Below are positions 1 to 54,439 of a stretch of 54,439 nt of DNA, in pieces. Numbering within the stretch: the stretch's first letter is position 1; each line of letters opens with the position of its first letter. The stretch lies in contig AJFK01000263.1 of NCBI GenBank assembly GCA_000467715.1, positions 1 to 54,439 on the forward strand, read 5' to 3'. A model generated the notes under the pieces. That model was not told the DNA's origin. It was given only the letters and a program-made list of their open reading frames with translations, and ran no database searches. Origin of the DNA: Hysterium pulicare CBS 123377 (Eukaryota; Ascomycota; Dothideomycetes; Hysteriales; Hysteriaceae). The position numbers and the translations under genes are program-made.

Positions 1-276
1 TCTAGGACGAAAATCAAGTTTATTTTTTCTTGCAAGGATCGATTTGCACAGAGAAGCAACGCTTCCCTTACAATTTCTAAAGCTGTTCACTTCAAGAGAG
101 CTTGGACCTGGTGAACATAAGATGTCATAATGGGCTCCAAAATCCTGTCTATAAATCGCAGCTAAAGGAGAACGGTAGAAACCCTCAATCTACACCCTGC
201 CCCTCCCGAAACCCTCAACCATCACGCTCCAAAAAGACTCGCTCAAGCAGACCGAATCTCTCAACACACCCCAAAC

Positions 277-730
277 CTAAAACTTCTCTCCACCAGCCAT
301 AGCACGAGCAAATCCGCCAGTGCCTGAAAGCACACGGATCTCAGTGGGCTTCTCGAGGACATTCTCGGCCTCGCCCTGCTTCTTGTACTCCTCAACGTAG
401 GGCATCTTGCCGTGGGCCTGGAGAGCCTCCATGGAGCGGAATTTCTCGACGGCGACGATCTCGTTGCTGTTCTCGTTGCTGTAGAAGGAGTATTCGAGGC
501 AGTCGGGCTCGTTCTCCTTCACTTTGGCGGCGAGGGAGAGGAGGGTCTTTTGGACCTAGAGGGGGAGGGTTAGCAGGGGAGGGGGGTATTGGATTGGCGG
601 TACTTGGGATTAGGAAGTGGGGAAGGGAAGAGAAGAGAAGAATTGCTGGAGAAATAGAGGCATTACGTACTTGCTCCTTCTTGCCGGCGGCAGGATGGAT
701 AACAACAATGATGGAGACGATTGCAGACAT
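277..730 (-). CDS. ABM-domain small protein (putative monooxygenase-like)
   Basis: Two exons: 671-730 and 277-555, with a 115-base intron (GTACGT...CTAG) that joins in phase 0. The 112-aa product starts MSAIVSIIVVIHPAAGKKEQ and continues VQKTLLSLAAKVKENEP, the beta-alpha opening of the antibiotic biosynthesis monooxygenase (ABM) dimeric alpha/beta-barrel fold. The middle has the family pattern of a Tyr-rich strand (LEYSFYSNENSNEIVAVEKF) followed by a helix with HGKMPYVEE. Length matches single-domain ABM proteins of about 100 residues. Family members bind small aromatics or act as cofactor-free oxygenases; the substrate here cannot be told. No signal peptide or membrane segment is visible, so it is probably cytosolic. 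It stands alone with no cluster partners. The family call is from memory of the fold pattern. Confidence 0.75.
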
Positions 731-1757
731 TTTTGCGGTTGTTGGATTTGATTTGGGTAGTGAAGATCTGCTTGATTAACATCAGTGAATCGATCAATTT
801 CGAGCTAGTAGATTTTGCTATACCTGTGGGAGTGGCTTGAAGTTTTGAAGTTTTGAAGAGTTGAAGTTGAGAGTGAGAATTGCTGAAGTGGCTGAGTTGT
901 GAGCTTGTATTGATGATTGAACACTGACGTTGGCTATGATTATATATGCCCTTCCCGCGATACTCTGAGGAAGTTGCGATCAGTATTTGTCGGCCGAGTA
1001 CAGGTTTGGCCCCATCATACGGCTTGGTTTCATAACTTCGTGTGCGGCTGAAGGTCCATCATCAACGCGTAGCAATACGAAATCCTGGGGAATGACAGAA
1101 GTCCCGGGGTACATATTTTTAGACCCTAGAATACTCTGATAGAGCAGGTAATTCATGCATAGAGCTACGAAGTGGGGCGTGAGAGCGATGGAAAGGGAAA
1201 TCCGAGATGCCCGCTAGCCGTTTCGCTCTAGCTGACAAGGCTTAGTGGTGGGCCCTGCAGATCCATGCACCCCATGCATGCCATGTCAGCGGGAGGGTAC
1301 GGGCATTCCGTCGGGAATGAACCTTATTTGATTCCCGACGTACGAATAGGGTCCACACAATTCTCCGTAGTTACCTTGCAGTTAGGACGCTCGGTATCGT
1401 GATATCGCGGCGATTAGGTGAGCTGTCAGACAGTTAGACACGTCGGAGATTTGAAGGACGTGTATAAGGACGCGTTTAAGGGCGCGTTTGGCGTCTGAAA
1501 TAGAACCGTGAGATTTGGTCCGTTCAAAGTGGTGAGATCGGATTCGGATTCGTGTCTGATTGTTTCATTCCAGTCCCTTATTATGTATGCCGATTCGCTG
1601 AAGAGGAAGAACAAGCTCTGTGCGCATGAATTGTCGCCCATAAGTGTACTCCGCCACTCCCGACAATTCATTGAGTTTGAAGAAGAAACGCGTTGTAAGT
1701 CGTTGTGATCGAGCAGACCTCGGGCAAGCAAGTTCGTCCGTAGATCGGGAGCGATCC

Positions 1758-1792
1758 CTCGTCTCTCGTCTCTCGTCTCTCGTCTCTCGTCC
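1758..1792 (+). repeat. Short tandem repeat (CTCGTCT)5
   Basis: Five head-to-tail copies of the 7-mer CTCGTCT, the last ending in C instead of T. It is a simple pyrimidine-rich repeat in intergenic DNA. Confidence 0.95.
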
Positions 1793-3232
1793 GTTGTTCG
1801 GTCCCATTTCGGGAGCTTTCGAAGCTACTCGGACCCGAAGCGGGAGGATGAAAAACTATGTTTCAAAATAATGGAAGAATGAAGGATGCCGTCGAAGGTC
1901 TATCATCAGTACTAGTCAAGCACTTCCCGACCCACTCATAAGCGCCTTCCGGCAATGAAGACCAGGTTCCCAGCTCGCGAGCTTACAATCAACAGCTTCA
2001 AATGCTGGCGCCAGAAAGGCCCAAAAGGCAGAGCTGATTCAAGTTATAAAAGCGGGGAGAAAATGGCTAAGTGTCCTTCTGCGTAGAGCACGAGCAGCAA
2101 GCTAAACAACAGCGTGCAGTACATCGATGTTGTATTCTCCTTTTGGATTCGAGATGCTCGTGGCGAGTCATTGGTGCAGTCGAGGTTTAGTTTTCTTGAA
2201 GGTCTACCGATATCCATTCGCGACTTTGGATTCCAAGTTAGTATGGTATGATGCCTGTAATGTGTGTACGTAGTAGTAAGCCATGACATAAGACCACTGG
2301 TGGCAATGCTGAGTCATCGGCTTGGCTCATCATAAGAAAGAGACTCGGTTGCGCAAATGGGTCAGTCCTAAATGCCAATTCGTAGAGCTGCATATGCCAC
2401 AGTTGAGCGACCAAGTATGGTGGCAGATGAGCTGACACCCCTGAGCTTTAAGGCCGCCATACATCGATGATCTTTGTAACCAAGTTACGATTTTGTCTCC
2501 AATACGTCGACATCATGCGGTGGGCAGTGAAGATGCGATAAGAAAACCCTGGTGCTCGGTGGTTGTGAAAGTGGAAGGTGTTCGTTTCGAAATATGCCAG
2601 GTTATTCACACGTGGGGGTACACGCGCTATACCCAAATATTTGGTAACGAAGGTTAATAATGAGACGTGATAGAATGGGCTTCAAATCTGGCACTCAACA
2701 GCGAAGTAGCCTGCGCAGGATGTAATTGAAGGGAACAAGAATGTTGCTCATCTGACCACGCTTTCGATTTGCAAAATTAAATCTGACGACTTATGTACAG
2801 CGAAACAGATAAAGAAAGCGAATCACGTACGTGTTGTCTTACACCTCATGTAATCCATCCTGCAGCATCCCAGCATGACATGAACGAGGATGAGGAGTGC
2901 TGCAAGCCTCCGAAAACAGTCCATATACATGACCATGGCAGGTGCGTCTTCTAATAATACAGTAACCACTCTAACGAGCGCTTCCGCTCCCTGAGGTGGT
3001 GCCATGGTGGTCAGGATTGCGAAGAAAAATCCGCACGCTATGGGAACGCCGTGTACTCCGTAAGACGAACAAATCCCGCTCGAGGTAACAAACCGAAATT
3101 GAATGCTCGAGATTGAGCGAATGACAAGAAATCCAGGAGCGATTCAGTAATAAAATCGAGTCCTTTCCCTAATGGCGGGTTGCAGGCTTTTCGTTGTCCG
3201 TTCATAGGCGCCGAATCCCGAACCATTCCCAT

Positions 3233-3268
3233 TTTCCATTTCCATTTCCATTTCCATTTCCATTTCCA
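3233..3268 (+). repeat. Microsatellite (TTTCCA)6
   Basis: Six perfect copies of TTTCCA, 155 bases downstream of the 3' end of the Zn2Cys6 regulator gene. Confidence 0.95.
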
Positions 3269-3422
3269 TAACCATGTCCCAGTGCAATTCAGTTTCCGGA
3301 TGACATTTCGTTAATGTAAATTCCAGTAACCGAGGCCTTCCTCTATAAACTCCACGAAAAAGTGTATAACGCTGCGCAAACAGTAGTTAAGTAGATACGC
3401 GATGCCGGCTCCTCTTCCAGTG

Positions 3423-4899
3423 TCATGGACCAGAATAATAATTCGGCAATCCGTGCCCGAATGTCACCTGAGGTCCCCCTTCTTCCTGGACCTGCCCAAG
3501 CGGTGTAGATTCAGGATACCACTGCGCGCTCATTGAACGACCTTGCGTTGGAATTTCGGGACCGGCGCTGTGCATCGCATAAGGATTCCAGGTATGCGGG
3601 TAGCCGTATGGTTGGACAGAATGAGCTAGTATAGGAGCGGAAAGTGGTCCGGACGAAGCATTTGCGTGGCTGCTGGCGTGACCATGTCCAGGATGAGTAT
3701 CTAATGGTGGGGGGTAAGGATACGGAGACGTGCGGCCTCGATGATCATGCTGGGAGGGTAGGGTGTGATTGGGATACTGAGGAAGGCCCTCAATGTTACC
3801 GTATGACATAGATCTGGTCGGTTGAACCCAGCCTTGACCATCATGATGGGTGCCATATGACATATTTGAAGTAGTGCTCATCGTCGCCGGAGTTTGACCT
3901 CCAGAAAGGTTAGACTCACTTCCATACGTGGACGGAGCTGTAGATGGAGATGGTCGCCAATACCCAGCTGACGAAGGCGAACTTTCTGCTACAGAGGACT
4001 GCGCCAAAAAGCTTGATGGTGCCCATTGATTTTCGACTGGATGAGCATAGGTAAAGGGAGGTTGCTGCAATGATACTGCGCTCACATCAGCATGACTGGC
4101 AACTTAAGGAAATGGAATTACGTACACCCACTTGAGTGAGGCAATTGGGAGGGGTTAACAGCATGGGAAGGTAGCCCGGAGTATGGCGCGTACTCTTCTA
4201 TCTGCTCGTTGCTAGATGGTGCGGAATGTCGTGGAGATGAGGGTGTCGATACGGAAGGGGCGCCAGATCCTGTCTCCGGAGCGGCATTTGGCGGAGCTCG
4301 CTGTTCAGAATGGCTTGTCTGTTCAACTGGATAGAAGTTGCATTCCTTCTTCAGTCTAATGCAATTGGAACACCGCCCTTGAGGGTCATCTTGTGCAAGT
4401 AAACATCGAATCTTCCTTCGTCGGCAGTGCCCTATAACCATCAAAGTCAGTGCCTGGAAGCGCTGGGTCGGCTATACCCCTAGATGAAGTCGCTGAAGAA
4501 AGTCGCCTTACCACATGCCACCGAGGTTCGATGGTATCCTAGCTTATTGCGCCTTTTATCGGCCGTTGGCGATAGCTCGCCTGAATTACCAAGAGCAAGG
4601 TTGCGCAAGTGAGGTGTTGATGCTGATCGCCGAATCTCCGGTTGAACCTTTCCCTTGGAAGGCCTTCTTTTCTTGTTTGACTGCGATTGCGAGGGAGGCG
4701 CGGTCGGTTGGGAAGCTGAGTTGGCATCGCCATCTTCTGTGGTGATCTGTGTAGGGCCAGAGGTACCGGCTGCGCCCATTCCAGACGAAAAGCCCAGTGG
4801 ATTGTATGACATCCTGTTGCTGAACTGAGGGCGTATGTCCAGTGGTTGATCAAGTCTCGACGCTACTTTTCTCGCACGACGCTCTACACCCACAGCCAT
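3423..4899 (-). CDS. Zn2Cys6 (Zn2-C6) transcription factor
   Basis: Three coding exons: 4512-4899, 4126-4431 and 3423-4075, with introns of 80 and 50 bases. Splicing rebuilds the zinc cluster across the first junction: C129-x2-C132-x6-C139-x10-C150-x2-C153-x6-C160, with the basic stretch RRRKIR typical of Gal4-type DNA binding. The N-terminal 128 residues are Ser/Pro/basic. The C-terminal 290 residues are rich in Ser, Pro, Gly, His and Tyr, with no middle homology domain visible, so this is a 448-aa nuclear regulator with a disordered, probably activating, tail. The start at 4899 is the first ATG in the frame; a second ATG lies 30 codons further in (MSYNPLGF). The frame stays open upstream through a well-formed intron at 4969-5042, which would be a 5'UTR intron on this model. 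Targets are unknown and no metabolic cluster lies nearby. Confidence 0.85.
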
Positions 4900-4968
4900 A
4901 GAAAGAGCTATGCTGTTGCGCTTCTCCAAAGGCAAACCACGAGTCCAGCAGGCGCATTGAGAGATGTT

Positions 4969-5042
4969 CTGGAATTGTTAGTCGAAGAAACTCGACATGA
5001 CTAGTTCATGGAGGAACGGCATCAAGGAATATTTAGACATAC
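4969..5042 (-). other. Probable intron upstream of the Zn2Cys6 start
   Basis: On the minus strand the donor is GTATGT, the branch site GACTAACAA and the acceptor TTCCAG, all good matches to filamentous-fungal introns. It lies upstream of the first ATG, so it is either a 5'UTR intron or, if a more distant start exists, an intron that lengthens the protein. Confidence 0.6.
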
Positions 5043-8000
5043 CGCGCGACGATTTTCCCAAACGTTGGAGCCCGCACTAGATCTGGTCTTTAGTCGGGAG
5101 TTGCAGGCGGGGGCGGTTGCTGACGATCAACCAGTCCATGGGATTTTAGGCGCAATCAACAATGCAGGTGGGAAAACCGAGAGCAAGGGCCAGAGACGGC
5201 GACGTACGAGATCCTAGTTGATATGGGCTACCAGAATGCTTTGTGCACGAGAGCAACAAGTTGAAGACGTCAAGTACGGAGTTAGCTGTCCACCCTTGAA
5301 GCTGCGAGTGGCGTAGAAGCGCCCATGAGCAAACCAGAGGGCCGGAAACCAAAAAAGAAAATTGAATTAAAGGACATCAAACATCTTTGTGCAATAATAA
5401 GGATTGATAGAGTGGCGAGTGAGCTTTGGGTCCCATCAACTGGGTCAAACATTGTCTGTCAGGGTTCTCGGCGCCGCAAGTGATTGCAAGATTGGGCTAC
5501 GATCCTGGCCTCTTGGCTTCAACAGGATGATCTTATGCCAGTCAGGCAGGAGCTTTCTGTGATCCATGTCCTCGTTGGCTGCTCCGTTAGCGGATGCTGT
5601 GATGAGCGGGATGATGAGCGACAGAAGCACAGTCCATCCACCAGTCATCTTGGCTTTTGTTGTCATGGTGTAAGGACCAGTAAAAACATGCTAATTCAGC
5701 CCGCTGCGCCGCGGCGTCATAGGCTGTTGAGCGCGGTGGTCAGAATGCCGGTCTCTGTTCGCGAGCAAACTGGCGGACATGCCATGGCGAATTCAAAGAG
5801 CGCCGAACCCCATCTTTTTTCTCCTCCCGGAGCCGTCGTCTGTAAGGGGCGAGCGAAGATATGGCAGATGGGACCGGATCGTTTAGGCGCGTTAGCATGG
5901 CCCAAGAGCATTTCTCAGTTTGCGGAAAACGAATCTTCGTCGCCGACCGGGGAGCCATCGATAACAGTGATCGCGTAATCGTATCGAACAAGAAGGCAAT
6001 CATAAAAGGCAGTACGGATGAATCGCTGCTTCGTCAGATTCGCTCTAAAAAATCTTCGAGAGCCGCGCGAGACAAGCCGCGAACATTGAATCTGATACGC
6101 TGGGTGGCCAAATAAAAGTGGGAATAAACCCACGAATGGGGCGGATGAAGTCGTGGTTCTCTGGTTCCTGGGTCGCCGCCTCGTGCGCAGGAATCTGTCA
6201 ATCCAGGTGGTGACGACTTTGGGAACCCAGCAAATCCTCGGTCTCTGCAGCATCCAGACCAGGGGTAAGAAATGTGTCGACATGTGCGCCGTCACACGCA
6301 GCTGGGGAGATTTCTGCGACACATGGCAGTCGAGGTGTGAAAGGCGCGGCCCCTTCTCCACACTCTAATTTCGCCGTCGTCGATCATCAGATGTCACACT
6401 GCTGGATGCATATAGACATGCAGGAGTTCACAGCGCATACGCAATGAATATCTGTGTGCACAGTAAAAGTAATGCACCTCTCCCAAACTGCTGCTGACAC
6501 TGTTGCTGGTTGCGAATAATCCGGTCCGTCGGCTCCTTGAGGTGCATGCGTGACGTTTGGCCCAACTGAACTCTCGATGGCGGGGATAACGAATTGCACG
6601 TGTGCGACTACTCGGATCACAGCTCACTTCCTTTTGTCCTTGAATTTTCGCAAGGCCAGCAAGTGGATAAATTGCTCCTCCCGCGGGACAACGCATCCGT
6701 GTTCCAGCCAGGTGCCCTTTTCAGAGACGATGGAGCGACGCTTTGCTGGATTTGATGTTCGATGCTGGCTTTCGATGTTCTTTTTGAAATAGCAGTACGC
6801 CAATCTTGCCAAGGAACATCCCACGTCCAGCGCTCCGATATCTTGGGTTAGCGGCCTCCCTGTTCCTGCGAGTCTACAGTAGTAGCACCTCCTTTCAGGT
6901 TGCAGGCGCCACAATTGCAGAGGAAGAATCGTCGAATATCAGGCGAGGCCCTGCATCCTGCAACTTTGGTAGCATTCACGTTGGATGATACGAGTTACAG
7001 TACCAGGTCCTCGGTGTTGCTCCGAACTTGAGATTTTGCACAATAGCGTCTTGACCTCTCTGCGGCCCTGGAGTTTGGTCATTTTGGCTAAATAAGGACA
7101 TCTGAAACGTGGCCGAACCGATCGATCCGAAAGATTGATCGAAGCGCAGCTGCCAGGGGTTTTGGAGAGCTTGCACGAGGCTGGCAGCTGGCTGTGCCGT
7201 ACTGGTCTAGCCAGCGCCTGGTTGTTTTGCTTTTGGCGATGGACACAATATTAAGTTACGCGATATTACTGCAAAAGAAACAACGTGAAAGTGGACCCTC
7301 GCGTGGTGAGGTAGGAATTCGCAATCCAAACTCCGCGAGACGTTCATTGGTCGGGGATGGGCGGGATGCGAAGCCAAAGCAAAGTGACCACGACGTGCTA
7401 GCCTTCGTGAAGCTAAAAATACTTTGCTATCGTTCATTAGTGACACCTTCCACTTCAGCCATGGCCCGTTCTCAACACCATAGCAGGCATGTGGACTGTC
7501 TGCTTTTGTAGAAAAAGTCCATGTGTCATGGGCGAGACGGAGCAATCAGGTTGATCCATCGGTAGTTGTCTATGCGTCAAGAAGCTGGACGGTGAATCGC
7601 TCGTCTGGCTCCTGGCCTAGCACCTACAGTTCCCGCACCAGTGTAGACGATACCACATCCAGCAACGTTGTTGGGGTTTCTGGGTCGCCTCGGTCAACTT
7701 TAAGTTTGCTCTCGTATGAGTTGAATTGGCATCTAGAGTGTCTAGTCAAGGGCTGGCAAGCTTCTACTGATTCGTTTAGGAACACCAGGATTCAGGAATG
7801 ACATAGTATCCTTACCACTACGTCTTAGTCGGATAGAGAGACATCGCTCACGGCATCCAGGACCCCACTCCTCCTCCCTCTGGCCGGCTACGACGTTTCC
7901 GTGGCTTTAACGATAGCCGACGATGCAGTCGATAGGTAAAGAGTAGCGAGGTTGGTGCAACATCATGCGCGTAAGATGTTCGATGGGTGGATTGTGGGTG

Positions 8001-8467
8001 GTCAACAAGAACCTTGGAGGTGAGGATTAACATCGAGCAAGCGTCGAATACGGAAAGGACGTCGCACACCACCACAATTTATCCGCGACCTCCGATCCTG
8101 GTTCTGTAATTCTTCCAGAAGTTCAACCTCCAACGAACATCTTGTAACACCAACTCTGATCCTCCACATCTTCGCCATTGTGCGACATCAAATCAATGAC
8201 CCACGCCACAACGTAATCATCAATGCATGGCCTTCTTCAGATCACTCGCCTTTTCTCCGTGGATATATCCAACCATTCGAACTCTAAATATAAGCACAGG
8301 TTGAATGTCCGTTTAAATGGCATTCAGCATTTACCGTTTACGAGATCTAGCGGAGTCTGTGTCCTTCTGCAGCTTACTTGCAAATCATGCAATTCTCTCC
8401 ATGTGCTGGCGCCAGCGCAGCAGCATCATTCAACCCGGTTTACTTCCTTTAGGATTTGATTCACGTA
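5043..8467. other. Gene-poor stretch, nothing convincing
   Basis: About 3.4 kb with many short frames on both strands but no recognisable domain. The only frame with protein-like character is a short one with a possible signal peptide at 5445-5666 (minus). A minus-strand frame around 5740-6110 contains phrases such as ITVIDGSPVGDEDSFSAN that look coding, but I could not assign them or build exons. Confidence 0.4.
5445..5666 (-). CDS. Possible small secreted protein (73 aa)
   Basis: A single short frame starts MTTKAKMTGGWTVLLSL, with a hydrophobic core (WTVLLSLIIPLITASANG) and a plausible signal-peptidase site after the Ala/Gly stretch. The remaining ~45 residues are charged with no Cys pairs, which is unlike most fungal effectors. 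A second ATG at codon 7 gives a cleaner signal peptide. No family is recognised and a chance frame of this size is quite possible. It is kept only because of the N-terminal hydrophobic pattern. Confidence 0.2.
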   Translation of the reverse strand: MTTKAKMTGGWTVLLSLIIPLITASANGAANEDMDHRKLLPDWHKIILLKPRGQDRSPILQSLAAPRTLTDNV

Positions 8468-8850
8468 ATGCGAGTCGACTCGGCTTCGGCTTGTGGAAAG
8501 GCGGCTCTGTTACTCAAGCTGACAACCCGACCGATACTCACGGTGCCGACTGCATCTGGTCAAGCACCATGAGAAGGATTCTGTCTCTCCCCGCGAATTT
8601 GTCACACTACCCTCCGCAATACAGTGGATTGGGCATACGTCAACTTCAGCGAGACCCAAGCAACCTTTTACAGATGCTCAATGGTTCGTTACTTTTCTTC
8701 GTCATCACACCTCACGCAGTTTCCTTTCCAGTTAACCGGCATAAAAGCTTTCTTTTCTAGGCGAATGATTTCCGCGATTCAGCGTCTAATTGCAGGCACA
8801 CAAAAGACCAGCTTCTTTGGAGTGTCATTCCTGTCCATGAATATCTCTAG
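8468..8850 (+). CDS. Possible spliced small protein (79 aa), unknown
   Basis: Three exons fit in one consistent frame: 8468-8558, 8625-8683 and 8761-8850. The introns are 66 bases (donor GTCAAG, weak; acceptor ATACAG) and 77 bases (donor GTTCGT, branch GTTAACC, acceptor TTCTAG). Exons two and three read like real protein: VDWAYVNFSETQATFYRCSM, then ANDFRDSASNCRHTKDQLLW, ending PVHEYL. The first exon begins at an ATG but is less convincing. Two independent splice joins keeping one frame is the main support. I do not recognise the family. It could also be the 3' remnant of a larger decayed gene, because protein-like phrases also occur just upstream in another frame (8450-8560). Confidence 0.35.
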
Positions 8851-11033
8851 AGCTAATCAGTCTCCCAAAGGAAATGCGTCGCCACAATCTGCATAGCTAG
8901 AATTCCTCCACCATTCAAACCACGTGCGCCCACGCGCATCCACACTTATGCCAAGGGACCATTTCCAGAATCCCGAATTGAAGGCTAATCATAGGCACAC
9001 TATCCTCCTTTTATTCGTAAAATCTCTATTATGAACGTTCTCGCATCCTTTCGGCCCCCCAGCCACTGCCACTACCGACTTCGCCGTGCTTCAGGCCCCT
9101 TCTTGATCAACCCCGCCTTGCTGGAGATAAGATCTAAATTAGAACTCCTAGAGGTATGATCTGCGCCGGTAAGGTTACCTTAGAACCTAAGAAATCCTTC
9201 TATCGATTCCAAATCACTCTCTTGGCGTTTTGGAGAGTTGGAGAAGATGCCGATGGTTGGCCGAGAATCGCCCGAATAATTGGGGATTTGAGGTAAATGT
9301 AGGAATAACAAATAAGATCGCAAGATGAAGGGAGTGTTTTTTCCGCAAGCTTAAAAAGCTTCGAAAAATCCGTTTCTTTCCTAAGATGAAAATCTCGAAG
9401 GTTATAAAAGGAGCGTTCCTTCTTTAAGCCAATCCTAAAATCCAAATCTTAATGTTCATAAACGAGGCATCGCTTCTCGAATCAACCCGTCATCCTCCTA
9501 AGACCTAAAATCTGATATTTATAAAGGGAATGTTGCTTCTCTAAGTGAATTCTTCTTCGTATCGCATTCAGTAATTTCATTCATCACGAGTGTTTCCTAG
9601 TGCCAGATCCTGGTCCTATCTCCCGCATCGAACTCTTTAGTCCGAAGAATACGAGAATTGAGAACATACCTTCCATTCTATCCGCGACCTTACTCTTCAG
9701 TATGTAGTGGCATCCGAGCCTTCACCCCTCGCAGCAACAGTACCACCAAAACACATCCAAACCTCTCCTTCATCCTCCAGTTCCGACAAAAGCACTACGT
9801 CAGTATCTCCTTCGGATGGTCAGCCGGGCCATAAAGCTGCAGCTACAACCACTCAATTCCTCCCGATTTGCTGGCTCTACTGCATCTCCGTTGGCAGATC
9901 GCGCATTGCATGTGGGCAAGGGTGCACTGAGATGGGTTCAGCGGCTTCCACGTTTTCTTGGCTCCACACCGCCGCTGCTTCAGCGTCGGAAAGCCAGAGC
10001 ATTCGTCACTCGAATTCTGCGTTGCGCGTTGGCGGTCGTCGTACAGAGGTGCGGGGAGCGCAACTGCAGCCGCCACCGCCTGGGCTGCATCCTACTTGGC
10101 TTTCCCTTAAATGTATCACATAGCCGAGTACCTCAGTTTTCCGAAAGAGGATTCCCAAAAGCGGTGATGTCAAGACAACTTCCTGATCATGTAGTCGAAT
10201 GCGCAGTAGCGACCATTCAAGAAGGGTTTAGGGTTAACGACGAGAACAATACACTAGGAGCAGACATGGTAGTATATGCGAGGTCTACTACTATGCGGAT
10301 CTAATACCAGGGTCGTCGATCATAGCGGTCGCGATTTAAGAGGCTCTTTGGAAGTACAGATCATGGCCTAGTAACACCTTTAGGCTCGTGTCACATGGTG
10401 GGGCCGTTGTTCTCGGGGTTGTGCGACGGTTTGAAGTGAACGGGTGGGAGAAGAGAGTGACATGCGAGGGTTGAGATATCGGAATGCAAGGATTGAAATT
10501 GAATGAGTGATTAATAAGTACGGAGGAAATGGCGGAAGAAAAGGATTGTGCTGGGTGTAAGAAAAAGAACATTATCTAAATAGCGTATGAACTATTAACA
10601 TCGCTGGCGTTTCTACAAGTATTGGGTATCCATAGTATAAAGCACTCGCGAGGCATGAACGAGGAAACTCCACCGACCGGTCCAGACCCCAACCCAATCC
10701 CATCTATGCAGCAAAGACATTAACCTTCGTAAAGTGAATGGAGAAATTAAGGAAACGCGTTACCCGTAACACCAAATAAACGAACCCAGCAAGGTCACGG
10801 GAAGAAACAAAAACTAACTCATCCGGACCCTGCATGTTCTCGGGAAAATCGTGGATCACTGCATCGGCAATCTGGGGCGCCGTACCCATGGGTATGGTAT
10901 ATAGCACCAAAACCAAACTCCAAACGCCCAACTGCAACGTCGCCCCACCATTGCGAAAACTACCTCTCGTCAACCAACCTCAGCGGAAGTCTTCAAAAGT
11001 CCATAACGCCGATACGCTGCTGAAATATTTTGC
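8851..11033. other. Intergenic with degenerate repeat, no gene recognised
   Basis: AT-rich DNA at 9120-9560 carries diverged repeat units, listed separately. At 9700-10300 two overlapping plus-strand frames rich in Ser and Thr exist but show no domain or splice logic. Nothing else is supported before the 3' end of the GH76 gene. Confidence 0.4.
9376..9550. repeat. Degenerate tandem-like repeat, three units
   Basis: Three diverged copies begin AAAATC at 9389, 9437 and 9507. Each continues through a TATAAA-like or TTCATAAA block, a GGA/GGC..GTT or CGCTTC block, and a CTTCTxTAAGxxAAT-like or CTCGAATCA end. Spacing is 48 and 70 bases, so the units are not uniform. It may be a relic of an old repeat eroded by mutation. 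Confidence 0.4.
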
Positions 11034-12198
11034 TCATGCCACGATCGCTGCAGCGACAAGGGCATCAAGAGCAGAGCTATGGCTGGGTGCACTGACCGTG
11101 CCGAGCGGACCTTGCCAATGCGGGCCGAGAAGACCGCTGCCGTCTTTGTCTTTACTCCAGATGGTATCGGCATTCTTCTTGAGGAAGTTTGAATAAGCGG
11201 AGTTCGGGGCTGCCTGGTTGAGAGCCGCGAGGTTACGAACGAAAACACCCTTGAATTGCGCGAGTGTGTCGTCTTCATTGACGCCGCCGGTTTCAGTTAG
11301 GATACCATTGGAGTCCGACAGGGCTTTGATGGATGCTTGCGCGATGGTGTTGGCGGAATTGATGTATTGGTTGTCGCCAGTTGCTTTGGTGAGTTCGACA
11401 AGGCCGCTAAGTACCACGCCTTGGTTGTAGGTGAAAACCGTTTTGCCATTGTTTTTGCATGTATTTGTGTCGATGCCGTCGTTTATGGTGTTTTGGGCGT
11501 TGATGACTCCAATCTTGGAGAACCAGCTCCATTCCATTTGCGCCCAGTGGACGTAATTGGTCTTCTGGTCTGGCACCCGGTTTGCGAGATGAGATGCGAC
11601 GGAGAGGAAGAGTTCATTTGAGATGGCGGAGATGTAACTCTTCTTTTTATCCCACCAGAGACCCCCGTTGCTGGATCAAGTTAGTCTGTCGTCATGTGTC
11701 TGGCGGAGGAAAGACCTACCATGGTGTACTCCAGCCAGTAGTCATATCATCAAAGATTGACTGGGCTGTCTTCAGATATTTGGCGTCCCCGGTCATGTCA
11801 TAAGTAGCAATCCAGGCAAGTGCCCACCAGCCTTCATCATCGTAGAAGCCATTGGTCCATCCGTTGCTGTTCTGGCTAGGAGCTTTGGAATAAGTGGTGG
11901 AAGCGATCTGGGCTGCAGTACTCTTGAAGGAGCCATCGGCTGCTCCCAGGTTCACTATAGTAGTCAATGTATTGGCAGAATTCCACCAGTTCTTGCTCCT
12001 GGGATGGATTAGCTGGGGCCTACTGACGGGGTAGGGCTGGGAGACTTACCAAAGACCAGTGTTTGTATCGTACCACTTGTTGTTCAATGTCTTGATTGCA
12101 CTCTCAGCATTTATGACATATGTGCTTGCATCAGTATCTGCAAAGACAACAAAGGCCTGGGAAAGCAGGATTGGCAAGGATGCTTTCAAGTATTTCAT
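11034..12198 (-). CDS. GH76 family alpha-1,6-mannanase-like secreted protein
   Basis: Three exons: 12050-12198, 11720-11998 and 11034-11670, with introns of 51 and 49 bases and consistent phases, giving 354 aa. A signal peptide is seen at residues 1-20 (MKYLKASLPILLSQAFVVFA). The glycoside hydrolase 76 signature is clear: the catalytic Asp pair lies in GFYDDEGWWALAWI (D103, D104), followed by CNGGLWWDKKKSY and later VFTYNQGVVLSGL and GVFVRNLAAL. Family members hydrolyse alpha-1,6-mannan or, in the Dfg5/Dcw1 branch, transfer GPI-anchored proteins to the cell wall. This protein ends soon after the domain (DALVAAAIVA) with no GPI-attachment tail, so it is likely a freely secreted enzyme. It is alone in a gene-poor stretch and looks intact. 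Confidence 0.9.
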
Positions 12199-14738
12199 GA
12201 TTGCGGATTTGAAGATTAGATGAAGATTAGATATTAGGTAGCTGTGAGAGCTGAAAATTGGAGGTACACAATAGGGGAATGAGCCGGAACTGATGAGACT
12301 TAAATAATACAGAGTAGGACATGACGGTGTTTATTGCTAGAAAGTGCCAACAAAAGTACACACAGCCGGGATAAGCTGTCGTTGACCAGTCATTCCGTTG
12401 GCATGTGGGATTTCGGAGGGTCAAGAACACCATTGCTGGCAGTGTAGCTTAGCTCGTCCAGCAATGCTATAAAAACAAACCTGTTTAAGGTAAGACCCAG
12501 GCACATCTCTCAAGTGTTTAGGTGAATGTAAACTCCCATGACGTGCCTGGGATCCTTGTACAGGGCTTCCGTGGCACCGCCAGCAGACAAGCTTATTTCT
12601 CGGCGGTGAACCGTGAGGCAGGGCAACATTTAGGCTTCCGTTGGACGGCCCGAGGCTGTAAAGATCCTGTGCTGAGTTCATCTGGAGATAGTAGCAACAT
12701 GGTGTTGAGTGCTTATGGGATTATATCGTCGTCTTTTACCGTAATTAGAGTAATGTTGAAAGGTCGCGAGTATACCGGAATCACGCGTGCTGAAAACAAA
12801 AGAGCGCGTTTTCATAACAGCCTTGCTCGCTTCTAGGGTTCTGAAACATGAAAGTCTGGGGGGTATACTTGCACGATATGAAGGGTTTAGCAGCTCATGT
12901 GGTTGGCCTCAATAATCAGGGGCCGGAGAATCATTGGTCCTTTACCCGAGGAGATTGTGAGCAGGGCGTTTTGCCTGAAGGCTTAGCCCAATAGCGTGGC
13001 GGCAGTTTACCTGGGTAATGTCAGCCATTCAGCGGCGCAGTGCATGCTAAGTCAGAAGGATGAAAACACTTGGCTCCGGACAGGTCGCTTGTAACTTGAC
13101 AGAAGCCCAAATACACTTCCTCTGTGACTCCGCCATCAGGCCGCCGACGTCAAACAGTTCGAATATAGAACTGGCACAGCACTTGGCTTATTATCCAGGT
13201 CCACACCTCGCCTCAAACATTCTGAATCGCATCTTGGTATTGGTTCGGCCTTGCTCGGATGCCTTCAAGGAACTTGGACAACGTCAAACAATCGACATCT
13301 TGGCTCTCACGCCACATTCTATTCCGGAGCTGCTGTACGGCCCTTGAAGAGAATGCGCTTGTGTTGAGCTTCTAGTCATGTCCGTGTCTTCTTCGCATGT
13401 CGTTCCGACGAGACAAGAATACCGCCCCGCTTTCGCCCAGCTACTCAGATAAGATGGGGCTCCAATGCGCTGAGAACTGAACCTATGCCTATCTTCAAGT
13501 TATCCTTATCGGCCTTCCTTCGATATCGCAGAAAGCTACGCCGTCAAACGCCACTTACAGGTTATGATCTAAGGCTGGTGTGAACCTAGAACTCGTTTCC
13601 AATAATTGGACGCAAATAATACCCCCAGGTTCTACTCTAAGCGATCGTCGAGGAACGCGATAACAACCAAGTTTACCAGGTTATGCGTCGTAATGGCAGT
13701 TGCTAAGGTTGACTCACCCAAGAAAAAATCACCTCGAGGACAACGAAGGGTATGACACCCTGTGTCGATATTGACGTTGCTCCTCCGGCTCCGGGCGGAG
13801 CTGTAGGTTTCGGGTCATTTGATAGGACGGACGCGAATGCCGAAAGCTGTCTTCTTGATATCGCAGGGATTCGCGGGAGTCCACCGGTAAGCGGTATCTT
13901 CAACAACACAACACCTTTAACCGTCACAATATTAAATACTCCGCCTAAAAAAGAGCAATCAACAACAAGTTATTCCTCTATATGCTAGATTTTTTTTCTT
14001 AAATCTCTCTACTCAGGTGTTGAGTAGTTTCTTTAAGAGAAGAGCTGACCTCGTGACTTATGTAAGCGGACTCTCGTTGTTCCCTGCACCATGCCTGCCA
14101 TTGAACTCTTTCGGGGAGATCATGAAAGCAAATCTGAATTCAATAAAAGACGTTGTAGTAAGGTGCTACCTCAAAGGCGATTCGAAGGTAGCATATGAAT
14201 CAGGATCTTATCCGAAGGTTAGAAGCCTCACGCTCGTAGGGTCATGAAGAGTCTTGAAGCGCGGCTATGGATCGCTCAGGGAACTTCTCCGATTCGACCT
14301 GATCACTCCAAACTCGACGACTTTGAAGTTCGAATTGTTCAGAGATGCTACCATGTCTGATTCGAAGATGTGGATTCATGATTCCCTCTCGGATTGTCCG
14401 GACTGACCGCGGTGTATGCAAATTGTATCTCATCCAGGAGCTTCGAAGGAGCCTCTCACTTGCTTCCACAAAGTTCGGAACGAAGGCTCAACGAAAACTC
14501 GATACTACTGAATTATACTTTTTGAGATGAAAGCGCGAAAATACTCAATTCGGTCGTGGAATCCCCTTCTCACCTACTCTTTCCCGTTCTGGCCATGCCA
14601 AGAGATTCTCTCCCACCAAATAACCATACATCGACACATCACTACAACTTTACAGTCGAGCAGGAGGCTTTTGGATCGTAGTTGTTAGGTGTCATTCTCA
14701 GATCTAACCGAAATCCCCGTCAGCATGAGACGTCAACC
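12199..14738. other. Intergenic, no intact gene seen
   Basis: Starts with the GH76 promoter. Short frames on both strands have no domain. One phrase at 13752-13890 (plus; VDIDVAPPAPGGAVGFGSF) followed by a GTAAGC looks mildly coding but could not be joined to another exon. Confidence 0.4.
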
Positions 14739-16000
14739 AACCCACACTCCACGTTTTCAATCACGTGCCGATATTCCGTTTACACCTGGGCAGTGACCTC
14801 AGCAACACCTCTCGCCCACTCTTCCGAAATAAGCATCAAAGTTAGTGTTGTCATGCTCGTTGGCGCCAGCTCAGCTCGAGTACAATGTCCCATGCAGTCG
14901 GAAGATGAGTGAAGACGCCAACGTGTATCGCCTTACCGTGCCAGTACATTGGCCAGACGTATATTGTTAACCTGTCTCCCTATGCGCTACAATGAGCGAC
15001 CCACACATTGATCTCCGAATTCGGTTGCCCTTTTCGACCTTTGTGACTCACCGGAATATCAAGGTAGCATTGGACCCATCACCATGAAGAAGAATGCTTT
15101 GATTCATGTCCGTCCGTTTCTCTTACTTGACCTTGCGACTCTATTCGAGGAGAGGATAACTTAACATTCTGGTCTGGGATTGATGGCGAGACTTTTGGGG
15201 GAGGATTGGACTGCACGGTGGGTCCGGACTGGTCCTCCATCAGGCTTGGGCGAGAAGAGAGCTTACATTCTCTTTCCATATAGCTGGAATCCGTATACGA
15301 GGTCTCACAATAGGTCAATGCCGCTGGAGCCCTCCAAGATGACCGTCATGAATTTAGAATCACTCCGAACAGTACTCCCCTCAGCATCATCTACGAGCTC
15401 ATTCTGCGTGATCGTTCATCGCCGGGTTGGATCTAGGACGGTGTATTTCAAGAAACCAATATCGAAACTGGGAGTGTTTTGCTTCAACGGCGTGCTTAGG
15501 GCTTCTGCCGCGTTGAGGGAATCAGCATCCGATTGGAAGTACAGGGAAGAGCAAAAATGACCCCTACGACTATTTTCATATCGACCTCGTGGATACAGAT
15601 GACGAAGGAAATTATTACATCTCATCGAGGTATAAGCGCACGTTGGTCCACTGTGGAGTACGATCAACTCCTATATCAAGGTTGGGGAGTAGAGTGAGTA
15701 TGGATGTTAGTTGGAATAGGGTTACTGAGGTGAGGAAATGGAGGACCGAGGAGGGAACGGAAAGACCTTGCGTTCAATTCTTTGCAGACTTTCGAGAAAA
15801 GAGGATTTGCGACGCATTTCTCAGATTAGCTATATTAGATGCCGAGGAGTATGTATTAGGTTACACGAAGGTCTTGTTGCCGACTGTGGAATCCCAAGCA
15901 GCACGGTCTGTGTGTGCCAATTGACCATCGCTTTCATCATGTTCACCGTAGCATGGCTCTTCTGGCGCCCAGGGGTACGAAGTCTAGGCTGTAAAGTGTT
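14739..16000 (+). pseudogene. Decayed arylsulfotransferase-like (ASST, Arylsulfotran_2) gene
   Basis: No frame is open across this stretch, but hallmark pieces of the fungal ASST family appear in order on the plus strand in shifting frames. They are FQSRADIPF near 14755; RGEDNLTFWSG from 15146; RHEFRITPNSTPL then GWI-stop-DGVFQETNIETG (in-frame TAG at 15434-15436); YDYFHIDLVDTDDEGNYYIS from 15565; VSWNRVTEVRKWR near 15710; LAILDAEEYVLGYTKVLLP near 15830; and a hydrophobic TIAFIMFTVAWLFW near 15925. The intact family runs about 500-600 residues as a beta-propeller, often with a C-terminal membrane segment. The block between the YDYFHI and VSWN pieces is far too short, so an internal deletion of roughly 150 residues is inferred. 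Function is lost here. The family assignment rests on remembered motifs. Confidence 0.7.
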
Positions 16001-17065
16001 CCGAGGATGTTTGAATCTCAGACGAAGATGTAGGCTTCGTCGTAGGGTTACATCGTACTCGGCTTTGGACCTTGAAGAGCTGGTCGCTGGGAGGCGTACC
16101 TAGGTATGACCTTCGCAAAGTGCAATTCACATGTATGGGAATGGAAGACATGAATGGAAGACTTCTTGTACATTGGGTTGAAGGCAATGAGACCTTGTTC
16201 GGACTTCTCCTCGTCGCACGGACCATCCCTCAGACCATTCGTCACTTGATTGAAAGTCTTTTCCTGCAGAAGAATTCCGTGCTCGATTGAAATTGTCAGG
16301 AAGTGGGTACTAACTGTGGCTCAAAGTCAAACCCCAGCTCGTATTGCGTCGGGCCGCAATGCAGTAAAGCAGTTCGCAGGTCGAAGACAAACCTGCAAAA
16401 GAAAGGTCTCCCCGCTGGCTGGCGGCCGATGTTCCGCGATGTGAATGTGGCTGAAGAGCCCCGCCAGGCATTGCCGCTTGCCGAAAAGTGATGTTCAGAA
16501 TTTTCCCAAGCAAGTACGTAGAACAGCACAGATATACGTTTAACGAAAGGACAGATTTTGCTTCAGAGCCCAAACAATGACGCGTGTCTCCAAAGTCGCT
16601 CATAGGTGACGTAAAAGGGTGCAGGATGAAGGTGGCACACGGGGAAGAAACAAGCCACGCAGGCTAAGACGGCGGTCATGCGGAGGGCCGACAGGAGGTC
16701 TCGAACGTGACGTGCATCAGGAAGAGTGGGAATTGCAGTTCGGCATCGGAACAAGGCCAATCACCGCCATCGAAATCACACTTTGCCATTGCCTTGTGAA
16801 GCCACAGATCTGCCAAGCCACTAGTAGTGGGGTGTGGCCCTTGCCGCAAGAGGCAATCACGATGGGAGCATACGGCCTCCGGATGACGGTATGACGTCGG
16901 GCTGGCGTACCGGTTTGTTTGTACCGCTGGCGGCCTATAAAGAGGAATCTGCTGCCTTTGCTCTCCCTCTTCTCTACACTCACACGCTCACCACAATCCT
17001 CAATCAACTTCAGCTTCAACCACTTCAACTCAACCCCAAACACCTTCCACCAACAAACAATCAAC
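16001..17065. other. Intergenic and promoter of the Hsp9/12-like gene
   Basis: No gene is recognised. The last 130 bases form a plausible promoter and leader: TATAAA at 16936-16941, then pyrimidine-rich and CAA-rich leader sequence up to the ATG. No clear stress-response element (AGGGG) is seen. Confidence 0.5.
16936..16941 (+). promoter_or_regulatory. TATA box of the Hsp9/12-like gene
   Basis: TATAAA sits 130 bases before the start codon and is followed by CT-rich leader DNA, as in highly expressed fungal genes. Confidence 0.5.
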
Positions 17066-17479
17066 ATGTCTGACGCAGGGTAAGCTCTTGTCCCACTCTC
17101 AATCACCTTACCCCGCTGTTGCTAACAACTTCCCTCCCAGACGCAAAGGACTCGGCGACCAGGTCTCTGAGAAGGTCACCCCAGACTCCCAGAAGTCAAC
17201 ACTCGACAAGGCATCCGAGAGTGCATCCGGTGTCTACGACCGTGCTGCCGGTGCTGTTCAACCAGGTTCGTTCTCTGTGCATCACTTCACCTGCCAATAC
17301 AATGCTAACTTCACTTGACAGAGGGCGAGAAGTCTGCCACCCAGAAGCTTGGTGACTCCACCCGCTCCGGCAAGGACGATGCTTCAGGCGAATCCAAGGG
17401 CATACTCGCCTCTGCCCAGGACACCCTCTCCAGCACTGCCAACTCCATCAGCGAGTCTCTCGGCGGAGAGAAGAAGTAA
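17066..17479 (+). CDS. Hsp9/Hsp12 family stress protein (hydrophilin)
   Basis: Three exons: 17066-17079, 17141-17265 and 17322-17479, with introns of 61 and 56 bases, giving 98 aa. The first exon encodes only MSDAG before an intron splits the next codon, an arrangement common in this family. The sequence RKGLGDQVSEKVTPDSQKST followed by DKASESASGVYDRAAG matches the WH11/Hsp9-Hsp12 family. The rest is very hydrophilic and Lys/Ser/Asp-rich, with no Cys or Trp. Hsp12 proteins are disordered in solution and fold into amphipathic helices on membranes, protecting them during heat, osmotic and stationary-phase stress. Stress induction is expected from the family; only the TATA box is seen directly. 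Confidence 0.92.
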
Positions 17480-18009
17480 GCCATTGGTTTGACTCACTCA
17501 ATTCGACACGACACTCATGGTTTACCTATGATGGATACGGCTTTTCTTTGATGATATTGAGAGAGCTCAACTGCTCTTCTCTTAGGGATTACTCATGGGC
17601 GGCATGAATCTGTATTATACCCTAACAACCTGATGAATATCAACTGATACTCTTCGAACGAATTATTTGCTACATTGTGACTGCTTTTCAAGAGTTTGAC
17701 TATGGTTTTTGCAAATTTTCCTACGTTGCCAACTAATCCGCAAGTACCTACGGGGATGTAAAACAGTCCTTATGAGCTTGTTATTGATGCTAATGATCCA
17801 TTTGGCAGAAATAAGTCTACAATGTTGTTGACTTGAGGATTTAATAACGGCACCATTGGTGTCATTGAATTGTTTAACATGGGCCAGTGATGCTCGGTTC
17901 TCCATGGTAACTTGAAAGGCACGATTATACTACGACCAAGTTTGTCACATCGAGAGGTCGATCATAGGAAGGGAGCAAATGCCACATGGTCCCGCCATTC
18001 ATTTGTAGC
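17480..18009. other. Convergent 3' intergenic region
   Basis: 530 bases between the stop codons of the Hsp9/12-like gene (+) and the Wbp11-like gene (-). It must hold both 3'UTRs; no gene is seen. Confidence 0.6.
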
Positions 18010-19053
18010 CTACAGGTCTTCATCCTCAACCTCTTCCATCTCCACATGCCGTAAGACATTCTCAGCCCGTTCACTCTCTGCCCTCGCATTCGGCATTCCA
18101 CCTTGTGCCTCGATAGCCATCATCTCATGCTCAGCTTCTTCGATTGCCGCCTCCGCTGCTAACTCTGCATCCCTATCGACACCGCCACCTTCTTGCTCCG
18201 TCTCCATTTGCCTCAATTCTCGCTCAATATCGCCTTCCGCATCATCCAGCTCCTTATTCGCCCTGCCCACTCCCGTAACCATCATTTCATACTCGGCCTC
18301 TCTCTCCGCAGCGTCAGCGGCCTCCTCAGCATCTCTATACCCTTCCTTCTCCAACTTCTCAAGCTCTTCAGGTTCCAACAATCTCCCCTGCCCCTTCGCT
18401 AGCTTCATTTTATTCTGCACAGCGGCGGGCATAAATCGAGACGTAGCTTCCTTGCGTAGGTCACGGATCTGAGGCGCTGCTGATAGCGTGATCTGGGCAG
18501 CTGGTTTAGCGGGCAGTGCGTGGGGGATTCGAGATTCACCGAGCGGTGTATCATTCGCATTGGAAGGTCTACTACGGCGAGGATGGGGAATCGGAGGCGG
18601 TGTATCTTTAGGCATGGGAATAGATCGAGCTTCTTCGTCCGTGTCACTGCTGGACTCTGCATCGCTGTGTCTCCCCCCACCATCTCGCCGCCTTTTACCT
18701 AGAACTCCACCGCCTCGACCTCGACCTCGACCTCCATCAAATCCACCCCTCTCACCGCCTTCTCTCCACTCTTTGAACTGCGGTGCTTTGTCCCCCAGAA
18801 CCTCCCTTGCCTTCCTAATCGCACCCACATCTTTCTCGAGCTGTTGTAGACGCTGTCGATCATGTGGCCGTAGTTCTCCTGCTTGCTCCTGGTGTTTCAG
18901 GTCGTCGATTTCCCGTTGGAGGCGCTGCGGGTTGCGACGGGCTAGCTTTTCATTGCGCTGGGCTTGGACGTTTGCTTTTGATTTCTTGAGGGCGCGTTGC
19001 TTTTCGGCTTTTTTGGCGGCCGCGACGGGGTTGAGGGATTTTTCTTTCGGCAT
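18010..19053 (-). CDS. Wbp11-like pre-mRNA splicing factor
   Basis: Single exon, 347 aa. The N-terminus MPKEKSLNPVAAAKKAEKQR, then RRNPQRLQREIDDLKHQEQ and later AIRKAREVLGDKAP, is the WW-domain-binding protein 11 (Wbp11) domain, about residues 3-88. An RGG-like stretch (GGFDGGRGRGRGGG) and Pro-rich patches (PPPIPHP) follow, which could bind WW domains as in animal WBP11. The C-terminal third is strongly acidic and probably helical (EADAAEREAEYEMM, later EEVEDEDL). Animal WBP11 is a nuclear spliceosome-associated protein that also binds PP1; the same role is inferred here. It is shorter than the animal protein of about 640 residues. It diverges from the La-module gene, with 486 bases between the two starts. 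Confidence 0.85.
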   Translation of the reverse strand: MPKEKSLNPVAAAKKAEKQRALKKSKANVQAQRNEKLARRNPQRLQREIDDLKHQEQAGELRPHDRQRLQQLEKDVGAIRKAREVLGDKAPQFKEWREGGERGGFDGGRGRGRGGGVLGKRRRDGGGRHSDAESSSDTDEEARSIPMPKDTPPPIPHPRRSRPSNANDTPLGESRIPHALPAKPAAQITLSAAPQIRDLRKEATSRFMPAAVQNKMKLAKGQGRLLEPEELEKLEKEGYRDAEEAADAAEREAEYEMMVTGVGRANKELDDAEGDIERELRQMETEQEGGGVDRDAELAAEAAIEEAEHEMMAIEAQGGMPNARAESERAENVLRHVEMEEVEDEDL

Positions 19054-19539
19054 TGATGTGATTTATTGGGGATATCTTGGGAGAAGAGGGTGTTGGAAAG
19101 GTTGTGGTGATAATGAGTTCGCTGGAAGAAATGCCTGGGCTTGGATTTCGAGCTTCGTGGTCTTGGCATCGTCATGTTTAGATTAGATTAGATATGAAGC
19201 TATGACCATATTCAAATATGCGAACAGCTCACATGTTTATCAACCCTCAACCTTCCACTCCATACGGGTCGGCATGCCCAGTCCGTCACTCGTCTTTCTT
19301 TGTAAGTCGTTGAAGCAGGCCATTGGAATAAATGAACGCTAACCAACGTGAGGTTCACCCCCTTCAATAACGATCACACCAACGTCGACATTTACCGAAA
19401 AAACAATTCTCACGCAACCCAATGCCAAATGAATCCCACCTTAGGCCATGAAAGATATTTCCTCAAAGTCGCCACGTCATTTGGAGCTTGAGAAGCTTCT
19501 TTTGAGAGTTTCAACGCGTCTCTCTGCTTACGCGTCGTA
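19054..19539. promoter_or_regulatory. Bidirectional promoter region, Wbp11-like / La-module genes
   Basis: 486 bases separate two divergent start codons. No classic TATA box is obvious, which would suit housekeeping RNA-processing genes. Shared regulation is inferred from layout only. Confidence 0.4.
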
Positions 19540-21208
19540 ATGTTCCTTCCGCGAGCGCTACAAAAGAAAAGGCCACGACCAGTTGAGGACACGAATGATG
19601 GGCCTGCTGAAAAGAAACACTGCAACGAGCAACTCCGCTCCAAGTCTTCACCAACTGCGTCAGAGCTCGTTAAGATATCTGTCAGCACAAAAACGTCGCC
19701 GCCAGTCATTAGAGAGTCACAAAAGCCGTCTGTAGCGGAGAACAAATCGGGAGGCTCTCGATTCACTACAGCAGGTATTACGGAAGACTACCTTGAGCAG
19801 CTAGTATCCGGAATTGAACTCGGGTTCACAGACTATGCGCATGAGGACAAAAAGAGATCTGAGAGTTTAAATGGACATGGTGGGGAGTCGGGTGAGGAAC
19901 ATAAATGTGGGGAATAGGCCTCCTATGAGATGGTAGACCGTACTAATTCCACAAAGGGGTTCACCTCTCGACTCTTCTACAGCACTTGAAGATCTCTTGG
20001 ATGAGGCCTGAACCTACACAACTTATCCTTCGGCGCGCGTTGCAAGAGCACCCCTCCGAGTTCCTGGAGATAGCACACAATGGCTACCGCGTTCGTCGTC
20101 GCCCAACTACCTACCCCCTACCCTTCTTGCCGATGAATCCGGGTAGCCTACGCGATGACAATGGATTAAGTTTCTGGGACCAACGCACAATATACGTTGA
20201 ACCGCATGAGCACAAACTCTGTGATATACCGGGGAAGCTGGCATGGTGGCTGAAGAAGCACGGCTATCTTAGAGACAAGCTTTTACCGATTCAATCTGTT
20301 CAGAAATGTACATGGGGCAGTGCGTTTGTTGTGCTGAGTGGAAGCGTAATGAATGACAGTCAGTGGGAGCACTGGAGAAAGCACGACAAACCGGAGAACT
20401 GGATTGTTATGACCAAGTGAGTCGATTATTTGGGGGTTCAGACCGAAGACCTCCGAGGATCGGCTGATTTACATGATTGAATGTAGGGCGGAGCATCAGC
20501 GACGTACTGCCGAATACATCCAGCTTCTCGAGAGCAGCGGACAATCTATCAACATCGAGAAGAAGCAAGCGAAAAGTGATGTTTCTGCGATAGGCAGTAC
20601 GGTGGGGCCTTCGTGGCACGAAGAAAGGTCTTCAATTCCGGACAAAGAAGCTCGCAAAAAAGCCAGCGAAGAAGATCGTATGTCCTCGTATGTTGCGTCG
20701 CTCAAGGTGGTTGATGCCAAAGTCACCACCATACTTCAGGACTACAGTGACCCACTAGTACGTGTAACGGTTTCACCACCACCCATCTATCGAGCAATCG
20801 GAGTAGGTTGCTGACTATGGCATTGTATTTCAGGATGTCGATGGAGCCTACATGACGACTCAGACCGCAGAAGAGGCTCGATCGTGCTCTGCATCCGTTT
20901 CATCCCCAGCGGGAGCGCTTCGAGATTTGAACGATCCTTCTGATGCGAATCGGAACCAAAATGGATCGCAAATTGCCACTAACATAACGTCTTGTGCATC
21001 TAACACAATCCAAAAAGCGAAAACCATGAGACCGAAAAAGAACAACCCAAGTAAAAAAGCCGGAATCAACTTGAAGGAGATTGTTGACCAATCCGATCCT
21101 TTGAGTACCCCGAAAACTGACGAAAAGACCCTTCGTACTAAGCCTATGGCAAGGATGACACCTCTTAGAACTCCGTGGAAAGGAACCAAGATTCAATTCA
21201 ATGACTGA
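19540..21208 (+). CDS. La-module (La motif + RRM) RNA-binding protein, LARP7/Pof8-like candidate
   Basis: Four exons: 19540-19891, 19957-20416, 20487-20757 and 20834-21208 (introns 65, 70 and 76 bases), giving 485 aa. The central part follows the layout of La proteins. A divergent La motif (about residues 78-170; ITEDYLEQLVSGIELGF ... SEFLEIAHNGYRVRRRP) lines up with human La up to TKIRRSP. An RRM follows (about 190-275) with RNP2-like RTIYVEP, helix KLAWWLKKHG, RNP1-like GSAFVVLSG, and the typical last strand and helix WIVMTKAEHQRRTAEYI. The pocket aromatics that bind 3'-UUU in true La are not obvious. The ~190-residue tail is Lys/Ser/Thr-rich and looks disordered; no C-terminal xRRM is apparent. 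Genuine La, or LARP7/Pof8-type factors of 7SK or telomerase RNA, are the nearest guesses. The La-module call is fairly firm; the subfamily is inference. Confidence 0.65.
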
Positions 21209-21510
21209 ACATCCATTCTATGATGCTTTACACAACCATGGATGTATACAGACATCTTTTTTGTTGTTATCTTTTGCTTACTCGAATTGACTGACAGCTT
21301 CTGAAATCGCGGCGCACGGACCTCGTGGTGGAGAAATCTGTGAAGTGCCTCTTTAGGATCATGCCTCGGTTGCTTGACAACAGGCCCGGCAGAGCCTCAG
21401 CCGTATAGTATTCAATTCTAGAGATAAGTCTCGAATGAAACATGTCTCAAGTTACTTTTATTTTCGTCGTCTCTTCGTTTTGTTCTTCTTGGTGAAGTGT
21501 CTTCAGCATT

Positions 21511-23638
21511 ATGGCAACCATCGTCGAGAAGACGCCATCGGGCGTGATCTACCGAGCCGCGAAGACGTACCCAGTGCCGGATCTCGATCTTTTAACGTTG
21601 CTGTTTGGTCAGTTTCTCTATAAATCCCTATCAATATCCATTCGATATCCATAAAATGAAGCTCCTATGATATCCATCCACATTTCCTCCTGTGGCCCCT
21701 CCGATCATGCCCCAATTGGCCACGTGAATAGCGTCCATCAAGCTCTTACCAAAATCCACCATAACCAGCATATTAACCTCCGGTAGACTCTCCGCAAGCT
21801 TCCGCAAAGCCCGACACAGTAATCCACGCATCTGCAGCAAACCCGTCTCGCTCTATCACCGTCTCCCAAGCCAAAGATCTGACCGAGTCTACCGCCCATG
21901 CTCTCCGCACCGAATTCTCCATAGGTGCTTCGGGGCCCGGCAGGGACGTCGTCTCCGTCATCTCAACGGGCCACTATCTCCTCCCTATCCTCTTCTTTGG
22001 CATCGTCGCTGCCGGGGGCGTCTTCTCAGCAGCAAGCGCTACTTCAACTGCTTCAGAGCTCAGTAAGCAGATCGAAGAGGCTGACTCGAAGATTTTGTGC
22101 TGTGTCAAGGAGACGAAGGATGTTGCTGTTAAGGCGGCGGAGATGGCGGGCTGGGGAAGGAATGGTGGCGGAAGGGTTGTGGTTATGGGGGAGGAAGGGG
22201 AGTGGGCGTTGAGGGTTGTTAGCGAAAGAGGCGAGGTGGGGAAGGATTTGGTTGATGAGGGGAAACGGCTGCCGTGGGAGAGGATTACGGAGAGGAAGAA
22301 GTTGGAGGAGAGTTTGGTTATCTTGATCTATTCCAGTGGGACGACTGGATTACCGAAAGGTGAGTTGATATGCTCTTTGAAATCATCCAAGGTCTCCTTC
22401 TCTCGTAGTTTGAGGTGTTTTTATGTTTTCATATCTAATCTGGGAGTATCATGGTGTACCGTCTTAGCTCTGTGAGGTGTCCGAATCCGGGTGAGACCTC
22501 TTCACCGGAAGCTAGACGCCTTGCTAGAATCATCTTCCTTTCCGTTCGTACGTTCAACTACCACAAGCTAATACTCATCGCAGGCGTCTGCCTTTCCCAC
22601 CGAAACCTAGTATCCGAAGCCATGATCCCCGGCGACATGTTCAAATCGCACCTCTCGACAATCCGCGACTCCTGGACCGGGTACCGCACTCTGGCGCATC
22701 TCCCAACAGCCCACATAGCCGGTATTCAAGGCTACCTCATCAACCCCTTCTACATGGGCGGCACCGTCTACTGGATGCCGCGATTCAATTTCCCCGACTT
22801 CTTGGCCTACAACAAGAAACATCGAATCACATACTTCTTCACCGTCCCACCTATCTACCTGCTAATCGCGAAGTCCCCGGAAGTCACGGACCAGTTCGAT
22901 GAATTGCGATTTGCCATCTCAGGCGCTGCGCCTCTAGGGAAAGAGCTACAGTACGCAGCGAGCAGAAAGCTGGGCAAAGGCAAGACATTCATCAGTCAAA
23001 CATGGGGTCTCAGCGAAACGACTGGCTCGGCGACCGTCATGCCGTTTGGGCAATCCGATGATACTGGGTCCGTCTCCCCGCTTATCCCGAACATGCTGGC
23101 TCGCATCATCGACGACGATGGCCGTGATGTCGAACCCGGGATGCCGGGCGAGGTGCTCGTCAAAGGCCCAGTGGTCACGAATGGATATCATAATAACGCC
23201 GCCGCTGATAAAGAGGCGTTTGTGGTGGATGGGAAGGGGGAGAGGTGGTTTTGTACTGGAGATATCGCACTTTTTAAGAACGGACTGTTTTATATCGTTG
23301 ACCGTAAAAAAGAACTTATCAAGTATAAGGGATTGCAAGTCGCCCCCGCCGAACTCGAAGCTCTGCTCCTCACGCACACGGATATTCTCGATGCGGCGGT
23401 TATTGGCGTTTCGACTGATGACGGGACGAATGAAGTGCCGAGGGCTTATGTGGTGGTGAAGAGCAAGACTTTGAGCGAGGAGCAGATCAAGGAGTGGGTT
23501 AAGGGACAGGTGGCGGGTCATAAGCAGTTGAGAGGTGGTGTTGTGTTTTTGGATGCTATCCCTAAGAGCCCGAGTGGGAAGATCTTGAGGAAGGATTTGA
23601 GGGAGTTGGCGAAGAGGGAGAGGGGGCCGAGGTTGTGA
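21511..23638 (+). CDS. 4-coumarate-CoA ligase-like acyl-CoA synthetase
   Basis: Three exons: 21511-21607, 21787-22359 and 22584-23638, with unusually long introns of 179 and 224 bases, giving 574 aa. This is an ANL superfamily adenylating enzyme: P-loop YSSGTTGLPKG (residues 214-224, split by intron 2), then QTWGLSETTG, the aryl-CoA ligase motif GERWFCTGDIALFKNG, the hinge IVDRKKELIKYKGLQVAP and the C-terminal catalytic Lys in PKSPSGKILRK. It should activate a carboxylic acid with ATP and load it on CoA; the substrate is unknown but the 4CL-like branch favours aromatic or medium-chain acids. The C-terminus is GPRL; PRL is a weak variant of the PTS1 signal, so peroxisomal location is possible. 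Intron 1 has a non-consensus donor (GTCAGT), but the frames on both sides join well (TLLF/DSPQAS). Confidence 0.85.
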
Positions 23639-23639
23639 T

Positions 23640-26600
23640 ATATTGGCGCGGTATTGATGGCGTGGGAGAGGATAGGGTAGATGGGAATGATAGTAAATCT
23701 GATTGACGCCGTGGCGGGCTCTGAAAGGCCTGTGGTAAGAGGAAAATGTATCGAACTAAGATCCTGTTCTGTGATCTGCAACAACATGAATGTTATCATG
23801 ACGCGGTGCCGTGTATGGTCCCAATTCGCACCCCAGCATAATCCTCGTATTCGAAAGCTTGCTATTTCGCCAACTCTGGCCTATGCTACCTGCATAAGGT
23901 TGGGAAGTGCCTGGGTCGTCACCGCAATAGACTCCTGGCCCGTACATCTTGGCGTTGATCATATATTCCGTGTCGCTCAGTACTTTTAAACCTTCGGTAA
24001 GAATCGCGAATAGTCGAGAAGACTGCGTGCCATGAAATACAACACCACTGCTACTTGTCGAACTCTGCTGCGCGTTGAACAGTTTCTCCCTCTGAGGGCT
24101 CGAGTTCATGAGAAGGAACTGCTTAGTGTCGAGCCCCATACTTGGAATTTTAAAACCTTCTCTAGGTCGATCAGTAAATTGTGAAGTCGCACCTCCAGAG
24201 GAGCTCCGAGAAGTGAGGTGGAGCAATTATGAGAACAAGCAGCCGGTTTCCACAGCTTCACTCCCATGAGTTCTCCGCAGACGATGCAGGAATCTGGCGT
24301 CGCCGTAACTAACCTCGCAACCGCTTCATGAACTGCATGCAGCGATGTGGGCTTCTTTTGCAAAAGCCTGTGGAGTTTGTGGTCTAAGGAATAGGTGAAA
24401 AGAGTCGGCCGCGTGGCGCAGATGATTGAATCTAGTGCTTGCTTTCCTGTGGGCCTCCAATAACGATGTGAGCCCTCTCCTTCATTGTTGGGCGAAAAAT
24501 GTATGCAAAATTGAGGACCTTTGATGTGGACACGGACTAAAAGTAGACGTGAAGATCTAGATATGCCTCTAGGCAGCCGCTGAAGGCTACTAAGACTATT
24601 TAACGCGAATGAGAGCTCATACTCATTTCTACTGACGGAGTCAACTGCGTCAGCAATCTCCTCTGGTATCAAGATGTCAGCCATTCGACGCCTGTTACTA
24701 TGGTTTACACCAATTAGTTCGAAGAGAGCCGCGACTTGCTCAGGTCGTTGGTATCCAAGCCTAATTCGAAGGCTCTCTAGGCTCCCGGCACGTTCGAGGA
24801 GTGAATTGTACTCGGACTGGAGTCTAACACTTGCTAATCGACAACCAACTGAATGTAGTGGAGATGATGCCGAAATTCGGAGAAGCTGCCCGATGAGATC
24901 CAGAGCCATACCGTCGTATCGATGGAGGTGTCCATTTTCACGCCAGGATTTCAGCAATATGCTAAGTGCTTCATTGGACCAGACCATGGTTCCCGCGGCT
25001 TTTTTCCAGGAGAAAACGCGCCCAAAGATCACCAGACCAAAAGCTGAAGCGCGCTTGCTTGCTTCAAGGCAGTCACATACAATTTCGACGTTTCCTCCAT
25101 TGAGTTCAAGATAAGATATAATTTGGAGATCGATTGGTGAAAGATGTGTCGTGTTAAGGGTTTCCAGGAGGACCCTAAGTTTGTCCGGGACAGGGTGAAA
25201 GAAGAACCAGGAAATCTGGTTATTCTTACTTCGCCTCGCGAGGAATCGAACGGCCATCATATTCCGACACAATTCTTGCCACCATGATACTCGGTCTTGT
25301 GTCAACCCATCCCCATGTCGAGAAAGTCGTGCTCGAATTAATTCAGCTAAATATATAAGTTTAGCCACAAGCTGCAGCCACTCTTCGACGGTTGTAGAAC
25401 TCGCAATATTAGAGACATATGACGAGCCTTCGCTCTTAATTAGAGCTACCAATACCTTAAGCCAGCATTCATGTTGTAACTGCTGAAGTTCATGACGGTA
25501 TGCGAGATAATTCGTAAATATGAGGCATCTTTGTTCGTTCTCTAGCATAAGAGCATGCATCATCTCGCCAACAAAGAGGTCCTTTTCACCTAGCATGGCA
25601 AGAAGGCATGTGGTATAGAGAGAATGGTCGATACCAGCGATTTTTCCAATTGTTTTCGCCAAGTCTTTTCTCATGGCGTCGGGCGGATGCTTCCAAAACC
25701 GGACCTCCTCTTGAATTGTGACTAGTGTAACCGATTCCACCGAAGCAGCCCGGATTCCTCCGAGCGTTGATGTGAGATAGGACTTGAAGCTGAAGTCTCC
25801 ATTGCCCTTATCATGTAGTTGGTCGAATACTGCTTCCACGACATCTCGGGTTGGAAATTGCCGAACCTGGGCAGGAAGAGCGGTCGAAAGTATTGGATGG
25901 AGTGACGACGCCTGCAAGATAGCATTTCCGAACTCATATACGAGCATCCCCATGTACTCTCCTGTGCCCTTCTGGAGCTGTGCAGAAAACGTTGTCTGGG
26001 CAGTTCTCATGACATCATACAGTGAATCTGACAGGCTATCGACAGGAATGCCGACTAGTCCTGGTAGGTTCCCTTTGAAGAGGGACAGTGCCTCTGTAAA
26101 ATGTCGCAAGCGACTACTAGTACCAGACTGAAATGCAAGCGCTTCGAGAAGTGTACGTAGATTACTGTAATAGGAGGCGTCCTCTCATTTCATAGTATTA
26201 ATGACCGTTCTGATGGCATGCTTGTCGGCTATATTCTTAACATAGAGGTGTGTAAAGAGATCTATGGCGTCGGGTCCTAGTATACTCGCCTTGTAGAGGA
26301 GATCTAAAAGCTTTTCTAGATTTTCGATAGTTTCTGGTTGTACCCGAACGTTCTGAAAACACCCGGGCTGGGCCAGTCTAAGACAGCCATGCTGACGAGC
26401 GAATGTATCTGGGCCATCCAAGTTGAAAGTAGGTGAAAGTAGTGTCCTTTGCATTGGGGTAAAGTTTCTGTTCTCCCATTGTTCGATGCGGAGCGTATTC
26501 GGTATCCGTAACGACAGCCAGCGCCAGGGCGGGAAATATTAATCCAACAACATGATCGTGTCGTCCGCTTTGGGGGTCTGAAACCATGCCACGCCTTTAA

Positions 26601-27560
26601 ATAAAGTTGAAAGCTTGTTCTCCTCTAGTTCAAGGTTCAATTGCTGCTGGAGTTGAGAGCAGACTCTGGATTTCGCAAACGCGCTCTGAACGAAGAAATC
26701 TTGCGGTCGCGTGAGACGTAATAATACCTAGCACCAGTTGAAAGTCTCGAATATTTGCCTTGTTAGCAAAAAAATCGAGTATCGTGCTTGCGACGAGGAG
26801 GACTTCGGATGGTATGACCTCGGGACGGGCTTGGATAGCAAGAGTCAAGCATCTTAAATACCTTTCAACTTCGAGATCCACGAGTCGCGCGAGATAACCT
26901 TGAGCCGTAGTGCTCGATAGAGCATGCAAACAAGCAATTACTGCGGCGTCTCTTGTGGCACGATGCTTTTCTGCGTGCTCTTCAATGAGTGCTCCGAGGG
27001 TATCGTCATACTGCCTCGAAGCATTCGATTTACATCCCCAACGTCTTAAATAACCATTTGTATGCGCCTTCAAACCCCCTAGATTAATTGCAGCAGTCGT
27101 AGTATGGCCATGCGCCAAGAACTTAAGAACTTCTTGACATTGTCTTACTGCTTCATGTCACTCCGTGCGATGTATTCTGTCCGGCGATTTGGGACGCGTA
27201 GGTTCTTCTGATAATGCTGGTACCTGGTTGGTACTCGAAAGGTTTGACGTCCTTTTGGTTTTCGCCGAATGTAAGAGGTGGGAAGATGGCCATCGCATAT
27301 CTAACTTTTATTCCTTGGGGTTTGTAGCGACGTTCTCTTGCAGCATGTTTGGCAAAGCTCTCAAAAAACGCCAAACCAGACTTAGCGGTTACGCAATCTC
27401 GAGGGAGTGGGTATGAGGAATAGAATACGGACTACCAATTCCACTGTACGAGCAAGGCTGAATGACGCTGGTATTACCAAGGCAGACTCAGCCTTGTCGA
27501 AAGATAACGCGCCACGTTGACCCGGCACTAGATGGCCGAGGTATGCATGAGTTCAACTTC
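23640..27560 (-). pseudogene. Fungal PARP catalytic-domain gene, disrupted
   Basis: Reading 5'-3' on the minus strand, the 5' exon is uncertain (frame open from about 27553). Exons follow at 27478 upward, 27224-27431, 26735-27147, then one long exon from 26685, with introns of 46, 76 and 49 bases. The C-terminal part is a PARP ADP-ribosyltransferase domain: GVVFHGTQSSRLFAILTEGL, MYGPGVYCGDDPGTSQPYAG, GQSWRNSKLSNTRIMLGCEL, preceded by a Cys-rich segment CIVCGELMGVKLWKPAACSH. Interruptions: in-frame TAA at 26539-26541; in-frame TGA at 26185-26187 (INTMK-stop-EDASYYSNL, where the family has Arg as I recall); a frame change near 24157-24172 where about 80 expected residues are missing; and another near 23761-23772, just before ILVRYIFLLPQ. 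No intron with good splice signals removes the stops. The 3' end abuts the ligase gene. Probably nonfunctional; sequencing error is the alternative. Confidence 0.7.
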
Positions 27561-27966
27561 TCTACGACTTGCCGTCACATCCATGGCCGCATTTGGCTTC
27601 CTTGAGCGATACCAGGTTACGATCGAACGAAGTTGCAGATCCGATGTCGTATCAGTTAAGCATCTTCAACCCGGCTGCATAGCTCATGATACCTGTCCGG
27701 GTTGTTCTCCTATTGGGTACTGATATCGAGCGTCGGAACGGTCACCGCGCGTTTGGGATTTGCTGTTCTGTTCATGTAAAAACGAACATGAGCGAGGCTG
27801 GAGCAAGTGTAACTGTATCTAGAGAAAACCTTACGAGGGGATCCATGCCCTAAGCAAAGAAAAAATCCACGTCACTTTCTTTGACCAAGATTTTACACTT
27901 CTCCGTAATACTTTCAACCGGTAGAAGTCTTCATGCCTGAGGCGTACAGAACGGTCGACCTGGAAT

Positions 27967-29511
27967 ATGGACTCGCGCTTCCATGTTCTCGATGAGCTTT
28001 ACGATGCGCTTGACCAACAGCCTTCCAGCATCGACATTCACGAGATGCTTCTTGACGTATGGAAAGACCTCGGAGATGAAGGTAAAGACGCACTCTATCA
28101 AAATGCATCAGACTTCCGTTCATTAACGACTACCGATAGATGCAGCACATCAGATCGCATCCGCGCTAATAACGATCGATGCTATTAACTCTCGTGCAAA
28201 GAAGTACTTGAAAGGAAGAAATGGCAAAGAGAGGCAGAAAACACATATCCAGGAACAGCCGATTATCGATCGTTCTCTAAAAATTCAGGAGTGGCTACCG
28301 GAGGAAGAACAACTTCGAGAAGGATACGTGGCGTTGATGTTGGAGGCAAGTTTCCTCCTGGAGGAACTCAGAGGCGTGCGTGCGGCGGACAGCAACAATA
28401 ACGAAGACGATGAAATGATTTCGAATCTTCAAGCTATCAGCGAGGGTCACGTCAGCAAAGCTGTACCGAGAGCTCAACCACGGTCGGTACATGAGGCAGC
28501 GAAAAAGATCCAGCTTTCCTCAAATGAAACTCAAAATTTGATCACTGAAGATTTCGAACTTGTTATCGAGTGGCTAAAGTGCCAATCGCCGCCTCCCAGC
28601 TTAGATGCTATCCGAGAGAGACTGATAAAGCGCAAAACGCTTTTGGACGCCGCGCTTCCAGAGTCAATGGAACAGGCTTCGACCGCGGCTTTCAGGTACG
28701 TGGAGATGCAGCATTTGATGAAGAGGTTTGTGAACTCGGAGACGATGCTGGGTGACAAGGTCGAAGACATACCAAAGGAAAACTTCTTCGCCAGTGAAGA
28801 CAACTACGTTTGGGATATGAGCGAGCTCGCACAAGCAATCGACGTGAATAGTGGAGTCATGCGCAATCCTGTTACCAAAGAGCTGTTCTCCAAGTTAGAC
28901 ATCCAGACTATCCTAGACCACCCACTTGGGCAGAGATTGAGGCCTCTTCAACTCGAGCAGAGTCAAATGAGAAGGGGAATTCGCCCCGATGCTATTAATC
29001 GTTATCATGACTTAGGAAGCGTCATGTTAGCCGACCAGACTGCGGATGCTGCACCAAGCCTGAAGGCGATGGACGAATACTTTGCATACGTAACGACGCT
29101 GCCGGAATTGGAGCAGAAGACTCTCAATGCACTCAAAATTCCTGCCAAGATCAGCGCACTGGACAAACATTCGACTACACCATTGGAGAGTCGGTCAGGG
29201 ATGCCAAAGCGAATACCACATGCTTTCATAAAGTATTGTCTCGTCCCATGTTTACTGAGCCGCTGAACCTAACAATAACATTCACAACAGGTAGACGATT
29301 TCCTTTCTCAAGCCGCAACGTACCTGCGAAGAATTCCACCGAGTAGCACAGATCTCGACGCAGGAGGTGCTGCGTGGCCGCCTCGACTGGGTTTGTCGAT
29401 GAACTTGAACTTAATTTTCGGCATAAGATATATGGCATCTTCTCCGAAATGGACGATTCTGTCGAAAACGCGAATGTACGAGATCTTGGAGTGGTGGTGG
29501 TAGATATTTGA
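27967..29511 (+). pseudogene. Conserved fungal gene of unknown function, frameshifted 3' part
   Basis: Exon 1 is 27967-28081 (MDSRFHVLDELYDALDQQPS), the 58-base intron ends in CGATAG, exon 2 is 28140-29232, a second intron 29233-29290 has a CTAAC branch, and the last exon starts at 29291. The frame is clean for about 330 codons of mostly helical, acidic sequence. A piece, SGVMRNPVTKELFSKLDIQT, faintly recalls a U-box. After that, coherent protein continues only by changing frame three times: near 29145-29148 (to DQRTGQTFDYTIGESVRDAK), near 29328-29332 (to FHRVAQISTQEVLRGRLDWV) and near 29388-29393 (to GFVDELELNFRHKIYGIFSE, ending VVVVDI). I do not recognise the function. It is head-to-head with the disrupted PARP gene. 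Sequencing errors could mimic this. Confidence 0.55.
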
Positions 29512-29947
29512 GTCGTGAATGATGATGCTGTCGAATATGTGGTCTACCGGCGGTCAAACTAACTGTAGAATCTACTTTTGCACGGATTCCACCAAAATAT
29601 GGGGGATTTAAGTTGCGATACATCGGAGGGACATTAGCTAAGCAGAACGGTGAAAATAATTCTTCTTCGTACTTAGCCACCTGCGCCACCCAAATCTTGG
29701 AGGCACGCTGACGTCGCGTGTCCACGCGCCGGAGCGGTGGTGGGTGTGACGTCATAGCTTCCTCCAGGCCATCTTGCCAACTTCAGCAACGTATAAACAC
29801 CACTCAGTGCATACCATAAAAACATACCAAAGACCAACCACTACGTACACATCTATCACACTAAATTAGCTCTCAAATCGTACGTCAATCTCTCCTCTAC
29901 CCTTTACTATAAGAGCTTTCTAAAACTTTATACAGATACTTTACAAA
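29512..29947. other. Intergenic and leader of the small glycine-rich gene
   Basis: It contains a probable 5'UTR intron at 29880-29935 (donor GTACGT, acceptor TATACAG) twelve bases before the next ATG. A TATAAA near 29792 could be the TATA box. No gene is seen. Confidence 0.45.
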
Positions 29948-30211
29948 ATGACCCTAGGCAACAACGACTCCGGCGTCACCAGTGGCGTCAAATTCGTCAC
30001 TTCCACAGTCGGCAACACAGTCGGCGGCCTTACGAACACAGTCGGTGGTGTAGTTGGAGCTCTAGGACGTGGTGTCGCCGAGACGGTTGAGGGTGCGACC
30101 GGCAGCGCGGGAAGGCCAGTTGCTAGGGGACTGGCTGATGCGACAACGAGTGTCGAGAAGGGCGCGAACGATGTTGCAGGAGGAGTCAAGAGAGCTGGGG
30201 AGGGAAAGTAA
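29948..30211 (+). CDS. Small Gly/Val/Thr-rich protein, conserved in fungi, unknown
   Basis: Single exon, 87 aa, starting MTLGNNDSGVTSGVKFVTST. The middle is a repetitive Gly-Val-Thr helix-like region (GNTVGGLTNTVGGVVGALGR), where TVGG recurs, then a polar second half ending GVKRAGEGK. No Cys, no signal peptide. Proteins with this pattern are common in Pezizomycotina and often abundant or stress-related, but no function is established to my knowledge. A likely 5'UTR intron (29880-29935) supports this being a real expressed gene. Start chosen as the first ATG after that intron. Confidence 0.7.
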   Translation: MTLGNNDSGVTSGVKFVTSTVGNTVGGLTNTVGGVVGALGRGVAETVEGATGSAGRPVARGLADATTSVEKGANDVAGGVKRAGEGK

Positions 30212-31297
30212 ATGTAGACAACGAAAGCAATGAAATGTCCTGTGACTTACATTGATGGGAGGTTATCTTTGGTGTTAGGATATTGGTTTGGGAAACCCTT
30301 ACGGTTCGGATATGGCCTGAATTGTGTACTTGAGGGGCTCAGGCTTTGATACAGAGGAAGGCAATCTGAATTCGAGCGACCGAGGGTTCGAATTTAAAGA
30401 CCACATCTTTCCGTATGATGAAGATCACTGATTTTGATTTATCCCCCGATAGATAGCAGTCTATAATATACGCAGTGAATGACCGAAACATCGCAGAAGA
30501 TTATCTTAAATCAAAGCATCAGGACGTTGTACAACAAGCTCCGAGATGCGGATGGCTTCGTCGAATTATTATTTGTGCTTACCGAGGAATCCAGAGGCGA
30601 ATCGGTTCAGAAGTAACGATGCTGAAGCGGAAAATGATGCTTTGCCCGAGAAGCCCACCGCCATGTCTACCAATGCAAGGGCAAAGCCGAGCAGAACATA
30701 CAGCAGTGACTTCTACACCCGAAAGCCCGATCGAAAGTTCAAAACCATAGGCATTTGTGGAATCATATACCGAATCTGCTATCTAGTTACTATGTTGTTA
30801 CTTTAACATTCACTCTACCAACACCTCCATTTAATTTCCTGGCCCCATAGCGTGTTAAGACTTGGGTGCCGATGCAAATATTCAACATGGCAAACATTTC
30901 AGAGAGAAACGGACCAGATGAGTCCGATGAAACCCCCAGACCACATTTTTCGGTTTTTCTTCAAAAGAAAGCAAGTATACATATGGTATGAAGGGAAAGG
31001 TACAGACCGTATCTTCTGAACTGTTCTAGGTTAGATACATGTAATCATATTAAAGAGTTCCAACCATGCAAAAGGCACTACAATATCGGTCCAAAGTTGG
31101 GCCACGCGGTTCTAGCAATGTCTCACTGGAAGTTTAGCTGAGGAGCTGGTCAAGGTCAAGTCTCTCACGGTAATAGAGATTACTTTGTTCAAAAGGGCAT
31201 GTGGATTATCATTACATATACGAATCTAAGCGGCAACATCTGCCAAGCTGACTCGATGTAGATTAAGATCTACCGCAGTTATTCTACTGAGCCTAGA
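30212..31297. other. Intergenic, nothing recognised
   Basis: About 1.1 kb holding the 3' regions of the convergent glycine-rich (+) and coiled-coil (-) genes. Short overlapping frames at 30475-30806 show no domain. Confidence 0.5.
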
Positions 31298-33040
31298 TTA
31301 ATGCTTAAGAACGTCCTCCTCGTGTAATGAGGAGGTCAGGGACCAGGTCTCTGCCTCGCTATCAGATGAAGTGCCCTTTTCAGACTTTTCCGGGCTTGGG
31401 CTCGATCGCGCTCCCGTCGATTTCGAATAAACACTGGACTTGGATCGGACAGATCTAGCTACAGAGGGAGGACCTTTCTGGACGCTGCTGCGCATAAGTT
31501 CAGAAATGGCATTATCCTTAACACTGAGTTGATTCTGCAGATCTTCGACCTGCTTCTCGAGTGAGCGAATGGCATTGCGGGATGATTTCTGGGCGTGGGT
31601 AAGAGGATGTTTTTCGTGCTCCTTGAGCTTCGCGTTTTCCTCTTTCAGAGCCTCCTGCTCACGTGAAAGAGTCTCGTTCTTCGCCTCCAGCGACTTAATG
31701 ACTTCATCCTGTGCGCCGAGTCGGCCCTCCATATCATCGCGCAATTCATTGAGGTCATCTTGTCGAACAGCAAGATCCTCGCCGAACTTATCCGTTGCTG
31801 CTTCGATATCGGTTTGGAGCTGCTTGATAACAAGGTCGCGTTCAGTAAGTTCATTTTTTCCCTCGAGAGCAGACTTCGCAGCATCGTCAAGCAGTGATTC
31901 GAGCTCTTTGATACGTTGATCTCCTGAGCCTGCATCGGGGGTCTGGGATTCAAGCTCCTGAATGCGTTTATCACGAGAAGCCAGCTCGTCGCGGACCTTG
32001 TGTAAGCTTTCTTCAGAGGTGTCGAGGTCGAAGCGGAGATCCTCAATCTTGTTGCGTCGATTCGCTACTTCATCTTCGGCGGTACGGAGATTGTTTTTGA
32101 GTTTCTCAATCGTCTGAGATCGAGAAGCGTCTTTACCGCCAAGTTCTCGGACCTTGTCCTCAGCAGCTCGAAGCTTGCTTTGAAGCTCTTCGACAACGTG
32201 AGAGTGGGAGGTTTCTTCGTCGTGCGCTTTGCTAGTCTTATTTGCGGCGTTCTCGAGCTTACGTTTCAAATCCTTAACGACTGTCTCTTGGGAAAAGAGC
32301 TCCGCACCAACCTGGATGGCCTCATTTTCGGCATTTTTCACCTTGATCTGGAGATCGTGAATGTCAAAATCCTTGGCTTCCAATTCCAGGGCATGCTGAT
32401 GTTTGATCTCCTCCAGTTCGTTAGTCAGAGCATTTACCTTACGATCTCGGTCGCCTAGCCCACCGATATTAGATGCGGCAGACTAGCGATCCTTCAACTG
32501 GTTGCTTAGCGAAGTCTTCTCACCAAGCAGACTTATTGCATGCCGAGCTCGCTCGAGATCCACCTTAGTGCTTCGCAACTCCTCAGTCAACTCATCCTGC
32601 TCCTGTTCAAGAGCTGTCAAGCGGTGTGAAAGTTCAAGCTTAGCCCCGGTAATCTCGTGTAGTTCAGCCTTCAATGCTGGGAGTATCTCAGCAACTGTAT
32701 GCTTATTATCCATATGCTGAAATTCTGTGTCACGGAGAGCAGCCTCCGCGGTCATCAGGTCTCGTTTAAGCTCTTTGATTTTGTCGTTTAGAATGATGTT
32801 ATTGGCCTGAGCTTGCGTAGCCTGGATTTGTACGTCAGTAAGAAGATTGTTGAGGAAATCTCGGTTTTCTTCAAGGTCCTTAATTGTTCGATCTTTCGTG
32901 TCGTCAACCGATGAGGTTGTCGAAGTCGTGGCCGCTCTAAATCGACCGAAGAGACTTGGGCCAGCTTTAGGGACGGTCAGTGTTGAGGCGACGGATTCCG
33001 TGGGACTAGGTGGAGACGACATGGTGGTGTTGGGGGACAT
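31298..33040 (-). CDS. Coiled-coil protein (557 aa), function unknown
   Basis: Two exons: 32524-33040 and 31298-32454, joined by a 69-base intron (donor GTGAGA, branch CTAAT, acceptor GCTAG). The intron removes an in-frame TAG at 32483 that would otherwise look like a premature stop; the join reads AISLLG-DRDRKVNALTNEL. The first ~55 residues are Ser/Thr/Pro-rich with SLFGRFRAATTSTT. From about residue 58 to 490 the sequence is almost pure heptad-repeat helix rich in Glu, Lys and Leu. The tail is Ser-rich (SPSPEKSEKGTSSDSEAETW). Such proteins serve as scaffolds, tethers or cytoskeletal adaptors; no specific motif points to one. The gene appears intact. Confidence 0.8.
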
Positions 33041-34465
33041 ATTGGCTCTTACGATTCGTTTGATATTAGAATGTCACTTCCTAGACGGGCTAGAAATGGA
33101 TGTTGATACAATTTTGAAATCGGTATGGGCGTACGGTACAAGCAGTGAAGATTGTAGGGATTCCAAAATTATCAATTAGGGATTATATAGCGCGATGGAA
33201 GTGGGTTGTTCACGTACAAAGCTTGAGAGTACATGTTGAGAGTGAATGTATTCGAGATGGTGCGATGGGTTTCTTGCAGGGCGATGTTCATGAACAATGT
33301 GGACAACAAGCAATCTAACGAAAATGATGCACCAGGGAAGGAAACCATGGAATAGTCTATATAAAAGGCATTGTGTGAGTTCTTTGTTCGCTGGAGATGA
33401 CTATCGTATACGGTCGTGTGCGCAAAGTAATGACTAGTAGCCGAGTGATTCTGTGTATTCATGACCACTGTAAATTCCTGATCGAATTTCGAATGCTCGG
33501 GAGCCATGATGAGCTCTAAATCCGTAAAAACAATGGGCGTAATAACTCGCTAGAAGCTGGGCTGCGCATCAACGTCATGACGACTCATCTTGCTATTTGC
33601 GTATATCGTCTGACCTTAGCAATGTGATTCTAGAGATGTATCTGCCCCTCAGCGGAAGTCAAAGCTGTCGTTCACACAGTGTTCTGTTGTTGGATGCACA
33701 GGAAATGTGAAGCTGCCATCCCACGAATGGTTACACCCATTCTAGTCTTCTATAATCGGCCTATGCCATCAACAAGCTGGCAATATTGGAGGCGCATTCC
33801 TCCTGAACCGTATTGCTCACCCCTGACGATGGCGTAAAAGCTTGCAGGCGTGAATAATGGTGATGTATGTGGAAGTTGAGTGCATTTCGAGTCTTCGGCG
33901 GTTGGAGACGCGTACCCGGGGCTGAATGCAGGCGAGATTTGACGTCTTGGCATAGTTCTCCTTCCAAGCTTCGGGGCGCATAATCTTAATTCCTTGGCCG
34001 AGGAACACCATGAGGGAGGATGCGTAAAGCCCTGAAAAGCCCATGAGGCGAAGATGCTTGTTGATCATGTCCACCCTCACCCCTAATTACACGTTTCCAC
34101 CGCACATGCGTTGCACATGCAGTGAGTGGACCAACATCTCCCCCCGGACGTGACAAGATGCGGAGAAATCATGACCTGCACGATTTGACAGGCCGCTGTG
34201 CGGTGCAGTGTGGCGTAAGTGGCTGGACGAGTTCCCAACCGCCAATCACCACGGCCGATATGGCGGGATGCGCGACAAGGAGCGGCGTCGCTATCTGGCG
34301 ATGTCGTTCCAGGATGGCTTCCTTGTCTGCCCTTCCAAGGTCCATGGGTTGGTTTCGAAACACCCTCCACCTTGGCCTTCCTACTCGCCTAACCCTACAA
34401 AAAGACCCTCTATAACTTCGTCAGCATGACAGCTGCCTTTCTGCCTCACTCACATTCTTTGCAGA
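33041..34465. other. Intergenic, shared upstream region of divergent genes
   Basis: 1.4 kb between the coiled-coil start (-) and the large conserved gene start (+). A minus-strand frame at 33817-34080 begins with a hydrophobic helix (GLYASSLMVFLGQGIKIM), but nothing identifies it as a gene. CT-rich DNA just before 34466 is probably leader. Confidence 0.45.
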
Positions 34466-37400
34466 ATGTCCCTGCTGCGAAAACGTCCAAAGCCTCCCAA
34501 GGACGGCATTGTCGATAAGAACGAGCCCAAGTCGAAGAAGAAACGACAACGGCTCGTCGACTTCTTCAGGTCTAGACGTCGAAAGACTCGGGAGAACGAG
34601 ACGGTATTCGTGCATCCACCCGTTCTTTTAAGAATGATAGAGACTAATGCCCGCTTTCGTGCTTAGGATACCCCTCCAGACCAGTCCACTCTCCCCAAAC
34701 CTCCACGGGATTCCAAAGTCTCCGTGTCCAACCAGCAGGAGAAGCAGACCACAGCTGCCCAAGACACAGCCGGTCAAGAATCAGACCTACAACATGGCCA
34801 GCAGCTACCTACCCCTCCAGCAGAGCCCGAGGAGCCGAAGACACAGACTCTCGGCGAGGAACACATACACAAATTATTTTCAGGGGCACCCCAATTTGAG
34901 GTCATACAAAATAAGGGCACGCATGAGCCAAAGGCTTCATATCCATGGGATGAGAGTCTGAGTGTTCAGGATATTAGTGACTCAACTACCCTGGCACACC
35001 CAGCCTTTTCCGCTGCATCATTGAGGCGTCATGTCCCGATTGCACATGGAGGGCTTGGAGATTCAACGAGGCCCTACCTCGGGTACAACGTGGACATTGC
35101 TGAAGTTCCGAGCATGCTGAGTGCCCAAGGAGTCGAGCCTGGAACCGTAGGCTTTGACTATTTCCTTCAACTGCCCATCTCGGATGCCTTCGTTACGGAT
35201 ATGGACGAATCTCAATCAAGTAACGGACTACCAGAGGCCGTTAGGAACCGAGAGCTGTTGCACAACAACCCCGAGAGACTAGGCATCCGGAACGTGGATA
35301 TGTCCATGGTCCACGAACGATTGGTTGACTTCGGAGATTTGTGGGATGCTATCAGGGAAGCTCCAGGGAAAGCCACGATCCTGAACAACCAATCTTCTGG
35401 TGAGCTGTATGCGAATCTCTTCGGAAAATTCCTTACTCCACCACGATTTGATCCCAATACCAGCGATCCTACCGGCTTGAAAGTCCAAATCGAAACACTC
35501 ATGAAAATCTTGAAGTTGAAGGGCATATGGTATGACTTCAGTTTGGTTGAGTGGCGAATTAAACTTGGCTCAATCCTCTGGGCCGATGATTCATTCCAGG
35601 ACGACGAGATGGCAGAGTCTGGTGCTAGTCACACATGGACCGAACGAAATGTTTTGCTTTTCCAGATGTCACTCGCTTGCGAACTCCTCCTTCGGCTGGA
35701 TGCTATTTCCACCATGGATGAGAACGGTGTATGGGAGAACATGAAGCTTACGCATGAAGAATTCAGGAGTTTCTTGGATCTCAAGTCTCGTAAAACGGAC
35801 TGGGATCTCGTCCTTGCTCGTCGATTTTTGGAAAACGTCCAAGCCGTTGAATCAGAGGAAGCTTCCCAACCCACGACTCCGAAGCCACGAGGTATTTTCA
35901 GTATACTTATCAAGCAGGAAGAGCAGGAAGAGCCTATGGTTCAAAAGCCAGACATCGTGTTCCTTCCCCGTTATCAGTCGCGTCAATTGTTGGGGCTACT
36001 CCGTTTTGCTGAAATTATCAAATGGCCAAATATTGAGTCCCTCGTCACCAATCTGACTCACAAGCTGAATATTCCTACCGGAAAGGACACGACTCAAGAC
36101 CCGTCATCTCCTTATGGGGAGTTCTTAACTCCTAACCCGGGCACGTCGCCAAGTATATATGGCACACCTCTTGCTACTCCACGCTCAGCGACAAGCCGAA
36201 AGAGTTATTTTGGCTCAGTCACCAGACGTCCTCCATTGAGTAGGAACAACACGTCTCGAGGGTACAACCTTCAGCTTTCGTCTACTTTACTTCATGAGGC
36301 TACAGAAGAAACCTTCAGTGCCTTGGACATCGGTGGGTGGCTAAGTCGCTCATACCTTACAGGATTCATCCTCCCTGGTGAGGCTATCTCGCACTTCCTC
36401 ATCTCCACCCTTCTCGAGAACGACAAATTGGCTATCGCAGCGCTCGGTGACTCGGCAACCCTATACGGTGGCTTTGTATATGGCGAACGGAGTTGGTGGA
36501 GTAAAAGCTGCATCGTTGGCCGCGTTTTGGCATGTAATCCAGGGAGTACCGAGGCCATGTGCTGGATTTCAATCGCCAGCATCCCCTTTGGGCAGGACAA
36601 TGGATGGATAGCTATAGACAGCGAACAGCTTCCACTCGAGAAGCCATCACGTATCGAAGGCGACGCTCTTGCTCGGGAATCAGCTATCATACCAAACAAG
36701 GACACCGATGGCATAAAATCCGAAGACCTATCCCTGCCTCTTGACTCAGCTACCCCACCAGTCCCCTCGATTGGTTTCACTGAATGGACGCTGACCCAAA
36801 AGACCTCTAATCATCGGCACTCTGCTCTTTCGGATGAAGCAAGTTTGTCTTCCAACTATTCTACTGATTCGCAGACTTATACAGCTATCTTGACGTTCTC
36901 GTCTTTATCGAGCTTGATATCACACACCATAACGCTCATCTACGACGTCCAATTCGTGACCTCGTACCCGTGCACGCCTCCCTCCACATCAAGTGCTCCT
37001 CCGCCTCCTAGCATTTTGAAGCGATCAGAATCGACCCGTAGCGTGGGTCGCATTGTGCGCCGCCCTAGTAGAAGAAGTAGTCACGGCTACGAGCCTCTGA
37101 TGTCTCATCCACCTGGCTCTGGAAAGCAAAGTCCCGTGCCTACGATGGAAACGGATGCAGACATCACGGAAACAGAGCCACTACCGGTCCATCCAATGCT
37201 CTCTTCGTACCGCTATCATTTGGTCCCAGTCACTGATGTCTTGAACCCAGCTTTTATTCTTCCGGTATCATCACGCCCTTCGCTTACTAATGATAATGGG
37301 GATGAGGGGAAAGAGGAGGATAAAGAGGTTATTGTGCTTGATGCTCGTGGTGAAAAGGATCTTGAACTTTTGGCTAGAGCTTGGTGTTCTGAAAAGGGAT

Positions 37401-37495
37401 ACCATGCACTCGTTGGACGAAAGGGAAGGACCTGCTTGGCATGTTGTGTGAGAGAGGCCAGAGGTTTGGGCATCAAGGTTGTCATTAGGGTGTAA
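34466..37495 (+). CDS. Large conserved fungal protein, function unknown (988 aa)
   Basis: Two exons: 34466-34603 and 34667-37495, with a 63-base intron (GTATTC, branch GACTAATG, acceptor GCTTAG) joined in phase 0. The basic N-terminus (MSLLRKRPKPPKDG, KSKKKRQRLVDFFRSRRRK) could be a nuclear or nucleolar signal. A long region (about 90-560) mixes helices with loops and contains TWTERNVLLFQMSLACELLL and IVFLPRYQSRQLLGLLRFAE. A second block around GGWLSRSYLTGFILPGEAIS and YGGFVYGERSWWSKSCIVGR looks like a folded domain. Ser/Pro-rich linkers follow. The C-terminus is ordered again: VIVLDARGEKDLELLARAWC and RTCLACCVREARGLGIKVVI. No transmembrane segment is evident. I do not recognise a named family; the ordered, conserved-looking ends argue for a real function. 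Confidence 0.8.
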
Positions 37496-38636
37496 AACAT
37501 TTGGAGGACACGAAATGACGCCCTAGCAATGCTCAAAGAACACCGAAGAGGTGTGGCCACTGCTCCCGCTCCGATCAATTCTCCCTTCTTCTCGACGGAT
37601 CAACTTTCTCCACGATTTGTTGAAGAAAAAATTGGGTTGGGCAAGCGATCCATATGCGGTGCAGGTACCACCACGTAAAGGAGAGGCCGGGGAAGACCAA
37701 AGGAATGATACGACGACGAAGTTAACATGAATTTGACGAACAAGTGTTTATGATTTATGCGGGCTGTAAGGATCGACATTTCAAGCGTGCGGATTTCATT
37801 TGCTTCCTTTTCTTTAGTTCAAATTGGACATTTCTACTGCATAGACTTCTTAAGATACCCCTATTTCTATACGGTATATAGTAATCTTTATATCCACTCT
37901 CGGATTGTTATTATTGCCTTCTGCTCTCAGCTCTAGGTATGTCCCTGGCTCTCTATATTCAATCAGTAGCCCGTTTCTTTGCTGGAAATCAGTTCCGGAA
38001 GTGTTAGAAAGGGTGCGAGGTGTAAGATCTTGGCGCAACCTTGGAACTGTTTTAAACCCGCCTCACAGCGTCCACACTGTAGTGACTGACATAACATAGC
38101 ACGGCACATCCTACTCATTCACGGAAATTTTCGGGTATAAATCTATTCGCGCTAAGGCGATAATAATAGAACGCCCATTACCAAGGATTACGCGCCAAGC
38201 TTGACTCCCACGCAGATTTAGCGCCTGGTAATGTATGTTCATCACCAAGGGAACTTTTTCCAATGTTTCAATGCTTTTGCTCAGTCGATTTAACCGACAG
38301 TTTCTCAGCGATACGATGGTTTCAGATACTATGCTGTTGGCGGACGAAAAAACTTCCGGGCAATATTTCTCTCTCTTCATAGGAAGGAAGTGATTCGGGA
38401 GCGCTGCTTCTTTCTAATGAAAAAGGTTCTCGTTAGAGAGCTCGATTTGAAAACTCCAGGCGAGGCAACTCGGAAGATATTCGACTCAGTAGGAAACTCT
38501 GTGAACGTCCTGGATAGAAGGAGACAAGGAATGATTTGCGTTTAAATAGATTCGAATTTGACAGCTCTTTGCTTCGCCATATTGATACATTTATACAATG
38601 CCATTTTCCATCGTTGGTTGCCCATCGACATAACCA
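37496..38636. other. Convergent intergenic region
   Basis: 1.1 kb between the stop codons of the large conserved gene (+) and NDUFA2 (-). AT-rich short frames only; no gene or repeat recognised. Confidence 0.5.
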
Positions 38637-39095
38637 TTATAATTCCGACTTGACTAGATCAGTGACCTTGCTCTCTATTGACTTGTCATCCAACCCTGTA
38701 CAACGTGTCAGTCAGAACTTCCCCAAATCTCAGACCGTGAGTCTCGTACCTTTCAGAGGTATCATTTTCTCCTTCCCGAACTCTAAAGCAAGCGTCAGCC
38801 CATGTGCCTCTAGCATTGTGCATCTTCGCGTCTACCCACCATATCGTGCATAAACCTTCGGCTCAACGCCCGATGCTTCCCTGATCATTATCGGAGTATT
38901 AGGATTGTGCTTCTTCATGGTCGGGTACGTTCGTGTGAGGAAGGACCTGCAATTGTCGTTATTAGCTTTGTGCTCATTAGTCCTTCAAACGTGCAATTGA
39001 GTCGCATACCGCGTCGCAGCGCTGTGCTCTGATGTTTGACATAACAAGAACCTCAACTCCTTCAATGACTGCGTGAAACCGTATTTCGAGGCCAT
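38637..39095 (-). CDS. Complex I subunit NDUFA2 / B8 (10.5 kDa)
   Basis: Four short exons: 39010-39095, 38840-38946, 38750-38782 (33 bases) and 38637-38695, with introns of 63, 57 and 54 bases, all phase-consistent, giving 94 aa. The protein begins MASKYGFTQSLKELRFLLCQ and has SEHSAATR, then FLTRTYPTMKKHNPNTPIMI and REASGVEPKVYARYEFGKEK, which is the L51/S25/CI-B8 thioredoxin-like domain of the NADH:ubiquinone oxidoreductase accessory subunit. It should sit in the matrix arm of complex I; in N. crassa the equivalent is the 10.5 kDa subunit. Length fits the family. No individual exon would be noticed by an open-frame scan. It diverges from the pyruvate carrier gene. Confidence 0.93.
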
Positions 39096-39352
39096 GGTGG
39101 GGTGCTGTCGTGGATTGAACCTTCAAGCGGGTCAGTCGATGTCGTTGGAGCTTCATCGCTGCTAAACCCGTCTTGGCAGCGCCCAGAAACACCGGAGAAT
39201 GCCACCACCTAAATCCCGAGACTCAACCTCTTCCTCACTCATCACGAATCCCGCCCTCTTCTCACTTCCACATCCCCGGAACGGTCAATCGCCTCTCAAT
39301 TTGTTCTTCCACCTTCGGATTCACTAGTTGAGGGAGTGTTTCAACAGAGATC
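39096..39352. promoter_or_regulatory. Divergent promoter, NDUFA2 / mitochondrial pyruvate carrier
   Basis: 257 bases separate the two ATGs. No TATA box is evident; the DNA is pyrimidine-rich toward the carrier gene. Both products are mitochondrial inner-membrane or matrix-arm proteins, so co-regulation is plausible but inferred. Confidence 0.5.
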
Positions 39353-40070
39353 ATGGCCACAAGACCTTCCTACCGCCTTTTCCAGGCATCACGAACCCTC
39401 TTCCGACAACCATTACTCCGTCGTCGCATTCAAACCGCTGCGCCAAGTGAAGATGCAGTCGTCCAGGGAGGGTTTGCAAAATACTGGAATAGTCCTGTTG
39501 GACCGAAGACCGTTCATTTTTGGTATGTTCCCCTCATCTCTACCCACAATCCCAAAGTCTTGAGTCTCGGGAATCCAGAGTCATACTGTTTTGGGGCGTG
39601 GAAATGGTTCAATGAAGCTAATTGATTCAATCGATGCAGGGCTCCTATTCTGAAGGTATTTCATTCCATCTATACATGCTTTCCAGCAAAATGGAAACCT
39701 CGCTTCTCTCACACGACCACCAACTAACCTGCGCTTTCAGTGGGCGGTTGTGCTAACAGGCGTTTCCGACTTCACACGCCCCGCATCATCTCTCTCTCTC
39801 ACCCAAAATCTTGCCTTGATGTCCACCGGTGCCATCTGGACTCGGTGGTGTTTCGTCATCAAGCCGCGGAACATATTCCTTGCCGCCGTCAACTTCTTCC
39901 TTTTCCTCGTCGGAAGCACTCAAGTCACAAGAATTCTCATGTACAGGCAGAGTCTGAAGGATCAGCCGATTACGGAACAGGCTAAGGAGTTGGCAGTGCA
40001 GGCGGGTGAAGGTGTGAAGAAGACAACGGAAGATGCTAAGGACTCGGCGCAGAAGATTGCTGGTAAATAA
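39353..40070 (+). CDS. Mitochondrial pyruvate carrier subunit (MPC2/MPC3-type)
   Basis: Three exons: 39353-39522, 39640-39655 (only 16 bases) and 39741-40070, with introns of 117 and 85 bases, giving 171 aa. The first ~35 residues are basic and amphipathic (MATRPSYRLFQASRTLFRQP), like a mitochondrial presequence. The MPC core follows: GPKTVHFWAPILKWAVVLTG, DFTRPASSLSLTQNLALMST, GAIWTRWCFVIKPRNIFLAA and VNFFLFLVGSTQVTRIL, with the expected membrane helices. MPC heterodimers carry pyruvate across the inner membrane into the matrix. The C-terminal ~45 residues form a charged helix (QAGEGVKKTTEDAKDSAQK), which fungal MPC2/3 proteins often have. The 16-base exon encodes the APILK of the core and is required for the family match. 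Confidence 0.93.
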
Positions 40071-40999
40071 ACGAGTGAGGGGTTTGACGGGTATTTGGAG
40101 GATATGTTGGTAAGACAGTCCGTATGACATGGCTTGGTAGAAGGAGGGAAGCGGTTTGCGAAAGGCAAATCAATGGAGGTGCGAAAGTGGCGCTACTGAT
40201 TGTACAATTCACTCGGTCTTCGGCGGTTCTATAACTGGTCGAATCGACCAACTAACTTGGTAGGGCTTCAAGTGATAGATTCTTTTATAGGACTTTTCCT
40301 GTGATACTTCTGTCGTTTGCTTTAATCAATTCCATGTCTAGACGTGTTGTTCCTTGATTCATCTCATAGCCCTACTTTACCAATATTCCGGAATGAGTAA
40401 TTCCCTACCTTTCTCATGGCTATCAATTCAACCGTGCTCTCACACTCTATCACGCTCTTGACAAGTCATGGTTTGTTTTAGCTCTGAGCAGAACAGGAAG
40501 TCCTTCCATATTCAGATCAGCATGCCGCTTCTTCTGGTACAGACATGTTTCCATTCTGAGGCGTCTTAGGAGGTTGCATGAGGTACAGTATACAATACAT
40601 TGCAAATCGGCATAACTTTGCCCTTGAAAGGAGGCGGATTGACTTTACCCGTACTCATTGGAGTCCGACGCGAAGTCCCTTCGTGCCCTGGAAAAAACTC
40701 GACCACCAGTCAAGTAACGTACTGTTCAATCATCTCGACTGCTCCAACCTTGCTTGTCCGTCTATCTCACTCTCGACGAAGACTCCCACGTCTAATAAAC
40801 ACAACGGCCGGAGCATGTTGCAACACCTTCCATATTCCCGGCTGTGCTTGGTCCAGCGGGTCCAGCTTGGAATAAGTTGGGCGACATGTCGCGGACCTGA
40901 TGTGATGACAACAAGCACCGATACTTACTCGAGTTCGCCGTCCGTGCGTACGACTGCCTATCTCACGTGACTCCTTATGTCAGCTCTTCATTTCTATCC
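40071..40999. other. Intergenic, nothing recognised
   Basis: Carries the 3' region of the pyruvate carrier gene and about 700 bases of short overlapping frames without domains. Confidence 0.5.
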
Positions 41000-41002
41000 A
41001 CA

Positions 41003-41010
41003 TATATAAA
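41003..41010 (+). promoter_or_regulatory. TATA box
   Basis: TATATAAA followed by a C/T-rich stretch, typical of a strong fungal core promoter on the plus strand. Confidence 0.45.
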
Positions 41011-41050
41011 CCTCCCCCGTTACTTCCTTTCCACCGCTTTTCTTTTTCAA

Positions 41051-41074
41051 CACCACCACCACCACCACCACCAC
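41051..41074 (+). repeat. Microsatellite (CAC)8
   Basis: Eight perfect CAC triplets 40 bases downstream of the TATA box, within a pyrimidine-rich segment. Confidence 0.95.
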
Positions 41075-41294
41075 TTCTCTCTTCGATCTTCAACTTTTCA
41101 TTCTTGCCTCCTCTCACGGCCATGTCACACATGTTCGTTCGTTAGTACCTTATCTCACTGACGTGAGTAAGGGAAAGCAAACGAACCCGTGTCGGGAGGG
41201 TCCAAACATTTTGGCGGGACCCACCGATTGGGCGCGTTGGCTGGGGCCCCAATCTCAGTACCGGCGGCAAGTTTTGTTTCCCTTCTGTTCTTGT

Positions 41295-41366
41295 GGCTGA
41301 CGTGACATAGGCTTGATTCCCTTTCCCTACCTTTTGTTTTGGCTGGCTGACGTGTTACAGGCTTTT
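41295..41366 (+). repeat. 50-base direct repeat with acceptor-like sequence
   Basis: GGCTGACGTGACATAGGCTT at 41295 and GGCTGACGTGTTACAGGCTT at 41345 are imperfect copies exactly 50 bases apart. Each combines a fungal branch-site match (CTGAC) with an AG acceptor 10 to 12 bases later, and a CT-rich segment lies between them. Confidence 0.7.
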
Positions 41367-41381
41367 ACCAAGTCTCTTGGT

Positions 41382-41614
41382 CAGGTAAGTCGGTCAGTCC
41401 AGGTAAGTACAGGTAAGTACAGGTAAGTCGGGAAGTCCAGGTGGAGTCAGGTAAGTCAAGGTGGAGTCAGGTAAGTCAGGTAAGTCAGGTAAGTCAGGTA
41501 AGTCTAGGTAAGTTAGGTAAGTCCAGGTAAGTCTCAGTCAGGTAAGTCCTCTCCCTTCATCGCCAGGTAAGTCTCTTCTCATCATCACCAGGCAAGTCTC
41601 CTCATCAGGTAAGT
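41382..41614 (+). repeat. Array of consensus 5' splice-site motifs (CAGGTAAGT)
   Basis: Thirteen exact CAGGTAAGT motifs begin at 41382, 41400, 41410, 41420, 41448, 41468, 41477, 41486, 41495, 41524, 41539, 41564 and 41606. Two TAGGTAAGT variants are at 41505 and 41514 and one CAGGCAAGT at 41589. Four copies at 41468-41503 are directly abutting 9-mers; others are separated by 1 to 33 bases, and the last three have pyrimidine-rich lead-ins. CAGGTAAGT is the perfect complement of the U1 snRNA 5' end. It could be a plain minisatellite or have a splicing-related role. Confidence 0.95.
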
Positions 41615-41620
41615 CTTCTT

Positions 41621-42686
41621 TTCTGGTTCGCTTCTTCGGCTTGAGTGAGCTTCGTAGGGTCGGTCACTGTGCGTACGTAGTAACTTGAATCAAATGAGCC
41701 GTTATACAAATTCGATTGTGCCTTGCTCTTGCTCATGTCCGATGTAATGTGCCTTGCCTTGAATATTTAAAGTGATGAACTTATACTTCATTCTTGAATT
41801 GCCCTCACCTTTTCACGTTAAGCTCATGGTCGCAACCTAGGTCCAACCCGCAGTGCCCTTCGCATTACACTACTCGGGCTAACACGCACTCGTCTTTCAT
41901 TGAAGCGTACCAGCTATTCTAACACCTTGAGGAAGATATCACATTCATTTAGTACCCTTTGATCCCATCTCCGCCGTCGCTACTGGCGGGTTGCGGAGTT
42001 CAAGTGCCGAAGCCTGGCGTTCATCCCCAGCGAGCGCATTTCCGTAGAGACCCTCTGAGTATAGGTGATGCGAGCTTTGATGTAGCAGGTCAGACGTAGC
42101 GCCTATGAGCACAGTCAACGAGACTATCGTAGGTATCTCCACGTCAACTTAATTACAGCTTAGCAGTCTGGCCTATTGACGAACTAAAGCGACGTCTAGA
42201 GACCAAAGGCAACGTGTATTGTCTTCCTAGAACATTTCTGAATAGCCAGATATGCTCTTTCGTAGATAGATCTTGAACTCAGCCTCACTCAGCCGGACGC
42301 TCTGCAATCTCCTCCTTATGACCTTCACTTCATGGTACACTTGACATTCCATGCCGAATCTCATAAAGCTTTCTGTCTTCTCCGCTTGGCCATGAGTGTA
42401 TGCAGACTTTGATTCATAACGATTTATAAACATTACCTATGTCCGCTGACCCAACAATTACTTTTATTCCTTCAACTCCAGCATCAATACAAATGCTTTG
42501 GCAGAAAAGTAATATCCGCCTGCTTGACCTCATCAAAGGCGTGAAGGAAAATGAACACCAGCGCTATGCAATATCCAGCAAAAAAATGCACTATCCTACT
42601 CCGAACCCCCAGCGGAAACGCCCACAAGCACAAAGAGAATGCAATCAAGTAACGCATACCAGTCGGTATCGAATTTCCCACCCCTT
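41621..42686. other. Intergenic, no gene recognised
   Basis: Short frames only, between the motif array and the 3' end of the signal peptide peptidase gene. Confidence 0.5.
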
Positions 42687-44679
42687 TTAATTGGTCCTCA
42701 GTCTCTTTCCCGAGGGCTCACCATCCGTCTTCTGCCTCTCCAAAACCCGCCAATTCGCATCCGGTTTCTTGTTTTCATCCGCGGAACTGGAGGTATTCAC
42801 TTTCTCGCCATCTGGGAGGAGTTGCGGGGTGGAAGGAGGAGAAACTTGTTTTGCGACCGAGTGAGGTTTCTTGAGTTCCCAAGGTGCCTCGATTGAGAGG
42901 GAGAAGACTTCACGACCGGCCTTGCGCTCGACTAGCTCTTTTGTTTTCGGCTTTCCCTTCGATTCACCGCCAGGTGCATTTGCGGCATCTACATCTTCGG
43001 GGTCATCGGCTTTCTCGCCTCCGTCGCTCTTGATGTGACGTGCGAAGCTCTTCTCCATTTTATCTGCCTGTCGCTTTCGGCTCTCGGCGGAGAAGATACT
43101 TGATCTCCCTGTACTGGTTCCGTCTCCTTTTCCTTCCGTCTGACCCTCCTCTTCCTCATCGATTGCTTCTGTGAATGCCCACATAGCTTTCACTTCGCCA
43201 TGGACCAGAGCTGTGAGCCATATCGATCCTAGAACTCCGGGGACGAGATAGAGTAGAGCGGGTTGGGCGTGACCGAAGATCTGCATCACGCCAAGCGTTG
43301 CTAACATGCCCAGGATGTATCCGACTAGACTGGCGTTGAAATAGGTTTTCGGGAATGTGAATGGAGCCTCGGTGTTCGAGGACGGCGAGGACGAGAAAAG
43401 CGGGCGTCCGGTCAGGGAATGCGTCCAGAAATGATCACTCCATCTACCCGCCAAAGAAAAATATTTTGGTTTTATGACAGTGGTAGTCGGGTGTGATTCA
43501 TCGGCTTGGTCTGATGCCGGGACGTGGGTTTGCCTGCGAAGGTAGAAGAGGTAGAGGTCGAAACGGAGGGCAAGGCCAATCATGATGCCGGGAAGTACAA
43601 CGTCTCCTAGACCAAGCATGGCGAGTGATTGTAATGCGGAATCGGCTCCCGGGGCTGGTGGGCGTGGGAAGACGAGTTTGATTGGGACGTCGAGGGATTT
43701 GGCAACTGTGACCATCATTGGTCTATACAGCCTATGTTAGCATAGCTATCATTGTGTAGGGAGGAAGGTGGAAGTGAACTTACGTGAAGAAAACAAAGTA
43801 TATGTCGTAGAAGAACAGCGCGCCGAGAATCAAGCTCCCTGTCGCGAATGTTGTGGGTGACATGAGCTGTAGCGCTCCGTAAGAGAACCCAAAGCCCATC
43901 AGATTGGTCAAATACCAAGGCTTGCCGACGAAATTGAAGTAGGCTACGGCGCATAGAGCGGCGAGGAATCCAACAACACTATGGGGACCAATCTTCATTC
44001 TGGCAGCTATCACACGGTGGAGATAGACGCGGACAGTCCATTTGTTGCCCGGCATGGCGCGATCGGACCAGAGCATATCCCGCAAGCCTGCCGATAGGGG
44101 AATCCGGGACAGAATTCCTGGGAGAGGAGAATGAATGACCGCTCCATCCTTAGGAGCGGTTGAAATGGGGGTAGCTTTCTTCTCTCTTCCATGCACATGG
44201 TACAACTTCCCTCCCAATGCGTATCGTCTAGGGAACACGATCGAGTGCCCGATATCCAGCGCATCTGTAATCAGTCTCGTCACCGAGAAGATACCGAAGA
44301 CAGCGAAGTACCAATTCAAGACCTTGTTCAACAGCGCGGGGTCTTGAAGCCACTTTATCAGAAAATATAGCCCAGCTAATGTGGTGCCAGCCATGACTGG
44401 CATAAGGAGAGCATCTGTTGGTGATAGGCCCTCCATTCGCTGAGGCTCCTCCTCTTCCTCATCGTCGCTGGACTCATCATCTTCAACAGTGAGTTTTGTG
44501 CCTTTCTTCTCCGGTGTCGCTGCGGATGATGGCCGTGAGAGCGAAGCATGGGCGCCAGCATAGATGGGGAATAGAGCTGAGACAAGGAGGTGAGCATACG
44601 TGGGGAGCAGCGGTTGGACGAGGGCGAATTCGTAGGCGATACGGCCAAAGATTTGGGCCATGACGCCTGGTTCGGGCAT
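42687..44679 (-). CDS. Signal peptide peptidase (intramembrane aspartyl protease)
   Basis: Two exons: 43784-44679 and 42687-43722, with a 61-base intron (GTAAGT, GCTAAC branch, TATAG acceptor), giving 643 aa. It carries the presenilin/SPP signature: the catalytic YD in GALFFYDIYFVF (Tyr291-Asp292), the GxGD motif in MLGLGDVVLPG (Asp339), and the substrate-recognition PAL in QPALLYLVPG (about 453-455). Several hydrophobic helices surround these. SPPs cut type II membrane segments such as spent signal peptides in the ER membrane; in yeast Ypf1 acts in ERAD. There is an acidic insert near residues 66-80 (VEDDESSDDEEEEEP) and a long charged cytosolic tail of about 180 residues, longer than in animals but usual for filamentous fungi. 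Intact. Confidence 0.92.
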
Positions 44680-45545
44680 GATTGCGGGTTTCTCGGTGAC
44701 GGTGGACCGAAGAGGAAAGACGTGAAAAGAGAGTACAGCTCTCGATAGTCGAGGGAACCTATATCATGGATGTTCAGTAGCAATTGCGTGTGTCGGGTGG
44801 GATGATGGCATGGAACTGTGACTTTCAGACAACACGCAGCAGTAAACTTCGGCCAATGCGCGCCCTCTCGGATTCGCTTACAGAAGGCGCGCCAATTCCG
44901 CTATATCACGTGAGGAGAAGATTGACACTAGGTACCTTCCAGATCTTCAGGGCAGTTTCCACTTCAGTACATTCACGAAACCGAACCTGATTCGAATTGT
45001 TGTTTATTCATGCAACACAATCAAAAATAGTTGATAATCCATATTCCAAGTGTTAATATTTCATGTTTCTCCTTCGAGGTTGCATCGCCGACGAGAGATT
45101 ACATTCATGCAATCGCCACATCGTGGTATTCCAAGCTTCCATCCCTACACCTATACTTAATTACAATAATAGAAAACATAATAGAATACAAGGACATTGT
45201 TCTATCCTTCGTGTACGTCGTAACTCCGTGTTCTTGCGCTCCTAGGTATATCTCCAAGAAAAGGCAACGTGAATAGTAAAAGGAAAAGGACATGCCCCTG
45301 TCCGGTCCGGAGGTGTTCTATGTGGTATCCAATCTATATTATCCCGCTGCAAACACCGGCAAAATAATCATTTTGATAGCCGGCGGTGAAACTCCTGGAA
45401 TCCGGACCCGAGATATGGAAATGTGGAAAAGTTGAAAACTGGTTGGCCCGATAGTAAACAAATCGAGAACAGCGGACAGAACCAGCTGGCCGTCTGAAGT
45501 CGAGCCAAGAAATTCTGTGACAAGTAAGGAAATTGGGATGGACCA
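44680..45545. other. Signal peptide peptidase promoter and upstream intergenic DNA
   Basis: 866 bases between the SPP start and the 3' end of the next minus-strand gene. AT-rich from 45000 to 45250; no gene or TATA signal of note. Confidence 0.5.
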
Positions 45546-46760
45546 TCAACAAGGCGTCCCGACCTGCCGAGCTGCTTCCAGTGGCATCTTGAATTCGCGC
45601 GCAAAGTCAAAGGCCAAGCCTTCCACAATAACTTGGTTTGGATTCTTGACCAGGATGTCGTGCACGCGGGTTATAGCCGCCCCTTCGAAGGGTGAGATGG
45701 CTGTCAAGACTTTGGTCCTGCGCTTCTGGTACGGCGATACGGCTGCGATGACCCTTTCCTTGAGATCGGGGCCTATGGAAAGTCGTCTGCGATCGAAGTA
45801 GGAAGAGGAAGTTGTTGAAGAGGACGAGGTCAATTGTGGAGCCGTTGATGAACTGGATTGGGTATGTGAGTCCGATCTTGACGTCCATAAAGTTGGCCGG
45901 GAGGTGTCTTTGCTCGATTCCTCGGTGGTTGGGGCCGGATTTTCGTCTTCATCCAGTGGTGTTGAAGGGAAAAGAAAGGAGCCGGGAGATACGTGCTCAT
46001 AGTAAGCCAAGTAATTCGTGTACGTGCTGGCCCTCGCCTCTTTTCTAGCTGAATCTACGGTCGGTAGCGGAGGACGTTCTTCATCCGTTTCATTTCCACT
46101 TTCATCGGCGGAGCTCCACGCTGAGAAAGCGCTACGTAGAGGTGGCCTTGCTGGTGGTATTGAGATGAGGTGCGGCGCCTCCACAGGTCGGTGTACAGCA
46201 AGAGCGATGGAAGTGGCTGAACTTCTTCTCGCGGTTTCCGACAGATTGGGACAAGAGCGGGGGTAGGAGAGATGATGGGTGGTTCGATAGGATGAAATTG
46301 AGTTGAGCTGTGATTTTATGAACTTTGCTAGGTCGGCTGAGTAATTTCCCAGAGGGTTGGTTGGAGTAGTGGGAACAGATTGATCAAGAGCCTTGATAGT
46401 CGAGGTGCTCTTGATGGAGTGGTCGGAATGTACTCGTGCATGGCTGGACGGCTCTATGATTTCTTCGTTGGAGGAATCTCGTGCTCTATCATCCAGCTCT
46501 GCGACGGGACTCGATGGTTTGTAGGACGATTTTGTTTCGTTGACCGAGTGATAGCGGCGAACTCGATGACCTTGATCTGAATTTCTATTTCTTCGGCGAC
46601 GATTGACTGCTGCTCTGCCCTCGGCCAGAATAAGTGTGGCTTCAGCATCTGAGCATCCTAAAGCTTCGAGGAGTGGAACGGAATTGCTTCTTTTCCTCTG
46701 AAAATCGGGCCTTTTCGATGCAGGCCCGTTATCGGGATAGGTGGGATGGTAGCTTTCCAT
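45546..46760 (-). CDS. Disordered Ser-rich fungal protein with conserved-looking C-terminus
   Basis: Single exon, 404 aa. Most of it is low-complexity Ser/Thr/Pro/Arg sequence likely to be disordered. Two parts look ordered: near the N-terminus SVPLLEALGCSDAEATLILA followed by a basic RRRRNR, and the C-terminal 60 residues (RVIAAVSPYQKRRTKVLTA, VHDILVKNPNQVIVEGLAFD, FAREFKMPLEAARQ). No catalytic motif, signal peptide or membrane helix is seen. The C-terminal block would be the place to look for a family. The codon pattern and long uninterrupted frame make it a real gene; function unknown. Confidence 0.7.
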   Translation of the reverse strand: MESYHPTYPDNGPASKRPDFQRKRSNSVPLLEALGCSDAEATLILAEGRAAVNRRRRNRNSDQGHRVRRYHSVNETKSSYKPSSPVAELDDRARDSSNEEIIEPSSHARVHSDHSIKSTSTIKALDQSVPTTPTNPLGNYSADLAKFIKSQLNSISSYRTTHHLSYPRSCPNLSETARRSSATSIALAVHRPVEAPHLISIPPARPPLRSAFSAWSSADESGNETDEERPPLPTVDSARKEARASTYTNYLAYYEHVSPGSFLFPSTPLDEDENPAPTTEESSKDTSRPTLWTSRSDSHTQSSSSTAPQLTSSSSTTSSSYFDRRRLSIGPDLKERVIAAVSPYQKRRTKVLTAISPFEGAAITRVHDILVKNPNQVIVEGLAFDFAREFKMPLEAARQVGTPC

Positions 46761-49619
46761 GTTCGGCTGCAGGCGGAATCAGAACATGACAGGTGGGGCA
46801 GGCAAAGAACGCTGAGAAGCAGTGGAGCTCGTTGCGACGAGGATATCAGAGAATTAAAGGAGCGACTGGTAAATTAAACAAGCGTAAGAGAAGTGGACGA
46901 GCTGATCACATCCGACAGAGAAAGACAGGCAAGAAGGAAAGATGGGCAAGGCCAGCAGGACAAGGCTCGGAGAAGAAAAAGATTGCTGGAGAAGGACGCC
47001 CATGCCGAGCCAACAAGGCGACCCGAAAATAGCATAGTAGGCGGCCAAGTGGGCGCTGCCAACGGGGCATGCCTGGCATTCCAAGGCCCTTTGACGTTGG
47101 AAGTTTCGCATGACGTCGAGCAGACTGGATGCGCGCGGTCAACACGCCCAATTCTGCGCCGGGTAATTCGCTAGAACACGATTAGCCAAGGGCAGGCTGG
47201 CCAAGAACACCAAGGCATCTCGCGTCCACGCGTTTCAGGGGCAGTGGCGGCACCTGTTCGTCAATCCCACCGCCTTGGGTCGACTAGCGTTTCACCCGGC
47301 GCTGCCCAATCGCTGCCATCAACACCATGAACAACCCCCATCGGGACCGGATGCAGTGGCCATGGCAGCCAGATATTGCACGCAACGGACAACCAACGGC
47401 GGCTGCATCCCCGATTCTGCGGGGCAGAGGAGAGCTGTTTCAACCCCAAGTTCAGCTCTTCTTTTCAGGCGTCTAAGGGCGCACAGAGAGCGCAGAAGCA
47501 CTGATGATAGGGCTTAACGATCATCTGGGATCTGCATTATCCTTGCTGCAATCAGGTGCCCGTGTTTCTCCACTGCCTGATCAGCCCTGTCACCAGCGGA
47601 GTCATGATGAGATCCACTCGCAACGATACCGAGTAGGGAATTTTGTCCTACCCTTCCTAAAATTACAGTCATCGGATCAGCCAGATGGAAACACGAATCA
47701 ATGAGCTTGGCAATAATCCTCCCGCAGAGTCTCTGTTCTTTCTCCCATCTCGATAATAGACAACATGTATCAGCTAGCGAAGCCATCGATAAACATGAAA
47801 ATCATCTCGCATGAAGATGATTTCGCTTTATGTTTCCACAACCAGAAACGTATTTTCCACAACGACCAGGGCGGCCCGAGACTCGGTCCGTGTGCGACGT
47901 TAAAAGGGGCTGCAATTCCGAGTCCGCCGGTGGTCAATGCTATCTTCCAAGTCGAAAACCACCTCACGATTCTTCCTTCTGCCTTCGGTCTACACAAGTG
48001 CACCTTCAACGATCACCGATCTCGGGAAACGGTCTTGAACGGATCCACATCCGGTGGCGCCGATGGGCAAGTTTTCATAGTTCACATCGAATATTCAATT
48101 TGCCGTTTCCTTGTTCACATGTTGTCCGTGACCGCGACCTTTACGCGTGGCTTCCATTCCAAGGCTCCCTATGTTCTCGTGATGGAGTGCCTGGCACTAC
48201 TCAGCTCTCCATGACGTAACTTCGGAAATTGAATACGATTGATCGTGAGTCTGCTGGCATGCACTCTCGCTTGAGCTTCAGAAATTACATCAGCTCCGAG
48301 CTACACAATCACGAGTTTGGCAGGTATCTTGGTACGCTAATGTACCTAGGAAGAGGAAGGTACCCACCGCTGTCTAAGCCTTGACTTCCTATTCCTCTCG
48401 CCCGCAGAGAAGCACTTTGCTCGTCGACGACGCGGATCTCACGATGTGTTACCCGCTTCGTAACAAGTCAATCCCTCTTATCGCGATGCTACCTCATTGG
48501 CACAGTCCTGTTCCGTCATTGCGACAAAACAATCCTACTCTTCGCTTCCAATTCTTAATGTCTCAAACATGCGTCAATGCTAGTTTGTCGTTCTGGCTCA
48601 ACTCTTCATCTCTTCCCCACCACCGAGGCCGACCGCGTGTACCCATCACTTCACCTCAATCTTATTATTCTTTGCGACGGCATTCGTTTCTGCTCGCTTA
48701 GCCGTAAAGTGTATGAGGCATTTACCCTGGGCTTTAGATGACTGGCTGGATCAAAATGGAGGCAGTCGGGAGAGACTCGCGAGTTCGGAGGTGTGGGAGG
48801 GCAATGGGGAGGCGAAGAGACTATGCTACTTGTTCAAGCAACGGTATCGAAGTAGAAGAATACGCTTACGTTGCGAATCTTCTTTGAAGCTAATCTCCAA
48901 CACATGCTCATGTACAAAATCTTGTGGTCCTTAGCAGGGCGATCTCTTCCGATTTCCGTGGAGAGAAAAATATGTTATCCGAAAAGTATCGGGATGCTAG
49001 AACGACAATGTAGGTATGGAGATCGCCACTCCGAAAATCATCGGGATCCTAAATGTCTTCCACGGCCGATGACTGAGATGTCCGATATAGTTCGTTTTAC
49101 CTCCGTAACCATCTAACAACTTCGAAGAACTCATGTCGACAATGGGTTATCTCATCTCCAAGATTAACTAAGTGATACCTTGCTCTTTCCTGCGAGGGTG
49201 TAATTGAGGTTGTCTAGGCACGTATCTGCCTTTCCATATTGCGAGGAAGGAAGGCCAGGTATTCATTCGTCTAAAAGACTCAAAGAGCAAGTAGGTCGCT
49301 CTTTAAATTGACTTTGAAATGTTGTCACTGTCCCCAATGGTTTAAATATCTCAAGCACAACCTCTTCTAGAGTTTTAAATTATCCTTTTCATTTACTCGC
49401 CTCTAATCGGTGTACAACCTTTGATACACCTGCCGATAATACCAGAGAGAGATTGGAGAGGCTTTCTGGGTCCAGCGATGAACTTGGTGAAGAGGGATGG
49501 CAGCACAGTATCATCCAGACCATACCAAACATTAGACATCCTCTCTGTCTGTCATATCTCCCTTCAATCCACCAAGATCATAATCTCCACCTTCGCAGCC
49601 ATCTCTCGACTCCACACCT
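46761..49619. other. Intergenic, no gene recognised
   Basis: 2.9 kb. A purine-rich block at 46800-47030 lies upstream of the Ser-rich gene. A plus-strand frame of 149 codons at 47765-48214 overlaps another of similar size and has no domain. No clear donor-acceptor pairs were found that build a spliced gene. Confidence 0.4.
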
Positions 49620-50057
49620 TCAGACCCCATTAACACCACTCCCATTCCCACCTCGACCCGTCAACCCCTTCACCGAGACCTCCCTCCAAAGCTTCCGATT
49701 CAGATATCCCGGCAATCCACCCCACTTCCTCCGTTCCCCCTGTCCCGCGATCCGCCAAACACGATATACCTCACCTCCATGCTCATTCACAGCAACTTCC
49801 TCTTTGTACGCCCCCCCTTTGGCCTGCAAATCCTCGTGTTCGGGCGCCGTGAGCAACTTCTGATATTCCGCTCGGTGGAGCTCCTTGCAGCGTTGGTTCG
49901 CGGCAGCGAAGTTGGTGTAGTAATGCTCTGGGATGGAGGTGAATGTGGGTGGGGTTTGGAGGTGCGAGTAGCGATTGAGGATCACGATGTAGATTGTTGG
50001 AGCGTGGGAGACTGGGACCGCGCGGTCGTATGCTGATGGAGGTGCTGTGGAGAACAT
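49620..50057 (-). CDS. Small fungal protein, member of a tandem pair (145 aa)
   Basis: Single exon. After a short N-terminus comes a beta-strand IYIVILNRYSH, a Pro/Thr loop, then a helix FAAANQRCKELHRAEYQKLL, a charged stretch, and a strand EVYRVWRIAG. The order strand, loop, AN-x-RC-x-E helix, strand is shared with the neighbouring gene at 50672-51007, so the two look like diverged paralogues. No signal peptide. Function unknown. Start taken at the first ATG; a Gly/Asn-rich tail ends the protein. Confidence 0.6.
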   Translation of the reverse strand: MFSTAPPSAYDRAVPVSHAPTIYIVILNRYSHLQTPPTFTSIPEHYYTNFAAANQRCKELHRAEYQKLLTAPEHEDLQAKGGAYKEEVAVNEHGGEVYRVWRIAGQGERRKWGGLPGYLNRKLWREVSVKGLTGRGGNGSGVNGV

Positions 50058-50671
50058 GGTGGTGTGGTTGCGGCTGGTGGGTGGTTGTTGAAGAATTGGT
50101 GTTTTGGTGTTTTGGTGTTCTAACCACGATACAGACGGAGAAAGAGCTTATAAGTACGCTGTGCCCGGAATTGAATCCGATGTTCTCCCGAGAGTGAATA
50201 CCCCGGGCATTCACGGCTGTTACGGCTTTGTGAAGCTCATGCTGATTCAATGGTTTGTGATGGAAGCACTTATCACTACGTGATTCACGTTCATGTTTGT
50301 CAAAGTTTGGCCACAGCTTCGAAAAGAGCGGGTGTCCTCAGTGAATGAGAGACTTGTGGTGGCACACTTGTTTGAATGAGTGCTTTGGTACGATCAAGAA
50401 GAAGTCATCATGCAGGTCAACTACAAGATAATGGGTCCAGCTGATCAAGTTTCATTTAGACCTCTAGTCGTTCTCATTTCATTCTCTGTATCTCGAACTT
50501 ACTTTCTGGCCCCCATTGAATACTATAATTTATAGAATTTCACTTGTGAGACAAGCCAAGCCCTTCACAAACTTCGGTTATTCTTTCCTACATCTATCTT
50601 GAAAGCCATCAGCTAGATATCCCACATTCCCGTTGCCCTCTTCTATGCTACCTCGTCAATGTCTCACCTCT
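50058..50671. other. Spacer between the tandem small genes
   Basis: 614 bases holding the promoter of the downstream small gene and the 3'UTR of the upstream one. No other feature recognised. Confidence 0.5.
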
Positions 50672-51007
50672 TCATTCACCGATCTTAATCCAACGCTCTT
50701 CTACTGCCATATCTTCCAACTCTACCTCCTCCACCGTGACTATGTACTTGGATTTCGGACTTTGATCACCACGGAAAAAGACGTAGAACTGCTGACCACC
50801 AGTTCCGATCCCTGGCGCTTCAATGGTTTGTCCCAACGCATCGTCGGCATCCTCGGCCTCCTTGGCGATCTCGCGGCATCTCTTGTTGGCTTTTTCAAGA
50901 GACCAGAAAACAGCTTTCAATGTAACTATATCAGGGCTTTTGACGTTTGCAGTGCAGTCCTTAAGGGTTATGACATAGACCTCTACTGGAGCGCTTTTTG
51001 GAGCCAT
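50672..51007 (-). CDS. Small fungal protein, member of a tandem pair (111 aa)
   Basis: Single exon, MAPKSAPVEVYVITLKDCTA. A first strand (VEVYVITLKD) is followed by a loop and the helix AVFWSLEKANKRCREIAKEA, then an acidic linker and a strand QQFYVFFRGD, ending in an acidic strand (IVTVEEVELED). The AN-x-RC-x-E helix and flanking strands match the gene at 49620-50057. Likely cytosolic or nuclear; no signal peptide or metal-binding motif. Both genes are on the minus strand head to tail, consistent with an old tandem duplication. Function not recognised. Confidence 0.65.
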   Translation of the reverse strand: MAPKSAPVEVYVITLKDCTANVKSPDIVTLKAVFWSLEKANKRCREIAKEAEDADDALGQTIEAPGIGTGGQQFYVFFRGDQSPKSKYIVTVEEVELEDMAVEERWIKIGE

Positions 51008-51930
51008 TGAGGAGACCCTTGGGTTTTGACTCGGTTTCGTGACAGTTAGAAGAAGAGGTGGTGGTGGTTATGAGAAGAAAAGAAAGCACTGGATGGCGCT
51101 GCATTTGGCCGCTTAAATACCATACATCCTCTGAAAGCAACGTGTGGACCTGCTGGCTCAGATTGTTTGATTGAGGAATGGACGAGGCGCATGACTGTAT
51201 AGTAACATGAAAACTTCCAATGCGTGTGTCAACTTCTACTGAATCACGAATCATATGACATCAACCTCCTGAGATTTTTGTTTGAGTGAAATTTCTTCTT
51301 GGAAGGGTATGAAAACGATATACGAAAGCAGGATTTAGACATCTCTGTATATTTCATCACGCTTGCGTTCGCATCAGAATAGTAGCTTACTAAGACTTGA
51401 CGTTATCATCACGTGAATGAAGACATAAGACTTTTTTCTGTAAGCTGTAAGGTCCACTAATTGCATCTTAGTCCATAACGCGAATTGAGATGGCTTGATG
51501 GAAACCATCCCTCTGTGCAGAAGCTAACTCGTTTCTATTACTCCTGGAAAAGATTTGTGAGTAGACGACTCGTTCCTTAGGTACTATTCTAATTCGAAGA
51601 CCGGATCAGGTTTACGGGTAAATTTGCTGCAGTTATGGGGAAACGGGTTTCGGCATGGAGAGAGCGTCATCAAGGCGCCGTTAGAAACATATGAAAAGAA
51701 CAATACCTCTTCCGGTTTTGGTTGTTCTCCCTGAGATAGTTCCAAGGTCGATTCTCATCGAGGCGCCTACCGTGATAAGGCTCAGGTAGAAAGAGGAAAG
51801 AAGCGGCGACTTGAAGAGCGGCGACCTAAAGAAAACTTGAGGCAAGTATGATTGCATGATCAAACTCCTTAAGGACATGGCCCTCCTTCTTTGTCATTGT
51901 CATTGTGGACAGCTTCCCATCAACGACACA
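51008..51930. other. Divergent upstream region
   Basis: About 920 bases between the small gene (-) and the esterase pseudogene (+). No gene recognised. Confidence 0.5.
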
Positions 51931-53375
51931 ATGTATCCATTCGAAGAAGCGTTCAAAGCGGCTATCGACAAAGGTATTTTGCCTGGCGTCGCACTGCTTG
52001 CAGCGAACAGAGATGGTAAGTCTGACATCCGAGAGAAATGGTATATTCATAAAGAATCTAACGCACATACTTCTTTCAGGGTCATTTCGTTATGTCAAAG
52101 CCCTGGGTTCCCGCTCCACCCAACCCACGGACGCAAAACCGTTCGATTTCGACACCGTCTTATTCCTCGTATTATGTACGAAGCTCATGACTGCCATAGC
52201 TGCCTTGCAATGTGTTGAGCGCGGGCTGTTCACGTTAGAAGAGGATGTCGCACGACTTCTTGAGGAGTTGGGTCCTAGCAAATTGGTATTGAACAAAACG
52301 AGAGAAGCAAATGGCCTATCACCCTGCTACCCTAAAAAATTGCCAATCACCATGCGGTAAGTTTCATGAATATTGTATTGCGAAAGTGATTGTACTCTAC
52401 AGCCGAATCTAACTGCTGCATCGGCCAGAAATCTGCTTGACCACACATCTGGTTTTGGCTATGATCTCACATATCCCGCCCTCCGAGAGTATTGTACTAA
52501 AATCGGAAGAGACATTTGGTCACGTCCTACCATCGAAAGCCTTTGCGATTATCCCTTAGTATTTGAGCCGGGCAGCGACTGGTTATACGGCTGCGGACTC
52601 GATTGAGCCGGCAAGATGATTGAGCGGGCGACGGATCAAACTCTGGAAGAATTCATACGCTTGAACATTTGGGAACCAATTGGTGCGAAGGATATAACAT
52701 TCTGGCCAGAGCGACGCGAGGATATGAAGAACCGTGTGGCGGATTTGAGCGGATGGCATGTTGCGAATGGCGAGCACGGCGAGAATACAATTCACCTAAT
52801 CTCTTCACCATTCGACGTTGTCAACAAGTCCAAAGATTGCCTAGGCAGCTACGGCGCGTACGCATTGTCTAAGGATTTCTTCCGCCTCGTCCACGCCGTT
52901 GTTCGGGAGGATGAGAGACTCCTGCGAAAGGGGTCATGGGATGCAATCCTGACTCCTCAATTGCCCGGTCACTTTTCCCCATTAGTGAAGTCGTTCTTGC
53001 AAAACAACGCTCTCGGAGAGACTATCCCATTCAGTGGGTGCGTGTCGTGGACTTTGGGCGGCGTGATCGATGTCGATTATTATCAAAACACACGCGAGAC
53101 CAAGCTCATGTGGATGGGGCTGCCGAATATCGTATGGGTAAGGACGAAAATATTACGCTCCCTCGTGAACATGTGGAGAACTAGCTGACAATGAACAGTT
53201 CATCGACACTGGGAGCGGGCTCGCCGGGCTATGCGCCATGCAAGTGATGGAATATCTTCCAAAATCGGAATTGAAGCTGCAGTTATCCCAACAATTTCAA
53301 ACGGGCATCCAGGACGTCTACAAAAGTGGGCAATGGGATAATGTCGACTGCGAAGTCTGGAATGGGATGTTCTGA
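51931..53375 (+). pseudogene. Class C beta-lactamase-like esterase, inactivated
   Basis: Four exons fit: 51931-52015, 52080-52356, 52429-53137 and 53199-53375, with introns of 64, 72 and 61 bases, coding for about 415 residues like intact fungal members. Family features are plain: AAIDKGILPGVALLAANRDG, CTKLMTAIAALQCVERGLFT, NLLDHTSGFGYDLTYPAL, FEPGSDWLYG, SLEEF-like TLEEFIRLNIWEPIGAKDIT and a C-terminal LGGVIDVDYYQ. Two defects: the S-x-x-K motif reads L-C-T-K (VLCTKLM), so the catalytic Ser codon is now TTA; and an in-frame TGA at 52604-52606 replaces the expected Trp in LD-W-AGKM. Family enzymes are serine esterases or transesterases, some of them (LovD type) in metabolite pathways. With the nucleophile gone and the frame cut, it cannot work as such an enzyme. 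Confidence 0.85.
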
Positions 53376-53684
53376 CGTGCTACTCAGCTGCTCATATATC
53401 TAGGCAAAAGAGTGTAGACTGGTTCTACCGTCTACGAAATACATCCAAGGACGATACGAGAAAAGTGCTAGAAAGTAGCTTAGGGACGAAGGGATGGTGT
53501 TAAGCAGCATCTGACAGAGCGTTAGTCAGATTGATGAAGTAATAAAATTGGATGCTCCACACAACTCAGGCTTCATGTCGTAAGGCTTGCGGCATGTGAC
53601 AAATGACTTTCAACATTCCCATGCCATACCCAACGGCACTTTGGTGCTGAACGAGATGGACTCCACATGCTCCGGACGCTGCTT

Positions 53685-53876
53685 GTTGACAATATGTTGA
53701 TAGTTAGATCAAAACCTATCCGCGGACGAAAATGTCGTCAGCTAGGCACCGTTGACAAATGTCAATAGTTAGATTAAATCTATCATTTGACAAATTGTGA
53801 ATAGCTAGATAAAACTGTTTCCATTGACGAAATGTAGGTACCACTGACATTGTTGATGGTTAGAATAAAAGTCAAT
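53685..53876. repeat. Degenerate 32-38 bp repeat (TTGACAAATG...TAGTTAGAT...)
   Basis: Clear copies begin at 53685, 53752, 53787 and 53844, with partial copies between them. The shared pattern is TTGACAAATGT, a variable ATAG, TTAGATTAAA and CTATC. In the second copy TTGACA and TGTCAA form a small inverted repeat with two bases between. Divergence suggests an old minisatellite or mutated repeat. Confidence 0.65.
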
Positions 53877-54049
53877 GTGAACAAAATGTCGAAATGACGT
53901 CATACTCGCTAGAATGAATTAATCGCCTTCAATGTGAATAATACTACACCATTCTCTCAGCCCAGTCATAGGGATAAAACGAAGACATCAATCATTCGAA
54001 ACCGCAATCCACCCATCTTCTCGAGATCACGACATCTGTTCAATCAAGA

Positions 54050-54139
54050 ATGAAGTTCATACAACTCTTCCCGAGAGCATTCCTTCTAATCGCGTCTCTC
54101 GCCAAAGATCAAGACGCTTCCTATTCATTCAAGCCTTGA
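54050..54139 (+). CDS. Possible truncated secreted peptide (29 aa)
   Basis: MKFIQLFPRAFLLIASLA is a typical fungal signal-peptide start, preceded by a CAA/CT-rich leader with ATCAAG before the ATG as in many secreted-protein genes. The frame stops after only 11 more residues. Either this is the remnant of a secreted-protein gene whose body is lost, or a chance frame. Confidence 0.25.
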   Translation: MKFIQLFPRAFLLIASLAKDQDASYSFKP

Positions 54140-54418
54140 TCTACCTTTTATTGAATTTCAGGAAAGATAGCGGAATAATGAAGTAATTCGAGAAACCTTC
54201 TAGAAGTCCATCACTTCCAGCCCTTCCGTAGCATTGCATATGAAAGTCTTTCCCCCAGATCGAGGACGCCTTGTAGCATATCTTCAAACTCGAACCTCAA
54301 TCTTTTAGATCTCCAATCCCACCCCGCCACATTCCCACATTCAGAGCCGGATGAAACTTCTTTTCAATACCTCAAAGCTAATTTCCGAAATCCCTGCCTA
54401 GCATCCTAAAACCAAGCA

Positions 54419-54439
54419 CCCCCCCCCCCCCCCCCCCCC
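54419..54439 (+). repeat. Terminal poly-C run (21 bases)
   Basis: Twenty-one C in a row end the window. More likely an assembly edge or homopolymer artefact than a telomere, which in these fungi is TTAGGG/CCCTAA-based; no such repeat is present. Confidence 0.9.

Follow-up and report, generated by a model that had tools for sequence, protein, structure and literature searches.

A tandem array of 5′ splice site motifs downstream of a predicted structured RNA element in Hysterium pulicare

The window analysed here is one whole contig (C208; 54,439 nucleotides) of the 37.2 Mb, 596-contig genome assembly of Hysterium pulicare CBS 123377. It contains a tandem array of donor-like units lying downstream of a short element that recurs elsewhere in the genome. 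The reading that we tentatively favour, giving it a little under an even chance, is that a donor unit within a noncoding gene of this element family expanded as a minisatellite to give the array, whose units would be dead-end U1 sites. The features of the locus are as follows.

41003..41010, plus strand: TATA-box-like TATATAAA, a predicted promoter from the position of the motif
To about 41121, plus strand: C/T-rich leader following TATATAAA, a predicted start region
41163..41168, plus strand: donor-like GAC/GTGAGT (PWM score 3.67), a predicted alternative start of a 5′ intron
41193..41254, plus strand: structured element with helix P2 (GGGTCC with GGACCC) and possible helix P3 (GATTGGG with CCCAATC), from comparison and folding
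41267..41310, plus strand: candidate 44-nt GC-AG intron, GCAAGT...CTGAC...CATAG, predicted from the sequence
41340..41360, plus strand: acceptor 2, GGCTGACGTGTTACAG, a near-duplicate 50 bases after the first
41382..41614, plus strand: donor-motif array, 20 units, 13 of them exact CAGGTAAGT, with 15 sites scoring as donors
41595..41613, plus strand: AGTCTCCTCATCAGGTAAG, a stretch shared with the array on contig C291
One side of the array, plus strand: mitochondrial pyruvate carrier gene (Pfam MPC, E 1.2e-29)
Other side of the array, minus strand: signal peptide peptidase gene (Pfam Peptidase_A22B, E 1.8e-34 and 7e-19)
Contig C291, within L012:1347-1506, minus strand: weaker donor-like array

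The initial annotation had reported thirteen exact copies of CAGGTAAGT and three one-base variants in 233 bases, and this count is correct; all lie on the plus strand, the variants being TAGGTAAGT (twice) and CAGGCAAGT (once). When one mismatch is allowed the window has 22 matches to CAGGTAAGT, six of them scattered outside the array, and none of 100 shuffled sequences reached that number. The layout of 20 units was drawn by eye, with unit positions located by script. Besides the three variants, the seven inexact units comprise CGGTCAGT, CGGGAAGT, CAGGTGGAGT and AAGGTGGAGT. Donor-breaking forms among them are CGGGAAGT and, twice, GGTGGAGT; both TAGGTAAGT units keep the whole donor core. Such donor-breaking units are present in the left part of the array.

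The units are mostly 8-10 bp in length, with repeats of 15-25 bp at the right end. Minisatellites have units of roughly 9-60 bp, and the array is like them in being built of tandem direct units of this size that have acquired substitutions, small indels and varying spacers. It differs from them in that its unit is a consensus 5′ splice site and in standing beside a multi-copy structured element. A chance-expanded minisatellite, offered originally as the null model, explains the array well, both in its motif-breaking units and in view of the tandem CAGGTAAGT of prokaryote and viral DNA described below. Among the four right-hand units, 2 of 27 compared core positions differ, as do 12 of 32 spacer positions (Fisher p 0.012), although one of the core changes was counted twice and the homology of the spacers is uncertain. 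The smaller change of core than of spacer mildly favours constraint on these units. The RNA of the array would fold worse than shuffled sequence, 190 of 200 shuffles folding at least as well.

The donor character of the unit was gauged against a local profile. This was fitted to candidate introns from 254 kb of sequence (42-95 nt, consistent with an open frame and having a CTRAY branch point), using 40 rows with a posterior above 0.8, in which some donors occur more than once. The introns found were 43-93 nt long; being selected for CTRAY and for length, the set is no gauge of other branch points or of longer introns. The local donor core is G/GTAAGT, the most frequent hexamer being GTAAGT (16 of 40 rows). 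CAGGTAAGT scores 6.3 and thus lies close to the upper quartile of the 40 rows (6.31), so that the array units are predicted to be strong donors. The CAG that precedes them is atypical; it is found before the donor in 2 of the 40 rows, and is not the local habit. The description of the units as donor motifs therefore holds for their strong match to the local donor profile but not for the CAG. The array has 15 donor-scoring sites in 250 bp, and the next best cluster on either strand of the 254 kb sample has five.

Perfect complementarity of the units to U1 is reckoned against the usual U1 5′ end rather than that of the organism's own U1. The Rfam U1 model (RF00003) gave two matches in the genome below its cut-off of 69.5 bits, at 43.7 and 43.4 bits. 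Intact ATACTTACCTG was absent from both, and a search for a split 5′ end near them with at most one mismatch returned nothing; ATACTTACCTG occurs 14 times genome-wide compared with 17 for the reversed control. These U1-like candidates, at C300:95304-95452 (L010/L032) and C250:31111-31249 (L009/L031), both have a CAUUGCAC loop and an Sm-like site AAUUUUUG, and neither has an intact AUACUUACCUG. The C300 candidate in L032 also has a TATA-like box. Its sequence CATACTC/GTAAGT...TTTTTCAG/ACCTCG may represent an intron close to the 5′ end of U1, an end that would then show two differences from the usual one.

Neither CTRAY nor YTRAY occurs in the 518 bases from 41361 to 41878. Since 127 of 1000 shuffles of this stretch also lack CTRAY, the absence is weak evidence when taken alone. 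Six weaker CTNAY sites lie within it, including CTCAT, CTCAC and CTTAT types, and that at 41823 has an AG ending at 41840. Just beyond, CTAAC occurs at 41879 and 41919, with the first counted AG 23 and 13 nt on respectively, in GAAG in both cases. Upstream of the array there are two acceptor-like sites, CTGAC followed by TAG ending at 41310, and CTGAC followed by CAG ending at 41360, each with 10 nt between the branch A and the AG. The segments that contain them, GGCTGACGTGACATAG and GGCTGACGTGTTACAG, are near-duplicates 50 bases apart (within 41290-41370), suggesting alternative 3′ splice sites. With two acceptors upstream and no CTRAY inside, the array follows acceptors and has no consensus acceptor of its own.

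These signals bear on the proposal that the array is a recursive-splicing (ratchet) device, in which each CAG/GTAAGT would be an acceptor first and a donor next. The array is like recursive-splicing sites and stwintrons in that AG is joined directly to GTAAGT, with CAG in this position in 13 units. The last units are indeed pyrimidine-rich ahead of the CAG, as had been pointed out; in the 16 of 20 units measured, the pyrimidine fraction before CAG or TAG is 0.60 in the first, 0.28-0.52 in the next twelve and 0.60-0.68 in the last three, which also have a weak TTCAT or CTCAT ahead of them. However, recursive sites have a branch point and a polypyrimidine tract before each AG/GT, and this arrangement is not found here. 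Consensus branch points are lacking between the units, and the left-hand units, only 9-10 bases apart and mostly less than half pyrimidine upstream, are too close together for successive branch points. We regard the ratchet as highly improbable, the least credible of the explanations considered.

The genes for the mitochondrial pyruvate carrier and signal peptide peptidase converge on the array, with their coding ends about 2.6 kb apart, so neither gene starts there. No long open frame is found between these coding ends. The longest stop-to-stop stretches are 47 amino acids inside the array (minus strand) and 55 across its end (plus strand), and none of the 150-nt windows beginning at 41231, 41291, 41351, 41411 and 41471 is open in any frame. 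Because the frames across it are closed, a reading of the array as a protein repeat was dropped. A protein reading is possible for the structured element itself; windows over it are open, with scores of about zero, and the coding score barely separates known genes from intergenic DNA. The covariance models of Rfam 15 had no match across 40300-42700 at E up to 1, and no tRNA was found in the window. We note also an open frame of 83 codons at 42439-42687 (plus strand), with a coding score of about zero; its end coincides with that of the signal peptide peptidase frame on the opposite strand, so that it is antisense to the likely 3′ UTR of that gene.

The element is present in five copies at four loci, labelled A (C208, in the window), B (C291), C and D (both C250) and E (C497). 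A genome search with 40980-41810 gave one other match, in C291, of about 107 bases with 80% identity (E 2.1e-16). The two C250 copies were contained in a stretch of the donor sample that weakly matches the array; used as a DNA query, the stretch with both copies found only itself. The pattern GGAGGGYCN{5,16}GGNGGGRYYCA, built from these four copies, matches five places in the genome and none in the control, the copy in C497 being newly found. A looser pattern for the second hairpin has 13 matches compared with six for the control. Four of the 13 are known copies, and most of the others would be expected by chance. Letters were seen for eight of the 13, C497 being among the other five. One match, at C338:59962-59986, equals the C291 copy at 24 of 25 letters and is thus a probable sixth copy. 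Rfam had no match to the element in L012 (C291) and L034 (C250) at E up to 3, or in L030 and L053 at E up to 5. Fungal telomerase RNAs use spliceosomal 3′ cleavage, and a telomerase RNA reading of the locus was considered and set aside; no telomere-template-like stretch was apparent by eye, and the element is multi-copy.

When four copies are folded singly, P2 (GGGYCC with GGRYYC) forms in all of them. P3 and a closing stem P1 appear in the lowest-energy folds of three, the exception being the window copy, in which P2 forms without P3 and P1 is poorly paired. The z-scores of folding are weak (-0.92, -0.89, -1.95 and -2.53). The arms of P3, chosen by eye, pair at 7/7, 7/7, 6/6, 7/7 and 6/6 positions in the five copies, with shuffle values of 0.044, 0.027, 0.072, 0.046 and 0.016; there are four clearly different arm sequences, A and B differing in one pair. 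P1 can be made out clearly in C and D and fairly well in B; in A it is broken, and in E, by eye, it requires a shifted register. With the structure fixed on four aligned copies, 91.4% of cells pair (reached by 9 of 500 shuffles) and four pairs change on both sides (22 of 500), but there is no excess of further pair types (409 of 500). When the structure is slid by one column the covariation score is as high, at 0.344 compared with 0.333, with 72.4% of cells paired. RNAalifold recovered P2 and P3 unprompted from the five copies with an unfavourable covariation term (+1.12), which we think arises partly from misalignment of C and D, where the 3′ arms seem to be one column off. From this modelling the two hairpins are likely, and a three-way junction is possible.

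In all five copies a sequence G[TC]ANGT begins 11-15 bases after P3. From A to E these donor-like sites are GCAAGT, GTAGGT, GTAAGT, GTAAGT and GTACGT. At offsets 10-15 of random places in the sample the pattern is found at 0.99% (0.0099 per copy), although it was worded after the copies had been seen, and A may not be independent of B, nor C of D. Copies A, B and E have a CTRAY 41-42 bases beyond P3, where an intron of about 43-46 nt is possible from the sequence; in C and D CTRAY is absent from that position. The candidate introns have unusual ends: the donor is GC at C208 and a weak GTAGGT at C291, and the acceptor at C497 is AAG. None of them was accepted by a strict intron scan, which found no intron at any of these three loci. 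In C250 (L034:1-5500) it found three on the plus strand, or 0.55 per kb, where the sample mean is 0.16 per kb and 0.35 is expected from the same sequence shuffled.

The C291 copy of the element is also followed by an acceptor-like TTAG and then by an array, weaker than that of the window, with units of about 16 bases. The units begin GTAGGC, GTAGAC, GCATGC, GTAATT, GTAGGC, GTAAGC and GTAAGT; one scores strongly as a donor (7.05) and the others at 1.7 or less. Its sequence AGGCTCCTCATCATGTAAG agrees with AGTCTCCTCATCAGGTAAG of the window at 17 of 19 bases, a match equalled by 6 of 1000 dinucleotide shuffles. The helices of the element and the kinship of the C208 and C291 arrays are supported, short of proof. 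The second-densest donor cluster of the 254 kb sample is in C250, 1.0-1.3 kb upstream of the first element copy there. At C497 the element is present with no such array in the 1 kb read.

The C250 region (C250:10001-15500, which is L034:1-5500) is crowded with different tandem repeats, with periods from 9 to 103 bp, among them four copies of AGGTAAGAC at L034:4049-4083. It also contains a candidate HDV-like self-cleaving ribozyme at C250:11529-11610 (L034:1529-1610, plus strand). This scores 27.3 bits with the drz-agam-1 model (cut-off 37; E 0.058 when 13 kb were searched, 0.0013 for a stretch of 301 bases) and 20.7 bits with HDV-F-prausnitzii (cut-off 44). The 3′ part of the candidate recurs without mismatch at C497:4313-4333, about 190 bases before the element copy of that contig. 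A pattern made from these two copies has seven matches compared with four for the control, those free of mismatch being the two copies themselves. No Rfam ribozyme was found in the part of C497 read.

CAGGTAAGT occurs 276 times in the genome (151 forward and 125 reverse) compared with 338 for the reversed control word. As 13 of the 276 sit in 233 bases, the word is not enriched elsewhere. All eight pairs of CAGGTAAGT within 12 bases of each other are in the array (control, one). Three GTAAGT with gaps of up to 25 occur 17 times, 12 of them in the array (control, 29); the other five are in a GTAA run (two, C42), an 11-bp repeat (one, C145) and a 24-bp repeat (two, C300). Three GGTAAG occur 13 times, nine of them in the array (control, 17), with two others in the AGGTAAGAC repeat, one more in C250 and one in C145. 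This search for other GTAAGT arrays, which the initial annotation had proposed, thus found no second array of comparable size in the genome under three exact patterns, which could miss arrays that are degenerate. Nor is the repeat scattered at random, as had been suggested for a functionless minisatellite; it is unique, and lies beside an element family with donor-like sites. Three tandem copies of CAGGTAAGT are also found in nine stretches of a prokaryote collection (257 billion bases) and in six viral contigs, while two control words in tandem gave one viral stretch each. Such arrays therefore seem to arise without a spliceosome, which makes the motif weaker as evidence of function, and the array alone is no proof of a role in splicing.

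In the reading that we favour, the minisatellite unit would be, or descend from, a 5′ splice site. The host would be a small RNA gene, probably noncoding and served by a TATA-type promoter of its own, in which the array lies downstream of the two acceptor-like sites. It would be one of a family that numbers at least five copies, spread over four loci, each with an element of about 62 nt forming two hairpins and a donor-like site 11-15 bases on. The pair of donor and spacer, GYARGY-CTCCTCATCA-GTAAG, seems older than the split between the C208 and C291 loci, and slippage or unequal exchange would then have multiplied a 9-10-bp version at C208. If transcribed, the array RNA would have little structure and present U1 with 15 strong sites; since about 270 nt follow without a consensus branch point, U1 would bind but no splicing would ensue. 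As the mechanism we favour such dead-end U1 sites on a transcript, their number being most probably free of selection. Transcription, splicing and U1 binding at the array, and the order of events, we infer from the DNA. This reading is weakened by the odd intron ends (GC, GTAGGT and AAG), the empty strict scan and the lack of CTRAY in C and D, and also by the weak z-scores, the covariation of the slid structure and the unfavourable RNAalifold term.

The array might instead be a neutral minisatellite in untranscribed intergenic DNA, its match to donors coincidental and the neighbouring element unrelated. This would fit the lack of genome-wide enrichment of CAGGTAAGT, its tandem occurrence in prokaryotes and viruses, and the nine other tandem-repeat rows or part-rows in the window and the array region. 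It sits poorly with the array segment common to the C291 element copy, and with a TATA sequence, leader and two good acceptors placed just upstream; we think it unlikely, though it is the most credible of the alternatives. A functional U1 platform, on which repeated donors bind many U1 snRNPs for chromatin retention, suppression of early polyadenylation or marking of a noncoding transcript through stalled spliceosomes, is doubtful and ranks next. It would account for 15 strong, little-structured donors without a consensus branch point nearby, for right-hand cores that vary less than their spacers and for the runner-up donor cluster being at the element-bearing C250 locus, but not for the motif-breaking units, for C497 having the element without an array, or for an array at C291 with a single strong donor. 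An analogy might be drawn with the U1-dependent chromatin retention of lncRNAs in Arabidopsis, as described for MUSHER (PMC12354759). Equally doubtful, and placed just behind, is a more elaborate scheme, a new fungal noncoding RNA family in which a three-way-junction RNA set against a 5′ splice site controls donor use, and in which unpaired U1 sites could multiply into an array in the next exon and so retain the transcript in the nucleus or stall its splicing. The array, with many identical 9-mers lying some 370 bp downstream of a promoter-like site, could also be read as acting at the level of DNA, each unit being bound by a transcription factor or chromatin protein. We consider this very unlikely, as neither neighbouring gene starts at the locus, and we know of no factor for the CAGGTAAGT word.

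A limited literature search found no published description of the array or the element, and the only structure of this kind beside a splice site in fungi known to us is the TPP riboswitch. In Cryptococcus, stalled spliceosomes trigger siRNA. The putative array RNA would be comparable in offering a good donor without efficient completion of splicing. U1-dependent chromatin retention of lncRNAs is reportedly also the subject of work by Yin et al. in 2020. By its predicted U1 sites the array RNA may be likened to MUSHER, a noncoding RNA that binds U1 snRNP (PMC12354759); unlike the sites of MUSHER as described there, those of the array are tandem and belong to a putative fungal RNA.

If the array is transcribed, it would provide a naturally occurring RNA in which many U1 sites lack an obvious acceptor, and so a direct test of the fate of orphan donors in a fungus. 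With a donor-like site after it in five of five copies, the element may represent an undescribed RNA family.
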